Assembly (NCBI RefSeq): GCF_026676115.1
Contig: NZ_JAPONB010000007.1
Span: 124,001-188,000 of the forward strand
Length of the DNA: 64,000 nucleotides
DNA from: Salinimicrobium sp. TH3
GTDB taxonomy: Bacteria > Bacteroidota > Bacteroidia > Flavobacteriales > Flavobacteriaceae
Direction of reading: 5' to 3'
Positions 1 to 64,000 of the stretch are shown piece by piece; the stretch's first letter is position 1; each line of letters opens with the position of its first letter. The notes under the pieces were generated by a model, which saw only the letters and a list, made by a program, of their open reading frames with translations, made no database searches and was not told where the DNA came from. Position numbers and translations under genes: made by a program.

Positions 1-1
1 A

Positions 2-832
2 CTGGAATATTTTAAGGTCTCAGAAGATGACCGAGGGCTGACCAGACAAAGAAATCTGGGAATAGAAAAACTTGATGTATCTTCTAATATTATATGTTTT
101 CTGGATGATGACATCATCCTTTCTCCTGATTATTTTAAAGAACTCATGGGGACATATGACAGATATCAGGATGCAATTGGAGTAGGTGGTTACATTCTGG
201 ATGAGGTGGAATGGAAAATCTCTGAATTTCATATTCCCTTGGGATTCCATGAATATACATTGGATGGGTGGAAAAGAAAACTTGGCAGCCGCAATCTGCT
301 TCGCAAGAGATTGGCACTGTTAAGTGATCAACCTCCGGGAGTTATGCCTTCTTTTTCGAACGGACTTTCAATCAGCTTTTTACCGCCTTCGGGGAAGACC
401 TATCCTGTTGAATATTTTATGGGTGGAGTGGCGTCCTACCGGAAAGAACTGTTTAATAAAATAGCTTTCTCTGAATTTTTTGAAGGATACGGACTATATG
501 AAGATTTAGATTTTTGCCTCCGGGCTTCAGAAGTGGGTCATCTTTATGTAAATACCCGCGCCCGAGTTCACCATTATCATGAAAAGGGCGGGAGACCGAA
601 TAGTTTCAAATATGGTAAAATGGTACTGCGAAATGGGTGGTATGTATGGAGGGTCAGGTTTAAAAATCCATCTTTTTCAGCCAGATGGAAATGGCATGCT
701 ACTGCTATGCTGTTAACATTCATTAGACTATGTAACGTATTGAATACTACTAAAAAAAGAGAGGCTCTTACAGAGAGCTTGGGTAGAATCTTCGGCTGGT
801 GGAGTATTATTTGGAATAAACCAAAACCCTAA
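2..832 (+). CDS. Family 2 glycosyltransferase, 5' end outside the window
   Basis: The reading frame is open from base 2 with no start codon, so the N-terminus lies left of the window; 276 residues are visible. The fragment begins in a GT-A fold: an RGLTRQRN segment, then a hydrophobic strand ending in the acidic triplet DDD (fragment residues 35-37), the nucleotide-sugar and metal site of GT2 enzymes. Further on, a GGxxSYR stretch and an EDLDFCLRA motif (the ED of the acceptor/base region) are typical of this family. The C-terminal part is basic and amphipathic and may lie on the membrane. It probably adds one sugar to a lipid-linked glycan in the cytoplasm. Donor and acceptor cannot be read from the sequence. 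It is the first of a run of glycan genes on the same strand. Confidence 0.9.
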   Translation: MEYFKVSEDDRGLTRQRNLGIEKLDVSSNIICFLDDDIILSPDYFKELMGTYDRYQDAIGVGGYILDEVEWKISEFHIPLGFHEYTLDGWKRKLGSRNLLRKRLALLSDQPPGVMPSFSNGLSISFLPPSGKTYPVEYFMGGVASYRKELFNKIAFSEFFEGYGLYEDLDFCLRASEVGHLYVNTRARVHHYHEKGGRPNSFKYGKMVLRNGWYVWRVRFKNPSFSARWKWHATAMLLTFIRLCNVLNTTKKREALTESLGRIFGWWSIIWNKPKP

Positions 833-867
833 CGTACGATGGAAAAAGCTGTGGAAAATAGACTACG

Positions 868-2115
868 ATGAAATTCGGAATCATTACTTACTTACCACAT
901 AAAGAGAATAAAGACGAGTATTATTCTTACGCGCCTTATATTTCAGAGATGAACATGTGGCTAAAAAACATAGTAAAAACATTAGTTGCGGCACCAAAAA
1001 CTCCTGGTTTTCCTACTCAAATTGAGACTGCCTATTCTGAAAGTGAAATTGAATTTTACCAAATACCAGGTATGAATTTCACTAACCCTGAGAACATCGT
1101 TGCATCTCTACGAAATTTCCCCGCTGTAATTGTGGGTGTCTGGAAAGTAATGAAAAGGGCAGATCATCTTCATCTGCGCTGCCCGGGCAACGTTAGTCTG
1201 ATAGGCTGTTTTCTTCAGATATTTTTCCCCCGAAAACCTAAAACAGCAAAATATGCAGGAAATTGGGATCCGGAGGCAAGGCAGCCATGGTCATACAAGC
1301 TTCAAAAATGGCTTTTAAGCAATACATTTTTGACGCGGAATATGGAGGTGCTTGTGTACGGAGACTGGCCCGGACAATCCAAGAATGTAAAGCCCTTTTT
1401 TACCGCAAGTTTTTCTGAAAGAGAAAAAAACGAGGTAAGGGATAAGAAATTTGAAGCTCCATTTACTTTTTTATTCGTAGGGAACCTGGTTGAAGGAAAG
1501 CGACCCTTGGAGGCGATAAAAATTGTGGAAAAATTGAATTTCTCGGAAAGAAGAGGCATGGATTCAGATTCGGAAATCTCCGCAGATTTTGATTCTCAAA
1601 ACCGCTCTTCCGACCGGTTTTTTCTTACAATTTACGGAGATGGTCCGGAAAGGGAACGGCTGGAGGAATACTGCCGACGGAAGGATTTAGAGAATTTGAT
1701 ACATTTTAAAGGAAATCGTCCGTTACAGGAATTAAAAAATGCCTATCAAAAAGCTCATTTTCTGATCCTGCCTTCAAGATCTGAAGGTTGGCCTAAGGCC
1801 ATTGCCGAAGGCATGTTCTTTGGATGCATTCCCATCGCAACGTCAGTGAGTTGTGTGCCGTGGATGTTGGGGGGAGGTTCCAGGGGAATTCTTTTAAAAA
1901 ATCAACAGCCAGTGCGGATTGGACAGGAAGTAGAAAAAATTTTAAAATTATTAGCTGATCAGGAAAAAATGAAAATGATGTCCGATGGTGCAAAAGAGTG
2001 GAGTCAGAAATATACTCTGGAGAAATTTGAAGCGGCACTTAAGGAAGTTTTAAAGACGTCGAATGGCAAAAGTATCTCTCCCAAAGGGAGAGATTTGGGT
2101 GTAGGATGCGAGTAA
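868..2115 (+). CDS. GT4-type glycosyltransferase
   Basis: A 415-residue GT-B glycosyltransferase. The C-terminal half has the group 1 (GT4) signature: a TFLFVGNLVEGKRP strand, a TIYGDGPERERLE segment, and the E-x7-E motif at E306 and E314 (EGWPKAIAE), which binds the sugar-nucleotide donor. The N-terminal acceptor domain is less conserved. Two oddities are visible. First, about 24 Ser/Asp-rich residues (roughly 228-252) interrupt the usual junction before the TIYGDG strand. Second, the last dozen residues are encoded by a perfect hairpin at 2074-2094 that resembles intergenic repeats. The stop overlaps the next gene's start by 10 bases, so the two are probably translationally coupled. Sugar specificity is unknown. 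Confidence 0.88.
   Translation: MKFGIITYLPHKENKDEYYSYAPYISEMNMWLKNIVKTLVAAPKTPGFPTQIETAYSESEIEFYQIPGMNFTNPENIVASLRNFPAVIVGVWKVMKRADHLHLRCPGNVSLIGCFLQIFFPRKPKTAKYAGNWDPEARQPWSYKLQKWLLSNTFLTRNMEVLVYGDWPGQSKNVKPFFTASFSEREKNEVRDKKFEAPFTFLFVGNLVEGKRPLEAIKIVEKLNFSERRGMDSDSEISADFDSQNRSSDRFFLTIYGDGPERERLEEYCRRKDLENLIHFKGNRPLQELKNAYQKAHFLILPSRSEGWPKAIAEGMFFGCIPIATSVSCVPWMLGGGSRGILLKNQQPVRIGQEVEKILKLLADQEKMKMMSDGAKEWSQKYTLEKFEAALKEVLKTSNGKSISPKGRDLGVGCE
2074..2094. repeat. Perfect hairpin inside the 3' end of a glycosyltransferase gene
   Basis: ATCTCTCCC, AAA, GGGAGAGAT: a 9-bp perfect stem with a 3-base loop. It lies in the final codons of the 868-2115 gene and 11 bases before the ATG at 2106. No T-run follows, so it is not a canonical terminator. 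It resembles the purine/pyrimidine palindromes found between genes elsewhere in the window. Confidence 0.7.
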
Positions 2116-3173
2116 TTCAACTTATAGATTCATTGAGAAGTGGCGGCGCTGAGAGAATGGCGGTGAATTATGCCAATGCATTAGCCAAGCGGATCGACGA
2201 ATCCTACTTGTGCTGTACCCGCATGGAAGGCTTATTAAAAAAGAAGCTTTCTCCTGAGGTAGGATATCTTTTCCTTGATAAAAAGAAAACCTTGGATATA
2301 AAAGCTTTTCGGAAGCTCCGAAGATTTGTGAAAGAGCATAAGATTGACCTTATTCAAGCCCATAGTAGTTCCTGGTTCCTGGCGTTGATGATCAAGTGGA
2401 GTCTTCCAAGGGTGAAGTTGATATGGCATGATCATTATGGAAGGGAGCTGCAAGGTCGTAAAGTTGGAATCTTAAAATATGCTTCCAAAAACTTTGATGG
2501 CATTCTTTCGGTTAATTCTGAGCTTCTAGAGTGGTCAAAAAAGAATTTACGTAGTAAAAAGATTGCCTATTTCAGAAATTTCCTTTTGAATGACCAGAGA
2601 ATCCCTGAAGATATAGATTACAAGAACTTCATTCATGGTTCGGTTTTTAATATAATCTGCCTGGCAAATTTGCGCCCTCAAAAGGATCATCTTAATTTAC
2701 TTAAGGCTTTTAAAATTGTCTCAGAGAACCATGCCAAGACTTCACTTCATTTGGTGGGGAAGGATGAAAATGACGAATACTCCAAAAGTATACGAGATTT
2801 CATTGCATCTAACGCTCTGGAAGAAAAAGTGTTTATCTATGGCGAGCAAGAAAAGGTAGAATTCTTTTTAGGACAAGCGGACCTTGGGATTCTTTCTTCT
2901 GTTTCAGAGGGCTTGCCTCTGGCCCTACTGGAATATGGTAGAGCAGGTTTGCCGGTAGTGAGTACAAAAGTAGGGCAGTGTGAGGAAATTCTCCGGGAGA
3001 AGGGCTTATTAGCTCCTCCAGGTGATTCTTTAAAGCTTGCAGAGTGTATTTGTCACTACATAGAAAAGGAGGAATCTCGAAAATCAGATGCAGCATCTTT
3101 TAAACGTTATGTAAAGGAAGAATTTTCAGAAGAAGTTGTGATGTCCTCTTATATAACTTATTTTAATCAATAG
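2106..3173 (+). CDS. GT4-type glycosyltransferase
   Basis: A 355-residue GT-B enzyme. The N-terminus MRVIQLIDSLRSGGAERM is the acceptor-domain nucleotide-fold opening of GT4 enzymes. The donor domain shows NLRPQKDHLNLLKAF, a VFIYGEQE segment and the E-x7-E motif at E268 and E276 (SEGLPLALLE), followed by GLPVVSTKVGQCEEIL. Length is normal for the family. It begins inside the end of the preceding glycosyltransferase gene (10-base overlap). It is likely cytoplasmic, acting on an undecaprenyl-linked acceptor. The sugar is not predictable. Confidence 0.9.
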   Translation: MRVIQLIDSLRSGGAERMAVNYANALAKRIDESYLCCTRMEGLLKKKLSPEVGYLFLDKKKTLDIKAFRKLRRFVKEHKIDLIQAHSSSWFLALMIKWSLPRVKLIWHDHYGRELQGRKVGILKYASKNFDGILSVNSELLEWSKKNLRSKKIAYFRNFLLNDQRIPEDIDYKNFIHGSVFNIICLANLRPQKDHLNLLKAFKIVSENHAKTSLHLVGKDENDEYSKSIRDFIASNALEEKVFIYGEQEKVEFFLGQADLGILSSVSEGLPLALLEYGRAGLPVVSTKVGQCEEILREKGLLAPPGDSLKLAECICHYIEKEESRKSDAASFKRYVKEEFSEEVVMSSYITYFNQ

Positions 3174-3276
3174 TCAAAGATCAAGAACACCATTGGCTGT
3201 CTTATTTTTATTCTAAGTGAAAATAAAAACCACAATGAAGTTTTTGTTATAATTGCAAAATATTGAGTGCAGGGTA

Positions 3277-4680
3277 ATGATCAAAGCAACTAACCTATCG
3301 AGATCACAGAAAAAAGTTTTACATTGGCTGGTAAGTATAAAATATGCGAAGTTACTTCTTTTGCACTTCGCTATGGCTTTATTGATCTATGTGCACAGAC
3401 CTTCCGCGCAATTTTTGCTTTTCGGAGTGCTTATATTTTTTTTAGTTTACATTTTCCAAAGCAGAAACAAAAATAATGAAGCATTAATGGCTGCGGCCTA
3501 TATTGCAGGGGCGGAGGTTTTTTTCAGGATGAATGGAGGAATGATTTTTTATGAAACGGGAAAATATTCTGTTATTCTTTTCCTCCTAATTGGTCTTTTT
3601 TTTAAAGGATCTTCATCAAAAACTACTCCTTTTTGGATTTATTTGCTAATTCTTGTTCCAGGAATTGTTATTGCTTCTCAAACTCTAAGTTATGAAGTAG
3701 TATTTCGAAAGGCTATAGCATTTAATCTGAGTGGGCCGGTATGTCTGGGGGTAGCTGCTGTTTATTGTTACTACAAAAAAGTGTCGCTCTGGCAGTTTGA
3801 TAGGATTTTGTTGATGTTGCTTCTGCCTCTGATCGCTAATATGTTTTATCTTTTTCTGTACACGCCCAGTATCAGTGAATCACTCTCAACAGGAACAAAT
3901 TCAAATTTTGCCGCTTCTGGGGGTTATGGTCCCAACCAAATTTCTACAGTAATGGGATTGGGCGCGTTTCTTCTTTGCACTCGGTTGTTCACCATTAAGA
4001 GTAGAGTTATCAATGTCATTGATCTTGTTCTGTTCGGCTTGATGAGTTATAGGGCTCTTGTCACATTCTCAAGAGGAGGGGTACTTACTGGAGTAATTTG
4101 CATTGTCTGTTTTTTGATACTCCTGTACTACAAAAGACCAGATAGGGAAAAGGCCGCAGTGGTGAAGAAGATTATTGTTGCATCAGGAACTGGATTAATT
4201 ATCTGGATGTTCAGTACTATCGCAACCAACGATTTGCTTCTTTATCGCTATACTAATCGTGATGCTGCGGGGAAACTGGAACAAGATATTACAACAGGAA
4301 GAGCTGAATTAATTTCCACAGAACTACAAGGGTTCTATTATAATCCACTGGTAGGAGTAGGTGTCGGAAAAGCAAAAGAATTCCGAATGGAGGAGACGGG
4401 TGTTGAAACCGCCTCACATAATGAAATTAGCCGTTTACTTTCAGAACATGGTTTGTTAGGTCTTTTAGCCATCCTAATTCTTATATTTGTCCCCATAATT
4501 TTTTGGACAAAGTTTAAAAACAATTATTATTTTTTGGCGTTCTTAGCCTTCTGGTTCCTCACCATCAACCATTCGGCGATGAGAATTGCCCTGCCGGCAT
4601 TTGTTTATGGGCTTGCTCTGTTATATATTGTTGATGATAATAAGAGGCCGGTTCATAAGAAAAAAATAGAGGCGCAATAA
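3277..4680 (+). CDS. O-antigen ligase/polymerase (Wzy/WaaL-like) membrane protein
   Basis: About 467 residues with ten or more hydrophobic helices, and a larger non-membrane loop before the last helices that contains TGRAELISTE...NPLVGVGVG and a SHNE segment, the pattern of the Wzy_C / O-antigen ligase domain. Such proteins polymerise repeat units at the periplasmic face or ligate glycan to an acceptor. The sequence alone does not separate the two roles. The frame extends upstream to a TTG at 3253, but the ATG at 3277, preceded by a purine-rich AGGGTA, is the better start. It sits between glycosyltransferase genes, as polymerases usually do in such clusters. Confidence 0.85.
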   Translation: MIKATNLSRSQKKVLHWLVSIKYAKLLLLHFAMALLIYVHRPSAQFLLFGVLIFFLVYIFQSRNKNNEALMAAAYIAGAEVFFRMNGGMIFYETGKYSVILFLLIGLFFKGSSSKTTPFWIYLLILVPGIVIASQTLSYEVVFRKAIAFNLSGPVCLGVAAVYCYYKKVSLWQFDRILLMLLLPLIANMFYLFLYTPSISESLSTGTNSNFAASGGYGPNQISTVMGLGAFLLCTRLFTIKSRVINVIDLVLFGLMSYRALVTFSRGGVLTGVICIVCFLILLYYKRPDREKAAVVKKIIVASGTGLIIWMFSTIATNDLLLYRYTNRDAAGKLEQDITTGRAELISTELQGFYYNPLVGVGVGKAKEFRMEETGVETASHNEISRLLSEHGLLGLLAILILIFVPIIFWTKFKNNYYFLAFLAFWFLTINHSAMRIALPAFVYGLALLYIVDDNKRPVHKKKIEAQ

Positions 4681-4711
4681 GTAGATGGGCTGGCGCTGTT
4701 ATAAATAGTTA

Positions 4712-5728
4712 ATGAAAAAAAGAATTCTTTATATAGGTAACAATCTTTCCAATCCCACCTTTACCGCTACCTATATTTCTTTTTTCAGTGAAGTATTAAA
4801 GCAGGAAGGGTATTGGGTAAAGACGGCATCGGGAAAGGATAATAAAGCACTGCGGCTGATGGAGATGCTCTCCCTTATCTGGACAAACCGCAAACAAACT
4901 GATGTTGTTCTTATCGACACTTACGGGGCCCAGAATTTCTATTATGCTTATAGCATTGGTAAGTTATGTCAGCAGCTCAAGCTGCCTTATATTCCAATCT
5001 TACACGGCGGGAATTTAAAAGAACGCCTGGACAAATCTCCAAACCTTACCAAGTCCCTCTTTGGCAACGCCAGGATCAATGTAGCACCTTCTCACTTCTT
5101 ATTTGATATTTTTGTGGATCACGGTTTTTCGAACTCCCGGATCATTCCCAATTCTATAACCCTGGAGAATTACCCTTTTAAAGAGAGGAAGACTTTTAAA
5201 CCAAATTTCCTTTGGGTACGCAGGTTCCAGGAGCGATACAATCCGCTAATGGCAATAAAAGTTTTAGAACAGGTTTACAAAAAACATCCCGAAGCTAAAA
5301 TGTGTATGGTGGGCCCCGAGAAAGATGGCTCTCTTGCCAACTGTAAGGAGTATGCAAAGCAAAAAAACTTGCCTATAGAATTTCCTGGAAAGATGAAAAA
5401 GAAAGATTGGGCAGCACTCTCTTTGGATTACGATTTTTTCATCAACTCCACAGATGTCGATAACACGCCAATAAGTGTTATTGAAGCCATGGCCCTGGGC
5501 CTCCCCGTCATTTCCACCGATGTCGGCGGCATGCCATATCTCATAGGCAACGGCAAAGATGGTATTCTCGTGCCACAGAACGATGTCTCCGCTATGGTCG
5601 CTGCTATAGAAGATCTGCTCCAGAATCCTGAAAAATGTGAGCTAATCGCAAAAGCGGCTTATGAGAAAGTCAGAAAGTTTGATTGGGAGATCGTGAAGGA
5701 GGAGTGGATCTCTGTTTTGAATGAATAA
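4712..5728 (+). CDS. GT4-type glycosyltransferase, paralogue of the 6088-7101 gene
   Basis: 338 residues, GT-B fold. It opens with KKRILYIGNNLS and has a PILHGGNL segment, IIPNSITLENYPF at the domain linker, FLWVRRF at the start of the donor domain, and an acidic motif in DNTPISVIEAMALGLPVISTDVGG. The gene at 6088-7101 is similar along the whole length (same IPILHGG, VIEAMAL and FDWE segments), so the pair arose by duplication. The acceptor domains differ more than the donor domains, as expected if the two enzymes use the same donor class on different acceptors. The product is cytoplasmic or membrane-associated. Confidence 0.9.
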   Translation: MKKRILYIGNNLSNPTFTATYISFFSEVLKQEGYWVKTASGKDNKALRLMEMLSLIWTNRKQTDVVLIDTYGAQNFYYAYSIGKLCQQLKLPYIPILHGGNLKERLDKSPNLTKSLFGNARINVAPSHFLFDIFVDHGFSNSRIIPNSITLENYPFKERKTFKPNFLWVRRFQERYNPLMAIKVLEQVYKKHPEAKMCMVGPEKDGSLANCKEYAKQKNLPIEFPGKMKKKDWAALSLDYDFFINSTDVDNTPISVIEAMALGLPVISTDVGGMPYLIGNGKDGILVPQNDVSAMVAAIEDLLQNPEKCELIAKAAYEKVRKFDWEIVKEEWISVLNE

Positions 5729-5844
5729 GGTGTAAAAGCACCAAATTCCGAGCACCAAATTCCAAATGACCGGCAAAGATTTAAGCGAAGGAGGGATCGG
5801 CATCAAGCTGAAAGCAATCAAATTTCAATATGCTGCTTGTTATA

Positions 5845-6058
5845 AGAATGTAAAGCGGCCTATCGAAAATTTTGCGTGAAAATTGAAAGGAGTGAGCCGT
5901 AAAATTTTAGGCTGTTTGAGCGTTTTAAATTATCATTTTAGAAAGAATTTTTCCCGCGAGTTCCTAAAATTTAGGCTACGAATGAAAATTTTAACAATAT
6001 TTTCGTAAGCCTAGATTTTTTGGTTCTTTTTCATCAATGGAAAAAGAACAGAAAGAAA
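5845..6058. repeat. Intergenic structured repeat upstream of a glycosyltransferase
   Basis: The gap between the two paralogous glycosyltransferases (5729-6087) has no gene. Its first part holds a small direct repeat (AGCACCAAATTCC twice around 5738-5765). The rest is AT-rich, with TAAAATTTTAGGC and CCTAAAATTTAGGC blocks in two places, and it ends in CATCAATGGAAAAAGAAC. I believe similar sequences recur between flavobacterial genes. That is recollection, not a search. It supplies an ATG at 6037 that falsely extends the downstream frame. Confidence 0.5.
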
Positions 6059-6087
6059 ATTTCATATTTTTACTTCAGCTTCTTCAA

Positions 6088-7101
6088 ATGCAGAACCTGA
6101 TCTATATTGGAAATAAACTTCGTTCCCGCGGCGGTACCCCCACCTCCATTGATACTCTGGCTCCACTACTCAGAAAAGAAGGCTTTGAAGTAAAAACAGC
6201 CTCAGCAAAAAAGAACAAACTCCTTCGCCTGGCAGATATGCTCCGGCTGGTGTACAAAAACAGAAAAACTACCGATTACGTCCTTATCGATACCTACAGC
6301 ACCCAAAACTTCTGGTACGCTTATGCAGTTGCCCGGCTTTGCCAAAGACTGGATCTTAAATATATTCCTATCCTACACGGCGGGGAACTTCCCGCCCGAC
6401 TTGACCGCTCTCCCGGTGCTTCAAAAAAGCTATTTGGGAAGGCTTTTATAAATGTAGCCCCCTCTCTGTATATGAAGACCATTTTTCAGCAGGCGGGATT
6501 TTCTAATGTAAAGTATATTCCGAATAGTATTTCTCTGGATGACTACGATTTTAAAGAACGGGCAGAAGTTCGGCCAAAGCTGCTGTGGGTACGGGCTTTT
6601 GCAGAAATATATAATCCGCTGCAGGCAGTAAAAGTCCTGGAGCTCCTGCTCTCCGAATATCCCAATGCCGAACTCTGTATGGTAGGGCCGGTTAAAGATG
6701 ATTCCTGGAAAGAATGCATTCGATACGCCAAATTGCACCGCCTCCCGGTTCGCTTTCCCGGGAGATTACCAAAAGACGAATGGACGGCTCTCGCTGCCAG
6801 CTATGACATCTTTCTCAACACCACCAATATTGACAACACTCCGGTGAGCGTCATTGAAGCCATGGCCTTAAGTCTGCCTGTTGTCTCTACTAATGTGGGC
6901 GGACTTCCATATCTTATTTCTGCAGACATAGATGGAATTTTGATGCCACCAAATGATCCCGAACGAATGGCTGCTGCAGTTAAGAACATCCTCAGTGACC
7001 CCCAACGTTCCCTGGAAAGAACACGGGCAGCCAGGAAAAAGGTGGAAGCCTTTGACTGGGAAAGAGTGAAGGAGATGTGGAAAAGTATTTTGAGTTATTA
7101 A
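6088..7101 (+). CDS. GT4-type glycosyltransferase, paralogue of the 4712-5728 gene
   Basis: 337 residues from the chosen start, GT-B fold. It aligns along its length with the upstream paralogue: LIYIGNKL at the N-terminus, PILHGGEL, YIPNSISLDDYDF, LLWVRAF, and DNTPVSVIEAMALSLPVVSTNVGG in the donor domain. The frame is open back to an ATG at 6037, but those 17 residues come from an intergenic repeat and have no counterpart in the paralogue; the ATG at 6088 aligns with the paralogue's own start. It probably adds a sugar to the same glycan as the neighbouring enzymes. A repeat field follows downstream, so this and the sugar transferase at 7945 may be separate transcripts. Confidence 0.88.
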   Translation: MQNLIYIGNKLRSRGGTPTSIDTLAPLLRKEGFEVKTASAKKNKLLRLADMLRLVYKNRKTTDYVLIDTYSTQNFWYAYAVARLCQRLDLKYIPILHGGELPARLDRSPGASKKLFGKAFINVAPSLYMKTIFQQAGFSNVKYIPNSISLDDYDFKERAEVRPKLLWVRAFAEIYNPLQAVKVLELLLSEYPNAELCMVGPVKDDSWKECIRYAKLHRLPVRFPGRLPKDEWTALAASYDIFLNTTNIDNTPVSVIEAMALSLPVVSTNVGGLPYLISADIDGILMPPNDPERMAAAVKNILSDPQRSLERTRAARKKVEAFDWERVKEMWKSILSY

Positions 7102-7245
7102 TATAAGGAAATCAATAGCTCCAACTTCTTAGGAGAAGGAGGTGCGGATGAGCAGACAGAACCAGACCTCTGAAACAAGTTCAGGGTGACGCGCGTCTCA
7201 TTCAGCTTCCTTTAGAAGGACAATTCCTTTGGTCTGTTAAAAAGA

Positions 7246-7795
7246 GGTGATTCCCTCCCTTTAGGGCGGGGGAAAGGAATCACCGGCATGGCGATAGGAT
7301 TTCTACTCTCGAAACCTCTTCATGATTAGTTGGATTTATAAAAAAGAGGTGGTTCCCGCCCTTTAGGGCGCGGGGGAAAGGAATCACCGGCATGGCGAAA
7401 GGATTACTCATTTAAACTTTTTATTAGCCCCATTCACGGTTAGTGGGTAAACACCGAAATCTTGAATCCATGCCCACCCCGCCCTGCGGGCACCCCTCCG
7501 GAGGAGGGGAGGGAAAAATAAAGGTTTAAATTATTGTTATTAAGATTTATAAAGTAGAGGTGATTCCCTCCCTTTAGGGTGGGGAAAAGGAATCACCGGC
7601 ATGGTAGCTCTTTTAAAACAGGTGATTCCCTCCCTTTAGGGCGGGGGAAAGGAATCACCGGCATGGCGATAAGATTTCTACTCTCGAAGCCTCTTCATGA
7701 TTAGTTGGATTCATAAAAATGAGGTGATTCCCTCCCTTTAGGGCGGGGGAAAGGAATCACCGGGCTGTTGATGAGGGCGGGGGAAAGGAATCACC
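7246..7795. repeat. Field of REP-like hairpins (GGTGATTCC ... GGAATCACC)
   Basis: Five full copies (7246-7284, 7348-7388, 7559-7597, 7621-7659, 7723-7761) and one half copy (7774-7795) of a ~39-bp palindrome. Outer arms are GGTGATTCC / GGAATCACC. Inner arms are CCCTCCC or CCCGCCC against GGGCGGG around TTTA. In copy 2 the outer arm has one change (GGTGGTTCC). Copies 1 and 4 also share about 60 bp of 3' flank (TTTCTACTCTCGAA... TTCATGATTAG), so a larger ~100-bp unit was duplicated. The whole gap 7102-7944 contains only this and one GC-rich element. No gene or transposase is visible. Confidence 0.85.
7471..7516. repeat. GC-rich palindromic element, copy 1 of 2
   Basis: A CCCACCCCG-CCCTGCGGGC-ACCCCTCC segment followed by GGAGGGGAGGGAAAAATAAA. 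A close copy sits at 23805-23850. The CCCTGCGGG core and the CCCCTCC / GGAGGGG arms can fold. There is no coding content. Confidence 0.7.
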
Positions 7796-7944
7796 GGCAT
7801 AGCAAAAGCTATCACGGTACTTAACAGGTTCCATAAAATTTTCCGATAGTCGAAAAAAAATTTTGTAGAAGGTTAATATTTATTACTTTAACATCATATT
7901 AGGTCCCTCCTCACATGTTTATTTAACCAACCGATAAGCAGCAC

Positions 7945-9423
7945 ATGGCAGAGACACATCTTCAGGAAAAAGTTAGTGAGAGCAGGCAATCCTCACTATA
8001 CTCTTCCCTATCTTTGCGCGGTAAGAATTTTTACATGCCCCGTAATAATCTACATTTTGAGATCTCCGAACGCAAGTTCTTTCTCCGCCTCTTTGATGTC
8101 GTGTGGGTTCTTTTTGCGCTCTATGTGGTAGGTATTCTTTTTGGGGTGGATTATTTTCAATTCGAAAGTGGAAACTGGTATTGGAGTGTGGTTCTTGCCA
8201 CTTACCTGGCATTATTTGCCGGCATTTTCGAACTTTACGACTTACAAAAAGCCAGTAGCTTTACTAAAGTGCTGCAGAATGCAGTACTTGCTACCTCGGT
8301 CACCGTCCTTTTCTTCCTTATGACCCCGGTACTTACTCCGGTTCTGCCCGAGAATCGTTTTAAGATCCTTTACCTCTTTCTCACTATTCTATTTACCCTG
8401 CTGCTATGGCGGTATTCCTATATTGCCTTGATTTCAACCCCAAGATTCTACCGTCGCGTACTTATTGTGGGTGAACCGCTGGAAGTGGAATTGGTGGCTT
8501 CTCACCTGCAGCAGTCCGATCCCAATTATAATATTATTGGTTACGTGAATCCGCAGGAGGGCAATAATATTAACTTCGGAAAAGCCAGTCTTGAAGAATT
8601 TCCTTCCAGGGATCTTTGGGAAACTGTCAGGGAGCATTCTGTAGATGAGATCCTTATCTCAAACCTGGGAGCCGAAAAGGTCGGGGAGCTGTATGAAGAG
8701 ATCTTAAGCCTGTTAAAAAAGGGATTTCCGGTAAAGGATTTTAATGAAGTTTATGAGGATAAGACGAGTAAGATCCCGGTGCAGCATATCGAAAAGAATT
8801 TTTATCAATTCTTTCCCCTTAGCCGAAGTAATGACAATAAATTCTATTTGTTTTTTCACCGGTCGGCCGATATTTTAATTTCTGTTGTCGGAATTATTTT
8901 TGGTCTACTTTTGTTGCCCTTTGTTTTCTTCGGAAATTTAATTGCCAATAAAGGACAGCTATTTTACAGACAGGAGAGGGTAGGGAAGAATGGAAGACCG
9001 TTTACTATTCTGAAGTTCCGCACTATGCGTTGTGATGCTGAAGTTAATGGTGCGGTTTGGGCTACTAAGAATGATGTGCGTATTACAAGCTTCGGGAAAT
9101 TTCTCCGTCGCACCCGGATGGATGAATTTCCGCAGTTCTATAATATTCTAAAAGGAGAAATGAGCCTTATTGGTCCCCGTCCAGAACGCCCTGTCTTTGT
9201 ACAGGAATTATCTGAATTAATACCGTTTTACGATACCCGCCACTTCGTTAAACCCGGACTCACCGGCTGGGCCCAGGTTATGTGCGATTACGCCGATAGT
9301 CACGCCGACAGTCTGGAAAAGCTGCAGTATGATCTTTACTATATTAAACATCGGAATATTTTTCTCGATATCACAATTCTTACCAAGACACTGAGTACTG
9401 TTATTTTCTTTAGAGGACAGTAG
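7945..9423 (+). CDS. Undecaprenyl-phosphate glycosyl-1-phosphate transferase (WcaJ/WbaP-type)
   Basis: 492 residues with the layout of polyprenyl glycosylphosphotransferases. Four to five hydrophobic helices (about residues 50-175) are followed by a CoA-binding_3-like soluble domain (about 170-275), one re-entrant/membrane helix near 305-330, and the catalytic bacterial sugar transferase domain. The last contains FYRQERVGKNGRPFTILKFR, RRTRMDEFPQ, SLIGPRPERP and KPGLTGWAQ, all family signatures. It transfers a sugar-1-phosphate from UDP-sugar to undecaprenyl phosphate at the inner membrane, the first step of repeat-unit assembly for the glycan encoded upstream. The actual sugar (Glc, Gal or other) is not resolved. 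Confidence 0.93.
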   Translation: MAETHLQEKVSESRQSSLYSSLSLRGKNFYMPRNNLHFEISERKFFLRLFDVVWVLFALYVVGILFGVDYFQFESGNWYWSVVLATYLALFAGIFELYDLQKASSFTKVLQNAVLATSVTVLFFLMTPVLTPVLPENRFKILYLFLTILFTLLLWRYSYIALISTPRFYRRVLIVGEPLEVELVASHLQQSDPNYNIIGYVNPQEGNNINFGKASLEEFPSRDLWETVREHSVDEILISNLGAEKVGELYEEILSLLKKGFPVKDFNEVYEDKTSKIPVQHIEKNFYQFFPLSRSNDNKFYLFFHRSADILISVVGIIFGLLLLPFVFFGNLIANKGQLFYRQERVGKNGRPFTILKFRTMRCDAEVNGAVWATKNDVRITSFGKFLRRTRMDEFPQFYNILKGEMSLIGPRPERPVFVQELSELIPFYDTRHFVKPGLTGWAQVMCDYADSHADSLEKLQYDLYYIKHRNIFLDITILTKTLSTVIFFRGQ

Positions 9424-9974
9424 TCTTAAGGGGGCAGTTGGCAGTTTTTCAGTATGCAGTTGGCAGTGTGGTAGTAGGCAGTAAGTGATCAGTGCTCAGT
9501 GTTCAGCTTGTAATCCCAAATGTCATTTCGAAGTAGCTTTTTTCGCGACTGAGAAATCTGCTTCTGGGGCAATGAGAATTTTTCTTAAACCATAAGATCT
9601 CTCGTTGCCTCCTTTTTCTGGGAAATTGAACGTTTTAGTAAGCAGTTGACAGTGTTCTGGTAGGCAGTCTTAAGTAAGCAGTTAGCAGTGTTCTGGTAGG
9701 CAGTAAGTATTCAGTGATCAGTGCTCGGAGGTCAAGCTTATAATCACAAATGTCATTTCGAAGAAGCTTTTTTCGCGACTGAGAAATCTGCCTCCGGGAA
9801 ACCAGAATTTTTCTTAAGATCTCTCGTCGCCTCCTCTTTTTGGCGAAATAGAACGCTCAGTCGGGATGACATTCCGTGACGATGGGGCGGATTAGTAACT
9901 TATGATAACATGCTGAGAAAAAGTCTTGGTTCTTGTCTCTTGCTTCCAAAGAAACTGACCACCGCCCACTTTTT
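9424..9974. repeat. Intergenic repeats: CAGTTGGCAGT-type and two GTCATTTCGA hairpin units
   Basis: No gene is seen in this 551-base gap. It holds low-complexity blocks built from GCAGTTGGCAGT, GTAGGCAGT and GTGATCAGTGCTCAGT at 9435-9505 and again at 9633-9735. Each is followed by a unit of the family that fills 11624-13205: TGTCATTTCGAAG... at 9521 and at 9751, each with GCGACTGAGAAATCTGC and an AGATCTCTCGTCG-type (or CTCTCGTTG) return arm. The second unit ends in a GTCGGGATGAC arm near 9871. The block was thus duplicated as a composite of about 230 bp. Confidence 0.75.
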
Positions 9975-11564
9975 TCACTTTCTGCTTCGTTTCCACGGCA
10001 CCATTGCAAAAAGAAATATGAATAAGGCCAGGAATAGGGAAATCCGCGCGATATAATCTCCAAACCGGGCATAAAAGGTAAGGTCGCCGTTAAGGGTAAC
10101 TTTTCCTCGCAGAGCTCCTTGTTCTTCATAACCCAGGGTGGCGGTAATTTCACCTTTTTCATTAATGAAAGCAGAAATTCCTGTGTTGGCACTACGGGCG
10201 ATGGACCTGCGGTTTTCAATAGCCCGCAACCTGGCGTAGCTTAAGTGCTGCTTGTGTCCCTGAGTGTTGCCCCACCATGCATCATTGGTAATAATAGCAA
10301 GAAAATCTGCCCCTTCATTTACATAGCCCGTGACGAAATCTCCGTAAACCGATTCATAACAAATGATAGGCCCCACTTCTTCAGTAGAAGTTGCCTTAAA
10401 TGTCCCCCTCTTTTTTTGGGTGGTTTTCATGGCCACTGTGCCGCCAAGATCGATCATGACATTCCCCAGTATAGGTTTTAAAACTTCCTGGTAAGGAAAA
10501 TTTTCAACGCCTACCACCAACTTGGATTTGTGATAGAAGTGAACAGAATCATTGGCAGAGATCATAAAAGCCGAATTATAATCATCATACCAGTCATTTG
10601 GTCCCAATTGATTACTTTGACCTCTCACCCTGTTAGGATCACTAAAACGATCATACATGGAGATCCCACTTAAAAATGAGATCTCAGGATGCCTGTTGAC
10701 GAATTGAGTGGAAAAGAAGTTGGCTTCAGAATCTTCGAAGCGATTCAATATGGTTCCGTCGGCAAAAACTGTTTCGGGAGCAACCACGATACTGGTCTGG
10801 GGGGTAATACTTTCTTCAGCAAGCCTTGTAAGCAGCTCTCCAATACGCTTATCATTGGTGTTGTATTTTTCGGTATATGGATTAACGTTGGGCTGCAGCA
10901 CTACTGCCTCCAGAGTTTGTTCACTCTCCTCATAATTCCACAGAATAAAGTAGGAAACTGCTATAGGAATAAGAATAAGTAGCCCTGTTTTCACCAGGCC
11001 CCGGTAAAGTATTTCCTTAGCCTTATGCCGGCGATACAGCAAAATCATTTTTAAAAAGGCAATATTTGTGAGCAGTATCCAAAGGGTTCCTCCAAAGGTG
11101 CCGGTGAATTCATACCATTGGATCCAGTGTGGGAATTCTGAAAAACCATTCCCCAGGTTTAGCCATGGCCATGAAAATTCCCAGTTGAGGTGCAGATATT
11201 CAAAAGCCATCCAAATACTTATAAAAAATGAGGAAGAGGCTTTAAAATTTACTCTTTTTGCCACTACGTGAAATACCAGAAAAACCAGGGACATGAGCAG
11301 GGAGTTCACTGTAATAGCGAATACTCCGCCAAACGGGGTGGAGAAATAAAGCCAGTAAGTGGTGATCAAATTCCAGATGAAAAAGCTGAGGTAGGAGAGT
11401 CCAAGGATCTTCCATTTACGATTATGGGCCTGCTCGATCCTAATCTTGTGTTCTGTGTAAAGCAAAGGCACAAAAGCAAAGAACAACAGTAACGGAAAAC
11501 CATAAGTAGGCCACGCGAGTGCCAGTAAAATTCCGGAAAGTAATGCGTAAAGGAAGTGTTTCAT
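9975..11564 (-). CDS. lnt: Apolipoprotein N-acyltransferase
   Basis: 529 residues. The N-terminal ~210 residues form six or so membrane helices (MKHFLYALLSGILLALAWPTYGF... onward). The rest is a nitrilase-type domain with one C-terminal helix. The catalytic triad is visible: E264 in VAPETVFADG, K346 in FYHKSK and C402 in IICYESVYGDF. It acylates the N-terminal cysteine of lipoproteins, using phospholipid as donor, at the periplasmic face of the inner membrane. That fits the many lipoproteins encoded in this window. It stands alone, flanked by repeat fields on both sides, so it is probably monocistronic. The ATG start and normal length make the call secure. Confidence 0.95.
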   Translation of the reverse strand: MKHFLYALLSGILLALAWPTYGFPLLLFFAFVPLLYTEHKIRIEQAHNRKWKILGLSYLSFFIWNLITTYWLYFSTPFGGVFAITVNSLLMSLVFLVFHVVAKRVNFKASSSFFISIWMAFEYLHLNWEFSWPWLNLGNGFSEFPHWIQWYEFTGTFGGTLWILLTNIAFLKMILLYRRHKAKEILYRGLVKTGLLILIPIAVSYFILWNYEESEQTLEAVVLQPNVNPYTEKYNTNDKRIGELLTRLAEESITPQTSIVVAPETVFADGTILNRFEDSEANFFSTQFVNRHPEISFLSGISMYDRFSDPNRVRGQSNQLGPNDWYDDYNSAFMISANDSVHFYHKSKLVVGVENFPYQEVLKPILGNVMIDLGGTVAMKTTQKKRGTFKATSTEEVGPIICYESVYGDFVTGYVNEGADFLAIITNDAWWGNTQGHKQHLSYARLRAIENRRSIARSANTGISAFINEKGEITATLGYEEQGALRGKVTLNGDLTFYARFGDYIARISLFLALFIFLFAMVPWKRSRK

Positions 11565-11623
11565 AGTATCTGGATGCTAAGGTATAAAAACTATGGATTT
11601 GAACTACCTCTGTCCTTTTCAAA

Positions 11624-12675
11624 ATGTCAAATCGAAGGAGCTTTTTCAGCGACTGAAGATTCTGCTTCTCCTTTCGAGTCATTTCGAAGGAGCTTTTACG
11701 GCGACTGAGAAATCAGCCACTTGAGAAGAGGAAACATTGTTTTATAAAGAAGCAAATTACTCTCATTGATGAGATCTCTCGTCGATTTCTTCCCTTCCGG
11801 TCAGAAACCTCTGGCGAGATGACTATAAATATTGTCATTTCGAAGGAGCTTTTTACGGCGACTGAGAAATCTGCCACTTGGGAAGAGAATATACTTTTAT
11901 TGGGAAGAAACATTTTACTCTTATTCATGAGATCTCTAGTCGATTTCTTCCCTTTCGGTCAGAAAATTCTGTCGAGATGACTATAAATAGTGTCATTTCG
12001 GAGGAGCTTTTTTGCGACTGAGAAATCTGCCACTTGAAATGAGAATATACTTTTTTTGGAAAGAAACATTTTACTCTTATTCATGAGATCTCTCGTCGAT
12101 TTCTTCCCTTTCGGTCAGAAACCTCTGTCGAGATGACTATAAATATTGTCATTTCGAAGGAGCTTTTTTAGTGACTGAGAAATCTGCCACTTGAGAAGAG
12201 GAAACACTGTTTTATAAAGAAGCAAATTACTCTCATTGATGAGATCTCTCGTCGATTTCTTCCCTTTCGGTCAGAAACCTCTGTCGAGATGACTATAAAT
12301 AGTGTCATTTCGAAGGAGCTTTTTTAGCGACTGAGAAATCTGCTTCTTGAGAAGGGAATATACCTTTTTTGGAAAGAAACATTTTACTCTTATTCATGAG
12401 ATCTCTCGTCGATTTCTTCCCTTCCGGTCAGAAACCTCTGTCGAGATGACTATAAATAGTAGTCATTTCGAAGGAGCTTTTTTGCAACTGAGAAATCTGC
12501 CACTTGGGAAGAGAATATACTTTTATTGGGAAGAAACATTTTACTCTTATTCATGAGATCTCTCGTCGCTTCCTCTCCTCCGAAAGAAACCTCTGTCGAG
12601 ATGACTGCCGCAATTATTTGTAGTAGTCATTTCAAAGGAGCTTTTTTAGCGACTGAGAAATCTGCCTCTTGTAAT
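11624..12675. repeat. Tandem array of ~155-bp hairpin units (GTCATTTCGAAGG family), left part
   Basis: Eight units start with GTCATTTCGAAGG or a close variant (about 11624, 11679, 11833, 11991, 12147, 12303, 12461, 12625). Spacing is about 155-160 bp after a short first unit. Each full unit reads GCGACTGAGAAATCTGC, a variable AAGAAACATTTTACTC centre, GAGATCTCTCGTCG, TTTCTTCCCTT, and TCGAGATGAC. The start GTCATTTCGA pairs with the end TCGAGATGAC, and CGACTGAGAAATCT pairs with AGATCTCTCGTCG, so each unit can fold into one long hairpin. No gene is present. Open frames here merely read through the repeats. Confidence 0.88.
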
Positions 12676-12684
12676 AAGTATTGT

Positions 12685-12987
12685 TTAAAAAACATCCCAA
12701 TTCAAAAATTGCCATTCAGGATTAAAGTTGTTGATTAATTTCTCCTTCTTTTCCCTTCTCCATTTTTTGATCTCTTTCTCTCTATTTATTGCTTGTGTAG
12801 GATTTTCAAAACCTTCATAATACACCAGATAGTAGCAACTGTATTTACCTGCAAAAGATTTTCGGGAATGTTCACTGTCGAAATGATGCTGAGCCAGCCT
12901 TTTTTGAATGTTATTAGTAACACCGATATAAAGGGTTGTTTTATTCTTGTTGGTGACTATGTAAAGAAAATAATTGTACAGCATCAT
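12685..12987 (-). CDS. Small GIY-YIG nuclease-domain protein
   Basis: 100 residues consisting of a single GIY-YIG domain: FLYIV at residues 7-11, LYIGVTNNIQKRLAQH around 19-34 (second Y, catalytic R in QKRL), and an EKEIKKWRREKKEKL helix with a candidate metal-binding glutamate, closing with LINNFNPEW. This is the UPF0213/YhbQ-like group of stand-alone domains, implicated in DNA processing but mostly without known function. The gene fills a ~340-bp island in a palindromic repeat array, the array stopping at about 12676 and resuming at about 13016. Two consecutive ATGs lie at the start. It could be a domesticated nuclease or a partner of the repeats. Function is not assigned. Confidence 0.85.
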   Translation of the reverse strand: MMLYNYFLYIVTNKNKTTLYIGVTNNIQKRLAQHHFDSEHSRKSFAGKYSCYYLVYYEGFENPTQAINREKEIKKWRREKKEKLINNFNPEWQFLNWDVF

Positions 12988-13015
12988 TCTAAAGTAAGAA
13001 AAAAAGTATATTGAG

Positions 13016-13205
13016 TAGTAGCCTTTTTCAGCGACTGAAGATTCTGCTTCTTCTTTCGAGTCATTTCGAAGTAGCTTTTTTGTGACTGAGAAATCTGCCT
13101 CTTGAAATGGAAAAATATTCTATTATAAAGGAGCAAATTATTTTCATTCATGAGATCTCTCGTCGATTTCTTCCCTTCTGGTCAGAAACCTCTGTCGAGT
13201 TGACA
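13016..13205. repeat. GTCATTTCGAAG hairpin array, right part
   Basis: The array resumes right after the GIY-YIG gene. A short head unit, AGCGACTGAAGATTCTGC then TTCTTTCGAG (13029-13058), matches the head of the left array (AGCGACTGAAGATTCTGC at 11648). A full unit from 13059 to about 13204 follows, ending TCGAGTTGAC. Confidence 0.8.
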
Positions 13206-13217
13206 ATCAGGAAAGTT

Positions 13218-13240
13218 GGCGCGGATTTATAATCCGTGAC
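13218..13240. repeat. GCGCGGATT-AATCCGTG palindrome, copy 1 of 4
   Basis: GGCGCGGATTTAT followed by AATCCGTGAC. CGGATT and AATCCG form the arms. The other copies are at 23918, 40144 and 40254. It is short and non-coding, and its orientation is the same in all four. Confidence 0.75.
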
Positions 13241-13298
13241 AAGTACTAAAAAAATTCTTGTCTCCTGAATCTTTCCTTTTGCCCTATTTTTTAACCTT

Positions 13299-13362
13299 AA
13301 CCCGCAACCCGCAACCCGCAACCACTAACCCGCAACCACTAACCCGCGACGTGCAACCGGAA
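13299..13362. repeat. 7-bp tandem repeat (AACCCGC)
   Basis: AACCCGC repeats with period 7, with AACCACT and GACGTGC variants, upstream of pssA. It is the reverse complement of the GCGGGTT heptamer that makes up the block at 26884-26992. Confidence 0.8.
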
Positions 13363-13393
13363 ATTTTCCTATTTTTACACAAAACCAACCAAT

Positions 13394-14167
13394 ATGAGCC
13401 TAGCTAAACATGTCCCGAATGCCATTACTTTAATCAACCTGTTAAGTGGTAGCATAGGAGCCATATTTGCGGTGCAGGGTGATCTGGTCATGGCTGCGAT
13501 CTTCGTAGCACTGGGGATCTTTTTTGATTTTTTTGACGGACTGGCCGCACGCGCCCTCAATGTGAAATCTGAACTTGGTCTCCAGCTTGATTCCCTCGCC
13601 GATATGGTCACCAGCGGTCTCGTGCCTGGTATTGTTATGTACCAGCTTTTTAGGCAGGCACTCCCGGGATCAGCTGTTCAACCTAAAGACTGGACCACGG
13701 GACAGGACGTACTGGAATGGAACCTTCCTGTTCTTGCCTTGTTTGGATTGCTGGTTACTCTTGCTTCAGGCTATCGCCTGGCAAAGTTCAATATTGACGA
13801 GCGGCAAACAGATTCTTTCATTGGTTTGCCTACCCCGGCGAATGCCTTGCTAATATTAAGTCTGCCGCTGATCCTTATTTTTCAGCCGCAGCCTTTGCTT
13901 GTAGATATCATCCTTAATCCCTGGTTCCTTGCTGCACTTACTTTGTTCAGTTGTTTTATGCTGAATGCAGAGATTCCTTTGTTCGCATTGAAATTCAGCA
14001 GCTGGGGTTTTGCAGAAAACAAGGTCCGTTACCTGTTCCTTATCTTCTGTGTTATTCTGCTCATCTTTCTTCAATTCGCTGCAATACCTTTGATCATCAT
14101 TAGTTATGTAATTGTCTCCATGATCACGAATAAGAGTAGTGGAGAGGCGGCAGTCGAAACCCGGTAG
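13394..14167 (+). CDS. pssA: CDP-diacylglycerol-serine O-phosphatidyltransferase
   Basis: 257 residues, hydrophobic throughout. The CDP-alcohol phosphatidyltransferase signature is complete: D48-G49, A52-R53, G62, D66 and D70 (DGxxAR, eight residues, GxxxDxxxD). The surrounding GIFFDFFDGLAARALNVKSE is typical of the phosphatidylserine synthase subgroup. It makes phosphatidylserine from CDP-diacylglycerol and serine in the inner membrane, the precursor of phosphatidylethanolamine. Five to six further helices follow. No decarboxylase gene is adjacent. A TATTTTTA box at 13370-13377 is a plausible -7 element. The stop codon lies at the very edge of a tandem 89-bp repeat array, so the C-terminal codons (VETR) may have been reshaped by it. 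Confidence 0.92.
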   Translation: MSLAKHVPNAITLINLLSGSIGAIFAVQGDLVMAAIFVALGIFFDFFDGLAARALNVKSELGLQLDSLADMVTSGLVPGIVMYQLFRQALPGSAVQPKDWTTGQDVLEWNLPVLALFGLLVTLASGYRLAKFNIDERQTDSFIGLPTPANALLILSLPLILIFQPQPLLVDIILNPWFLAALTLFSCFMLNAEIPLFALKFSSWGFAENKVRYLFLIFCVILLIFLQFAAIPLIIISYVIVSMITNKSSGEAAVETR

Positions 14168-14958
14168 AGCGTAGCTTTTGCGTAGGGAAGAATCTCTTGT
14201 TTACTGAAGAGATTCCTCCTGCGTCGGAATGATATTCGGGTTCCTCTGTCATTCAGAGCGAAGCGTTTGGGGAGCGAAGAATCTCTTGTTTACTGAAGAG
14301 ATCCTCTTGCGTCGGAATGACATTCGGGTTCCTCTGTCATTCAGAGCGTAGCTTTTGCGGAGCGAAGAATCTCTCGTTTACCGAAGAGATTCCTCGTTCC
14401 TCGGAATGACATTCGGGTTCCTCTGTCATTCAGAGCGAAGCGTTTGCGGAGCGAAGAATCTCTTGTTTTCCTGAAGAGATTCCTCGTTCCTCGGAATGAC
14501 ATTCGGATTCATCTGTAATTCAGAGCGCAGCTTTTGCACAGCGAAGAATCTCTTGTTTACTGAAGAAATTCCTCCTGCGCGGGAATGACATTCGGGTTCC
14601 TCTGTCATTCAGAGCGCAGCTTTTGCGGAGCGAAGAAACTCTCGTTTTCTTGAAGATATTCCTCCTGCGTCGGAATGACATTCGGGTTCCTCTGTCATTC
14701 AGAGTGTAGCTTTTGCGGAGCGAAGAATCTCTTGTTTACTGAAGAGATTCCTCCTGCGTCGGAATGACAATCAATTCATCCTGTCATTCAGAGCGCAGCT
14801 TTTGCGGAGCGAAGAATCTCTTGTTTACTGAAGAGATCTTCTTGCGTCGGAATGACATTCGAATTCATCTGTCATTCAGAGCGAAGCTTTTGCGTAGCGA
14901 AGAATCTCTTTTTTACTCCAGAGATTCCTCCTGCGTCGGAATGACAATCGGATTCATG
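14165..14958. repeat. Tandem array of nine 89-bp hairpin units (GTCATTCAGAGCG family)
   Basis: Units start at TGTCATTCAGAG near 14247, 14336, 14424, 14513 (TGTAATTCAGAG), 14602, 14691, 14781 and 14870. Spacing is 88-90 bp, and a 5'-truncated unit begins at the pssA stop. Each unit reads GTCATTCAGAGCG, AGCTTTTGCGGAGCG, AAGAATCTCTTGTTTAC, TGAAGAGATTCCTCC, TGCGTCGGAATGAC. The GTCATTC / GAATGAC ends and the AGAATCTCTT / AAGAGATTCC inner arms make each unit a hairpin. The array runs to within about 8 bases of the lptB stop. No gene is present. Confidence 0.92.
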
Positions 14959-14965
14959 GGAATCC

Positions 14966-15706
14966 TTACTGAAAAAGTTTTTTCTTCCTCAATTCGAAAT
15001 TTTGTCCCAGGTAAACCTTCCTTACCATTTCGTCTTCGGCAAGTTCCTCGGGGATTCCGGCCTTAAGAATGCGCCCCTCAAACATAAGGTAAGTGCGATC
15101 TGTAATAGCCAAAGTTTCCTGAACATTGTGATCGGTAATAAGGATCCCGATGTTTTTATTTTTCAGTTGGGCGACAATCCGCTGAATATCTTCCACGGCC
15201 ACAGGGTCAACTCCAGCAAATGGTTCATCCAGAAGAATAAAATTTGGATCTGTAGCCAGGGCACGGGCTATTTCAGTACGCCGGCGCTCTCCCCCGCTTA
15301 AAAGATCTCCACGGCTTTTGCGGATGTGTCCCAGACCGAATTCTTCTATAAGGGATTCCATCTTCATTTTACGTTCCTTTTTGGAGAGCTTTGTAAGCTC
15401 CAGAACGCTCATTATATTGTCTTCTATACTAAGCTTTCTAAAAACCGAAGCTTCCTGGGCCAGATATCCAATTCCATACTGCGCACGTTTGTACATTGGG
15501 AATTTGGTAATGTTTTCCCTGTCAAGAAAGATCCTTCCGCCATTTGGTTTGATCAATCCTACGATCATATAGAAAGAAGTGGTTTTTCCGGCTCCGTTGG
15601 GACCTAGCAGTCCCACAATCTCCCCCTGATTTACTTCCAGGGATATGCCTTTTACAACTTCACGACCTTTATAGGATTTTACAAGACTTTCGGCGTATAA
15701 CTTCAT
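14966..15706 (-). CDS. lptB: LPS export ABC transporter ATP-binding protein
   Basis: 246 residues from the ATG at 15706. The frame extends to a TTG at 15760, but those 18 residues are not family-like. Walker A is GPNGAGKT (residues 35-42). The ABC signature is LSGGERRR, directly followed by TEIARAL, and Walker B is [13 protein letters not shown]. The [17 protein letters not shown] wording and the GVDP after Walker B are hallmarks of LptB rather than other ABC ATPases. It powers extraction of lipopolysaccharide from the inner membrane through LptFG. Those partners are not in the window, though kdsD (Kdo synthesis) is nearby on the same strand. Its 3' end abuts the 89-bp repeat array, which may serve as its transcript end. 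Confidence 0.94.
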
Positions 15707-15779
15707 TTTTAAGATGTTAGTAGTGAGATATGAGAATTGAGATGTGCAATTATCGTGCAATTCCTAAAGATAAAAAGTT

Positions 15780-15826
15780 TGAAGGTCTTATAACTAATCT
15801 GGAAAGAGTTTAGTTAAGACCTTCTT
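15780..15826 (-). terminator. Hairpin after the kdsD-tatC-CMD operon
   Basis: GAAGGTCTTA (15781-15790) pairs with TAAGACCTTC (about 15814-15823). On the minus strand the stem is followed by AAACTTTTTATC, a moderate T-rich tail. It lies 17 bases past the stop of the 15843 gene. Confidence 0.6.
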
Positions 15827-15842
15827 CGTTAATCCTTAGTCC

Positions 15843-16193
15843 TTAAGCATTATTCATTTCTAAAGCTTCCCAAAACTCATACGCCCTGCGAAGATGTGGG
15901 ATCACAATAGTTCCTCCCACCAAAGTAGCTATACTTAGTGCTTCCATTACTTCTTCCTTTGAAAGTCCTTCTTTATAGCTGGTTTCAAGGTGATACTTAA
16001 TGCAGTCATCACAACGTAAAACGGCTGAGGCTACTAAACCAAGTAGCTCCTTAGTCTTCACATCCAACGCCCCTGCAGTAAATGCATTAGTGTCGAGGTT
16101 AAAAATACGTTTTATGATCTTGTTGTTATCGCCAAGGATCTTGTCATTCATCTTCTGGCGATATTCATTGAATTCTTCTACCTGGTTTTTCAT
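15843..16193 (-). CDS. Carboxymuconolactone decarboxylase family (AhpD-like) protein
   Basis: 116 residues, all helical, with the AhpD/CMD core. C61 and C64 in LRCDDCIKYH with H68 form the CxxCxxxH redox/active-site motif, preceded by ELLGLVASAVLRC. This motif fits a peroxidase or disulfide-reductase type rather than a true decarboxylase, which lacks the CxxC. The physiological reductant is unknown. The start overlaps the tatC stop by 4 bases, so it is co-translated as the last gene of kdsD-tatC-CMD. The link to tatC may be incidental or may point to envelope redox protection. Confidence 0.85.
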   Translation of the reverse strand: MKNQVEEFNEYRQKMNDKILGDNNKIIKRIFNLDTNAFTAGALDVKTKELLGLVASAVLRCDDCIKYHLETSYKEGLSKEEVMEALSIATLVGGTIVIPHLRRAYEFWEALEMNNA

Positions 16194-17023
16194 TGCTTTT
16201 GTTTTCTTAATTTTCGATTTTCCTTCCTTATAACTATCCGCGAGATCACAATACTCACCTCATATAACACAAGCACCGGAATAGCTACAATGATCTGACT
16301 CAAAATATCGGGCGGGGTAATAATAGCCGCAAGAATTAGTACTATCACCAAAGCGAACTTCCTGTACTTCCGAAGAAACTCAGGTGTTACCAATCCAATT
16401 TTTGTAAGGAAATATATTATAATAGGTAATTCGAATATGATTCCGCAGGCTACCACCGAGGAACGTACCAGGCTTATATAACTTCCAATGTCAAATTCGT
16501 TCAATACCACTTCACTTACCTGGTATTTTCCGAGGAAATTAATAGAAAGTGGTGTCACTAGGTAATATCCAAAAAGTACTCCCAGGAAGAACAGGATGGA
16601 AGAAATGAAAATAAAGCCTCTCGATGTATTTCTTTCGTTGGCATACATAGCGGGAGAGATAAATTTCCAGAATTCATAGATGATATAAGGGAAAGCAATT
16701 ATGAAACCTGCTGTAATGGAGGTCCAAACGTGTGCAGAGAATTGCCCACCCATGGTTCTGGACTGTATGGTGAAAGGCATATCATCAAAACAGAACCCGC
16801 CTTCCAGGCCTACAAATGTAGAAAGGCGACAAAGTATGTCATATGTGAAAAAATCGGCCTTGGTGGGGCCGAATAACAAAGTATCGAAAATGAAACCTTT
16901 AGCTAAAAAAGCTGCACTTCCTGCTACTACTACTGCCAGGGATGCCCTAATGAGGTGCCAGCGCAAATCCTCAAGGTGATCCAAAAATGACATTTCATCG
17001 GCAGATTTTTCTACTTTCGCCAT
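16190..17023 (-). CDS. tatC: Sec-independent (Tat) protein translocase subunit
   Basis: 277 residues with six hydrophobic helices. The N-terminus has MSFLDHLEDLRWHLIRA, the conserved HLxELRxR-like TatC opening that binds the twin-arginine signal. The large first periplasmic loop holds a Cys-containing insertion, and SAHVWTSITAGFIIAFPYIIYEFWKFISPAM is the classic TatC helix-2 segment. It forms the receptor core of the Tat system. No tatA/B gene lies in the window. It starts one base inside the kdsD stop (TAATG arrangement) and overlaps the next gene by 4 bases, so the three genes are one operon. Confidence 0.95.
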   Translation of the reverse strand: MAKVEKSADEMSFLDHLEDLRWHLIRASLAVVVAGSAAFLAKGFIFDTLLFGPTKADFFTYDILCRLSTFVGLEGGFCFDDMPFTIQSRTMGGQFSAHVWTSITAGFIIAFPYIIYEFWKFISPAMYANERNTSRGFIFISSILFFLGVLFGYYLVTPLSINFLGKYQVSEVVLNEFDIGSYISLVRSSVVACGIIFELPIIIYFLTKIGLVTPEFLRKYRKFALVIVLILAAIITPPDILSQIIVAIPVLVLYEVSIVISRIVIRKENRKLRKQKQ

Positions 17024-17988
17024 TAAATGATTCCTTCTCTTATTAGGTTGTGTAAGTGTACCACGCCGTAATATTTACCGTCTTTTACAGCCAGTAATTG
17101 TGAGATCTTATTTTCTTCGAGCATATCCATTGCATCTACAGCCATTGCATCAAACTCAATGGTTTTGGGATTAGGGCTAAGAATGTCCCTGGCCGTTAAA
17201 CCTGAAATGTCAATGCTTTTTTGGAGCATACGTCGTATATCACCATCTGTCACAATTCCCAGAATTTTTTCATTTTCGAGCACCGCAGTTACCCCCAGCA
17301 TTTTTTCGGAGATCTCTACGATCACCTGTGGAATAGGAGTATCTGGGGCTACCCATGGTTTCTGATTTTGGTCGGCTATATCACTAACTCTTAGGTATAA
17401 TTTTTTACCCAATGCTCCTCCCGGATGGTATTTTGCGAAATCCTGGCTTGAAAAGCCCCGCAAGTCGAGCAGGCAAACAGCCAGGGCGTCACCAATAACA
17501 AGTTGGGCAGTGGTGCTGGTGGTAGGGGCGAGGTTATTAGGACAGGCTTCCTTTTCTACAAAGGAATTGAGAATATAATCGGCCTGTTTTCCCAAAAAGG
17601 AATCTGTACTTCCGGTGATGGCGATAAGGGTATTTCCGAAATTCTTGATTAGAGGCACTAATACTTTGATTTCGGGAGTATTTCCGCTTTTTGAAATACA
17701 AATCACCACATCGTCCTGTAAAATAGTGCCCAGGTCCCCGTGAATAGCATCGGCAGCATGCATGAATACTGCAGGAGTACCGGTAGAATTCAGGGTGGCG
17801 ACAATTTTAGTGGCGATCACAGCACTTTTTCCAATTCCGGTAATGATGACTCTACCACTGGATTTGTACACCGCCTGTACGGCTTCAGCAAAATTATGGT
17901 CTAATAATTGCTCTAATTTCGCTATAGCTTTGGCTTCAGTTAAAATGGTTTCTCTTGCTACAGAGAGTATTTTTTCTTGAGGTGTCAA
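17023..17988 (-). CDS. kdsD: Arabinose-5-phosphate isomerase (KdsD/KpsF/GutQ family)
   Basis: 321 residues: an N-terminal SIS sugar-isomerase domain (about 30-170) with VIITGIGKSAVIATKIVATLNSTG and ISKSGNTPE, then two CBS domains (about 200-320) containing GIVTDGDIRRML. KFAKYHPGGALGKKL-type wording (here AKYHPGGALGK) is diagnostic of the family. It converts ribulose-5-phosphate to arabinose-5-phosphate, the first step of Kdo synthesis for lipid A-linked core. The start is TTG; there is no nearby ATG, and the N-terminus aligns with the family there. It is the first gene of the operon with tatC and is divergent from recQ. Confidence 0.93.
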   Translation of the reverse strand: MTPQEKILSVARETILTEAKAIAKLEQLLDHNFAEAVQAVYKSSGRVIITGIGKSAVIATKIVATLNSTGTPAVFMHAADAIHGDLGTILQDDVVICISKSGNTPEIKVLVPLIKNFGNTLIAITGSTDSFLGKQADYILNSFVEKEACPNNLAPTTSTTAQLVIGDALAVCLLDLRGFSSQDFAKYHPGGALGKKLYLRVSDIADQNQKPWVAPDTPIPQVIVEISEKMLGVTAVLENEKILGIVTDGDIRRMLQKSIDISGLTARDILSPNPKTIEFDAMAVDAMDMLEENKISQLLAVKDGKYYGVVHLHNLIREGII

Positions 17989-18073
17989 ATTTGTAGAGTT
18001 AGAAGATTGTATGGAGTAAAGAAAAATGTATCTTTATTTTGTGCAAATGTATGTAAAATTGTAACACAATTGA

Positions 18074-20275
18074 ATGACTTCGCAGGAAATCGATTTACAC
18101 GAACAGCTTAAGAAATACTTTGGTTTTAGCCAGTTTAAGGGCCTTCAGGAGGAGGTAATAAAGAGTATAGTTAATGATCATAATACCTTTGTGGTAATGC
18201 CCACAGGAGGTGGAAAATCTCTTTGTTATCAATTACCGGCGCTTATAAAAGAAGGAACTGCAATTGTTGTCTCCCCCTTGATCGCTTTGATGAAGAACCA
18301 GGTGGATGCAATTCGTGGAATTTCTTCTGAACACGGCATTGCTCATGTGCTAAACTCCAGCTTAAACAAGACTGAAGTGAAGCAGGTGAAGGAAGATATC
18401 ACCAATGGAATTACCAAGCTTCTTTATGTTGCGCCCGAATCTCTTACCAAAGAAGAGAATGTCGAGTTTTTACGCAGCGTAAAAATATCTTTTATGGCCA
18501 TAGATGAAGCTCACTGTATTAGTGAGTGGGGACATGATTTTAGGCCGGAATACAGAAACCTGAGGCATATTGTCAAACGAATTGGAGATGATATCCCTAT
18601 CATTGGCCTAACGGCGACAGCTACTCCCAAGGTGCAGGAAGATATACTGAAAAACCTTGCTATTACAGATGCCCGCACTTTCAAGGCTTCCTTTAACCGT
18701 CCAAACTTATATTATGAAATACGGCCTAAGACCAAAAATGTGGATGCCGATATCATAAGGTTTGTTAAGCAGAACCAGGGAAAATCGGGTATTATTTACT
18801 GTCTTAGCAGGAAACGGGTGGAGGAGCTCGCTCAAACTTTGCAGGTGAATGGAATATCAGCTGTCCCATATCATGCCGGTCTTGATGCCAAGACCCGTTC
18901 CCGTCACCAGGACATGTTCCTTATGGAGGAAGTAGACGTTGTAGTGGCGACTATCGCCTTTGGAATGGGAATTGACAAGCCCGATGTGCGGTTTGTGATC
19001 CACCACGATATTCCCAAAAGTATAGAAAGTTATTATCAGGAAACAGGTCGAGCAGGAAGAGATGGAGGCGAAGGCCATTGTCTCGCGTTCTACGCCTATA
19101 AAGATATTGAGAAGCTGGAGAAATTTATGAGTGGTAAGCCGGTCGCCGAGCAGGAGATTGGCCAGGCACTCCTTCAGGAAGTGGTGGCCTTCGCTGAAAC
19201 TTCTGTTTCCAGGAGAAAATTTATCCTGCACTACTTTGGAGAGGACTTCGATGAAAAAACCGGCGAAGGAGCCGATATGGATGATAACGTACGGAATCCC
19301 AAGAAGCAACATGAGGCAAAAGAAGAAGTAGTATTGTTGTTGCGAACAATTAAGGAAACCAAACAGTTATATAAGTCCAAGGATGTGGTGAACACCTTAG
19401 TAGGTAAATCTAATGCCATGATCAAGTCTCACCGTACAGATGAGCATGAACTCTTTGGGAAAGGTGCCGACAAAGATTCCAAGTATTGGATGGCTTTGTT
19501 ACGACAGGTACTGGTAGGAGGATTTCTGCGGAAAGATATTGAAACTTACGGAGTTGTGAAGCTTACCGATAAAGGGGAGAAATTCCTGAAAAAGCCGGAT
19601 TCTTTCATGATGACCGAAGATCACATCTATGAAATGGGCGGCAACGACGGAATAGTTACTGCAGCCAAATCGGGCGGTGGTACCGATGAAAGACTTCTAA
19701 AGATGCTTAAGGATCTGCGTAAAAAGATCGCTAAGGATCTTGGGCTTGCAACCCATCTTATTTTTCAGGATCCTTCTCTGGAAGACATGGCCCTGAAGTA
19801 TCCTGTTTCTCTTGAGGAACTTGGAAATATTCATGGAGTAGGGGAAGGAAAAAAATCCAAACCTTACAGTAAGAAATTTGTAGAACTTATCTCCAATTAC
19901 GTCGAGGAAAATGATATAACGCGTCCCGATGATCTGGTTGTGAAAACTACCGGTGCCAACAGTGGCCTTAAGTTATATATCATTCAGAATGTAGATCGTA
20001 AACTGCCGCTAGACGATATCGCCTCTGCAAAAGGCATGGAAATGACCGCATTTATTAAAGAAATGGAAGCCATTGTCTACAGCGGTACCAAGCTGAACAT
20101 CAACTATTGGATTGATGAGATCCTGGATGAAGATCAGCAGGAAGAGATACATGATTATTTTCTCGATGCCCAAACCGATAAGATCGAAGATGCTCTCGAG
20201 GAATTCGAAGGTGATTATGATGAAGAAGAATTACGGTTATACAGAATCAAATTTATTAGTGAAGTAGCGAATTAA
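18074..20275 (+). CDS. recQ: ATP-dependent DNA helicase RecQ, zinc site missing
   Basis: 733 residues. Helicase lobe 1 has Walker A in MPTGGGKSLCYQLPAL (residues 42-57), and DEAH is followed by CISEWGHDFRPEYR, the RecQ aromatic-rich loop. Lobe 2 shows VVVATIAFGMGIDKPDVRFVIHHDIPKS and ETGRAGRDG. The RQC winged helix and an HRDC domain (about 535-610) follow, then a further ~120-residue C-terminal helical region rich in acidic residues. The RQC zinc-binding element normally has four cysteines (CRR...CxxC). Here it reads SRRKFILHYFGEDF and then GEGADMDDN, with no cysteine. It unwinds DNA during recombination and fork repair. It is single and divergent from kdsD, with a terminator at 20302. Confidence 0.95.
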   Translation: MTSQEIDLHEQLKKYFGFSQFKGLQEEVIKSIVNDHNTFVVMPTGGGKSLCYQLPALIKEGTAIVVSPLIALMKNQVDAIRGISSEHGIAHVLNSSLNKTEVKQVKEDITNGITKLLYVAPESLTKEENVEFLRSVKISFMAIDEAHCISEWGHDFRPEYRNLRHIVKRIGDDIPIIGLTATATPKVQEDILKNLAITDARTFKASFNRPNLYYEIRPKTKNVDADIIRFVKQNQGKSGIIYCLSRKRVEELAQTLQVNGISAVPYHAGLDAKTRSRHQDMFLMEEVDVVVATIAFGMGIDKPDVRFVIHHDIPKSIESYYQETGRAGRDGGEGHCLAFYAYKDIEKLEKFMSGKPVAEQEIGQALLQEVVAFAETSVSRRKFILHYFGEDFDEKTGEGADMDDNVRNPKKQHEAKEEVVLLLRTIKETKQLYKSKDVVNTLVGKSNAMIKSHRTDEHELFGKGADKDSKYWMALLRQVLVGGFLRKDIETYGVVKLTDKGEKFLKKPDSFMMTEDHIYEMGGNDGIVTAAKSGGGTDERLLKMLKDLRKKIAKDLGLATHLIFQDPSLEDMALKYPVSLEELGNIHGVGEGKKSKPYSKKFVELISNYVEENDITRPDDLVVKTTGANSGLKLYIIQNVDRKLPLDDIASAKGMEMTAFIKEMEAIVYSGTKLNINYWIDEILDEDQQEEIHDYFLDAQTDKIEDALEEFEGDYDEEELRLYRIKFISEVAN

Positions 20276-20301
20276 AGAAGAGATCAATAATTTGAATTTA
20301 C

Positions 20302-20329
20302 AGCCGGAACGAGAGTTTCGGCTTTTTTT
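20302..20329 (+). terminator. Rho-independent terminator of recQ
   Basis: AGCCGGAA (20302-20309), loop CGAGAG, TTTCGGCT (20316-20323), then a T-run. It lies 27 bases after the recQ stop. Confidence 0.85.
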
Positions 20330-20335
20330 GTCTTC

Positions 20336-20645
20336 TGTCATTCAGAGCGCAGCTTTTGAGCAGCGAAGAACTCTCGTTGTCCATAAGAGATTCCTCCTGC
20401 CGTCGGAATGAAAAACGAAATCTTATGTTATTCAGAGCGCAGCTTTGGCGTAGCGAAGAATCTTTTGTTTTCCACCAGAGATTCCTCGTTCCTCGGAATG
20501 ACAATTGAAATGCTTTGTCATTAAGAGCGCAGCTTTTGCGCAGCGAAGAATCTTTTGTTTTCCATAAGAGATTCCTCCTGCCGTCGGAATGACAACGGAA
20601 GTGGAATGTCATTCAAAGCGCAGCTTTAGCACAGCGAAGAATTTA
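20336..20645. repeat. Four ~90-bp units of the GTCATTCAGAGCG hairpin family
   Basis: Units start near 20336, 20426, 20516 and 20607 and match those at 14165-14958 (AGAGCGCAGCTTT, GCGAAGAATCT, AAGAGATTCCTCC, TCGGAATGA), with more divergence. The last unit is truncated after GCGAAGAATTTA. They directly follow the recQ terminator, and nothing else is seen in 20276-20757. Confidence 0.88.
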
Positions 20646-20757
20646 TATTAAACCGTATATTTTTTGGAAAATCAATATAATGCAAAATTTTTCCTTAACA
20701 TTCTGCCAATTCTGCTTCTTTCCATAGACAATAATTAAGAAACTTTATTCATTTCTT

Positions 20758-20765
20758 TATCTTTG
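20758..20765 (+). promoter_or_regulatory. -7 promoter box for the cyclophilin-FKBP gene
   Basis: TATCTTTG fits the Bacteroidota TAnnTTTG consensus, 23 bases before the ATG at 20789. No clear -33 TTG was found at the usual spacing. Confidence 0.55.
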
Positions 20766-20788
20766 CACCTTAAATCAAAAAACAAATT

Positions 20789-21721
20789 ATGGAACCAGGA
20801 TTATATGGCATTTTTCATACCTCAAAGGGAAATATACTTGTCAAACTTGAATATACTAGAACTCCAGGTACTGTGGGGAATTTTGTAGGCCTCGCAGAGG
20901 GAAACCTGGAAAATGAAGCTAAGCCACAGGGAAAACCTTACTACGACGGACTTAAATTTCACCGTGTAATCCCGGACTTTATGGTTCAGGGAGGAGATCC
21001 TAAGGGAACCGGTGTAGGTGGACCGGGATATCAATTCGAAGACGAGATCCACCCCGATCTTAAACACGACCGTCCTGGAATTTTATCTATGGCCAATGCC
21101 GGTCCGGGTACAAATGGGAGTCAGTTTTTTATAACGCATACTGCAACTCCCTGGCTGGATGGGAAACATACAGTTTTTGGGCACGTGATTGAAGGTCAGG
21201 AAGTAGTTGATAAGATCCAGCAGGGCGATAAAATTGAAAAACTGGAAATCGTTCGTGAGGGAGAGGAAGCTAAAAATTTTAATGCAGTAGAGACTTTCCG
21301 GCAGTTCAACGGAGCAAAAGCTGAGCGTGAAGCAGCAGCCAAAAAACAGCAGGAGGAAATGATTGGTGAACTTGCTCAGGGTTTTGAAAAAACCGATAGC
21401 GGATTGCGATATAAAATGATCTCTGAAGGAAACGGTAAGAAAGCTGAGAAAGGACAAACTGTATCTGTTCACTATAAGGGAATGTTACCAGACGGTACGG
21501 TTTTCGATTCTTCCTATAAAAGAAAACAACCTATTGAATTTCCTCTGGGGAAAGGTCATGTGATAGAAGGTTGGGATGAAGGTATCCAGTTGCTTAAGGA
21601 AGGGGATAAGGCAAGATTTGTCATTCCATCCAATCTGGCATACGGTTCCCGTGGTGCCGGGGGAGTGATCCCTCCAGATGCTACCCTTGTATTTGATGTA
21701 GAGCTTGTAAAAGTGAAGTAA
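20789..21721 (+). CDS. Dual-family immunophilin: cyclophilin fused to FKBP
   Basis: 310 residues with two unrelated prolyl-isomerase domains. Residues 1-165 are a cyclophilin: [16 protein letters not shown] (catalytic R59 region), [17 protein letters not shown] and [10 protein letters not shown]. Residues 166-200 are a charged, Ala/Lys/Glu-rich helical linker. Residues 203-310 are an [36 protein letters not shown], and [24 protein letters not shown], with the pocket residues in place. There is no signal peptide, so it is predicted cytoplasmic, unless exported by another route. It would speed proline isomerisation during folding. It is monocistronic, with its own -7 box and a terminator at 21746. 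Cyclophilin-FKBP fusions are rare but have been reported in flavobacteria. Confidence 0.94.
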
Positions 21722-21745
21722 ATACTTCAATTCAATTATGATAAG

Positions 21746-21781
21746 AAACCTCAGTATCCTAATGGAAGCTGAGGTTTTTTT
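21746..21781 (+). terminator. Rho-independent terminator after the cyclophilin-FKBP gene
   Basis: AAACCTCAG (21746-21754) pairs with CTGAGGTTT (21769-21777), followed by a T-run. Confidence 0.85.
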
Positions 21782-21824
21782 AGTCATTAGCCATTGGTCC
21801 TTAAACCTTAAACCTTAAACTTTC

Positions 21825-22460
21825 TTAGTCCGGTTGAGGGGTCATTCTCAAATAGGATTTAACTTCTTTAAAACCTTTAGGAAATAATTTTTCAGCCTCC
21901 TCATTACTTACAGATGGACTTATCACCACGTCCTCTCCCGACTTCCAGTTGGCGGGTGTTGCAACTTTCTTATAGGCGGTAAGCTGCAAAGAATCTATTA
22001 CCCGTAACAGCTCTTCAAAATTTCTTCCGGTGCTCGCGGGATAGGTGATCATAAGTTTGATGGTTTTATCGGGCCCAATGACGTACACAGATCTTACAGT
22101 TAGAGTATCATCTGCATTAGGGTGGATCATATCATAAAGATCGGACACCTTTCTGTCTTCATCGGCAATAATGGGGAAATTTACCGTAGTGTGTTGAGTT
22201 TCATTGATATCTTTAATCCAGTCTTTATGCGATTCCACGCCATCTACACTTAGGGCCATCACCTTCACATTCCGCTTTTCAAATTCATCCTTGTATTTGG
22301 CTGCCGCGCCGAGTTCGGTGGTGCAAACCGGGGTGTAATCTGCCGGATGGGAAAATAATATTCCCCAGCTATCCCCCAGGAAATCGTAAAAGTTGATTTT
22401 TCCCTGAGAGGTTTCGGCATCAAAGTTTGGGGCTTTGTCTCCAAGTCGTAATGTACTCAT
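21825..22460 (-). CDS. 1-Cys peroxiredoxin (Prx6 type)
   Basis: 211 residues. The active site is PADYTPVCTTELG with the peroxidatic C46 and T43. No second cysteine is present, so it is a 1-Cys enzyme of the Prx6/AhpC-TSA group, which has this ~210-residue length and a C-terminal extension with PANWKSGEDVVISPSVS, typical of the group. It reduces hydrogen peroxide and organic or lipid peroxides in the cytoplasm. The reductant is uncertain. It is on the same strand as the thioredoxin-like gene at 22639, 178 bases upstream, so joint transcription is possible but not shown. Confidence 0.93.
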   Translation of the reverse strand: MSTLRLGDKAPNFDAETSQGKINFYDFLGDSWGILFSHPADYTPVCTTELGAAAKYKDEFEKRNVKVMALSVDGVESHKDWIKDINETQHTTVNFPIIADEDRKVSDLYDMIHPNADDTLTVRSVYVIGPDKTIKLMITYPASTGRNFEELLRVIDSLQLTAYKKVATPANWKSGEDVVISPSVSNEEAEKLFPKGFKEVKSYLRMTPQPD

Positions 22461-22638
22461 GATTAAAAGAATTTAAGAGTGAATAAACACTATAAATTTA
22501 CTGAATATTAAATGCTTGGAAACGGCCCGCAGTTAAATCTGAGTTAATCTTTTTAGATATGAGACATTAGATCTGAGACTTGAGATACTGCTAGTTTCCA
22601 ATAATAAATTAGAGATTTTAAACCTTAATCCTTAGGCA

Positions 22639-23208
22639 TTAATTTTTTGGAGTGTATTTCCATTTAATAGAACATCCCACACTTGGCTTTTGAGGACCCG
22701 GTACAGGACGGCTGCCAAGCAAAGCGTCAAGAGCTTCCCTTAATTCCCTGCCGTTTATGGAATGACCGTTCCCCGGGCGGGAGCTGTCAAGTTGCCCGTG
22801 GTATACCAGCTTTTGTTGCCCGTCAAAAAGGTAGAAATCTGGGGTGCATTCTGCTTTATAATTTCGGGCTACCTCCTGCGTGCGGTCATAGAGGTAAGGG
22901 AAGGTGAAGTTGTGCTTTCGGGCAAATTTCCACATAAGATCGGGATGATCTTCAGGAACTTTTTCCACATCATTACTGCTTATGGCAACAAAACCGAATC
23001 CCAGCACGCGATAATCATTAGCTACACGCACAATTTCATCTACCACATGTTTTACATATGGGCAATGGTTGCAAAGAAACATGATCACAGTGCCCCTTTC
23101 TCCTTCTACATCGACCAGTGAATAAAGGTTTGCCGTGACAGCATCGGGTAATTCGAAATCTATTATTTCAGTTCCCAGCGGGAGCGTATTAGAAGCAGTT
23201 TCAGCCAT
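22639..23208 (-). CDS. Thioredoxin-fold (redoxin) protein with CxxC
   Basis: 189 residues of an AhpC/TSA-Redoxin fold: VIMFLCNHCPYVKHV with C46 and C49 (CNHC), FGFVAISSNDVEKVPEDHP, and YKAECTPDFYLFDG carrying the cis-proline. This pattern is common in cytoplasmic thioredoxin family proteins of unknown partner. There is no signal peptide or membrane anchor, so it is not a secreted TlpA/ResA. It may reduce disulfides or peroxides, possibly with the 1-Cys peroxiredoxin encoded downstream on the same strand. That pairing is inference from position only. Confidence 0.88.
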   Translation of the reverse strand: MAETASNTLPLGTEIIDFELPDAVTANLYSLVDVEGERGTVIMFLCNHCPYVKHVVDEIVRVANDYRVLGFGFVAISSNDVEKVPEDHPDLMWKFARKHNFTFPYLYDRTQEVARNYKAECTPDFYLFDGQQKLVYHGQLDSSRPGNGHSINGRELREALDALLGSRPVPGPQKPSVGCSIKWKYTPKN

Positions 23209-23296
23209 TTTTTTAATTCATTTCCGCCTTGAAAATACAAATTTCCTGCGGAATATTCTCAGAATTACTATCTTGGTTCGACCATAATAAAATTCT

Positions 23297-23755
23297 ATGC
23301 GCACCTTAGACCAATGGTTTTCTGAATATGCTGTAAGTCACCAGAACAAGACCAACCAGCTTATACATTATATCTGCGTACCTGCGATTTTCTTTTCTAT
23401 TGTGGGCTTATTGATGAGCATTCCGCCGGGGCCTCTAACAGAAATTTTCCCAATGTACATTCCGTTTTTGGAAAATTGGGCAGTGGTAGCCCTCATCCTT
23501 GTCTTACTATTTTACATGCGGCTATCTGTTTCCATGGGAATTAAGATCCTTATTTTCGCCGGAATTTGCATCGCAGGGAATTATTTCATTTCCCAGGTCG
23601 CCACCCTCTGGCTGGTCTCGCTAATCATTTTTGCAGTTGCATGGGTGGGACAATTCTATGGACACAAGGTGGAGGGGAAAAAACCTTCATTTCTAAAGGA
23701 TATTCAGTTCCTCCTCATCGGCCCCGCCTGGGTGATCAAGAAGGTGTTCGGATAA
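23297..23755 (+). CDS. Mpo1/DUF962-like membrane protein
   Basis: 152 residues, four hydrophobic helices. The N-terminus has YAVSHQNKTNQLIHYICVPAIF, the DUF962 signature with histidines H15 and H24, and a second motif WVGQFYGHKVEGKKPSF near 115 with a third conserved histidine. Yeast Mpo1 of this family is an iron-dependent dioxygenase that shortens 2-hydroxy fatty acids. Flavobacteria contain hydroxylated fatty acids and sphingolipids, so a similar role is possible but unproven. It is a single gene, divergent from the redoxin gene, with its ATG at 23297. Confidence 0.85.
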   Translation: MRTLDQWFSEYAVSHQNKTNQLIHYICVPAIFFSIVGLLMSIPPGPLTEIFPMYIPFLENWAVVALILVLLFYMRLSVSMGIKILIFAGICIAGNYFISQVATLWLVSLIIFAVAWVGQFYGHKVEGKKPSFLKDIQFLLIGPAWVIKKVFG

Positions 23756-23804
23756 TGCAAAGTTAGATTTTAGAAGTACGAAGTTAGAAGTGAATCAACA
23801 TCCC

Positions 23805-23850
23805 CACCCCGTCCTGCGGGCACCCCTCCCAAAGGCGGGGAGGGAAAAAT
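23805..23850. repeat. GC-rich palindromic element, copy 2 of 2
   Basis: CCCCACCCCG-TCCTGCGGGC-ACCCCTCCC followed by GCGGGGAGGGAAAAATGAAA. It closely matches 7471-7516. Confidence 0.7.
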
Positions 23851-23917
23851 GAAACAAGGTGGGAAAAACAGCGTAAGAATTTTGAATCCTAAATTTTGAA
23901 TCTTGAATTAATTCAGA

Positions 23918-23941
23918 TGGCGCGGATTTGCAATCCGTGAC
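23918..23941. repeat. GCGCGGATT-AATCCGTG palindrome, copy 2 of 4
   Basis: TGGCGCGGATTTG then CAATCCGTGAC, 39 bases upstream of the csaA-like start. CGGATT and AATCCG are the arms. Confidence 0.75.
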
Positions 23942-23979
23942 AAGGGCAAAGCAATTCAAAAAACAACAAACAACAAACC

Positions 23980-24318
23980 ATGAACCATATCACCTGGAAA
24001 GATTTTGAAAAAGTGGAAATGCGGGTTGGTACTATTACCGAAGTTTCAGATTTTCCTGAAGCCCGCACTCCCGCTTATCAGCTCAGGATCGATTTTGGTC
24101 CTGAGATAGGGATCCTCAAATCTTCAGCGCAGATCACAAAAAGATACTCGAAGGAAGACCTGGAGGGAAGACAGATCATTGCTGTGGTAAATTTTCCGAA
24201 AAAACAGATCGCGAATTTCATGAGCGAATGCCTGGTGCTGGGATCTGTAGGTGATGAAAATGACATTGTACTAATCCAGCCGGGGTTCAAAGTTGAAAAC
24301 GGGTTGAGAGTAGGCTAG
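23980..24318 (+). CDS. csaA: CsaA-like tRNA-binding domain protein
   Basis: 112 residues made of one OB-fold tRNA-binding domain. It opens with ITWKDFEKVEMRVGTITEV and contains ILKSSAQITKRYSKEDLEGRQIIAVVNFPKKQIANFMSECLVLG, the CsaA/Trbp111 pattern. CsaA forms a homodimer that binds tRNA and has been credited with chaperone and secretion-related activity in Bacillus. The bacterial role outside that genus is unclear. The length is complete for CsaA. It ends 28 bases before the DUF6660 gene. Confidence 0.9.
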   Translation: MNHITWKDFEKVEMRVGTITEVSDFPEARTPAYQLRIDFGPEIGILKSSAQITKRYSKEDLEGRQIIAVVNFPKKQIANFMSECLVLGSVGDENDIVLIQPGFKVENGLRVG

Positions 24319-24334
24319 TTTCATTTCAGTTTTT

Positions 24335-24342
24335 TAACTTTG
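24335..24342 (+). promoter_or_regulatory. -7 box immediately upstream of the DUF6660 gene
   Basis: TAACTTTG fits TAnnTTTG and ends 4 bases before the GTG at 24347. If used, transcription would start at or near the first codon, giving a leaderless mRNA. Confidence 0.5.
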
Positions 24343-24346
24343 CAGC

Positions 24347-24643
24347 GTGAAAATTTTAGCTGTCTTCATTTCTCTCCTGGTAATCGTTTTAAACGGTATT
24401 CCGTGCTGTGCAGATGACTGCAGCGATGAAATTGTTTCTGAACAACAGGAATCCAAAACCCACAACAGTGAACTTTGTTCTCCCTTTTTAAACTGCGGTA
24501 CCTGTAATGCAGTCGTGCTTCAGGAAGAGCCCTCAGAAATGCCATTTTCAGAACCCGTGCTGGGTAGAGAGTATATCGAGGCAGAGGAAGGATTGATTTC
24601 AGAATTTACTTTCCGCATCTGGCAGCCCCCAAAGAACAGCTGA
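24347..24643 (+). CDS. Small exported Cys-rich protein (DUF6660-like)
   Basis: 98 residues starting at GTG. Residues 1-20 are a signal peptide (KILAVFISLLVIVLNGIP). The mature part has C-C-x4-C at 20-25 and C-x6-C-x2-C further on (LCSPFLNCGTCN), plus many acidic residues, so metal binding or disulfides are likely. It matches my memory of DUF6660, small periplasmic proteins encoded just upstream of TonB receptors in flavobacteria. Function is unknown. The stop is 55 bases before the TonB receptor start, on the same strand, so co-transcription is likely. It is probably involved in metal handling with that receptor; this is inference. Confidence 0.75.
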   Translation: MKILAVFISLLVIVLNGIPCCADDCSDEIVSEQQESKTHNSELCSPFLNCGTCNAVVLQEEPSEMPFSEPVLGREYIEAEEGLISEFTFRIWQPPKNS

Positions 24644-24698
24644 ACAACTTCGCAGGGAATTCTTCCCAAAGCTATTTTTTCAAATCCAATTTAATATA

Positions 24699-26882
24699 AT
24701 GACACAAAAGATATTTTTGTTGCTGGCCCTTTGTTTTTTTGGCCTGGCAGCAAACGCACAGAACGTGCTTAAAATTAAAGTAATAGACGCCGAGACAGAT
24801 CAACCTCTTTATGGCGCCAATGCTTCCATAGCAGGTACTACTATTGGTGCTACTGCAAATGAAGAAGGGGTGATCACCCTTGAAAATATTCCCAATGGGA
24901 TTCAAATAATCAGGATAAGTTATGTGGGCTTTGCCACCCAGGAGCTCAGCATGGACTTTCCTCTTGCTGAAGAGAAATTTATCACAATAGAACTTGCTCC
25001 CGAAGGAGAGCACATGGAAGAGGTGATCATCTCTGCCACCCGTTCCCGCCGTACCATTGCCGATCTGCCTACCCGCGTTGAGGTGATCTCGGGCGAGGAA
25101 CTGGGCGAAAAAGGCAACATGAAACCGGGAGATATCCGTATGTTGCTGAATGAAACCACCGGGATCCAAACCCAACAGACTTCGGCGACATCTTATAACT
25201 CCAGTATCCGTATTCAGGGGCTGGATGGGAAATACACCCAGCTGCTCAAGGATGGTTATCCATTGTACTCTGGCTTTTCCGGAGGATTGAGTTTACTGCA
25301 AATCGTACCGCTTGACCTGCAACAGGTGGAGGTGGTGAAAGGTGCTTCTTCTACACTTTATGGTGGGGGAGCCATCGCCGGACTCGTGAACCTGGTTTCC
25401 AAAACTCCGGGAGAGGAGCGGGAGATCAATTTCCTGCTTAACGGAACTTCAGCCCTGGGCCTAGATGTTAGCGGATTTTATTCTGATACCTTCGGAAAGT
25501 TTGGAACGACCCTTTTTGCTTCCTACAATTACAGCGACCCCTATGATCCTGCCGATATCGGCCTTACTGCCATTCCTGAAGTAAATCGTGTGACCGTGAA
25601 TCCGAAGTTGTTTTATTACCCTTCTGAAAATGCCACTTTAGAGCTGGGAGTGAATACGGTCATTGAAGAAAGAACAGGCGGGAATATTGCCTTTTTGGAA
25701 GGTGAGGAAGTCGCAGATCCTTATTTTGAAAGGAACAACACGGAAAGGATCACTACCCGCGCGGGTTATACCGAGCTTTATGAGAACGGAAGTTCTTTGA
25801 TGATAAAGAACAGCTTTAGCTTTTTCGAGCGGAAGATCGAGATCCCCGATTTCACTTTTTCGGGAGATCAGCTGGCTTCTTTCAGCGAGATCACCTACAA
25901 TTTTGGTGATGTTGACCTGGAGTGGGTGGCTGGATTGAACCTCGTATCCGATAAGTTTACTCAAGATCCTACAGGAACTTCCGAAGTGGTGGATTACAAC
26001 CACATCACCTATGGAGCTTTCCTTCAGAACAACTGGCGTATCTCCAATATGTTCAGCCTGGAAAGTGGATTACGTACAGATTACCAGAACGAGTACGGTT
26101 GGTTTGTGCTACCAAGACTTTCTGGATTGATCGAATTTTCTGATGCCTGGACGATGAGAGTCGGCGGCGGACTCGGTTATAAAACTCCGACCATCTTTAC
26201 TGAAGATGCTGAAAGAATTCAGTTTCAAAATGTGATGCCAATAGATGTTTCTGAAACTGAAGCCGAACGCTCCCTTGGAGCAAACTTTGATATTAACTAC
26301 CGTACCGACCTTTTCGAGGTGATAGACTTTAGCGTTAACACACTATTTTTCTATACCAGAGTTAATGATCCTATTATGCTGACAGCAGCATTTTCAAATG
26401 GATTTAATTCGCATTATGTTTATGACCAACCTGATGGTTATCTGGATACCCAGGGAGTGGAAGCGAATTTCCGGTTCAAGTATGGAAACTTTAAACTCTT
26501 TACAGGTTATACCCTGGCCGATGTGAATGAACATTACAATGGTGAAACCTATGAAGCTCCCCTTGTGGCGCAGCACCGTCTAAATAATGTATTGGTTTAT
26601 GAAATTCATGAGAAGCTGGTGATAGGACTGGAAGGTTATTATTTTGGAGAGCAAAAGCTTGAAGGAGGCATGACCGGACAGGATTACTGGATCTTTGGGT
26701 TGATGACCGAAAAGAAATGGGATAATTTCTCTTTATTTCTAAACTTCGAGAACTTTACCGATACCCGTCAAACCCGATTTGATGATATTTATACCGGTTC
26801 AATTTCAGATCCGCAGTTCCGCGATATCTATGCACCCGTTGATGGATTTGTTATTAATGGTGGGATAAAGATCAATCTCTAA
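24699..26882 (+). CDS. TonB-dependent outer-membrane receptor
   Basis: 727 residues. A signal peptide (MTQKIFLLLALCFFGLAANAQ) is followed by a carboxypeptidase-like regulatory domain (about 22-100: VIDAETDQPLYGANASI...). The plug (about 105-230) has VIISATRSRRTIADLPTRVEVI, IRIQGLDGKYTQLLKDGYPLYSG and VEVVKGASSTLYGGGAIAGLVN, and a 22-strand type barrel ends in an aromatic-poor but hydrophobic GGIKINL. TonB receptors import metal chelates, cobalamin or other ligands. A short, small-plug receptor paired with DUF6660 and followed by a cation-transporter-like gene suggests a metal substrate, but the ligand is not readable. No AT-rich operator like that at 41236 is seen here. Confidence 0.93.
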   Translation: MTQKIFLLLALCFFGLAANAQNVLKIKVIDAETDQPLYGANASIAGTTIGATANEEGVITLENIPNGIQIIRISYVGFATQELSMDFPLAEEKFITIELAPEGEHMEEVIISATRSRRTIADLPTRVEVISGEELGEKGNMKPGDIRMLLNETTGIQTQQTSATSYNSSIRIQGLDGKYTQLLKDGYPLYSGFSGGLSLLQIVPLDLQQVEVVKGASSTLYGGGAIAGLVNLVSKTPGEEREINFLLNGTSALGLDVSGFYSDTFGKFGTTLFASYNYSDPYDPADIGLTAIPEVNRVTVNPKLFYYPSENATLELGVNTVIEERTGGNIAFLEGEEVADPYFERNNTERITTRAGYTELYENGSSLMIKNSFSFFERKIEIPDFTFSGDQLASFSEITYNFGDVDLEWVAGLNLVSDKFTQDPTGTSEVVDYNHITYGAFLQNNWRISNMFSLESGLRTDYQNEYGWFVLPRLSGLIEFSDAWTMRVGGGLGYKTPTIFTEDAERIQFQNVMPIDVSETEAERSLGANFDINYRTDLFEVIDFSVNTLFFYTRVNDPIMLTAAFSNGFNSHYVYDQPDGYLDTQGVEANFRFKYGNFKLFTGYTLADVNEHYNGETYEAPLVAQHRLNNVLVYEIHEKLVIGLEGYYFGEQKLEGGMTGQDYWIFGLMTEKKWDNFSLFLNFENFTDTRQTRFDDIYTGSISDPQFRDIYAPVDGFVINGGIKINL

Positions 26883-26883
26883 T

Positions 26884-26992
26884 TGTTGCAGGTTGCCGGT
26901 TGCCTGTTGCGGGTTGCCTGTTGCGGGTTGCCGGTCGCCGGTTGCCTGTTGCCTGTTGCGGGTTGCCTGTTGCCTGTTGCGGGTTGCCGGTT
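26884..26992. repeat. 7-bp tandem repeat (GGTTGCC / TGTTGCG)
   Basis: About 15 heptamers in a row alternate GGTTGCC, TGTTGCG and GGTCGCC, starting 2 bases after the TonB receptor stop. The reverse complement of the same heptamer makes up 13299-13362. Confidence 0.85.
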
Positions 26993-27050
26993 TGAAGCCG
27001 TTGAAAAAGTGGGCAAGAATTACTGATTCTGCTGATTTATTTTAGGACAG

Positions 27051-27210
27051 CAGGGAAAGTTGGGCTGAAGCCATGAGAGCGGTACATTGGTAACCACTGA
27101 CTGGAGCCGGTGGCTAGTCAACAATGATTTTGGTGAGAACCTGAATGCCTCCGGCTTTTGCCGGAGGATTTTGAATAGAATATTAGATCCGGGCTTTAGC
27201 CCAATGTATT
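27051..27210. repeat. Palindromes of the GGGCTTTAGCCC and CCTCCGG types, left of the cation-transporter gene
   Basis: TGGGCTGAAGCC (27060-27072), CCTCCGGC-TTTT-GCCGGAGG (27148-27167, perfect 8-bp stem) and GGGCTTTAGCCC (27191-27202). Matching elements lie on the other side of the gene, at 27951-28185. Between 26993 and 27247 nothing else is recognisable. Confidence 0.7.
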
Positions 27211-27259
27211 TACATTCAAAAAAGTCTAATTCTAAAATTGTACTTCTAACTTTACAGAT

Positions 27260-27904
27260 ATGGAAAATGGAAAATATAAAAAGAGACTTCATTACGCGCT
27301 CATCCTCAGTTTCATTACTATTGGCTACAATTTGATAGAGGGAGTAGTTTCTACCTTTTTTGGAGCCAGTGATGACACGCTTGCACTATTCGGATTTGGA
27401 CTTGATAGTTTTGTGGAAGTGCTTTCGGGCGTAGGAATTGCACATATGATCTACAGGATGAAAAGAAATCCTGTAAAGGAGAGGGATAATTTTGAAATCA
27501 CTGCCCTTAGAATTACAGGAGCGGCTCTTTATTTACTTACCGCCGGCCTTGTAATCGGAGCTGTGATTGCTATATTCAACAAGTCAGAACCCCAAACTAC
27601 GCTTGCAGGTATTATCATTGCGGTGCTTTCTATTCTTACCATGTACTTTCTATACAGGGAAAAGATCAAGGTAGGAGAGAAGCTGGAGAGTCAGCCGATC
27701 ATTTCAGACGCAAAATGCACCAAAACCTGTTTTTACCTGTCTTTTATTTTACTCGCCTCCAGTCTGCTCTATGAGCTTTGGCAAATTCCTTATGTCGATG
27801 CCCTGGGTAGCATCGGAATTGCATGGTACGCATGGAAAGAAGGCAAAGAAGCCTTTGAAAATGCGAGATCTAAAAGTCTGAGCTGTAGTAGTGATTGCTG
27901 TTGA
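27260..27904 (+). CDS. Cation-transporter-like membrane protein with Cys-rich C-terminus
   Basis: 214 residues with five or six hydrophobic helices. Helix 1-2 region ITIGYNLIEGVVSTFFGASDDTLALFGFGLDSFVEVLSG matches the transmembrane part of cation diffusion facilitators, where the D-x3-D pair on helix II binds metal; here the acidic residues are D (SDDTLALFGFGLDS). The protein lacks the cytoplasmic domain. It ends SCSSDCC, a likely metal-binding tail, and has KCTKTC between helices. This suggests heavy-metal handling. A TAACTTTA box at 27247-27254 sits 5 bases before the ATG. It is bracketed by repeats, so it need not be co-transcribed with the TonB receptor upstream. Confidence 0.75.
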   Translation: MENGKYKKRLHYALILSFITIGYNLIEGVVSTFFGASDDTLALFGFGLDSFVEVLSGVGIAHMIYRMKRNPVKERDNFEITALRITGAALYLLTAGLVIGAVIAIFNKSEPQTTLAGIIIAVLSILTMYFLYREKIKVGEKLESQPIISDAKCTKTCFYLSFILLASSLLYELWQIPYVDALGSIGIAWYAWKEGKEAFENARSKSLSCSSDCC

Positions 27905-28185
27905 GTTCCTGTTACCAGTTGCGGGTTGCCTGCTCCAATTGTGGAGATAATTGGGCTAAAGCCCTTGCTCATCAGGATTTCATGAACCACTTCCTTAAGG
28001 CAGTGGTAATTCAGGTTTCTTTCCCAAAAGTTGCAACAGAAAATCCCCTCCTCCGGAAGGAGCCTGTCCCGAATTTATTTCGGGATGCCCGCAAGTCGGG
28101 CTGGGCGTTGAATATTAAACCGTCAATTGCCTCCGGCTTTAGCGGGAGGTTTACATATTAACAAGGGGAGGGCTTTAGCCCAATA
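27905..28185. repeat. Repeat-filled gap right of the cation-transporter gene
   Basis: This gap contains TTGCGGGTTGCC (27917-27928), GGGCTAAAGCCC (27952-27963), CCTCC-GGAAGGAG (28051-28064), CCCGAATTTATTTCGGG (28069-28085), CCTCCGGCTTTAGCGGGAGG-like arms (28131-28150) and GGGCTTTAGCCC (28170-28181). No gene is visible. Confidence 0.65.
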
Positions 28186-28226
28186 AAAAGGGGTACCAAA
28201 AATGCCATTTTTGGTACCCCTTTTAT
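28186..28226. terminator. Bidirectional terminator
   Basis: A long perfect stem, AAAAGGGGTACCAAAAATG against CATTTTTGGTACCCCTTTT, with A-run and T-run ends. It sits between the convergent cation-transporter (+) and M14 peptidase (-) genes. Confidence 0.9.
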
Positions 28227-28291
28227 TATCACTGCTTGAGGATCTAGGATCTAAGATCTAAAATCTCAAATCTCATATCTCAAATCTAACT

Positions 28292-30805
28292 TTACATTTC
28301 ATCCCCAAAGAAAATTGCATTCATCAACAGCTTATTAGTTCCATACCAAAACGCCCGGAAATTCGTGTTATCTGTGAAGAGGATCACATTACCTTTTCCC
28401 ATTGAATTGTGCTTGAAAGGGACGGTGCCGGGTAACAGTTCCAAATTCTCTTCGCTAATATAGCCGCTCAATAATGGTTTTTCGGTGTACTGTATAGGAT
28501 TCTTATAAGAAGTGGAGTCTGCCTCAACAAATAAAGTAGTATCTCTAAAAAGTGCAATTTTATCATCTTTATAACCAAAGTTGATTGGATGAGAACGATC
28601 CTGTTTGGCTTCAAAAATTGCTCCCCCAATTCCCTGGGCCCCTCTAAAATCCCGTCGCTGCTCAAAAGTGATGTTTTTAGCCTGTATTTTATTTTCTTTT
28701 AATTCCAGGTCAAGAAACTCATTTTTGTCCAGCCAGGTTGCAGCATTTTTATAACCTATTAAAGTTCCGCCATTGCGGACCCATTCCTTCAGTTTTTCTG
28801 CATCTTCTTTTTCAAGGATATTGTCGCGGGAATTGGAAAGAATGATATCTGTGTAGCGGCTAAGGTCTGTTCGGGAGAAATTAGAAAGATCGAGCTTAGT
28901 GATCTTCATATCATATCGCTGGTCAAAAAGGTGCCAGATCTCACCTGCGTCATAAGGTGTAATTCCTTCCCCAACTATTAATGCAACTTTTTGAGGTTCC
29001 AGGGCACGAAACTGGTTACTTCCTAAATTAACTCCGCCTGTGAGTCCGGTATCGGCTGCATAGATCTCCACCTGGGAATGTTTGGAAACTTCCTTTAGAA
29101 AATCATAGATCTCTTCAGAATTCATTTTTTGATTCTGGGCCGGGATCAATATGGTTCCGTAGTCGAATTTTTTGTTTCCGGTGTTGAAAGGCTGCATTGC
29201 CACTTTTGCCCTTAATCCTTTGTTCAGTATGGTATTGAGAGCTTTCGGAGCTTCATATGGATGCCATTCCATTAGATAAGCATATTCACTTATTTCGGGA
29301 AGATCTACTGCGGGTCTTGTAAGACTGTCGATCTTTCTACCGGCAACATCCATTTTTGCTGCGTCTGTGAAATCGAGATTAAAAGACAAGGGGAAGGACC
29401 AGGCCGAAATATCGTAGAAAAGACTGTCCTGGAACTCTGTTCTTCTTTCAAACATGGCTTCTACAAGCCGTTGATGTTTTTGCTTTTTTGGGACTACATA
29501 GCTGCTACCGGGCTTGAAGGTTTCTCCATCCTGGCTGAATTCCTCCTGCAGTTCGTGGATTTCAACTTTATGTCGTTTTAGAATTTCGGCAAGATGAAAT
29601 GCAGAAGAAGCATCTTTGTTGCTTCCAAAGACATATGCTCCTTTTTCGGCTTCTTTACGGGCGTTTTGGTAAAAGTTCCGCTGGTAATCCAGGATTTTCA
29701 CCCTCATCTCTTTTGCTGCCTCGAGGGTGGAAAGCGCCGCAGTGAACTGGTTACGAATGGTGAAAGGAAAAGTGAGGATCCCATTATCGGTTTCCTGGGC
29801 ATGTCCCCGGGAACTTCCCTGCTCAAAAAGGATCCCGATACTCCCCTGAATATCGGGAAAAGTAGATCCTTTTCCGTAGTAAAAGTCGTCATAATTCTCT
29901 TCAGAATAATAAAGCGAACCAATGCCATCTAAAGCCGCAGCGTGATAGGTCCCGATTTCCCGGGTCAACTCCTGGTTAAGATCTGGAGTTAAAGGATGCG
30001 TTCTCGAAGGAATTCCCGGCTGAAAGAAGAAAGTGGAATTTGATCCCATTTCGTGATGATCTGTCAGGATGTTTGGATACCATTTATGGAAAGTCTCTAT
30101 TCTCGCACGACTTTCGGGCAATTGTACCGGCAGCCAGTCCCTGTTCATATCAAACCAGTAGTGGTTGGTTCTCCCTCCCGGCCAAACTTCATCATATTCC
30201 CGATCCTGAGGATCGGGGTTGATATTTTCGCTCTTGTTGGTGTTGGCCCAATAGGCGAAACGCTGTAAACCATCGGGATTGAAAACAGGATCAAAGAGGA
30301 TGATGGTATTATTCAAAAGTTTATTTATTTCGGGGCCTTCGGCAGCAGCAAGGTGATATGCCGCGAGAAGCGCAGCGTTTGCACCGCTGGCTTCATTGCC
30401 ATGAATGGAGAAGCCCTGATTTACAACGACGGGCATTTCAGAAGTATTGAGATCTTCGGACCCTGGTTCTGTTAAAGCTACATGTTGACGACGTATCTCT
30501 TCCAGGTTTTGGTGATTATCTTCCGAGGTTATTGTGAGAAGAATAAGGGGCCTGCCCTCAAAAGTGCGTCCACGATTCTCCAGAGTGATCCTGGGAGAAG
30601 CTTCGGCTAAAGCTCTCATGTAGTTAAGGATCTGGTCATGGCTCGCATGCCTTTCCCCGGGAAAATAACCCAGGATATCCTGCGGTTTAGGAATTTCGGG
30701 ATTATAGGTTACGTGCTGCGGCAAATAATAAGAGAGGTCAATGTCTTCCTGTGCAAATAAATTAAGATTAAAAAGGAGAACAAGGGCAAGAATAAAGGAT
30801 TTCAT
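28292..30805 (-). CDS. Exported M14-family zinc carboxypeptidase with C-terminal GATase-like domain
   Basis: 837 residues from the ATG at 30805 (the GTG three codons earlier is unlikely). A signal peptide MKSFILALVLLFNLNLFAQ is followed by a peptidase M14 domain: zinc ligands in IHGNEASGANAAL (H-x2-E) and a third histidine in LTDHHEMG, with the catalytic glutamate in ILFEQGSSRG. The C-terminal part (about 600-740) has VALIVGEGITPYDAGEIWHLF and LKEWVRNGGTLIG, the Rossmann-like class I glutamine-amidotransferase (DJ-1/PfpI) fold often attached to flavobacterial M14 proteins. It probably cleaves peptides outside the inner membrane. Substrate and localisation beyond export are unknown. Confidence 0.9.
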   Translation of the reverse strand: MKSFILALVLLFNLNLFAQEDIDLSYYLPQHVTYNPEIPKPQDILGYFPGERHASHDQILNYMRALAEASPRITLENRGRTFEGRPLILLTITSEDNHQNLEEIRRQHVALTEPGSEDLNTSEMPVVVNQGFSIHGNEASGANAALLAAYHLAAAEGPEINKLLNNTIILFDPVFNPDGLQRFAYWANTNKSENINPDPQDREYDEVWPGGRTNHYWFDMNRDWLPVQLPESRARIETFHKWYPNILTDHHEMGSNSTFFFQPGIPSRTHPLTPDLNQELTREIGTYHAAALDGIGSLYYSEENYDDFYYGKGSTFPDIQGSIGILFEQGSSRGHAQETDNGILTFPFTIRNQFTAALSTLEAAKEMRVKILDYQRNFYQNARKEAEKGAYVFGSNKDASSAFHLAEILKRHKVEIHELQEEFSQDGETFKPGSSYVVPKKQKHQRLVEAMFERRTEFQDSLFYDISAWSFPLSFNLDFTDAAKMDVAGRKIDSLTRPAVDLPEISEYAYLMEWHPYEAPKALNTILNKGLRAKVAMQPFNTGNKKFDYGTILIPAQNQKMNSEEIYDFLKEVSKHSQVEIYAADTGLTGGVNLGSNQFRALEPQKVALIVGEGITPYDAGEIWHLFDQRYDMKITKLDLSNFSRTDLSRYTDIILSNSRDNILEKEDAEKLKEWVRNGGTLIGYKNAATWLDKNEFLDLELKENKIQAKNITFEQRRDFRGAQGIGGAIFEAKQDRSHPINFGYKDDKIALFRDTTLFVEADSTSYKNPIQYTEKPLLSGYISEENLELLPGTVPFKHNSMGKGNVILFTDNTNFRAFWYGTNKLLMNAIFFGDEM

Positions 30806-30831
30806 AAATAGCACTTTTGGGACCCCAATAT

Positions 30832-30872
30832 AAAAAAAAACCGTCCCAATTGCCCGGGACGGTTTTTTTTAG
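30832..30872. terminator. Bidirectional terminator between DUF3276 and M14 genes
   Basis: CCGTCCC (30841-30847) pairs with GGGACGG (30856-30862), flanked by A9 and T8. The DUF3276 gene runs toward it on the minus strand and ends at 30889. It is likely that gene's terminator, since the M14 start lies beyond. Confidence 0.85.
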
Positions 30873-30888
30873 TTGAAGTGTAATTCTA

Positions 30889-31278
30889 TTATATGTCTTC
30901 GAAACTAATATCTGTAAAGGCAGCGGCAGATGGAGAAGCAGTTGCTTCTACTTTTCTTTCCTCTTCCTCTTCATACTCTTTCTTGAAGTTCTTTTGGTGG
31001 CGTTCGCTTATGACTTCTTCTCCTTTTTCATTAAGAATATAATCTGTCATCTCCTGAAGGATCTCGTTAAAACCGGCAAAATCCTCTTTGTAAAGATAGA
31101 TCTTGTGCTTCTTGTAGTGGAAAGACCCGTCATCATTGGTGAATTTTTTACTCTCGGTAATCGTCAGGTAATAATCGTTTGCCTTAGTTGCCCTAACATC
31201 AAAGAAATAGGTGCGTCTACCGGCTCTTAAGACCTTGGAAAAAATCTCTTCTTTTTCAATCGTTCCATTGTCGCTCAT
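30889..31278 (-). CDS. PUR-family nucleic-acid-binding protein (DUF3276)
   Basis: 129 residues from the ATG at 31278 (a TTG two codons earlier is less likely). The core contains EEIFSKVLRAGRRTYFFDVRATKANDYYLTITESKK and HKIYLYKEDFAGFNEILQEMTDYI, the PUR-alpha-like single repeat of DUF3276. These proteins bind single-stranded DNA or RNA in Bacteroidota and spirochaetes; the physiological target is not known. The C-terminal ~40 residues are a Glu/Lys-rich, probably disordered tail with an EEEEERKVE run. It stands alone upstream of an M14 peptidase gene that is separated from it by a terminator. Confidence 0.88.
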   Translation of the reverse strand: MSDNGTIEKEEIFSKVLRAGRRTYFFDVRATKANDYYLTITESKKFTNDDGSFHYKKHKIYLYKEDFAGFNEILQEMTDYILNEKGEEVISERHQKNFKKEYEEEEERKVEATASPSAAAFTDISFEDI

Positions 31279-31353
31279 AATCAATTTATCTTTTACGGTT
31301 TGTAAATCATAGGTTCAAAAATCCAAAAAAAATTAACATTCTACAACAAATTT

Positions 31354-33111
31354 TTACATTTCTTTTTCACTGAGTTGTTTCAGGTATAATTCTTTATAAT
31401 AACCTTCTGTTCCAAGGAGTTGCTGATGGGTGCCACGCTGCACGATCCTGCCGTCTTCCAGGATGATGATCTTGTTGGCATTCTTTACTGAAGAGATCCT
31501 GTGGCTAACAATTATAGTGGTCTTGTCCTTGCTGATCCTGAAGAGGTTGTTAAGGATTTCCTCTTCGGTCTCTGTGTCTACTGCGGAAAGAGAATCGTCA
31601 AAAAGCAGGATTTTTGGGTTATGTACGATGGCCCGGGCAATAGACACCCGCTGTTTTTGTCCGCCAGAAAGGGTGATTCCTCTTTCTCCCAGGACGGTGT
31701 CGTAACCTTTACTGAAGCCTATAATATTCCTGTGAACGGCAGCATTTTTGGCAGCCTCAATGATCTCCTCCTCAGTAGCATCTGCTTTCCCGAATTTAAT
31801 ATTATTCCTAATGGAGTCGCTAAATAAGAATGCATCCTGCGGCACGTAGCCTATGCTCTCTCTAAGCTCCTTAAGGTTCATGCTTTGTACGTTCTTGCCG
31901 TCAATGGTGATCTCTCCCTTTTCAACATCGTACAAACGGCCAATCAACTCAAGGATTGTGGATTTTCCCGAACCTGTTTTTCCAATGATTGCAAGGGTCT
32001 CTCCACTTTCCACTTCAAAAGTGACATTTTTGAGGGCTGTAATATTCGTGTCTTCATAAGTAAAGGTGACATCCTTAAAGGCAATGGAGCCCTGAATGTC
32101 TTCAGGTTTATTGGAAGGATTCTGTATCTGCGGTTTTTCTTTTAGAAACTCGTTGATCCTTTTCTGTGAAGCTTCGGCTTGTTGCACAATAGAGGTGACC
32201 CATCCTACCGTAGCAACGGGCCAGGTGAGCATATTTACATAAAGCAGAAATTCCACAATAACTCCGAGATTTTCAATTTCCCCGTTGATGAATTTCCTGC
32301 CCCCAATATAAATGACCAGAATGTTACTGGCTCCAATAAGCAGGATCATAAGCGGAAAAAAGAATGCCTGTACCTTTACCAGGTCGATGTTCTTTTCTTT
32401 GTTCTCGTTGGAAAGTGTTACGAAAGAAGCATTTGTTTGGGGTTCTATCCCGTAAGATTTTATTACTGATATCCCGCTGAAGCTTTCCTGAGTAAAGGTG
32501 TTGAGCTTTGACAAATATTGCTGTACGACCGTACTTCGTTTATTAATGGCCACGCTGAGCTTATAAATGGCAAAGGAGAGGATGGGGAGGGGAGTTATGA
32601 CGTAAAGTGTTAGTTCTGGCGCCTGTAGGAACATATAAGGGATCACCACAATGAACAGGATACCGGTCTGAATACTGTACATAAAAGCGGGACCAGCATA
32701 CATTCGTACTTTGGAGACATCTTCACTAATCCTGTTCATGAGATCTCCCGTTCGGTTTTTTTTGTAAAAATTTAAGGAGAGGTCCTGGTATTTCCGGTAA
32801 ACTTCATTTTTAAGATCATATTCGATATGCCTTGACACCACAATGATCGCCTGTCTCATCAAAAAGGTGAAAAGAGCCGCCATTAAGGTCGCACCCAGGA
32901 TAAGAAGGATGTTATTCATAAGCTCGTTACGCAGAGCAGCTTCCGAAGTTATCTCATCGTTCACATATTGTTCAATGGCAGTAGTGGATTCTCCAATAAA
33001 GCGGGGAGTAAGTATGGCAAAAATTCGCGCCAGGATTGTAATGAAAATACCACCAATAAGGTGCCATTTATATTTGTAGAAGTATTTGTTTAAATGCTTA
33101 AGTTCTTTCAT
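31354..33111 (-). CDS. ABC exporter (MsbA/MdlA-like half-transporter) with Asp at the catalytic Glu
   Basis: 585 residues: a six-helix transmembrane domain (about 15-310), then an ABC domain. Walker A is GKTGSGKST (377-385), signature LSGGQ (481-485), Walker B ILLFD (501-505). The next residue is D506 where the catalytic glutamate normally sits (DDSLSAVD). This Asp is known from the degenerate site of heterodimeric exporters such as TM287/288 and from MdlA. Its partner half is not beside it in this window. It is divergent from the leucine dehydrogenase gene. It likely exports a lipid or drug-like substrate. Confidence 0.92.
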   Translation of the reverse strand: MKELKHLNKYFYKYKWHLIGGIFITILARIFAILTPRFIGESTTAIEQYVNDEITSEAALRNELMNNILLILGATLMAALFTFLMRQAIIVVSRHIEYDLKNEVYRKYQDLSLNFYKKNRTGDLMNRISEDVSKVRMYAGPAFMYSIQTGILFIVVIPYMFLQAPELTLYVITPLPILSFAIYKLSVAINKRSTVVQQYLSKLNTFTQESFSGISVIKSYGIEPQTNASFVTLSNENKEKNIDLVKVQAFFFPLMILLIGASNILVIYIGGRKFINGEIENLGVIVEFLLYVNMLTWPVATVGWVTSIVQQAEASQKRINEFLKEKPQIQNPSNKPEDIQGSIAFKDVTFTYEDTNITALKNVTFEVESGETLAIIGKTGSGKSTILELIGRLYDVEKGEITIDGKNVQSMNLKELRESIGYVPQDAFLFSDSIRNNIKFGKADATEEEIIEAAKNAAVHRNIIGFSKGYDTVLGERGITLSGGQKQRVSIARAIVHNPKILLFDDSLSAVDTETEEEILNNLFRISKDKTTIIVSHRISSVKNANKIIILEDGRIVQRGTHQQLLGTEGYYKELYLKQLSEKEM

Positions 33112-33235
33112 AAGGTTGCACCGGCTGCATTTTCAATTTCACATTTTTGTTCAGGCAAATGGCATTAAATTGAAATATTCATTATTTTCGCCCTGTAATA
33201 TTTCGAATAACGAAATTAATTTAATTTTTAAACTA

Positions 33236-34333
33236 ATGACAGTGGATGTTCTAAAGGCAAATGAACTTAAAAAAGCCGCTCCGGTCTTTGGGCAGCTTTC
33301 TTTTGATGACCATGAACAAGTGGTTTTTTGCAACGACAAAGATACAGGATTAAAGGCAATTATCGGAATTCACAACACAGTTTTAGGTCCTGCCCTGGGA
33401 GGAACACGTATGTGGAACTACAGCAGTGAATGGGACGCCGTTAATGATGTTTTGCGACTTTCCCGCGGGATGACTTTTAAAAGTGCTATTACAGGACTTA
33501 ATCTTGGTGGCGGTAAAGCTGTGATCATTGGAGATGCCAAAACCCAGAAGACCCCCGAGCTTATGCGCAGGTTTGGAGAATTTGTTCATTCTTTAAGCGG
33601 AAAGTATATTACTGCCGAAGATGTAGGGATGGAAACTGCCGACATGGATACTGTACGTGAGGTAACGCCATATGTTACAGGAATTTCTGAAGATAAAGGT
33701 GGCGCAGGGAATCCTTCACCCGTTACAGCCTACGGAGTCTACATGGGAATGAAAGCTGCCGCTAAATTTCGCTACGGGACAGATGACCTGCAGGGAAGAT
33801 CTGTTCTTGTACAGGGAATTGGCCACGTTGGGGAATCTTTGGTAGATTATCTTGCAAAAGAAGGTGCAGATGTGATCATAAGCGATATTAATCAGCAGAA
33901 ATTAACCGAAGTCCGGGATCGCTATAATGCAACGATCTATGGCGGGGAAGATGTATATGGTGCAGATGTTGATATCTACGCCCCATGTGCCCTTGGAGCG
34001 ACAATAAACGACCAGACCATTGAAAGGTTCAAGGCTTCAATTATTGCAGGAGCTGCCAATAACCAGTTGGCCGATGATACAAAGCATGGAATTATTCTTA
34101 GAGAAAAAGGAATAATTTACGCACCCGATTTTCTAATCAATGCCGGTGGTATCATCAATGTATATGCTGAACTGGAAGGTTATGGAAGAAAAGAGATCAT
34201 GGAGAAAACCCAGAACATCTATAATACAACTCTTGAAATCCTTACTGCTGCCGAGGATAATGACATTTCAACTCATGAAGCTGCCCTTAAAGTAGCAAAG
34301 CAGCGAATTGCTGATAGAAAAAATAGCAAATAA
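33236..34333 (+). CDS. Leucine (branched-chain amino acid) dehydrogenase
   Basis: 365 residues from the ATG at 33236. The frame is open for 50 codons further 5' but that stretch is non-coding-like and overlaps the divergent ABC gene. It shows the Glu/Leu/Phe/Val dehydrogenase fold: LNLGGGKAVIIGD (catalytic lysine), a conserved aspartate in AEDVGMETADMDTV, and an NAD-binding VLVQGIGHVGESLVDYL. The length and these motifs match leucine dehydrogenase more than glutamate dehydrogenase. It reversibly deaminates branched-chain amino acids. HMG-CoA lyase at 40335, a later step of leucine breakdown, is in the same region but is not linked. Confidence 0.92.
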   Translation: MTVDVLKANELKKAAPVFGQLSFDDHEQVVFCNDKDTGLKAIIGIHNTVLGPALGGTRMWNYSSEWDAVNDVLRLSRGMTFKSAITGLNLGGGKAVIIGDAKTQKTPELMRRFGEFVHSLSGKYITAEDVGMETADMDTVREVTPYVTGISEDKGGAGNPSPVTAYGVYMGMKAAAKFRYGTDDLQGRSVLVQGIGHVGESLVDYLAKEGADVIISDINQQKLTEVRDRYNATIYGGEDVYGADVDIYAPCALGATINDQTIERFKASIIAGAANNQLADDTKHGIILREKGIIYAPDFLINAGGIINVYAELEGYGRKEIMEKTQNIYNTTLEILTAAEDNDISTHEAALKVAKQRIADRKNSK

Positions 34334-34358
34334 CCCCAGCGGTTTTTTAATTAAATAG

Positions 34359-34403
34359 TATTTTTGCCGGGCGAAAGGGAAAAACCTTTCGCCCTAATTT
34401 TTT
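34359..34403 (+). promoter_or_regulatory. -7 box and terminator-like hairpin in the nusB leader
   Basis: TATTTTTG (34359-34366) fits the -7 consensus. Only 2 bases later comes GGGCGAAAGG (34369-34378), loop GAAAAA, CCTTTCGCCC (34385-34394), then TAATTTTTT. It may be the leucine dehydrogenase terminator (36 bases after its stop), a leader hairpin of nusB, or both. Confidence 0.6.
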
Positions 34404-34420
34404 AAAGTTCTTTTACAGCT

Positions 34421-35359
34421 ATGTTGACCAGAAGACATATCAGGGTTAAAGTAATGCAGTCACTGTACGCCTATTCCCAAAGCGAAAATGACAATCTAAA
34501 AGCAGAGGAGAAATTCCTGCTTAAAAGCATGGATGAGATGTATGACCTGTATCTTTTAATGCTGGATCTTTTTGTAGAAATCAGGGATTATGCAGAGAAT
34601 TACATGGAGAAATCCCAGCAAAAGCATCTGCCTTCTGTTGAAGATGTAGACCCCAACCGCAAGTTTGTTGATAACGAGTTGATCTCCCAGATAGGCAAGA
34701 ACAGATCTCTTGACCTTGCGCTGGAAACCCGCAAACTCAATAACTGGAAAAATGATGATGAGTATGTGGAGATTCTTTGGTCTGAGATCAAAAAGAGCGA
34801 GCTCTACCAAAATCATATGTCTACCCGTACTTCCAGTTTTAAGGAAGATAAAGAATTTGTCATAGCAATCTTTAGAGAAATAATTGCTCCAAACGAAAAA
34901 CTTTACGATTACCTGGAAGATAAGAAGATCACCTGGATAGATGACCTTCCGCTTGTGAACACTGCAATAGTAAAAATGTTGCAAAAATCATCTCAAGGTA
35001 AAGAACAGGCGCTTACTCAGCTTTTTAAAAGTTCAGATGATAAAGAATACGCGGTAGAATTATTCAGGAAAACTTTGCTTAACGATGAAAGCCTTGCCAA
35101 TGAAATGGTAGGGAAAACTCCAAACTGGGATAAAGAAAGAATTGCCGATCTCGACACTATTTTGATCAAAATGGCAATTTGCGAATTCCTTAAATTTCCA
35201 TCTATTCCTGTTAAGGTAACTATTAACGAATATTTAGAAATTGCTAAAGAATATAGTACTCCTAAAAGTAGTATTTTTATTAACGGGATCCTTGATAAGC
35301 TTTCAAAAGAGTACAGGGAAAACGGCAAACTGAATAAAATAGGCAGGGGTCTTATGTAG
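34421..35359 (+). CDS. nusB: Transcription antitermination factor NusB
   Basis: 312 residues, twice the length of E. coli NusB, as usual in Bacteroidota. The start MLTRRHIRVKVMQSLYAYSQSE carries the R-x2-A-x2-LYA-like NusB opening, and the C-terminal half (about 165-300) has LDTILIKMAICEFLKFPSIPVKVTINEYLEIAKEYSTPKSSIFINGILDKL, the NusB core. It binds boxA RNA with NusE for rRNA antitermination. It is the first gene of nusB-DUF1573-yajC, separated by 49 and 28 bases on the same strand. A terminator-like hairpin sits in its upstream region, which may matter for an antiterminator's own expression. Confidence 0.93.
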   Translation: MLTRRHIRVKVMQSLYAYSQSENDNLKAEEKFLLKSMDEMYDLYLLMLDLFVEIRDYAENYMEKSQQKHLPSVEDVDPNRKFVDNELISQIGKNRSLDLALETRKLNNWKNDDEYVEILWSEIKKSELYQNHMSTRTSSFKEDKEFVIAIFREIIAPNEKLYDYLEDKKITWIDDLPLVNTAIVKMLQKSSQGKEQALTQLFKSSDDKEYAVELFRKTLLNDESLANEMVGKTPNWDKERIADLDTILIKMAICEFLKFPSIPVKVTINEYLEIAKEYSTPKSSIFINGILDKLSKEYRENGKLNKIGRGLM

Positions 35360-35408
35360 TCCTGCAAATTTTCTTAATTTTATCCACTTTAACTTTAAAT
35401 TGTAAATC

Positions 35409-35861
35409 ATGAAAAAAGGAATTTTATTACTGGCATTAATTGCTGCCTTCAATTTTACTTCCTGCAAGGAGAATGCAGCCGAAAAAGTACAGGCAGAAAA
35501 CGTAGAAGAAGCTGCACTACGTGATTCACAGGATGTTGTATATCCTAAATTAACCTTTGAAAATACAGAGCACGACTTTGGAACCATCGCCCAGGGTACT
35601 AACGTAGAGCACACCTTTACTTTTACCAATACAGGGAAAGCACCTCTTGTTATTACAAATGCTTCCAGCTCATGTGGATGTACAGTTCCAACATGGACAA
35701 AAGAGCCTATTGCTCCCGGAGAAACAGGTGAAATGCTTGTAAAGTTTAACGGTAGCGGTCAAAACCAGGTCACCAAAACAGTAAATATAACTGCTAATAC
35801 CGAAACCGGGAAAGAGCAAATCAAAATTAAAGCTTTTGTAGAGCCTAAGGCACAGTCTTAA
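35409..35861 (+). CDS. DUF1573 lipoprotein
   Basis: 150 residues with a lipoprotein signal: LIAAFNFTSC with the lipobox cysteine at C19. The mature part is one DUF1573 immunoglobulin-like domain: FENTEHDFGTIAQGTNVEHTFTFTNTGKAPLVITNASSSCGCTVPTW. These domains are common in Bacteroidota exported proteins, and their role is not defined. The SSCGCT motif with two cysteines is conserved. It lies between nusB and yajC, as in many Flavobacteriaceae, so it is in the same operon and probably expressed with the secretion machinery. Confidence 0.9.
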   Translation: MKKGILLLALIAAFNFTSCKENAAEKVQAENVEEAALRDSQDVVYPKLTFENTEHDFGTIAQGTNVEHTFTFTNTGKAPLVITNASSSCGCTVPTWTKEPIAPGETGEMLVKFNGSGQNQVTKTVNITANTETGKEQIKIKAFVEPKAQS

Positions 35862-35889
35862 GCATTAGCAAAAAGCAACAGAACTATCT

Positions 35890-36186
35890 ATGGATCAATT
35901 AACCCAGTTTGCCCCAATTATTTTAATGTTCATTGTGGTGTATTTTTTTATGATACGTCCACAAATGAATCGTGCCAAGAAAGAAAAACAATTCTCGTCT
36001 GAACTCAAGAGAGGAGACAGAGTTGTTACCAAAAGCGGAATGCACGGAAAAATAGTTGATTTCAGTGATAAACAAAACGCAGTAATTATTGAAACCGGTG
36101 CCGGCAAGATCACTTTTGACAGGTCATCCATATCAATGGAGATGAGCCGAAAGTTAAATGAACCGGCAGTAAAGGAAACTAAATAG
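35890..36186 (+). CDS. yajC: Preprotein translocase accessory subunit YajC
   Basis: 98 residues: one N-terminal membrane helix (FAPIILMFIVVYFFMIRP) then RPQMNRAKKEKQFSSELKRGDRVVTKSGMHGKIVDF, the YajC signature. It binds SecDF and assists Sec export. secDF genes are absent from the window. It is the last gene of the nusB operon, followed by two terminators at 36207 and 36250. Confidence 0.95.
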   Translation: MDQLTQFAPIILMFIVVYFFMIRPQMNRAKKEKQFSSELKRGDRVVTKSGMHGKIVDFSDKQNAVIIETGAGKITFDRSSISMEMSRKLNEPAVKETK

Positions 36187-36206
36187 GTCCAAATTCCTGG
36201 ATCAAA

Positions 36207-36242
36207 TAAAAAAGCTCCCGTCATTTGGCGGGAGCTTTTTTA
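36207..36242 (+). terminator. Rho-independent terminator after yajC
   Basis: AAAGCTCCCG (36211-36220), loop TCATTTGG, CGGGAGCTTTTTT. Strong stem and T-run. Confidence 0.9.
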
Positions 36243-36249
36243 TTGACCA

Positions 36250-36286
36250 AACCTAACAGGTTTTCAAAACCTGTTAGGTTTTTTTA
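36250..36286. terminator. Second terminator (bidirectional) between yajC and the YdeI-like gene
   Basis: AACCTAACAGG (36250-36260) pairs perfectly with CCTGTTAGGTT (36270-36280), with T-run. It is also a possible end for the minus-strand gene at 36353. Confidence 0.8.
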
Positions 36287-36352
36287 TTCTGATACATAAC
36301 CGAAAGATGCTAAATCATGTTTAGCATGACGTGACTATCCTGTTTCTCTACT

Positions 36353-36946
36353 TCAACAATTCTTGTATTTATCATGCAGTCCCTGTCCGGCCATGATCAT
36401 TGGAATGATCTTCTTTAACCTACTCTTTTTTGTTGCTTCCCTTTTTGCCTGATCTATATGTTCACAGTATTCTCGTTTTTTACCGGGAGAAAGGTTGTCA
36501 AAGGAAACTTCCAAAGCCGGATCTTCTTTAAAGGCAGCCAAAATATCTTCGGGAATCTTTACTTTTTTTGGTTTTGTGGGTTTTACCTCCCTGCCCTCTT
36601 TTTGATTTTGAATTGCTTCCAAGACGTATTTTCTCAATTCCTGAACCGGTATTTCCTGCCCTCGCTCAAACTTTATTTGTCTTAAAGCTTTGGTTTTTCC
36701 CTCCTGTGCATTTTCCAGAAGGGCAGTATTTTCTTTAAGTAGAGCTCCATTGTAAAACCAGATTCCGATATGGTTCTTAAATGCTGCAATGGAAACTACA
36801 TTCTTGCCATTCACGGTATAAACCGGCGCACCCCATTTGATGGTTTCCTCAACATCTGTAGTAAGGAGCATTTCCCGTAGCTCCCTTAGCTCACTTTCCC
36901 AGGAGGGATGAGCTGCAAAATACTCTTCTGCCGATTGTACTGCCAT
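36353..36946 (-). CDS. YdeI-like protein (DUF1801 plus OmpD-associated domain)
   Basis: 197 residues. The N-terminal half is a DUF1801 domain (ETIKWGAPVYTVNGKNVVSIAAFKNHIGIWFYNGALL). The C-terminal ~80 residues have the YdeI/OmpD-associated pattern (PEDILAAFKEDPALEVSFDNLSPGKKREYCEHIDQAKREATKKSRLKKIIPMI). Proteins of this pair occur widely as small cytoplasmic proteins of unknown biochemical function; YdeI in Bacillus has been linked to low-oxygen response. It has its own strand and its own terminator, with no obvious partner beside it. Confidence 0.85.
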   Translation of the reverse strand: MAVQSAEEYFAAHPSWESELRELREMLLTTDVEETIKWGAPVYTVNGKNVVSIAAFKNHIGIWFYNGALLKENTALLENAQEGKTKALRQIKFERGQEIPVQELRKYVLEAIQNQKEGREVKPTKPKKVKIPEDILAAFKEDPALEVSFDNLSPGKKREYCEHIDQAKREATKKSRLKKIIPMIMAGQGLHDKYKNC

Positions 36947-37076
36947 GGTTTGGTGATTTGTTAATTGTTCTTGTTATTAACAACCCTGTCAGGGTTCTAT
37001 ACCGCTGACAGGCTTTGACAGATCTGCAACCCGGAACTCGCAGCTCGTAACCTGAAAATCCGGAAATCTTTAATCT

Positions 37077-38321
37077 TTATTTAGAATTCTTCTCGGCTGT
37101 CAGTTCTGCGATCTTCACGATCACTTCTACAGCTTTTTGCATGCTTTCTACAGGTACATATTCATACTTGCCGTGGAAATTATGACCACCGGCAAAGATG
37201 TTAGGGCAGGGCAGCCCTTTGAAACTCAATTGTGCTCCATCGGTACCACCCCGAATTGGCTTAATAAGCGGGGTTACATTCACCTGTTTCATAGCCTCTT
37301 CGGCAATGTCCACGATGTGCATCACCGGCTCTACCTTTTCACGCATATTGAAATACTGATCCTTGATCTCCACTTTTACGCAATCCCGATCCTGCTGACT
37401 GCAAATTTCCTTTGCCAGGTCTTTCATCATAAGCTTCCTTGCCTCAAAATGCTCCCTGTCATGATCCCGAATGATATAATGTAAAGTAGTTTCCTCTACA
37501 TCGCCCTCCATGCCGTTTAGGTGGAAAAATCCCTGTCGATCTTCAGTATGTTCCGGTGTTTCCAGGCGTGGCAGGGAATTGATAAAATCCATTGCGATAT
37601 ACATGCTGTTGATCATCTTGTCTTTCGCATATCCCGGATGTACACTTTTCCCGCTGATTTTCACTTCTGCGCCTGCGGCATTGAAATTCTCAAATTCGAG
37701 TTCGCCAACCTGGCTGCCGTCCATAGTGTAAGCCCAGGCTGCACCGAATTTTTCGACATCAAATTTGTGAGCCCCACGTCCAATTTCTTCGTCGGGTGTG
37801 AAGCAAATTCTAATTTTTCCATGTTTGATCTGGGGATTTTCCAGGAGGTATTTCATTGCCTCCATGATTTCGGTGATTCCGGCTTTGTCATCGGCACCGA
37901 GTAAAGTGGTTCCGTCGGTAGTTATTAAGGTTTGTCCTTCATACTGCAGGAGATCACCAAAATATTCCGGTGACAGGATAATATTCTTTTCCTTATTTAA
38001 AACGATGTCCTTTCCGTCATAATTTTCAATGATCTGTGGATTCACATTTGTTCCTGAAAAGTCCGGGGTGGTATCGAAGTGGGAAACAAAGCCAATGACC
38101 GGCACATTATGATCTACATTTGAAGGAAGGGTAGCCATAACGTAAGCATTTTCATCTATGCTTACTTCCTGCATGCCCATTGCCTGCAATTCATCCTTAA
38201 GTTTGTTTGCTAAATCCCACTGTTTCTCTGTACTGGGAGTGGATTCGCTGGTTTCATCACTTTGAGTATCTATCTTAACGTAGCTTAAAAAGCGGTCAAT
38301 AATATCCTGCTTATTCGTCAT
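37077..38321 (-). CDS. pepT: Tripeptide aminopeptidase (peptidase T)
   Basis: 414 residues of the M20 family. The metal-binding histidine lies in [14 protein letters not shown], the bridging aspartate in [10 protein letters not shown], the catalytic glutamate pair in [12 protein letters not shown], and a further conserved segment in [25 protein letters not shown]. The inserted lid domain with [10 protein letters not shown] is present. Length and motifs match PepT rather than other M20 enzymes. It releases the N-terminal residue from tripeptides in the cytoplasm. It is monocistronic as far as seen, with the ATG at 38321. Confidence 0.95.
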
Positions 38322-38408
38322 TTTTGCTGAAGTTTTCTCAAAAATAGCGATATATCAAATAGGTTCAAAACCTTTTCTCTTTTCCTCTTATTTTATTCAG
38401 CTTTGTGT

Positions 38409-38416
38409 TAATTTTG
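38409..38416 (+). promoter_or_regulatory. -7 promoter box for pyrD
   Basis: TAATTTTG fits TAnnTTTG, 15 bases before the ATG at 38432. It supports starting translation at 38432, because the upstream in-frame GTG at 38405 would lie before the promoter. Confidence 0.6.
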
Positions 38417-38431
38417 TTTAAAATATCCTTC

Positions 38432-39454
38432 ATGTATCAAAAGATCATCCGTCCACTCCTATTTAATATTGATCCTGAAAAAGTCCATTATTTTACCTTT
38501 TCCCTACTTCGGAAATTGTTTTTTCTTCCGTGGAGCCAAAAGCTGGTTAGAAAAAAGTTTGTTGTTGAAGATAAACGGCTGGAAAGGGAAGTCTTCGGAA
38601 TAAAATTTCCGAATCCTGTAGGATTGGCTGCAGGTTTCGATAAGGATGCAAAACTTTATAAGGAGCTGTCGAATTTTGGTTTCGGTTTTATTGAGATAGG
38701 TACACTTACTCCTAAGCCTCAACCGGGCAATGAGAAGAAAAGACTTTTCAGGCTAAAGGAGGATAAGGCGATCATTAACAGGATGGGTTTCAATAACGGC
38801 GGGGTGGCCGAAGCTGTTGAAAGACTGAAAAAGAACGACGGAGTTCTAATTGGGGGAAATATTGGAAAAAATAAGATCACCACGAATGAAAATGCAGTAG
38901 ATGATTATTTGATCTGCTTTAATGCCCTTTTTGAGCATGTAGATTATTTTGTGGTCAACGTGAGTTCTCCAAATACGCCGAATCTTCGGGAGCTTCAGGA
39001 TAAGGAGCCACTCACGAAACTATTAAACACCTTACAACAGGAAAACCTGAAGCGTCCAGGTCACAAACCAATCCTGCTTAAAATAGCTCCAGATCTTACC
39101 GACTCTCAACTGCTCGACATTATTGACATTATCAAAGAAACCGGTATTGCAGGTGTCATAGCCACCAATACTACAATATCCAGAGAAGGCTTAACATCAA
39201 AAGATAAAGAAGAGTCAGGTGGGTTAAGCGGAAAACCTCTCACTAAACGTGCTACAGAGGTGATTCGATTTTTGTCTGAAAAGAGTAACAAAGCTTTCCC
39301 CATCATTGGAGTGGGCGGGATCATGACCCCCGAAGATGCCATTGAAAAACTGGAAGCAGGGGCCAGCCTTGTGCAGCTATATACAGGGTTTATATATGAA
39401 GGACCGCAATTGGTGAAAAATATCAACCTGGAAATCCTAAAGCGGTCTAAGTGA
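38432..39454 (+). CDS. pyrD: Quinone-dependent dihydroorotate dehydrogenase
   Basis: 340 residues from the ATG at 38432. An N-terminal membrane-associated helix pair ([20 protein letters not shown]) is followed by the FMN barrel: [30 protein letters not shown], and [15 protein letters not shown] with the class 2 catalytic serine. Class 2 enzymes oxidise dihydroorotate to orotate using the membrane quinone, here presumably menaquinone. The stop overlaps the next start by 4 bases (GTGA), so the LysE gene is coupled. No other pyr gene lies near. Confidence 0.95.
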
Positions 39455-40068
39455 TCTCAGAAATAATTCCATTTCTCACCGCCTCGATCCTGCTGACGCT
39501 TTCTCCCGGCCCGGATATTATTTATGTGCTGGTGCAGGGGATGACAAATGGGAAGAAATATGGAATTGTCACTGCTTTAGGATTAATTTCGGGAATTATA
39601 ATTCACACCAGCCTGGTAGCTTTTGGGATCTCGGCTGTAATTAAACAATCTGAAACTTTATTTCTCCTAATAAAAGCTTTTGGAGCAGCTTATTTGTTTT
39701 ACCTCGCGTGGCAGGTCTACAGGAGTAAACCTGCAATCAATGTTGATACAGATATTAGCAGCAATAGGAAGGAGCTAACATCCCTCTATAAAAAGGGATT
39801 TTTGATGAATGTTTTAAATCCTAAGGTAGCGATCTTCTTCCTTGCCTTTTTTCCCGGATTTCTGTGGGAGCCCAATGGTAATACTGTAATGCAGTTCTAT
39901 ATTTTGGGATTCCTGTTTATGTTGCAGGCTTTCCTCATCTTTTCGGCCGTGGCAATTCTGGCAGGAAAGATCTCTCTCTACCTTCAGAAACATCCAAATT
40001 CCGGAAAGGTCTTCAAGTGGCTGCAGGTGGTGGTGTTTGTGGGGATCGGGATATTTATATTAGTATAG
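39451..40068 (+). CDS. LysE/RhtB-family amino acid exporter
   Basis: 205 residues, six hydrophobic helices. It starts at GTG overlapping the pyrD stop. The N-terminus has [35 protein letters not shown], the LysE signature with conserved SPGPD, and the middle has [21 protein letters not shown]. These transporters export amino acids such as homoserine, threonine or lysine; the substrate is not predictable. It is translationally coupled to pyrD, which has no obvious metabolic reason and may be fortuitous. Confidence 0.93.
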
Positions 40069-40143
40069 AGTAGTTAGTATTGAGTATTGAGAAGATGCTT
40101 TTGGCTTCTAACTGTTGACTTTTGACTTTTTTCGAATAAGCGC

Positions 40144-40167
40144 TGGCGCGGATTTGCAATCCGTGCC
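40144..40167. repeat. GCGCGGATT-AATCCGTG palindrome, copy 3 of 4
   Basis: TGGCGCGGATTTG then CAATCCGTGCC, in the 266-base gap upstream of the HMG-CoA lyase gene. Confidence 0.75.
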
Positions 40168-40253
40168 GAGTTACCAAATTATTTCCCGCTGATCCCGCAG
40201 ATTTACCCCGAACAATTTTGATTTTTTAATTTTGATTCTTAAATCCCATCCGT

Positions 40254-40277
40254 TGGCGCGGATTTCTAATCCGTGTC
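40254..40277. repeat. GCGCGGATT-AATCCGTG palindrome, copy 4 of 4
   Basis: TGGCGCGGATTTC then TAATCCGTGTC, 110 bp from copy 3 in the same gap. It is followed by TCTCATATCTCAAATCT, a low-complexity block that recurs at 28245 and 62255. Confidence 0.75.
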
Positions 40278-40322
40278 GATGTTCAAAACATATCTCAATT
40301 CTCATATCTCAAATCTAAACTC

Positions 40323-40330
40323 TATATTTG
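40323..40330 (+). promoter_or_regulatory. -7 box directly before the HMG-CoA lyase ATG
   Basis: TATATTTG fits the consensus and ends 4 bases before the ATG at 40335, so the transcript would be leaderless or nearly so. Confidence 0.55.
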
Positions 40331-40334
40331 GCCT

Positions 40335-41198
40335 ATGGCGCAGATCAAGATTATTGAATGTCCGCGGGACGCGATGCAGGGAATAAAGGAATTTATTCCT
40401 ACAGAAAAAAAAGTTCAGTACATACAATCTCTCTTGCGTTGCGGATTCGACACTATCGACTTCGGAAGTTTCGTTTCGCCTAAGGCCATTCCGCAGATGG
40501 CCGACACAGCTGAAGTTCTGTCAAGGCTTGACCTTTCCCGTACCCAAAGCAAGCTGCTTGCTATAGTTGCCAATACGAGGGGTGCCGAAAATGCCTCCAA
40601 ACATCCCGAGATACAGTACCTGGGTTATCCTTTTTCTATTTCAGAAAATTTCCAGATGCGTAATACTCATAAAACCATAGCCGAATCTGTGGAAACGCTG
40701 CAGGAAATCCTAAATATTGCAGATGCTTCAGGAAAAGAGGTGGTTGCCTATCTTTCCATGGGCTTTGGTAATCCTTATGGAGATCCATGGAATGTGGAGA
40801 TCGTAGGAGAGTGGACCGAGAAGCTTTCAGGAATGGGGGTTAAGATCCTTTCCCTGTCTGATACTATTGGGAGTTCCACTCCCGAAGTTATTGAATATCT
40901 TTTTTCCAACCTTATCCCGAAGTATCCTAAAATTGAATTTGGGGCGCATCTCCATACTACTCCCACTAAATGGTTCGAAAAAGTAGACGCTGCTGCTCGA
41001 TCTGGCTGCACAAGGTTTGACGGTGCCATACAGGGTTTTGGGGGTTGTCCTATGGCAAAAGACGAATTGACCGGTAATATGCCCACAGAAAAATTACTTT
41101 CCTATTTCACTTCGAAGAAAATGGACACGAATGTAAAAATGATGAGCTTTGAAGCGTCTCACAATGAGGCGACAAAGATTTTTTCAGTTTATCATTAA
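40335..41198 (+). CDS. Hydroxymethylglutaryl-CoA lyase
   Basis: 287 residues, a TIM-barrel aldolase. ECPRDAMQGIKEFIPTEKK carries the R-D pair that binds metal and substrate. Histidines for the metal are in FGAHLHTTP, and the signature cysteine is in GAIQGFGGCPMAKDELTGNM. It splits HMG-CoA to acetyl-CoA and acetoacetate, the last step of leucine degradation. The ATG at 40335 follows a -7 box by 4 bases. It is monocistronic by context: a repeat gap lies upstream and the DUF4856 operon has its own promoter downstream. Length is normal for the bacterial enzyme. Confidence 0.93.
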   Translation: MAQIKIIECPRDAMQGIKEFIPTEKKVQYIQSLLRCGFDTIDFGSFVSPKAIPQMADTAEVLSRLDLSRTQSKLLAIVANTRGAENASKHPEIQYLGYPFSISENFQMRNTHKTIAESVETLQEILNIADASGKEVVAYLSMGFGNPYGDPWNVEIVGEWTEKLSGMGVKILSLSDTIGSSTPEVIEYLFSNLIPKYPKIEFGAHLHTTPTKWFEKVDAAARSGCTRFDGAIQGFGGCPMAKDELTGNMPTEKLLSYFTSKKMDTNVKMMSFEASHNEATKIFSVYH

Positions 41199-41235
41199 GT
41201 TTCTCAATAACTTTTAACAATTCTATAATTATTTA

Positions 41236-41319
41236 TTATTTAAAATAATTCCAAATAAGGTTTGGTGGCTGAAGCCCGTCCTTTATATTTGCGGTATTAT
41301 TTTAAATAAGTCTAAATAA
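41236..41319 (+). promoter_or_regulatory. Promoter bracketed by two 23-bp operator-like sites (predicted Fur/iron box)
   Basis: Site A is 41236-41258 and site B is 41297-41319. They match at 20 of 23 positions and share TTATTT at the left, AAATAA in the middle and AAATAA at the right end. Between them lie TTTG (41261-41264), 19 bp, and TATATTTG (41284-41291), the Bacteroidota -33/-7 promoter. Site B covers the expected transcript start and site A abuts the -33 box. A repressor bound to both would shut off the operon. Fur or a related metal regulator is likely because the genes downstream are iron-associated, but this is inferred from sequence alone. Confidence 0.65.
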
Positions 41320-41326
41320 AATAGAA

Positions 41327-42538
41327 ATGAAAAAATCTTTATTCGCAGCCTTGTTAGGAGGTTTGGCGCTTTCATCTTGTTCCTCAGATGATGATATCAC
41401 AGTTGTTGAGCCTACTGTTGAAATTCCAACCAGTTATTCCTTTTCCAGGGAAGGGAGCACATCAGTAAGTTATAGCGGCCAGACAACCAGGCTGGAAATG
41501 TCAAAAGAGTTGTTTACTGCATTTAATGATTTTGACAACGCTACAGAAGAAAGCCTCTCCAATATGTTTGCGAATGAGAATAATCCTTTTTCTTCCGACG
41601 ATTTAAATTCAAGTTCAAAAAGCGTAAAAAGCAAAGTGGCAGCTTCACAGGCCTACTTTTCTGGTAACTCTGTGGAGAGCAATGATATCAAAAATGAATT
41701 TGAAGGCTGGATTAGTCAGCAGGTAAATGAAGTTTTTCCAAATAAAGACCAGGTTGCTGCTGCGGGAGTGGCAGGACAAATTGCCGATGGTTCCAATGTG
41801 CGTTACGTAAATGCTCAGGGACTTGAGTTAAATCAGGTTTTTGCCAAAAGCCTTATTGGCGGATTGGTCGCAGATCAAATGCTTAATAATTATCTTTCAA
41901 CAGCAGTGCTTGATGAGGGAGATAATATCGCAAACAACGATGCAAAAGTTCTGGAAGACGGAAAGAACTACACAACCATGGAGCACAAGTGGGATGAGGC
42001 ATATGGATATCTTTATGGAGATTCTTCTATCCCTACAGATAATCCTAACAATGCTTTGGGTGAAAGTAATGACAAGCTTCTATTCAACTATTTGGGTAGA
42101 GTTGATGCTGATGATGATTTTGCCGGAATTGCTGAAGATGTTTTTGAAGCTTTTAAAACAGGACGTGCTGCCATTGTCGCAGGAGACTATGAACTTCGTG
42201 ACGAGCAAACAGCCATCATCCAGGAGAATATTTCAAAAGTAATCGCGGTGCGTGCAGTATATTACCTGCAGGGTGGAAAAGAAGCTATCGCCAATGGAGA
42301 GATGGGTTCTGCCTTTCACGACCTGTCTGAAGGATTCGGATTCCTTTATAGCCTAAGATTTACTCATGATCCTGTTACGAATGCACCTCACCTTAGCAAA
42401 TCTGAACTGGATACTTTTAAGGAGCAACTTTTAGCAGGAGAGAATGGTCTTTGGGATGTAGAGCCTGCAACTCTTGACGCCATTTCTGAAAGTATTGCAG
42501 AAGCTTTTGACTTTACTGTTGCCGAGGCGGCAGAGTAA
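41327..42538 (+). CDS. DUF4856 lipoprotein
   Basis: 403 residues. A lipoprotein signal MKKSLFAALLGGLALSSC (lipobox cysteine C18) is followed by an acidic SSDDD stretch that favours surface or outer-membrane retention. The mature domain, rich in helices, has FSREGSTSVSYSGQTTRLEM, GWISQQVNEVFPNKDQ, MEHKWDEAYGYLYG and HDLSEGFGFLYSLRF, matching DUF4856, a domain found beside imelysin-like genes in Bacteroidota. Its structure and role are unknown to me; helical, imelysin-like iron binding is a reasonable guess. It is the first gene of a four-gene operon behind the operator-like promoter at 41236. Confidence 0.87.
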   Translation: MKKSLFAALLGGLALSSCSSDDDITVVEPTVEIPTSYSFSREGSTSVSYSGQTTRLEMSKELFTAFNDFDNATEESLSNMFANENNPFSSDDLNSSSKSVKSKVAASQAYFSGNSVESNDIKNEFEGWISQQVNEVFPNKDQVAAAGVAGQIADGSNVRYVNAQGLELNQVFAKSLIGGLVADQMLNNYLSTAVLDEGDNIANNDAKVLEDGKNYTTMEHKWDEAYGYLYGDSSIPTDNPNNALGESNDKLLFNYLGRVDADDDFAGIAEDVFEAFKTGRAAIVAGDYELRDEQTAIIQENISKVIAVRAVYYLQGGKEAIANGEMGSAFHDLSEGFGFLYSLRFTHDPVTNAPHLSKSELDTFKEQLLAGENGLWDVEPATLDAISESIAEAFDFTVAEAAE

Positions 42539-42562
42539 ACAGAGAAATAAAATTAACAGAGG

Positions 42563-42640
42563 CTGTCCAAAAAGTTACTTAATCGTCATTCTGAATTTAT
42601 TTAAGGATCTTTTTAAAATTAAACTTTTTGGACAGTCTTT
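42563..42640 (+). promoter_or_regulatory. Inverted repeat between the DUF4856 and imelysin genes
   Basis: CTGTCCAAAAAGTT (42563-42576) and AACTTTTTGGACAG (42622-42635) are perfect 14-bp arms around a 45-base loop, followed by TCTTTT. It may act as a partial terminator or mRNA-processing/stability hairpin in the operon. The loop contains CGTCATTCTGAA, like the intergenic repeats. Confidence 0.55.
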
Positions 42641-42653
42641 TCAACCTTATTAT

Positions 42654-43769
42654 ATGTTCAAGAAATTAGGTATTATTTTTTTCGTAGTAGTGGGAGTAGT
42701 GTCCTGTAATTCTGATGACGGGGGGAAAGAGAGTCCGGAAGGTTCTTTTGATCGGGGAGCGATGTTAGTCAACTGGGCAGACAATATTATTATACCTTCA
42801 TATGAAGCCTTTGCCGAAACTACAGAGGATCTAAAAAACTCTGTTGCCGTTTTCAATGGGGATCCTTCCGCAGAAAACCTGGAGAGTTTAAGAGATGCTT
42901 ATGAAGAAGCCTATCTGGCTTATCAAACTGTTGCACCATTCCGCATAGGAAAAGCAGAATCCACAAATTATCACCGTTTTCTCAATATTTATCCTGCCAG
43001 TGCAGCAACGATCCAGAATAATATTGAAAGTAACAGCTACAATCTGGAACTGCCGAGCTCTGTAGATGAGCAGGGTTTTCCTGCTGTTGATTTTCTTATT
43101 AATGGTCTGGGAGCTACAGATGCCGCTACCGTAGAATTTTACACCTCGAATGGGAATGCCGCAGTTTACCAACAGTATCTTCTTGATGTGGCGACCAGGA
43201 TTGATGCTCTTACAGATGTGGTTCTGAATGACTGGAAGACCTCCTATAGAGACGTCTTTGTGAATAATACCAGTTCCTCCAGTACTGGGGCTGTAGATAT
43301 ATTTACAAATGACTATATCATGTACTATGAAATGCTGCTAAGGTCAGGTAAAATTGGGATTCCCGCCGGTGCATTTATCGGAAACCCTGCACCTGAAACT
43401 GCCGAAGCGTACTACTCTGATGGTCTTTCCAAAGAATTATATTTAAAAGCCCTAACTACGGTACAGGACTTTTTCAACGGAAAGCATTTTAACGGCAGTG
43501 GATCTGGCCCCAGCTACAAGCAGTACCTGGATTACCTGAACACGGTTAAAGGTGGAGCCGACCTTAGTGCCCTTATCAATGAGCAGTTTGAAAACATCAG
43601 GGAATTATCTTCAGGTCTGGATCCTGATCTTGCTGAACAGGTGAGAACAAATAACACGCTCATGCTACAGGTTTTTGATGCACTTCAAAAGAATGTGGTT
43701 CTGCTAAAGATCGACATGCTGCAGGCCCTGGATATAAGTATTGATTACGTAGATTCCGACGGTGATTAG
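42654..43769 (+). CDS. Imelysin-like lipoprotein (peptidase M75 family)
   Basis: 371 residues from the ATG at 42654. The frame is open further 5' but that part overlaps the preceding gene and a hairpin. The lipobox is VVGVVSC (C18). The domain is helical and duplicated, as in imelysins: NWADNIIIPSYEAFAETTEDLKNSVAVF, then SLRDAYEEAYLAYQTV, and later MYYEMLLRSGKIGIPAGAFIG. Where canonical imelysins carry GxHxxE, this protein has G141-F-P143-A-V-D146, so His and Glu are replaced by Pro and Asp. Imelysins are iron-regulated surface proteins thought to aid iron uptake. It is the second gene of the operon, ending 3 bases before the carboxylase-like gene. Confidence 0.88.
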   Translation: MFKKLGIIFFVVVGVVSCNSDDGGKESPEGSFDRGAMLVNWADNIIIPSYEAFAETTEDLKNSVAVFNGDPSAENLESLRDAYEEAYLAYQTVAPFRIGKAESTNYHRFLNIYPASAATIQNNIESNSYNLELPSSVDEQGFPAVDFLINGLGATDAATVEFYTSNGNAAVYQQYLLDVATRIDALTDVVLNDWKTSYRDVFVNNTSSSSTGAVDIFTNDYIMYYEMLLRSGKIGIPAGAFIGNPAPETAEAYYSDGLSKELYLKALTTVQDFFNGKHFNGSGSGPSYKQYLDYLNTVKGGADLSALINEQFENIRELSSGLDPDLAEQVRTNNTLMLQVFDALQKNVVLLKIDMLQALDISIDYVDSDGD

Positions 43770-43772
43770 GTA

Positions 43773-45137
43773 ATGAACAATTTGATCTCAAACTATTTTA
43801 GAAAAGATTCGGAAGCCGCTCCTTTAGCGGTTTTCCGAATTTTTTTTGGAATCATGATGTTTGGCAGTATCCTTCGGTTCTGGCTTAACGGCTGGATCGA
43901 AAAACTTTATATCGCTCCCGATTTTTTCTTTTCTTACTACGGCTTTGAATGGGTTAAGCCACTGGGGAATTTCACCTATATTCTCTTCCTTCTTTGCGGG
44001 ATTTCCGCATTAATGATCGCTTTCGGCTATAAATACAGATTAGCCACAATTACTTTTTTCCTGAGCTTCACCTATATCGAGCTCATGGATAAGACCACTT
44101 ACCTCAATCATTACTATTTTATAAGTATCCTTGGATTTCTTCTGATATTCTTACCTGCATCTTCATATTTTTCAGTAGACGCTTATAGAGATCCAAAAAA
44201 GGCATTTCAGAGGGTGCCTTCCTGGTGCATCGACAGCATCAAATTACTATTAGCCATGGTGTACTTTTATGCCGGGCTGGCGAAAATAAATTCAGATTGG
44301 CTTTTTAGGGCTATGCCTTTAAAGATCTGGCTTCCGTCAAATTACGACCTTCCTCTCCTGGGTGATCTTTTGCAGCAGGAATGGGTTCATTATTTTTTTA
44401 GCTGGACAGGGATGATCTACGACCTGGCCATTCCTTTTCTCTTATTTTTTAGGAAGACACGGCGTCTTGCATTTGTGCTGGTCGTTGTTTTCCATGTGTT
44501 AACAAGGATACTCTTTCCAATCGGAATGTTTCCTTATATCATGATCGTGAGTGCCCTCATCTTCTTTGATACCGGTTTACACCATAAGATCCTTCAAAAA
44601 ATTTCTAGCTTGATCAAAATTTCAAAATCTCGTTTTGACAATGCCAAAACCTTCCATTACCTTCCAAAAAAGCGAAAAATATTGCTTTCTTTTCTCAGCT
44701 TGTTCTTTTTGATCCAGTTCCTTTTTCCGTGGCGGTACCTGCTATATCCGGGAGAGCTGTTCTGGACAGAAGAAGGCTTCAGGTTTTCCTGGAGAGTGAT
44801 GTTGATGGAAAAAGCCGGTTATGCTCAGTTCAGGATCGTCGACAGGGAGAATGGAAAAAGCTTCTATGTCAATAATGGCAATTTTCTAACTCCTTTCCAG
44901 GAAAAACAAATGTCTTTTCAGCCCGATTTTATTCTTCAGTACGCTCATTTTCTTGGCGATCATTATAGAAAAAAAGGAATTGAGCAGGTTGAGGTTTATG
45001 TGGATAGCCACGTCGCCCTCAATGGAAGAAAAAGTACCCCCTTTATAAACCCCCGGGTCAATTTGCTTGAACATCAGGACACGTTCAGGCAAAAAACCTT
45101 TATTTTACCATTTAATGATACCATCAAAGGTCTTTAG
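43773..45137 (+). CDS. Vitamin-K-dependent gamma-carboxylase homologue (HTTM domain protein)
   Basis: 454 residues. The N-terminal ~320 residues hold several membrane helices with the HTTM/VKGC pattern: DKTTYLNHYYF (106-116, H113 at the position of human GGCX His160), YAGLAKINSDWL (K171 at the position of the catalytic Lys218), and DLAIPFLLFF plus FPIGMFPYIM (217-257), which parallel human segments closely. The C-terminal ~130 residues match the lumenal part: FRFSWRVML (336-344), a GKSFYVNNGNFLTP segment, and VEVYVDSHVALNGR then INPRVNLL. So it is a full-length homologue, not only the transfer domain. It may carboxylate glutamate in exported proteins using menaquinone. Translationally linked within the operon. 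Confidence 0.88.
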   Translation: MNNLISNYFRKDSEAAPLAVFRIFFGIMMFGSILRFWLNGWIEKLYIAPDFFFSYYGFEWVKPLGNFTYILFLLCGISALMIAFGYKYRLATITFFLSFTYIELMDKTTYLNHYYFISILGFLLIFLPASSYFSVDAYRDPKKAFQRVPSWCIDSIKLLLAMVYFYAGLAKINSDWLFRAMPLKIWLPSNYDLPLLGDLLQQEWVHYFFSWTGMIYDLAIPFLLFFRKTRRLAFVLVVVFHVLTRILFPIGMFPYIMIVSALIFFDTGLHHKILQKISSLIKISKSRFDNAKTFHYLPKKRKILLSFLSLFFLIQFLFPWRYLLYPGELFWTEEGFRFSWRVMLMEKAGYAQFRIVDRENGKSFYVNNGNFLTPFQEKQMSFQPDFILQYAHFLGDHYRKKGIEQVEVYVDSHVALNGRKSTPFINPRVNLLEHQDTFRQKTFILPFNDTIKGL

Positions 45138-47547
45138 TTTTTTACTTTGTTCACTATTTTCCCTTAGTGCTGTGGCGCAGTTTTCTTTAAGCGGAAAAAT
45201 TATCTCTTCAGAAACCCAGGCTCCTGTGCCCGATGCAGAGATCTATAACCGAACTACAGGAAATCTTATTACTACCGATGAAAACGGAAGGTTTGTTATT
45301 GAAGATCTACCCGCCGGGAATTATGATCTGGCCATCTTTAGTTATCAATTTCAAGTACTGGAGAGAAAAATTGAACTTTCAGAAGACAGGGAGATTGTTT
45401 TCGAACTTGCTCCCCTGGCAGAAACTCTTTCTGAAGTAGTCCTCATAGAAAGGCGAAAGGAGATTTTTGCGCTTCGTAATCTTAAAAAGGTTGAAGGTAC
45501 AGCCATTTATGCAGGGAAGAAATCTGAAGTTGTCCTTATGGAAGAGATCACCGGAAATCTTGCTGCCAACAACTCCCGTCAGATCTACAATCAGGTGGTG
45601 GGACTAAACATCTATGACAATGGTGATGCCGGTCTACAGCTGAATATTGGGGGGCGCGGGCTGGATCCCAACCGAACCCAGAACTTCAATACCCGCCAAA
45701 ACGGCTATGATATTTCTGCAGATGTTTTGGGTTATCCTGAAAGTTATTACACTCCTCCCGCAGAAGCCCTTAGCGAGATCCAGGTGATTCGTGGGGCGGC
45801 TTCCCTGCAGTATGGAACACAGTTTGGCGGACTTATTAATTTCAAATTCAGGAAGCCCAATCCTTATAAAAAAATTGAGCTGGTGACAAGGCAATCTGTC
45901 GGCTCCTTTGACCTCTTCACCAGCTTCAACAGCCTGAGTGGGACTGTAGGGAAGTTTAGTTACTACACTTATTATAACTATAAATCAGGGAATGGATTCA
46001 GAGAAAATTCAGGATATGAATCCCACAATGCATTTGCCCATTTTGGATGGGAATTTAGCGAGGATACAAAAGTTTCTTTCGAGTACACTTTTCTCGATTA
46101 TCTCGCTCAGCAGCCGGGAGGTTTAACCGATTTTCAGTTTTATAAAAATCCCGATTTTAGTAACAGGGAGAGAAATTGGTTTGATGTCAACTGGAATCTT
46201 TGGGCTCTTAAATTTGAACATAAATTCTCTCAAAAAACCGATTTCACATTTAATTTCTTCGGCCTGGATGCTTCGAGAAAAGCCCTGGGCTTTCGCCAAA
46301 ACAGGGTGTCACAAGCAGATGATCCATTGGAGGCAAGAGAGCTTTTAACAGACAACTTCAACAATTGGGGGGCAGAAGCAAGAATTCTCACGAGATATAA
46401 CCTTTTTGATGAGGAGTCGGTCCTGCTTTTAGGAAGTAAATACTACACTGCCAAAAATGAGCAGCGGCAAGGCCCCGGAACTGCAGCTTCAGGTCCTGAT
46501 TTTACGTTCGCAGCAGAACAATTTCCAAATTACACAAGACAGTCCGAATTTGTTTTCCCAAACAGGAACATTGCGTTTTTTGGAGAGAACATCTTCAACT
46601 TAACCGGAAAATTCTCTGTTACTCCGGGATTTAGGTTCGAATATATAAACACCCAAAGCGAAGGAAGCTACAAAGATATTCAGCTGGACCTTGCCGGGAA
46701 TATTTTAAAAAACGAAACGCTGCAGGACAACAGACAGTTTGAACGGAGTTTTGTTCTGCTGGGGCTTGGAGCCAGTTATGAATTGGAGGGAGCAGAGATC
46801 TACGGGAATATTTCTCAAAATTATCGCTCTGTGACTTTTAATGATATTCGGGTAGTAAACCCGGTTTTTAAACTGGATCCGGATATTAGTGATGAAGAAG
46901 GCTTTACGGCCGATATTGGGGTGAGGGGGAGATTGAAAAAATTTCTTTCTTATGATCTTAGCGTCTTTGCCCTTCAATACAACGAACGGATTGGCGAAGA
47001 TTTTGTGCCTGCAACAGCGGTGCGTTTTCGTGGAAATATTGGAGATGCTTTTATTTACGGTCTTGAAACTTTTGCAGACTGGAACATCAAAAACACCTTT
47101 TTTAAGGGGGCAGATGATTATATAGCCGGTGCATTTGTGAATGCGGCTTTTACCGAATCTGAATATACTAGTTCAGATAGGAACAATGTGGAGGGGAACC
47201 AGGTTGAATTTATACCTGCAGTAAATGTGAAAACAGGAGTGGATTTTGGATTTAGGAATTTCCTGGGAAGCCTTCAATATACCTATTTGTCAAAACAATT
47301 TACAGATGCGACCAATGCGCCCCAGGTAAAGAGTGATTCCCAACGTGGGATCGAAGGTGCAATTCCTGCATATGGTATTATGGATTTATCGCTATCCTAC
47401 AAGTATAAGATCTTCAGGTTGGAAACGGGAATTAACAACCTGCTCGATAATTCCTATTTTACAAACAGGGCGACAGGATACCCGGGCCCGGGAATTATTC
47501 CGGCGCAACCCTTGACCTGGTACACTTCTCTGCAAATGAAGTTGTAG
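45115..47547 (+). CDS. TonB-dependent outer-membrane receptor (iron-transport type)
   Basis: 810 residues from the ATG at 45115, overlapping the previous gene by 23 bases. The signal peptide MIPSKVFSFLLCSLFSLSAVAQ follows directly; an earlier TTG is unlikely. A carboxypeptidase-like domain (SLSGKIISSETQAPVPDAEIYN) and then the plug (VLIERRKEIFALRNLKKVEGTAIYAGKKSEV, LQLNIGGRGLDPNRTQNFNTRQNGYDI, IQVIRGAASLQYGTQFGGLINF) and a long barrel resemble FecA-like ferric-chelate receptors. The last residues (TWYTSLQMKL) form the closing strand. As fourth gene of the operon, with imelysin and a carboxylase-like protein, it is probably the outer-membrane gate for the chelate. The ligand is unknown. Confidence 0.93.
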   Translation: MIPSKVFSFLLCSLFSLSAVAQFSLSGKIISSETQAPVPDAEIYNRTTGNLITTDENGRFVIEDLPAGNYDLAIFSYQFQVLERKIELSEDREIVFELAPLAETLSEVVLIERRKEIFALRNLKKVEGTAIYAGKKSEVVLMEEITGNLAANNSRQIYNQVVGLNIYDNGDAGLQLNIGGRGLDPNRTQNFNTRQNGYDISADVLGYPESYYTPPAEALSEIQVIRGAASLQYGTQFGGLINFKFRKPNPYKKIELVTRQSVGSFDLFTSFNSLSGTVGKFSYYTYYNYKSGNGFRENSGYESHNAFAHFGWEFSEDTKVSFEYTFLDYLAQQPGGLTDFQFYKNPDFSNRERNWFDVNWNLWALKFEHKFSQKTDFTFNFFGLDASRKALGFRQNRVSQADDPLEARELLTDNFNNWGAEARILTRYNLFDEESVLLLGSKYYTAKNEQRQGPGTAASGPDFTFAAEQFPNYTRQSEFVFPNRNIAFFGENIFNLTGKFSVTPGFRFEYINTQSEGSYKDIQLDLAGNILKNETLQDNRQFERSFVLLGLGASYELEGAEIYGNISQNYRSVTFNDIRVVNPVFKLDPDISDEEGFTADIGVRGRLKKFLSYDLSVFALQYNERIGEDFVPATAVRFRGNIGDAFIYGLETFADWNIKNTFFKGADDYIAGAFVNAAFTESEYTSSDRNNVEGNQVEFIPAVNVKTGVDFGFRNFLGSLQYTYLSKQFTDATNAPQVKSDSQRGIEGAIPAYGIMDLSLSYKYKIFRLETGINNLLDNSYFTNRATGYPGPGIIPAQPLTWYTSLQMKL

Positions 47548-47617
47548 CGACTTTTGTTTCTGGTTGAAGAAAAGCAAATTAAAATTAGAATACTTCTGCT
47601 TTGTGGCATAAAGGATG

Positions 47618-47625
47618 TATATTTG
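47618..47625 (+). promoter_or_regulatory. -7 promoter box for guaB
   Basis: TATATTTG, 23 bases before the ATG at 47649. No convincing -33 TTG at standard spacing. Confidence 0.6.
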
Positions 47626-47636
47626 CACGCAATTAA

Positions 47637-49121
<1,485 letters not shown>

Positions 49122-49263
49122 TTTAAAAATAAAGAACCAAGAGGCAAGAGCCAAGAATCAGGACTTAAATATTTGAAGTTTATTTTGGGTTTTTTGATAC
49201 GGTAGTAGTGATAAATCTCCTCTATCGAAGTTGATCTGACCAGGAGCAGATTTTAAGAAAATA

Positions 49264-49311
49264 AAAAAAGGAGGGTCTCAAAAATGTCATTTTTGAGACC
49301 CTCCTTTTTTT
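49264..49311. terminator. Bidirectional terminator after guaB
   Basis: AGGAGGGTCTCAAAAATG pairs with CATTTTTGAGACCCTCCT, flanked by A7 and T7. Very strong, and it also faces the minus-strand Skp-like gene. Confidence 0.92.
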
Positions 49312-49388
49312 AGCAATGTCAATGATTTACAAGCAACTATTGGCCTGCACACTTGTTCACTTCTGACCACTGTCCACTGACCACTAAT

Positions 49389-49898
49389 TTATTCCTTTAC
49401 TTCAATCCCTAAAATATTCAGGACCTTAAGGGTAATGTCAGAATCCTGGGAAGAATAAGCCAGGTCATTTCCACCGGCATGGAAGATCTGCGTATAGTTT
49501 TCTTCCTTAATCACCTTCATCATAGCTTCATTGATCTTCTCGTAAAGAGGCTGGGTAAGTTCATTTCTCTTCATTTGGATCATGACAGTAGCTTTTTGCC
49601 GAAAGTTCTTAATATCATTTTCAAGATTAATGATCTCAGATTCTTTGGCTGTTCGATCTTCTTCAGAAAGGGTGGTGTTGTTCGCCTGATAATCCTTTAC
49701 AAGGGTTTCATATGTTGCAACGTTCGATTCCAATTCTTTTTGAAGGTCGGTATTATAGGTTTTCAGGCCTTCATTAACCTCTGCCATTTCGGGCATTTGA
49801 TTAAGGATATATTCGGCATCTATGGTTCCGATCTTTGACTGGGCAAAAGCTGAAATACTTAATAAAGCAAGACTTAAAACTAAAAGATATTTTTTCAT
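49389..49898 (-). CDS. OmpH/Skp-like periplasmic chaperone
   Basis: 169 residues from the ATG at 49898 (the frame continues upstream but without signal-like sequence). Signal peptide KKYLLVLSLALLSISAFAQ. The mature part is IGTIDAEYILNQMPEMAEVNEGLKTYNTDLQKELE followed by long charged helices, as in Skp/OmpH coiled-coil tentacles. It holds unfolded outer-membrane proteins in the periplasm on the way to BamA. bamA is not adjacent here, unlike in many species. A TATATTTG -7 box lies at 49918-49925 (minus strand). Confidence 0.9.
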   Translation of the reverse strand: MKKYLLVLSLALLSISAFAQSKIGTIDAEYILNQMPEMAEVNEGLKTYNTDLQKELESNVATYETLVKDYQANNTTLSEEDRTAKESEIINLENDIKNFRQKATVMIQMKRNELTQPLYEKINEAMMKVIKEENYTQIFHAGGNDLAYSSQDSDITLKVLNILGIEVKE

Positions 49899-49917
49899 GA
49901 TTTGATATTGGTTTTCG

Positions 49918-49925
49918 CAAATATA
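49918..49925 (-). promoter_or_regulatory. -7 promoter box for the Skp-like gene
   Basis: Minus strand TATATTTG, 19 bases before the ATG at 49898. This supports the shorter start. Confidence 0.55.
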
Positions 49926-49969
49926 AAGGAGCAGAGGCATTTATGAAGATTTTAAGAAATTATTTTTTT

Positions 49970-50215
49970 CTATTCTTCATATAGCTGTCCGCGATGGGGT
50001 TTTAGAGCATCCCGTACTGGACGCATTTCACTATCGGTAACTACAAGAAAAGCAATGACATGAGCTTCAGAAATTTTTTCTGAACCAACAACATTCATTG
50101 TTAATTGAGAGGTATTTACAAATTCCTGCAGGTGGATGGCATGATGGGCGGCAGTCGATTCGGCATCGGGTCCGCGAAAATCCCAGATGAGTTTTATTTT
50201 TCTTTCTTCGGGCAT
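49970..50215 (-). CDS. Small conserved-looking protein of unknown function
   Basis: 81 residues from the ATG at 50215: short, soluble, with LIWDFRGPDAESTAAHHAIHLQEFVN and SEKISEAHVIAFLVVTDSEMRPVRDAL. There is no signal peptide and no recognisable domain. A histidine-rich AHHAIHL segment stands out but is not a known motif. The frame extends upstream to 50332, but that region contains a likely -7 box (50256-50263 minus), so the shorter start is preferred. It is the minus half of a divergent promoter region shared with the SurA-type gene at 50354. Function is not predicted. Confidence 0.6.
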   Translation of the reverse strand: MPEERKIKLIWDFRGPDAESTAAHHAIHLQEFVNTSQLTMNVVGSEKISEAHVIAFLVVTDSEMRPVRDALKPHRGQLYEE

Positions 50216-50255
50216 TGCTGTTGTTTTAGGTTTTGCTTCTCTACCAAAGCCGGGC

Positions 50256-50328
50256 CAAAAATATACTTTTTCGAATTTTCTTTCGTTTGACGTGCAGGTT
50301 GGTATACTCTTTGGAATTTGTATTTTTG
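50256..50328. promoter_or_regulatory. Divergent -7 boxes
   Basis: Minus-strand TATTTTTG at 50256-50263 and plus-strand TATTTTTG at 50321-50328. They fit the two divergent genes starting at 50215 and 50354, and rule against the longer upstream frames of both. Confidence 0.55.
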
Positions 50329-50353
50329 GCAATTAATAATATTTCAAAATACT

Positions 50354-51214
50354 TTGTTAATAAAAAAAGGAATTTTCTCACTAGTTTTTTTGGGCTTTTT
50401 GACCGGAAGCTGCAATTTCCTGAACGAACCCGAGGAAAAGGAAGTGATTGCCCGCGTGAATGATGCCTATCTTTACAGAGATGATGTTGCTCCCCTGGTT
50501 TCCGAAAATACTTCAGCCGAAGACAGCACCTTACTTATAAATAATTTCATTACCCGCTGGGCCACTCAGAAGCTACTTCTTGACAGGGCCAGGGTAAACT
50601 TAAGTGGAGAACAGCAGGCCGAATTTGATCGCCTGGTGCAGAACTACAAGAATGAACTATATGCAAAGGCTTATACAGATGCGATCGTGGGACGCGAACT
50701 GGATACAAATATAACCCGTGAAGCAGCCGAAGCCTACTACGAGGAGAACGGGGAGAATTTTATTCTCAATGAGAACCTTGTAAAAGTGAGATATATTAAT
50801 ATTACCAAGAACAACAGTGATTTTGAAACCATAAAAACCCGCTTCCGCAGGTTTAATGAGGAGGACAAAATAGCCCTTCTCGACATGGCCATCCAGTTTA
50901 ATTCCTATTCATTGAATGATTCGGTTTGGGTGAAGACAAAACAGGTTTACGATAAAATACGGCCTTTGAGCCCTCAGGACGATCCCGAATTCTTAAAAAA
51001 TAAGAATTTTATGCAGCTTGAAGACTCATTAGGAGTATATTTGATCTCTGTTGAGGATGTTAGGCTTCGCAATGAACAGGCGCCTATTGAATATTCTTTG
51101 CCGGGTATAAAACAGATACTGCTTAATAAAAGAAAGCTGGATCTCATTAAGAAATTAGAAAAAGACATTACACAAGATGCTATTAAAAATGACGAATTTG
51201 AAATCTATAATTAA
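50354..51214 (+). CDS. SurA-N-like lipoprotein (no catalytic isomerase domain seen)
   Basis: 286 residues starting at TTG 50354, just after the -7 box at 50321. A lipobox follows GIFSLVFLGFLTGSC. The mature domain has VIARVNDAYLYRDDVAPLVSENTSAEDS and ITRWATQKLLLDRARVNLSGEQQAEFDRLVQNYKNELYAKAYTD, the helical SurA/PrsA N-terminal chaperone pattern. No parvulin-type rotamase motif is visible in the second half, which is mainly charged helices. It overlaps the start of the complete SurA gene by 26 bases, so it is co-expressed and may act as its partner in outer-membrane protein folding. Confidence 0.82.
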   Translation: MLIKKGIFSLVFLGFLTGSCNFLNEPEEKEVIARVNDAYLYRDDVAPLVSENTSAEDSTLLINNFITRWATQKLLLDRARVNLSGEQQAEFDRLVQNYKNELYAKAYTDAIVGRELDTNITREAAEAYYEENGENFILNENLVKVRYINITKNNSDFETIKTRFRRFNEEDKIALLDMAIQFNSYSLNDSVWVKTKQVYDKIRPLSPQDDPEFLKNKNFMQLEDSLGVYLISVEDVRLRNEQAPIEYSLPGIKQILLNKRKLDLIKKLEKDITQDAIKNDEFEIYN

Positions 51215-52625
51215 ATCATTAGGACTGTTGCTGCTTATTTTTAGCGGGGGCAACATACAGTCGCAGGAAGTGATAGTTACCGATAGTACTGCTATTGGGA
51301 TTGAAGCTGAGATCCAGGAAAAGATAAATGACAGGAGCGGTCGCTTTAAAGTAGATGGCGTGGCTGCAGTTATTGGAGATTTTGTCGTTCTTGAAAGCGA
51401 TATCGACAAGATGTATCTTGAGCTTCAAAGCCAGGGCGTTTCCACAGAGGATGTTACCAATTGTAATCTTGCGGGACGTTTAATGGAAAACAAGCTATAT
51501 GCACATCATGCAATACAGGATAGTATCATGGTATCTGATGCCGAGATCAATGCCAATATAGATCAACAGCTGGCTTATATGACCCAGCAGGTAGGTTCTC
51601 TTGAAAAAGTGCTTGAATTCTACAAAAAGGATAGTGAAGCTGAATTTAGAGCCGAACTATTCGAGATCAATAAGCAAAACAGACTTGCTTCAGAAATGCA
51701 ACGCAAAATTGTTGATGCGGTTGAAATAACTCCTGAAGAGGTGAGAGCTTTTTTTACCGATATTCCTGAAGATGAACGCCCTGTGTTTGGAGATGAGGTT
51801 GAGATCGCACAAATTGTGGTAGAACCTGAAATTCCGCAGGAAGAAAAAACAGAGATAATCAATCGTCTTAACGAAATGAGAGCAGATGTGCTTGAAAATG
51901 GTGCAAGTTTTGCTACCAAGGCTGTTTTGTATTCAGATGATACATCATCAAGATCATCTGGAGGTAAAATTTCCCTCTCGCGAAAAGATCCTTTTGTAAA
52001 GGAATTTAAAGATGCAGCTTTCTCTCTTCAGGAAGGGGAAGTGAGTAAGCCTTTTAAAACTATTTATGGATACCATATTCTTACGGTTGAAAAAATTCGG
52101 GGACAGGTCGTAGACGTGCGTCATATCCTTTTAATTCCCGATGTTTCTGAAGAAACAAAACAGGAGGCTTTTAATAAGATCGATAATGTTAGAGAACGTA
52201 TTACTAATAATGAGATTTCTTTCGCCGATGCAGCAAAAGAAGTTTCCGATGAAGAGGAAACCCGTGAGAGTGGCGGGAAATTAGTAAATCCTACCACCGG
52301 AGATACGCGATTTGAACTTACTAAAATTGATCCTTTGCTTTATGAGAAGGTCGTTAACCTAAAAGAAGGAGAGGTTTCAACTATTCTTACAGATCAGGAC
52401 AATACCGGTAGACCATTTTACAAGATCATTACCGTGACCAACAGGTATTCTGAACATAAAGCTAATTATGCCCAGGACTACAACAAGATCAAAGAACTCG
52501 CCTTGAGGGACAAACAACTGGAGGCTATTGAAAAATGGCAAAAAGAGAAGATTGAAGAAACCTATGTCAAGGTGAATGGAGAATATAGAGATTGCGAATT
52601 CTCCAGCAACTGGCTAAAGAACTAA
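51189..52625 (+). CDS. SurA-like periplasmic chaperone with two parvulin domains
   Basis: 478 residues from the ATG at 51189 (another ATG four codons earlier). A signal peptide (SIIKSLGLLLLIFSGGNIQSQ) precedes a SurA N-terminal domain with VDGVAAVIGDFVVLESDIDKMYLEL. Two parvulin-type rotamase repeats follow, about 185-290 (SSRSSGGKISLSRKDPFVKEFKDAAFSLQEGEVSKPF and GYHILTVEKIRG) and 295-400 (VRHILL and ESGGKLVNPTTGD). It assists outer-membrane protein folding in the periplasm. It belongs to an operon with the SurA-N lipoprotein upstream and moxR downstream (18-base gap). Confidence 0.93.
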   Translation: MTNLKSIIKSLGLLLLIFSGGNIQSQEVIVTDSTAIGIEAEIQEKINDRSGRFKVDGVAAVIGDFVVLESDIDKMYLELQSQGVSTEDVTNCNLAGRLMENKLYAHHAIQDSIMVSDAEINANIDQQLAYMTQQVGSLEKVLEFYKKDSEAEFRAELFEINKQNRLASEMQRKIVDAVEITPEEVRAFFTDIPEDERPVFGDEVEIAQIVVEPEIPQEEKTEIINRLNEMRADVLENGASFATKAVLYSDDTSSRSSGGKISLSRKDPFVKEFKDAAFSLQEGEVSKPFKTIYGYHILTVEKIRGQVVDVRHILLIPDVSEETKQEAFNKIDNVRERITNNEISFADAAKEVSDEEETRESGGKLVNPTTGDTRFELTKIDPLLYEKVVNLKEGEVSTILTDQDNTGRPFYKIITVTNRYSEHKANYAQDYNKIKELALRDKQLEAIEKWQKEKIEETYVKVNGEYRDCEFSSNWLKN

Positions 52626-52643
52626 AAATACTATTTTCGAGGT

Positions 52644-53597
52644 ATGACAGATGTAGAGGCAGTAAAGAATCTGGTCAACAGGCACCAACAATTAAGGCGT
52701 GAAATTGCCAAAAGGATTGTGGGACAGCAGCAGGTGGTAGACCAGATACTTTTATCTGTTTTTTCAGGGGGTCATTCGTTGCTTATTGGAGTACCCGGCC
52801 TTGCTAAAACCCTTATGGTCAATACCATTGCGCAGGCATTGGGGCTCAATTTCAAAAGAATTCAATTCACACCAGATTTAATGCCGAGTGACATCCTTGG
52901 ATCTGAGATCCTGGATGAAAACCGGCATTTTAAATTTATAAAAGGTCCTGTCTTTGGAAATATCATCCTTGCCGATGAGATCAACAGGACTCCTCCCAAG
53001 ACACAGGCAGCATTACTGGAAGCCATGCAGGAACGGGCAGTGACGGTGGCGGGACAGCATTATAAGCTGGACCTTCCTTACTTTGTACTGGCTACCCAAA
53101 ACCCTATTGAGCAGGAAGGGACCTATCCATTACCAGAAGCGCAGCTCGATAGATTTATGTTCGCGATCAAACTCGAATATCCCTCTTTTGAAGAGGAGAT
53201 AGAGGTTGTGAAAAGTACCACGGGTGATGAGGTAACAGAGATCAACTCTCTTTTTACAGCGCAGGAGATTGTGGATTTTCAGCATTTAATTAGAAGAATT
53301 CCTGTAGCCGACAATGTGGTGGAGTATGCTGTTAACCTTGTTGGAAAAACGCGTCCTGCAGGAGAAAGAGCAACGGCGCTTGTAAAAGAGTATGTTGATT
53401 GGGGTGCGGGACCAAGAGCTTCCCAAAACCTCATTTTAGGAGCCAAAGCAAATGCAGCTGTTCATGGTAAATTTTCTCCCGATATTGAAGATGTACAGGC
53501 AGTGGCTTACGGAATTCTAAGGCACCGGGTGATCAAGAATTACAAGGCCGAAGCTGAAGGAATTTCTGAAGAAGAGATTATAAAGAGCTTGTTCTAA
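52644..53597 (+). CDS. MoxR-family AAA+ ATPase
   Basis: 317 residues. Walker A GVPGLAKTLMVN, Walker B IILADEINRTPPKTQAALLEAMQE, sensor region VLATQNPIEQEGTYPLPEAQLDRFM, and the lid with ATALVKEYVDWGAGPRASQNL are all MoxR family features. MoxR proteins act as metal-insertion or envelope-complex chaperones, usually with DUF58/VWA-domain genes. None follows here; the next gene is a small membrane protein. It is 18 bases after the SurA gene, so probably in the same transcript. Confidence 0.93.
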   Translation: MTDVEAVKNLVNRHQQLRREIAKRIVGQQQVVDQILLSVFSGGHSLLIGVPGLAKTLMVNTIAQALGLNFKRIQFTPDLMPSDILGSEILDENRHFKFIKGPVFGNIILADEINRTPPKTQAALLEAMQERAVTVAGQHYKLDLPYFVLATQNPIEQEGTYPLPEAQLDRFMFAIKLEYPSFEEEIEVVKSTTGDEVTEINSLFTAQEIVDFQHLIRRIPVADNVVEYAVNLVGKTRPAGERATALVKEYVDWGAGPRASQNLILGAKANAAVHGKFSPDIEDVQAVAYGILRHRVIKNYKAEAEGISEEEIIKSLF

Positions 53598-53619
53598 GAT
53601 CTTTTAGTATATTTATTCC

Positions 53620-53928
53620 ATGATAAATTTTCTGGCGAAATTTAAAATACCTGTGATCGTAGTTTTCTTTGCCTGCCAGTTCTTGTGGTATAGATCTGGG
53701 GCCAATTTTCTTGATTGGCAAAGTTTTACCTTCCTTTCCACAATGAGCTTTGTTTTTCTCACCGGGTTTTGGCTTTTTCTTTTGTTCGACATGATCAATA
53801 CTAAAATCTTCAACAAAACCTTTTGGCTGATTTCTATGCTTATCATGCCCTGGATTGCGCCTGCCTTATATCTCTTTCAACGGAAAAAGCTGCAGCATAT
53901 AAGAACCTCGATCTTTAGAAAAGATTAA
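53620..53928 (+). CDS. Small three-helix membrane protein (PLDc_N-like)
   Basis: 102 residues with three hydrophobic helices (about 8-25, 37-57 and 66-86). The third, FWLISMLIMPWIAPALYLF, followed by basic residues RKKLQH, resembles the PLDc_N / cardiolipin-synthase N-terminal membrane motif (W-x6-P-x2-P-x2-Y) but no catalytic domain is present. It probably sits in the inner membrane; the role is unknown. The start is 22 bases after moxR, so it may be the last gene of that transcript. Confidence 0.7.
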   Translation: MINFLAKFKIPVIVVFFACQFLWYRSGANFLDWQSFTFLSTMSFVFLTGFWLFLLFDMINTKIFNKTFWLISMLIMPWIAPALYLFQRKKLQHIRTSIFRKD

Positions 53929-54076
53929 ATATTTCTTCATTTTTATCATTTTCTTATTTTAATGCTAATTTTGTGTCATTAGCTTATTTTTCTGCAGCCT
54001 ATTTTCAGGAATCATTAAATTATCTTTAGGTAATTTTCATGTTTTGTAATGATTTTTTAATTCGGTCGGGAATTCG

Positions 54077-54084
54077 TAATTTTG
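54077..54084 (+). promoter_or_regulatory. -7 promoter box for aconitase
   Basis: TAATTTTG, 31 bases upstream of the ATG at 54116, after an AT-rich 188-base gap with no other feature. Confidence 0.55.
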
Positions 54085-54115
54085 CAACACTTCAGTATAA
54101 AAATTTAAACAAGAT

Positions 54116-56383
54116 ATGGCTTACGATATTGATATGATCAAGAAGGTTTACAGCCAGATGAGCGAGCGGGTGAATACTGCACGTGAGATCGTTGGAAAAC
54201 CTTTGACTCTTTCAGAAAAGATCCTTTATTCCCATCTTTGGGATGGAAAACCTTCTCAAAAATTTACCAGAGGTAAAGATTATGTAGAATTTGCACCAGA
54301 CAGGATCGCCTGCCAGGATGCTACCGCACAAATGGCTCTACTGCAATTTATGCAGGCAGGGAAGAAGAATGTTGCAGTTCCTACCACAGTTCACTGTGAT
54401 CACCTTATCCAGGCAAAACTTGGAGCTCAATTTGACTTGCCAAGTGCAAAGAAATCCAGTGACGAAGTTTTTGACTTCCTGGAGTCTGTTTCCAATAAGT
54501 ACGGAATTGGTTTCTGGAAACCGGGAGCGGGAATTATTCACCAGGTAGTTTTGGAAAACTATGCTTTTCCGGGAGGAATGATGATTGGTACAGATTCGCA
54601 CACCGTTAACGCCGGCGGACTGGGAATGGTTGCTATTGGTGTTGGTGGTGCAGATGCTGTTGATGTGATGGCAGGGATGCCGTGGGAACTTAAATTCCCG
54701 AAATTAATAGGTGTGAAGCTAATTGGAAAACTTTCGGGGTGGACTGCTCCAAAGGATGTAATTTTAAAAGTTGCAGGTATCCTTACTGTTAAGGGGGGAA
54801 CCGGGGCAATTATAGAATATTTTGGGGAAGGCGCCCAATCAATGTCGGCCACAGGTAAAGGTACTATTTGTAACATGGGGGCAGAAGTTGGGGCAACCAC
54901 TTCTACTTTTGGTTACGATGAGTCAATGGCCAGATATTTGCGAGCCACCAATCGTGCAGATGTTGCAGATGCAGCCAATGAAGTAAAAGAACACCTTACG
55001 GGAGATGATGAGGTGTATGCAAACCCAGAACAGTATTTCGATGAGGTGATCGAGATCAATCTTTCTGAATTGAAACCGCACCTTAATGGACCTTTTACTC
55101 CAGATCTTGCTACTCCAATTTCTGAAATGGGAGAGAAGGCTAAAAAGAATGACTGGCCTATCAATGTTGACTGGGGACTTATTGGTTCCTGTACCAATTC
55201 GTCTTACGAAGATCTTACCCGTGCCGCTTCTATTGCTAAACAGGCAGTAGATAAGAAAGTAAAAGCGAAGTCTGATTTTGGGATCAATCCAGGATCTGAA
55301 ACAATTCGTTTTACTGCGGAAAGAGATGGTCTTTTAAAAATATTCGAAGATCTTGATGCTACTATTTTCACCAATGCCTGTGGACCTTGTATTGGACAGT
55401 GGGATAGGAGCGACCGCAAGGGAGAGGAAAAGAATACTATAGTGCATTCTTTTAACCGAAACTTCTCAAAAAGAGCAGATGGAAACCCCAATACTCATGC
55501 TTTCGTTGGCTCCCCTGAGCTGGTAGCAGCAATTGCAATTTCGGGTAGGCTGGATTTTGATCCAACTACAGATACTTTGCTTAATGAAGATGGGGAACAT
55601 GTTAAGCTTGATGAGCCTACAGGTTTAGAATTGCCACCTAAAGGATTTGATGTTGAGGATCCTGGCTATCTTGCCCCAACGGCAGATGGTGCGAGTGTTG
55701 AAGTAAAAGTTAGTCCAACTTCTGAAAGGTTACAGTTGCTCGAGCCATTTGAGCCGTGGGACGGTAAAAACCTGATGGGGGCTAAACTCCTAATCAAAGC
55801 CTTTGGAAAATGTACAACAGACCATATTTCTATGGCAGGACCATGGTTGCGATTTAGAGGACATCTGGATAACATTTCAAACAACTGTTTGATTGGAGCT
55901 GTAAATGCTTTTAACAAGAAAACAAATTTCGTAAAGAGCCAGATCACCGGCGAGTACGATGGAGTGCCAAACACTCAGCGTAAATATAAGGCAGCAGGAA
56001 TACCTACTGTAGTGGTGGGAGACCATAATTATGGAGAGGGATCTTCCAGAGAGCACGCTGCAATGGAGCCAAGACACCTGGGAGTAAAAGTAGTACTGGT
56101 AAAATCTTTTGCAAGGATACATGAGACGAATCTGAAGAAACAAGGTATGCTCGGGATAACTTTTGCAAATGAGAGCGATTATGATCTTATCCAGGAGGAT
56201 GATACCTTTAATTTTATAGATCTTGAAGGTTTTGCGCCAGATAAGCAATTAACGATTGAGATCGTGCATGCAGATGGCTCAAAGGATACCATTAAGGCGA
56301 ATCATACTTACAACCTGCCTCAAATTGAGTGGTACAAAGAAGGTTCTGCCCTTAACCTTATCAAAAAGCAGAACGCTGCTTAA
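54116..56383 (+). CDS. Aconitate hydratase
   Basis: 755 residues, the size and arrangement of the mitochondrial-type aconitase with the swivelling C-terminal domain. Iron-sulfur cysteines: one in [10 protein letters not shown], two in [14 protein letters not shown]. The substrate-binding SR in [18 protein letters not shown] and [28 protein letters not shown] are present. It interconverts citrate and isocitrate in the TCA cycle. The 4Fe-4S cofactor ties its activity to iron supply. Monocistronic, own -7 box, terminator at 56410. Confidence 0.96.
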
Positions 56384-56409
56384 GAAGAAGATGATTTAAG
56401 AATATAAAT

Positions 56410-56436
56410 AAAACTCCCGCAACCGCGGGAGTTTTT
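56410..56436 (+). terminator. Rho-independent terminator after aconitase
   Basis: AAACTCCCGC, loop AACC, GCGGGAGTTTTT. Confidence 0.9.
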
Positions 56437-56587
56437 CTTTTCTATAAAAAGTATTTAAAAGAAAAAAGCAACTCCGAAGAATTGCTTTTAAAAAGTAGAT
56501 GAGAACTCCGGAGGTTTATTTCCGGAGGATTCATCAAGTAATTTTTGCCCCCCAGTAAAAATTACTATTTGTTCTCATCTATTTAAT

Positions 56588-57010
56588 TTATGGTAGGGAT
56601 TCCAACTTATTCTTGTGTTTAAAAAGAACATCAAGAGTCGAGGATGGAATGTCCTGATTATAAAGTGTTTCGTAGTACAATTTAATATTTTTTTTCTCTT
56701 TTTCATAACATGCCTTCAAATTTAAATTATTGAAGGTGTTGCGGGCTAGGTAATCCAGCTTAAGAAAGACAGGTAAAAAATTCAAGACGGCAGTACCAAC
56801 AGTGGAAGTCTGGATTGAATTTTTTATGTTAAACAGAAGCTTTCTTAACTCCAGTTTGGCTTTTTCTCTAATCTCTATCAATTTAGCAATATTCTCCGCC
56901 ATGTCTTTATCTTCCTCTTTAAGATCGTAATAAAGAACATAATACATTTGAAGAAGATCATCGTTCGATAGATCTAATTTTAACAGCTGAGAGTATAATT
57001 GAAATTGCAT
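56588..57010 (-). CDS. Unrecognised 140-residue protein
   Basis: 140 residues, mostly helical and charged, no signal peptide or clear membrane helix (a weak hydrophobic stretch VGTAVLNFLPVFLKL lies near residue 75). The N-terminus reads QLYSQLLKLDLSNDDLLQMYYVLYYDLKEEDKDM, and a coiled region (NIAKLIEIREKAKLELRKLLFN) follows. I recognise no domain. It lies between the aconitase terminator and tRNA genes, with the codon use of a real gene and no overlap with others, so it is probably genuine. No partner is visible. The upstream gap holds CTCCGGAGG-containing repeats near 56506-56530. Confidence 0.55.
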   Translation of the reverse strand: MQFQLYSQLLKLDLSNDDLLQMYYVLYYDLKEEDKDMAENIAKLIEIREKAKLELRKLLFNIKNSIQTSTVGTAVLNFLPVFLKLDYLARNTFNNLNLKACYEKEKKNIKLYYETLYNQDIPSSTLDVLFKHKNKLESLP

Positions 57011-57197
57011 CTTTCTTTGCTTAAAGAGTAATTATCTATGATAAATGTAATCTTTATTTCTTCTCATGAAGATGCTAAGATAGTGATTAACAGAAATTTA
57101 TGCTTTGTGTAAGAAGTTGAGTAAGAAAAGTGAAAAATCTTAACGATTGTAAGAGAATTCGCTAAGAAAAAGATGGAGTTTTCTAATTTGGAGAAAG

Positions 57198-57281
57198 TGC
57201 CCAGAGCGGGACTCGAACCCGCACGCTCTAATGAACACATGGCCCTCAACCATGCCTGTCTACCAGTTCCAGCACCTGGGC
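57198..57281 (-). tRNA. tRNA-Leu (anticodon GAG)
   Basis: 84 nt on the minus strand. The acceptor 5' GCCCAGG pairs with 3' TCTGGGC (one G-T) plus discriminator A. The anticodon stem CATGG / CCATG encloses the loop TTGAGGG, giving GAG. A T-arm with GTTCGAGTCC and an extended variable arm are typical of class II tRNA-Leu. No encoded CCA. Confidence 0.93.
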
Positions 57282-57533
57282 ATTCTTTAAGATTTCATTA
57301 ACCAACCCGTAGGTACATTTTTAAGAAATCAAATAATAAAAAAAGTGACCTTGAACTTTTTTAGTTGAAAAACAAAGAAGATTTGTAAAACAACCAGAGA
57401 AAAATTGATTCTGATAAGATCATTTCTTTTCACCTAAAACCTGGATGTCACCTTTCCAGCAGATCTTCTATAATTTAAGGCGTGCCCGAATAATAAGGCG
57501 TGAAATATCTTGCAGAATCTTGTATTAAATAAG
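57282..57533. other. AT-rich spacer between tRNA genes
   Basis: Nothing recognisable is seen in this gap apart from short A/T runs. No gene, terminator or repeat from the other families stands out. Confidence 0.5.
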
Positions 57534-57606
57534 TGACCTGGCTGGGACTCGAACCCAGGACCCTCTCCTTAAAAGGGAGATGCTCTACCAACTGAGCTAC
57601 CAGGTC
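57534..57606 (-). tRNA. tRNA-Lys (anticodon UUU), copy 1
   Basis: 73 nt, minus strand. GACCTGG acceptor with CCAGGTC plus A, D-arm GCTCAGTTGGTAGAGC, anticodon stem TCTCC / GGAGA with the loop CTTTTAA (UUU), T-arm CTGGG TTCGAGT CCCAG. The second copy at 57807 differs mainly in the acceptor stem. Confidence 0.95.
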
Positions 57607-57625
57607 AATATATAAAGAACTCGAA

Positions 57626-57805
57626 GTGATCTGGCTGGGGATTCCCTCAACACGCTTCACTTCGTTCAGCTGCTCGGGACAGGCTTTTCGCCCAGAAAGA
57701 TCAGAACTTTAATTTGTGATCTGGCTGGGGCTTCCCTCGACACGCTTCACTTCGTTCAGCTGCTCGGGACAGGCTTCTCGCCCAGAAAGATCAGAACATT
57801 AATTT
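57626..57805. repeat. Two 90-bp tandem units containing the tRNA-Lys 3' end
   Basis: Units 57626-57715 and 57716-57805 are nearly identical. Each starts with GTGATCTGGCTGGGG, the same 15 bases that begin the plus-strand copy of the next tRNA-Lys (57806-57820), then 75 bases including CACGCTTCACTTCGTTCAGC, GCTCGGGACAGGC, GCCCAGAAAGATCAGAAC and AATTT. The tRNA 3' end was therefore duplicated together with its flank, leaving two fragments between the two Lys genes. Confidence 0.85.
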
Positions 57806-57806
57806 G

Positions 57807-57879
57807 TGATCTGGCTGGGGCTCGAACCCAGGACCCTCTCCTTAAAAGGGAGATGCTCTACCAACTGAGCTACCAGATC
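57807..57879 (-). tRNA. tRNA-Lys (anticodon UUU), copy 2
   Basis: 73 nt, minus strand, with GATCTGG / CCAGATC acceptor plus A. The body, D-arm, anticodon loop and T-arm match copy 1. It is the source of the 15-bp 3'-end fragments in the tandem repeat downstream. Confidence 0.94.
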
Positions 57880-58011
57880 TTCTTTGTTGCATTTTTGCTA
57901 ATGCGGGTGCAAATATACCCACATTAATTTATTTTTCAAGAACAAATTGACATAAATTTGACCATCAATTTAAACTTGGGGTTAAACTCCTTCTAAATCA
58001 TATATTTAAGT

Positions 58012-58533
58012 ATGAAATTAATTCTCGCAGGTTATATGGGATCCGGAAAAACAGCGGTTGGAAAGGCTCTTTCCGCTCATTTGTCGATGGATTTTATTGA
58101 TCTGGATAATGAAATAAGTGTAGAAGAAAATAAATCTATTCCTGAAATTTTTTCGACATCGGGTGAAATTTACTTTAGAAGAAGGGAAGGAGAAGTGCTA
58201 AAAAAGCTTCTGCAGCAGGAAAGAAGTTTCATTCTTTCACTGGGAGGAGGAACCCCGTGTTATGGAAAAAACCTTCAGCTCATTAAAGATGCACCCAATA
58301 CCACTTTAATATATCTAAAGACAGGCTTACTGCAGCTAAAGGCAAGATTAATTCAAGAAAAGGATAGCAGGCCGTTAATAAAGGATCTTAAGACTCCCGA
58401 GGTGCTGGAAGATTTTATTAGAAAACATTTATTTGAGCGCACCTTCTATTATAACCAAAGTGATCTCACCATTTCAACCGATGAAAAATCTGTAGAACAG
58501 ATCGTGCATGAAATAAGTGAAAAGCTAAATTAG
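58012..58533 (+). CDS. aroK: Shikimate kinase
   Basis: 173 residues. Walker A is GYMGSGKTAVG (7-17). The shikimate-binding D in DFIDLDNEI, the FRRREGEVL segment with its arginines, and LSLGGGTPCY are the family motifs. It phosphorylates shikimate in the aromatic amino acid pathway. It ends 9 bases inside the 3' end of the convergent PyrR-like gene, an unusual overlap of stops. Confidence 0.94.
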   Translation: MKLILAGYMGSGKTAVGKALSAHLSMDFIDLDNEISVEENKSIPEIFSTSGEIYFRRREGEVLKKLLQQERSFILSLGGGTPCYGKNLQLIKDAPNTTLIYLKTGLLQLKARLIQEKDSRPLIKDLKTPEVLEDFIRKHLFERTFYYNQSDLTISTDEKSVEQIVHEISEKLN

Positions 58534-59028
58534 TTCCACTCTGGCAGCATCTTTATTGAAATGCACCTTAACCGTCTCGTGAATAGAAGTGGAGAGAGAG
58601 ATCCCTTTAAAATCGGCTTTTACGGGATAATTTTTATGACTCCGGTCCACGAGAACTGCAGTCTTGAATTTTTTAAGGGGTACATCCAAAAAATGCCGTA
58701 CTCCATAGATCAAAGTTGTACCCGAGTTAAGGACATCATCAATTAATACAAGAGCCTTATTACGGTAATCCTCGGGGGGCAGGCTGGTGGTGATCTCCTC
58801 CAGCGGATTCTTCTTATTTATTTTTACCTCGCAAAGCAATACTTCAAGTTCTGAGATCTTCTCAAGTTCTGCCTGGAGTTTTTGTGCAAGCTCAAAACCA
58901 CTTTTGGCAATTCCTGCCAGGATGATCTGTTCTTCGTCTACATTGCTTTCGTATATCTGGTAAGCGATCCTTTTAATCTTATGGTTGATCTGCTCATTGT
59001 TCAGGATCAAAACAGAATTATTCTCCAT
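58525..59028 (-). CDS. PyrR/PRTase-family protein
   Basis: 167 residues. The phosphoribosyltransferase signature ALVLIDDVLNSGTTL (about 92-106) has the two acidic residues that bind PRPP. The rest, with IILAGIAKSGFELAQKL and LLCEVKINKKNPLEEI, fits the PyrR/uracil-PRTase type fold. PyrR proteins regulate pyrimidine genes by RNA binding and can have UPRTase activity; which applies here is not clear. A minus-strand TATCTTTG -7 box (59042-59049) lies 14 bases before the ATG. Confidence 0.85.
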   Translation of the reverse strand: MENNSVLILNNEQINHKIKRIAYQIYESNVDEEQIILAGIAKSGFELAQKLQAELEKISELEVLLCEVKINKKNPLEEITTSLPPEDYRNKALVLIDDVLNSGTTLIYGVRHFLDVPLKKFKTAVLVDRSHKNYPVKADFKGISLSTSIHETVKVHFNKDAARVELI

Positions 59029-59070
59029 GGGATGTTTTTTTCAAAGATAGTAATTGGGTATGTAATTTTA

Positions 59071-59451
59071 TTAATCCTCATCAGCTTCGGGATCGAACCA
59101 GTCATCCAATTCCCTGCGGTCTTTTTTGGTTGGTCTTCCCGTTCCCTTTTTCCGGTAATAATCCTGTGAATATTTAAGGAGCTCTCTTTTTTCAAGTTCT
59201 TCGCTGGGAGTGATATCTGTGATATAGAGATTCACCAGTTTTGCTCCCACCCGGCTCTTTGGAAGATCCAGTACATCTATCTGGTAGTTGATCTGATTTT
59301 TCCTTACCTGTATCTTATCTGCAGGATAAACTTCTCTGGATGGCTTAACTATGGCATCATTCATTCTTACTTTTCCCTGTTTGCACGCCTCTGTTGCAAC
59401 GCTTCGGGTTTTGAAATATCTCACACACCATAAAAATTTATCTACTCTCAT
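59071..59451 (-). CDS. RNA-binding S4 domain protein (Hsp15/HslR-like)
   Basis: 126 residues. MRVDKFLWCVRYFKTRSVATEACKQGKVRMNDAIVKPSREVYPADKIQV is an S4 domain of the Hsp15 type (R-x-DKFLW). A basic/charged C-terminal tail follows, with KKGTGRPTKKDRRELDDW. Hsp15 binds 50S subunits carrying stalled nascent chain-tRNA and helps recycle them. It is upstream on the same strand of the PyrR-like gene (42-base gap), but that gene has its own -7 box. Confidence 0.9.
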   Translation of the reverse strand: MRVDKFLWCVRYFKTRSVATEACKQGKVRMNDAIVKPSREVYPADKIQVRKNQINYQIDVLDLPKSRVGAKLVNLYITDITPSEELEKRELLKYSQDYYRKKGTGRPTKKDRRELDDWFDPEADED

Positions 59452-59528
59452 ATTTGTACAGTAAAAATCGGTCTATCTTCAGCAAAAATACAAGAATATT
59501 GTATCTTGCGGCCCTAAATTACCTATTG

Positions 59529-60434
59529 ATGAAACTGAATAAACTTTTGTTTTTATATCTTTTTACAGCTGTGTTTATGCTTTCATGTGAAAAGGATGAT
59601 GATGGTCCCGAAGTTGTTCCTCCAAGAGACAGGGGAGAACAGGAGTTGAAGGACCAGGCTGCATTGGATGAATATCTTGATACGCATTTTTATAATTACG
59701 AGGAGTTTGAAACCGCCCCTGAAGGTTTTGACTACAGGATAGAAATTGACACTATTAATGCTGAAAATGCCGGTAAAACTCCTTTAAGCCAGTCACCGTT
59801 GCTGGAGACAAAGAAGTTTAACTATGAAGGAGTAGAGTATACTTACTACGTTCTAAAGGTACGGGAAGGTGCAAGTGAGCAACCGCAACCAAAATTTAGT
59901 GATTCAACTTATGTTTCCTATGAAGGTTCTTTACTTAACAGGAATGTTTTTGATTCTTCTCAAAGTCCTGTTTGGTTCGATCTCACCCAGACAATTCCTG
60001 GTTTTGGACAGGCCATGACCGAGTTTCGTGGTGCGTCCAGTTTTGAGGTATTGCCAGACAATAGCGTGGAATGGAGTAATGATTACGGCATTGGTGCAAT
60101 GTTCCTTCCATCGGGACTTGGTTATTTTAGTTCCTTTGAGGGAGATATTCCTTCCTATAGTCCTTTGGTCTTTACCTTTAATCTCTACAGGGTTAATGAG
60201 GCAGATCATGACCGGGATGGAATTCCTTCATGGATGGAAGATCTTGATGAAGATAAAAGACTTATAAATGATGATACAGATGGGGATAACGCGCCAAATT
60301 ATTTGGATAGAGATGATGACGGGGATTTTATTCCCACCCTTGAAGAAATATCTGATGAAGAAGGAAATATTATTTTTCCCTATCCCGATGTAGACGGGGA
60401 TGGAACACCAGATTATCTGGATCCTGACAATTAA
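59529..60434 (+). CDS. FKBP-like lipoprotein with calcium-binding TSP3-type repeats
   Basis: 301 residues from the ATG at 59529, after which KLNKLLFLYLFTAVFMLSC is a lipoprotein signal (lipobox cysteine C20). The middle (about 100-225) has FSDSTYVSYEGSLLNRNVFDSSQSPVWFDLTQTIPGFGQAMTEFRG, an FKBP-type domain similar to flavobacterial GldI-like isomerases, although several pocket residues are altered. The last ~70 residues contain DHDRDGIPS, DDTDGDNAPNYLDRDDDGDFIP and DVDGDGTPDYLDPDN, the DxDxDG loops of thrombospondin type 3 repeats, which bind calcium. It is likely attached to the outer membrane. A terminator follows. Confidence 0.85.
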   Translation: MKLNKLLFLYLFTAVFMLSCEKDDDGPEVVPPRDRGEQELKDQAALDEYLDTHFYNYEEFETAPEGFDYRIEIDTINAENAGKTPLSQSPLLETKKFNYEGVEYTYYVLKVREGASEQPQPKFSDSTYVSYEGSLLNRNVFDSSQSPVWFDLTQTIPGFGQAMTEFRGASSFEVLPDNSVEWSNDYGIGAMFLPSGLGYFSSFEGDIPSYSPLVFTFNLYRVNEADHDRDGIPSWMEDLDEDKRLINDDTDGDNAPNYLDRDDDGDFIPTLEEISDEEGNIIFPYPDVDGDGTPDYLDPDN

Positions 60435-60436
60435 TC

Positions 60437-60463
60437 AAAAAAGCCCCGAAAGGGGCTTTTTTT
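60437..60463 (+). terminator. Rho-independent terminator after the FKBP-like lipoprotein gene
   Basis: AAAAAAGCCCC, loop GAAA, GGGGCTTTTTTT. It also works for the convergent barrel-protein gene. Confidence 0.93.
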
Positions 60464-60481
60464 GATATTCAAATTTGTGGT

Positions 60482-61090
60482 CTATAAACTAAGGGAGAGA
60501 CCAAAAATGATTTGGCTTGGACGGGTATCAACTCTTTTTAATTCTACGCCACCACCGTCACGAATCATGAATTCGGCTTCGTTTTCTTTAAGTGCCCTTT
60601 CATATCTCACATCAAGGCCCAATTTACCCAGCTGGATCCCTGCACCCAATTGTGCGCCAATAGTAAATTCATCCTTAACGTCTCCCAGTTCAAAACCTTC
60701 AAAATCATTGTCAACAATGTATTGTAAACTTGGGCCTGCAAATATCCTTACCGGGCCAAAAACTTTTGTGCCCACTAATATTGGAAGATCGATTTTAGAT
60801 ACATTATAATCTGCCTCCTGCTGGTTGAATTGGTAGGAGCTTTTTGTAGTGGTGTACACCAGCTCGGGCCTTAGAAAAAAACCTAGAATATTTGCTTCGT
60901 AATAAATACCAAAATGATATCCCATTTTGCTTTCTCCGCCTTCCAGGACGTCTTCACCGGCATTTGTAACATCGTTGTAGGTTATCTCTCCATTATCGGC
61001 ATAATTGAGGCCCCCTTTAACTCCGAATCCACTTTGTGCCATTGCTGCGGAAGTTGTTGCAAACATTAAAATTATTAGGTACTTTTTCAT
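60482..61090 (-). CDS. Small outer-membrane beta-barrel protein
   Basis: 202 residues: signal peptide MKKYLIILMFATTSAAMAQ, then GFGVKGGLNYADNGEITYND, FFLRPELVYTTTKSSYQF, VGTKVFGPVRIFAGPSLQYI and FGLSLSL at the end, an alternating strand pattern of the outer-membrane-protein beta-barrel (porin family PF13568) group. Eight to ten strands fit the size. The function of such small barrels in flavobacteria is not known. Monocistronic between two terminators. Confidence 0.88.
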   Translation of the reverse strand: MKKYLIILMFATTSAAMAQSGFGVKGGLNYADNGEITYNDVTNAGEDVLEGGESKMGYHFGIYYEANILGFFLRPELVYTTTKSSYQFNQQEADYNVSKIDLPILVGTKVFGPVRIFAGPSLQYIVDNDFEGFELGDVKDEFTIGAQLGAGIQLGKLGLDVRYERALKENEAEFMIRDGGGVELKRVDTRPSQIIFGLSLSL

Positions 61091-61149
61091 AAAAGGTTTG
61101 TTTAGGTTATAGCTTTAAAACGGTTGTTGGATTATTTTATTTGCTCAAA

Positions 61150-61192
61150 AAATAAAGCCTCTCCAAAATGTCATTTTAGAGAGGCTTTAAAA
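61150..61192 (-). terminator. Terminator of the transketolase operon
   Basis: AAAGCCTCTCCAAAATG pairs with CATTTTAGAGAGGCTTT (one mismatch). On the minus strand a TTTATTTTTTG tail follows. Confidence 0.85.
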
Positions 61193-61210
61193 TTAAGAGA
61201 TTTTGGATAA

Positions 61211-62164
61211 TTATTTTCTCTTGATCACTTTTTCTGAAGCTTTTACAATAGCAGCAGCATTCAATCCGTATTTTTCCATAAGCTGCTCGGGGGTTCCACT
61301 TTCACCAAAAGTGTCCATAGTAGCAACAAATTCCTGCGGAGCAGGATGATTTTGAACCAAAGTTCGTGCTACGCTTTCTCCGAGTCCGCCAAGGAAGTTG
61401 TGCTCTTCGGCAGTTACAACGCATCCGGTTTTTCCTATTGAAGCCAAAATTGCCGCTTCATCAAGAGGTTTTATGGTGTGGATGTTGATCACTTCAGCCG
61501 AGATTCCTTTTTCTTCAAGTTCTTCGGCAGCTTGTAGTGCTTCCCAAACCAAATGGCCTGTGGCAATGATAGTTACATCTTTACCTTCATTCAGCAAAAC
61601 TGCTTTTCCGATTTCAAATTTTTGATCTTCAGGAGTGAAATTGGCAACCTTTGGCCTTCCGAAGCGAAGATATACAGGGCCATGGTGCTCTGCAATTGCA
61701 ATGGTAGCAGCTTTCGTTTGATTGTAATCACAGGTGTTGATCACTGTCATCCCCGGCAACATCTTCATAAGACCGATGTCTTCAAGGATCTGGTGCGTTG
61801 CACCGTCCTCTCCCAGGGTAAGTCCCGCGTGAGAAGCACAGATCTTTACGTTCTTGTCTGAATAAGCTATAGACTGCCTTATTTGGTCATAGACCCTTCC
61901 GGTTGAAAAGTTGGCAAAAGTTCCCGTGAAAGGAATTTTTCCACCAATGGTCATCCCGGCGGCAATTCCCATCATGTTAGCTTCAGCTATTCCTACCTGG
62001 AAAAAACGCTCTGGATGATTCTTTTGAAAATCTCCCATTTTTAAAGACCCTGTAAGATCGGCACAAAGGGCAACTACATTAGGATTATTTTTTCCAAGCT
62101 CGGTAAGGCCATCGCCAAATCCCGAGCGGGTATCTTTACTTCCTGTATTGGTATATTTTTTCAT
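61211..62164 (-). CDS. Transketolase, C-terminal subunit
   Basis: 317 residues with the pyrimidine-binding and C-terminal domains: TRSGFGDGLTELGKNNPNVVALCADLTGS, VGIAEANMMGIAAGMTIGG, PFTGTFANFSTGRVYDQIRQSIAY (catalytic glutamate in the first of these), and THQILEDIGLMKMLPGMTV. Together with the upstream gene it forms a split transketolase, common in Bacteroidota and archaea. It moves two-carbon units in the non-oxidative pentose phosphate pathway. The 120-base gap to the N-terminal subunit is non-coding with a GC-rich hairpin (TTCCGC ... GCGGAAA). Confidence 0.94.
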   Translation of the reverse strand: MKKYTNTGSKDTRSGFGDGLTELGKNNPNVVALCADLTGSLKMGDFQKNHPERFFQVGIAEANMMGIAAGMTIGGKIPFTGTFANFSTGRVYDQIRQSIAYSDKNVKICASHAGLTLGEDGATHQILEDIGLMKMLPGMTVINTCDYNQTKAATIAIAEHHGPVYLRFGRPKVANFTPEDQKFEIGKAVLLNEGKDVTIIATGHLVWEALQAAEELEEKGISAEVINIHTIKPLDEAAILASIGKTGCVVTAEEHNFLGGLGESVARTLVQNHPAPQEFVATMDTFGESGTPEQLMEKYGLNAAAIVKASEKVIKRK

Positions 62165-62284
62165 TTTTTAAACTTTTTCTTCCGCAGCTGGCTTGAAGGC
62201 AGCAGGCGGAAAATATTAAAAGCATTGTTTTAGGAGTTTGAAACAGACCTTATTTAAGATCTCATATCTCAATTCTCACATCTG

Positions 62285-63130
62285 TTAATAGTCGCCTAAA
62301 GTTTCTGGGTTTTGAGCCAAAGCTTTTTCCAGCTGCTCATCATTTGGAGCAACTCCATGCCACTTGTGAGTGTGCATCATAAAATCTACGCCATGTCCCA
62401 TCACAGTAGTCATTATTACTGCTACAGGTTTTCCTTTTCCTGTGCGGCTTTTAGCTTCCTCTAATCCTTTAATAACTTCAGAAATGTTGTTCCCGTCTTT
62501 GATCTCAAGAACATCCCAGCCAAAGGCTTCAAATTTTGCTGTAATGTCTCCCATAGGTAAAACATCATCTGTACAGCCGTCAATTTGTTGATGATTTCGA
62601 TCTACAGTGGCAATAAGGTTGTCAACTTTTTTGGCAGCTGCATACATGATGGCTTCCCAATTTTGACCTTCCTGAAGTTCCCCGTCACCGTGAAGTGAGT
62701 AAACAAGGTGCTTATCTCCATTTATCTTTTTTGTGTTTGCAGCACCAATGGCCACAGATAGTCCCTGGCCTAAAGATCCCGATGCAATTCTTACTCCCGG
62801 TAGTCCTTCATGTGTTGTAGGGTGGCCCTGTAATCTTGAATTGATAAGTCTGAAAGTGTTGAGTTCCTCTATCGGAAAATATCCGCTTCGGGCAAGAACG
62901 CTGTAAAATACCGGGGAAATATGACCATTGGAAAGGAAGAACAAATCTTCTCCATTCCCATCCATGTCAAATCCTTCTTTGCGATCCATCATCTCCTGAT
63001 AGAGTACGCTGATAAATTCGGCACAGCCCAAAGATCCTCCCGGGTGTCCGGAATTTACTTTGTGGACCTGCCTTACAATATCCCTTCTTACCTGGGAGAC
63101 AAAATCTTCTAGTTGTTGTGTGTTTGGCAT
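62285..63130 (-). CDS. Transketolase, N-terminal (thiamine diphosphate) subunit
   Basis: 281 residues with the ThDP diphosphate-binding domain: HKVNSGHPGGSLGCAEFISVLY, HISPVFYSVLARSGYFP, SLGQGLSVAIGAA, and the metal site HGDGELQEGQNWEAIMYAA with the GDG-x25-N pattern (DRNHQQIDG). It pairs with the C-terminal subunit encoded next on the same strand. Start at 63130, 267 bases from the divergent tgt; that gap has only AT-rich sequence. Confidence 0.95.
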   Translation of the reverse strand: MPNTQQLEDFVSQVRRDIVRQVHKVNSGHPGGSLGCAEFISVLYQEMMDRKEGFDMDGNGEDLFFLSNGHISPVFYSVLARSGYFPIEELNTFRLINSRLQGHPTTHEGLPGVRIASGSLGQGLSVAIGAANTKKINGDKHLVYSLHGDGELQEGQNWEAIMYAAAKKVDNLIATVDRNHQQIDGCTDDVLPMGDITAKFEAFGWDVLEIKDGNNISEVIKGLEEAKSRTGKGKPVAVIMTTVMGHGVDFMMHTHKWHGVAPNDEQLEKALAQNPETLGDY

Positions 63131-63346
63131 CTGGATTTAATTAAATGTGCTGCAAAAATACTATTTTATCAACGCTTTGGAAATCAACTCATGCCTATTC
63201 TTTTCAAAAGTTGTGAAGAATTAATGGTTGAGAGTTAAAGTGGATAGGTGGAAAATGGAAAACTACGCTAAAAAGTCACAAATGCCCTTGTGAACAATTG
63301 GTCTTCGAGGTGGTAATTAATCCTGCTGCTGACTTCGTACTTCTAA

Positions 63347-64000
<654 letters not shown>

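What the first reader, a model, noticed from the sequence alone, without database searches (positions are those of the whole stretch)
43773..45137. Full-length vitamin-K-dependent gamma-carboxylase homologue in a flavobacterial metal operon
The protein matches the human gamma-glutamyl carboxylase along its length, not only the short HTTM region. Seen in sequence: DKTTYLNHYYF with H113 where human His160 lies, YAGLAKINSDW with K171 where the catalytic Lys218 lies, DLAIPFLLFF and FPIGMFPYIM, and the lumenal-type segments FRFSWRVML, VYVDSHVALNGR and INPRVNLL. Known: the human enzyme turns Glu into Gla using vitamin K hydroquinone, and flavobacteria make menaquinone, a vitamin K. Inference: it carboxylates Glu in exported neighbours (lipoproteins at 41327 and 42654, or the TonB receptor) to make metal-binding sites.
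Basis: partly seen in the sequence, partly recalled or inferred. Interest (0 to 1): 0.78.

Follow-up and report, generated by a model that had tools for sequence, protein, structure and literature searches.

The report
Vitamin-K carboxylase relative in iron operon
A marine bacterium carries, in an iron-starvation gene cluster, a close relative of the human vitamin-K enzyme that matures blood-clotting proteins, and relatives that lack it usually carry an unrelated oxygen-using membrane enzyme instead.

Summary
Confirmed: 43773-45137 encodes a 454-aa full-length member of the vitamin K-dependent gamma-carboxylase (VKGC) family: HTTM plus lumenal domain, E~1e-39 to human GGCX over 437 residues, and a confident model whose only significant PDB matches are GGCX. 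K171 and H113 align with K218 and H160. It is not rare (PF22777 in 115 of 149 Flavobacteriaceae genomes). It is the third gene of a conserved operon (DUF4856 lipoprotein, imelysin, VKGC, TonB receptor) with Fur-box-like sites; a like-annotated Riemerella cluster is listed as Fur-regulated. The substrate claim is open: no Glu in the neighbours tracks VKGC, K217 and the distal propeptide-binding part are missing, and no VKOR was found. New here: 13 of 13 fetched VKGC-less operons come from genomes with a specific FA_hydroxylase-family gene (9 adjacent), and in 8 independent pairs the two genes go opposite ways (p 0.008). Against strict exclusion: two Tenacibaculum loci and two genomes with both, and 6 of 21 VKGC-less DUF4856 genomes with neither. 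Best reading: VKGC is an oxygen-dependent maturation enzyme of an iron-uptake lipoprotein system, and a hydroxylase can stand in for it. Whether it makes Gla is untested.

The parts
43773..45137 (+). VKGC-family gene, 454 aa (HTTM domain res 13-266, lumenal domain res 301-449)
44106..44111 (+). codons of N112-H113 (human N159-H160, Glu-binding pocket)
   Evidence: N159 and H160 kept in 70 of 70 operon VKGCs
44283..44285 (+). codon of K171 (human K218, base that deprotonates vitamin K hydroquinone)
   Evidence: 70 of 70; role from PMC12589487
41327..42538 (+). DUF4856 lipoprotein (PF16148); touches NCBIfam 'FEA1-related lipoprotein' far below its cut-off (28.3 of 250 bits)
   Evidence: confident mostly helical model without significant PDB match
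42654..43769 (+). imelysin lipoprotein (PF09375), IPPA-like motif variant (GFPAVD), C-terminus DSDGD
45115..47547 (+). TonB-dependent receptor; nearest NCBIfam model TIGR01783 (siderophore receptor) below its cut-off; start overlaps the end of the VKGC gene
   Evidence: start codon chosen by reading
41238..41256 (.). Fur-box-like site (2 mismatches to the Riemerella 19-bp box)
   Evidence: site common upstream of DUF4856
41299..41317 (.). second Fur-box-like site (3 mismatches)

Best explanation
The gene encodes a membrane-embedded, probably active member of the vitamin K-dependent gamma-carboxylase family that uses menaquinol, O2 and probably CO2. It serves as the oxygen-dependent maturation enzyme of a Fur-controlled iron-acquisition system made of two exported lipoproteins (DUF4856 and imelysin) and a TonB receptor. 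Supported by comparison: family membership, intact pocket, conserved operon with Fur-box-like sites, link to the lipoproteins, repeated replacement by a hydroxylase of another family. Inferred: that the reaction is carboxylation of Glu (or Asp) in one of the lipoproteins, that this makes a metal ligand, and that the hydroxylase does an equivalent job.
For: Family and fold. Pocket (human N159, H160, K218, W223, G259, F286, H287, F299, W399, M402) identical in 70 of 70 operon VKGCs, F294 in 68 of 70. DUF4856-imelysin-VKGC-TonB in one order and strand in 40 of 40 fetched top-scoring family loci and as exactly these four hits in 68 of 80 named loci. Fur-box-like site within 3 mismatches upstream of DUF4856 in 128 of 156 distinct upstream regions (131 of 159 before removal of duplicates) against 32 of 1143 other ORFs and 14 of 3180 mononucleotide shuffles. 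Riemerella RAYM_09779-09794 (TonB receptor, VKGC, imelysin, hypothetical by annotation) are in the table of putative Fur-regulated genes (PMC5609570, passages). Link to the lipoproteins: DUF4856-VKGC without imelysin (L168, L187) and imelysin-VKGC without DUF4856 (L222; 7 group C loci) in the stretches fetched; at L085, with the window's outer neighbours but neither lipoprotein, the pocket has decayed (N159S, H160S, F286S, H287Q, G259L, M402A). Replacement: 13 of 13 fetched VKGC-less operons lie in genomes with the FA_hydroxylase subfamily; 8 independent pairs, opposite in 7.9 on average, median p 0.0078.
Against: No substrate Glu found. No VKOR match in the own genome and in only 3 of 42 family operon genomes (lists), so no classical vitamin K cycle. 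K217, N158, M401, H404 and mostly R436 of human GGCX are changed; K217 supports substrate binding in human (PMC12589487). FA_hydroxylase sites usually face the cytoplasm and VKGC sites the exported side (recalled), which fits a shared protein substrate poorly. Both enzymes occur together at L231 and L233 and in genomes G153 and G234; 6 of 21 strong-DUF4856 genomes without VKGC also lack the hydroxylase. Nine of the 13 hydroxylases built the model that finds them. The decayed-pocket case is one locus.
Confidence: 0.45

Rival explanations
1. It modifies a membrane lipid, the quinone or a small ligand of the iron system instead of a protein. The FA_hydroxylase that replaces it would act on the same lipid or ligand.
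For: The replacement partner belongs to a lipid-hydroxylase superfamily (PF04116; the only NCBIfam match of the two tested is ornithine-lipid hydroxylase OlsE, 44-58 bits against a cut-off of 475). On 8 hand-picked pairs no column of DUF4856 or imelysin and one hydrophobic TonB column follow the swap.
Against: The Glu-binding residues N159 and H160 are as conserved as the quinone pocket. The constant partners are lipoproteins and a TonB receptor.
Confidence: 0.25
2. Epoxidase that uses the vitamin K base for some other acceptor, as reported for the Leptospira homologue (recalled, not read here).
For: Quinone pocket intact; K217, N158 and R436 changed; distal propeptide-binding part missing. 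One tested bacterial homologue is recalled to epoxidise without carboxylating.
Against: N159 and H160, Glu side-chain contacts in human GGCX (PMC12589487), are kept in 70 of 70; Y395 is Tyr in 56 and Phe in 14.
Confidence: 0.2
3. Non-catalytic membrane partner (scaffold or channel) of the iron system.
For: No activity is shown here, and the role of bacterial HTTM proteins is largely unknown (recalled).
Against: Catalytic pocket invariant in 70 of 70 operon copies and decayed at the one locus without the lipoproteins (L085).
Confidence: 0.06

Closest known systems
Human gamma-glutamyl carboxylase (GGCX)
   Same: HTTM and first lumenal part, fold, K218, H160, N159 and most of the quinone pocket
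   Different: Match ends at human 504; rest of the propeptide-binding domain and arch domain missing; K217A, N158L, M401V, H404M, R436Q in the window; no VKOR match; substrate unknown
Riemerella anatipestifer RAYM_09779-09794 (TonB receptor, VKGC, imelysin, hypothetical)
   Same: By annotation and order apparently the same operon; listed among putative Fur-regulated genes (PMC5609570, passages). Sequences were not compared here
   Different: Only expression is reported in the passages I saw
PA4370-PA4373-type imelysin/EfeB operons and EfeUOB
   Same: Imelysin, Fur control, iron uptake (PMC3143127, passages)
   Different: There the partner enzyme is a di-haem peroxidase; here VKGC plus DUF4856 and a TonB receptor
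MbnP/MbnH pair
   Same: Works-like comparison: an oxidative di-haem enzyme paired with an exported partner protein, often near TonB-dependent transporters (PMC3621798, passages; kynurenine copper ligand recalled)
   Different: Di-haem enzyme, copper, no relation in sequence
Own second VKGC copy (L002, beside ribF)
   Same: Same two domains and catalytic residues
   Different: 34% identical; keeps human N158, N290 and M401; no imelysin in the 3.8 kb fetched

Membership tests
Vitamin K-dependent gamma-carboxylase (VKGC) | HTTM domain PF05090 above cut-off | tested here: met
   274.6 bits, cut-off 27.7
Vitamin K-dependent gamma-carboxylase (VKGC) | Lumenal domain PF22777 above cut-off | tested here: met
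   201.5 bits, cut-off 27.7
Vitamin K-dependent gamma-carboxylase (VKGC) | Catalytic base K218 and Glu-pocket N159, H160 | tested here: met
   K171, N112, H113; 70 of 70 operon copies
Vitamin K-dependent gamma-carboxylase (VKGC) | Vitamin K pocket F286, F294, F299, W223, G259, M401 | tested here: met
   Five of six kept in the window; M401 is Val in 70 of 70 operon copies
Vitamin K-dependent gamma-carboxylase (VKGC) | GGCX fold | tested here: met
   TMq up to 0.84; 16 of 16 significant matches are GGCX
Animal GGCX (sub-group) | K217 and the complete propeptide-binding domain (substrate exosite) | tested here: not met
   A170; match ends at human 504
Vitamin K-dependent gamma-carboxylase (VKGC) | Glu to Gla carboxylation with quinone epoxidation | not testable with these tools
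   Needs assay or mass spectrometry
Vitamin K cycle | VKOR (PF07884) to recycle the epoxide | tested here: not met
   0 matches in own genome; 23 of 149 family genomes
IPPA-type imelysin (gene 42654) | Pro in place of His in GxHxxE, canonical order, closest to 3pf0 | tested here: inconclusive
   Window reads GFPAVD (His to Pro as in IPPA, but Glu to Asp); profile A4 hits 3pf0 at 2.3e-23 over its length in canonical order, but permuted 3n8u scores higher, 2.9e-33, in two stretches
Fur-regulated iron operon | Fur box upstream | tested here: met
   binding itself not tested

The most novel reading that the evidence does not exclude
A vitamin K-type carboxylase and a di-iron membrane hydroxylase are interchangeable, oxygen-dependent maturation enzymes of one bacterial iron-uptake system: each installs its own oxygenated or carboxylated iron ligand on the same DUF4856/imelysin lipoprotein partners, so that protein carboxylation would exist in free-living bacteria as a metal-capture modification.
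Probability: 0.25. Interest if true: 0.88.

Novelty: new variant of a known kind. Interest (0 to 1): 0.62.

Why it matters
What VKGC homologues do in bacteria is, as far as I know (recalled), an open question. The operon gives a testable partner set, a likely inducing condition (iron starvation), natural VKGC-less versions and a candidate replacement enzyme. If a Gla-like ligand is found, the clotting-factor modification would have a bacterial role in iron capture; if not, the swap with a hydroxylase points to what else the chemistry is for.

Tried and rejected
Imelysin C-terminal DxDGD as a VKGC target: 69 of 69 fetched VKGC-positive and 13 of 13 VKGC-less operon imelysins end in DGD, and so does Psychrobacter 3pf0, so the tail is not tied to VKGC.

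Glu column that appears with VKGC: none among the 15 most discriminating columns of each protein; no Glu conserved in 85% or more of VKGC-positive rows falls below 9 of 13 in VKGC-less rows. On 8 hand-picked pairs one hydrophobic TonB column only (V319) passes my cut. Imelysin D354 (Asp in 65 of 70 VKGC-positive, 5 of 13 VKGC-less rows) goes with VKGC in 5 of the 8 pairs and against it in 2.

Gla-domain-like Glu clusters: at most 8, 7 and 10 Glu in 45 residues of DUF4856, imelysin and TonB receptor; no control was run, so no conclusion.

DUF4856 as an imelysin relative: the profile comparison matched the signal peptide only; no significant PDB match by fold or sequence.

VKOR co-occurrence: not supported.

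Papers: the ten searches listed none that I recognised as treating this operon's VKGC function or a VKGC/hydroxylase swap; open-access library only, and the list was capped at 15 of 577.

Rows dropped: 10 genomes with weak DUF4856 matches before the class count; L120 (DUF4856 without imelysin or TonB gene) and L134 (cut by the contig end) before the operon count; family VKGC-positive operons thinned to every third for the tree (57 of 83 rows). L243 and L244 (VKGC-less operons with a divergent hydroxylase) were fetched because of the hydroxylase and are in no count.

Full report
OBSERVATION. The ORF at 43773-45137 (+) encodes 454 aa. Pfam places HTTM at residues 13-266 (1.2e-81) and the VKGC lumenal domain at 301-449 (8.7e-60). 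In the PDB 8 distinct sequences match at E up to 1, all GGCX, 9.9e-40 to 3.5e-39, query 10-446 to human 56-504. An AlphaFold2 model from 37 window and locus sequences has pLDDT 90.3 and pTM 0.90; Foldseek finds 16 PDB chains at E<=0.001, all GGCX, TMq 0.67-0.84. This is far beyond chance.

ACTIVE SITE. Residue roles are from PMC12589487 (parts 1 and 2 of 3 read): K218 is the base; N159, H160 and Y395 hold the Glu side chain; F286, F294, F299, H160, V210, M401 and W223 hold the naphthoquinone; K217 supports substrate binding but not catalysis. Window: K171, N112, H113, F336 (for Y395), F240, F248, F253, V163, V342 (for M401), W176, A170 (for K217). In 70 operon VKGCs K218, N159, H160, W223, G259, F286, H287, F299, W399 and M402 are identical in 70 and F294 in 68; K217 is Ala in 69, N158 is Leu in 70, M401 is Val in 70, R436 is Gln in 48 and Met in 21, Y395 is Tyr in 56 and Phe in 14. 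The chemistry pocket is kept; several human substrate-docking residues are not, and what follows human 504 is missing.

DISTRIBUTION. PF22777 occurs in 115 of 149 Flavobacteriaceae genomes and 80 of 295 genomes of the class sample. The own genome has two HTTM genes; the second, L002, lies beside a ribF-like gene (by reading) and is 34% identical to the first. So the protein as such is ordinary for these bacteria.

OPERON. The 40 family loci fetched for their top PF22777 scores, and L076, all read DUF4856-imelysin-VKGC-TonB receptor on one strand (in L036 the DUF4856 gene is cut by the contig end). Of 80 named loci 68 show exactly these four hits and 12 differ, several through contig ends or extra genes. 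Upstream of DUF4856 a Fur-box-like site within 3 mismatches lies in 131 of 159 loci (128 of 156 distinct upstream regions), against 32 of 1143 other ORFs of 200 aa or more in the same loci and 14 of 3180 mononucleotide shuffles; the window has two. In Riemerella four neighbouring genes annotated TonB-dependent receptor, VKGC, imelysin and hypothetical protein are in a table of putative Fur-regulated genes (PMC5609570, passages); I did not compare their sequences.

WHICH PARTNER. VKGC is found with DUF4856 and no imelysin or TonB gene (L168, L187), with imelysin and TonB receptor but no DUF4856 (L222), and directly behind an imelysin in 7 loci that hold a second imelysin (group C: L087, L091, L092, L102-L104, L108; the gene between the imelysins is a di-haem oxidoreductase in L087, the one tested). 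L085 has the window's outer neighbours (HMG-CoA lyase-like gene and IMP dehydrogenase, by reading) but neither lipoprotein; its genome, G014, has no imelysin match, while DUF4856 was not searched in it. Its VKGC is full length yet lacks N159, H160, F286, H287, G259 and M402. This single case suggests that the pocket is kept for the lipoproteins.

THE SWAP. Of 82 loci with DUF4856, imelysin and TonB receptor (window not counted), 68 have VKGC and no FA_hydroxylase, 1 (L057) has VKGC and a distant FA_hydroxylase (59 bits, other subfamily), 9 have no VKGC but a nearby FA_hydroxylase (443-526 bits), and 4 have neither. Forty-one of these loci were chosen by their VKGC and 3 by their imelysin; among 40 chosen by DUF4856 alone (from 76 genomes; L120 and L134 set aside) 28 have VKGC and 0 the hydroxylase, 10 lack VKGC and 7 have it. 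The hydroxylase sits between imelysin and TonB gene (L098), before DUF4856 (L124, L128, L130, L133), divergent from it (L150) or after the TonB gene (L127, L153; L094 on the other strand). The genomes of the 4 'neither' loci hold the subfamily elsewhere (G033, G202, G331, G358), so 13 of 13; nine of the 13 built the search model A2, these four did not. The unlinked copy of G033 has its own Fur-box-like site with 2 mismatches; those of G202, G331, G358, G435, G387, G234 and G153 do not (8-9 mismatches), and G204 has 5.

At genome level, in the class sample the subfamily (245 bits or more) is in 17 of 295 genomes, and all 17 have a strong DUF4856 match. Of 66 strong-DUF4856 genomes, 45 have a VKGC (2 of them also the hydroxylase: G153, G234) and 21 have none: 15 with the hydroxylase, 6 without it (G180, G184, G236, G360, G385, G412; five of them listed as 69-91% complete, G180 as 99%) (Fisher p 2e-8, not corrected for kinship). 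In the family sample it is in 3 of 149 genomes, G002, G016 and G033, the three in which I found VKGC-less operons; the next best hit is 94 bits. These searches score at most 7 or 15 candidates a genome. G033 has a VKGC elsewhere in its genome. On a tree of the concatenated partners (57 of 83 rows, quick method without mixture) VKGC presence changes at least 8 times (shuffled labels: mean 12.0, lowest 7), and in 8 independent pairs the hydroxylase goes the other way in 7.9 on average (sign test, median p 0.0078). Against strict exclusion: two Tenacibaculum loci (L231, L233) have the hydroxylase in the VKGC slot and a VKGC with intact pocket directly after the TonB gene.

MECHANISM. The best reading is an oxygen-dependent maturation enzyme for the lipoprotein system; both alternatives use O2 (family knowledge). 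Carboxylation of a partner is the natural reaction of the family but nothing here shows it: no Glu column follows VKGC and no VKOR was found (3 of 42 family operon genomes by comparing the lists). FA_hydroxylases usually act on lipids with cytoplasmic active sites (recalled), which is why a lipid or quinone substrate is kept as the main rival. A works-like precedent is MbnH/MbnP (PMC3621798, passages; the kynurenine ligand is recalled). One hydroxylase relative (G153, 246 bits) lies directly beside an MbnP-domain gene (PF20243 over cut-off) and a di-haem CCP_MauG gene that matches the MbnH model below its cut-off.

NOVELTY. The protein is one more member of a known family, and what looks like the same operon appears in Riemerella expression data. 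The exchange between VKGC and a hydroxylase, and the dependence of the pocket on the lipoproteins, I did not find in print (searches; open-access library, listings only).

Noticed in passing
window 42560-42638: Hairpin with a 17-bp outer stem (one G-T pair) between the DUF4856 and imelysin genes (DNA fold z -4.6); could be an attenuator or a REP-like element. A 27-base piece of its loop occurs once in the window.
   Followed up: partly
L002:1444-2799: Second VKGC of the own genome, beside a ribF-like gene, keeps human N158, N290 and M401; 16 of 16 group B copies keep K218 and H160. Its partner is unknown.
   Followed up: partly
L085:4178-5545: Full-length VKGC with decayed pocket at a locus without DUF4856 and imelysin.
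   Followed up: yes
L242:2467-5464: FA_hydroxylase relative directly beside an MbnP-domain gene and a di-haem CCP_MauG (MbnH-like) gene.
   Followed up: partly
window 41327-42538: DUF4856 model (pLDDT 90.9) has no significant PDB match: possibly an unsolved fold; H220, D223, H331 and E335 invariant in 23 aligned sequences.
   Followed up: partly
window 43752-43766: Imelysin C-terminus reads DSDGD; DGD ends 82 of 82 fetched operon imelysins and Psychrobacter 3pf0; function unknown.
   Followed up: partly
L231:3427-8362, L233:3428-8362: Tenacibaculum loci with both hydroxylase and VKGC, followed in L231 by a gene for a solute-binding protein.
   Followed up: partly
L057:2614-3117: Ferritin-like ORF (by reading) next to the operon's TonB gene.
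   Followed up: no
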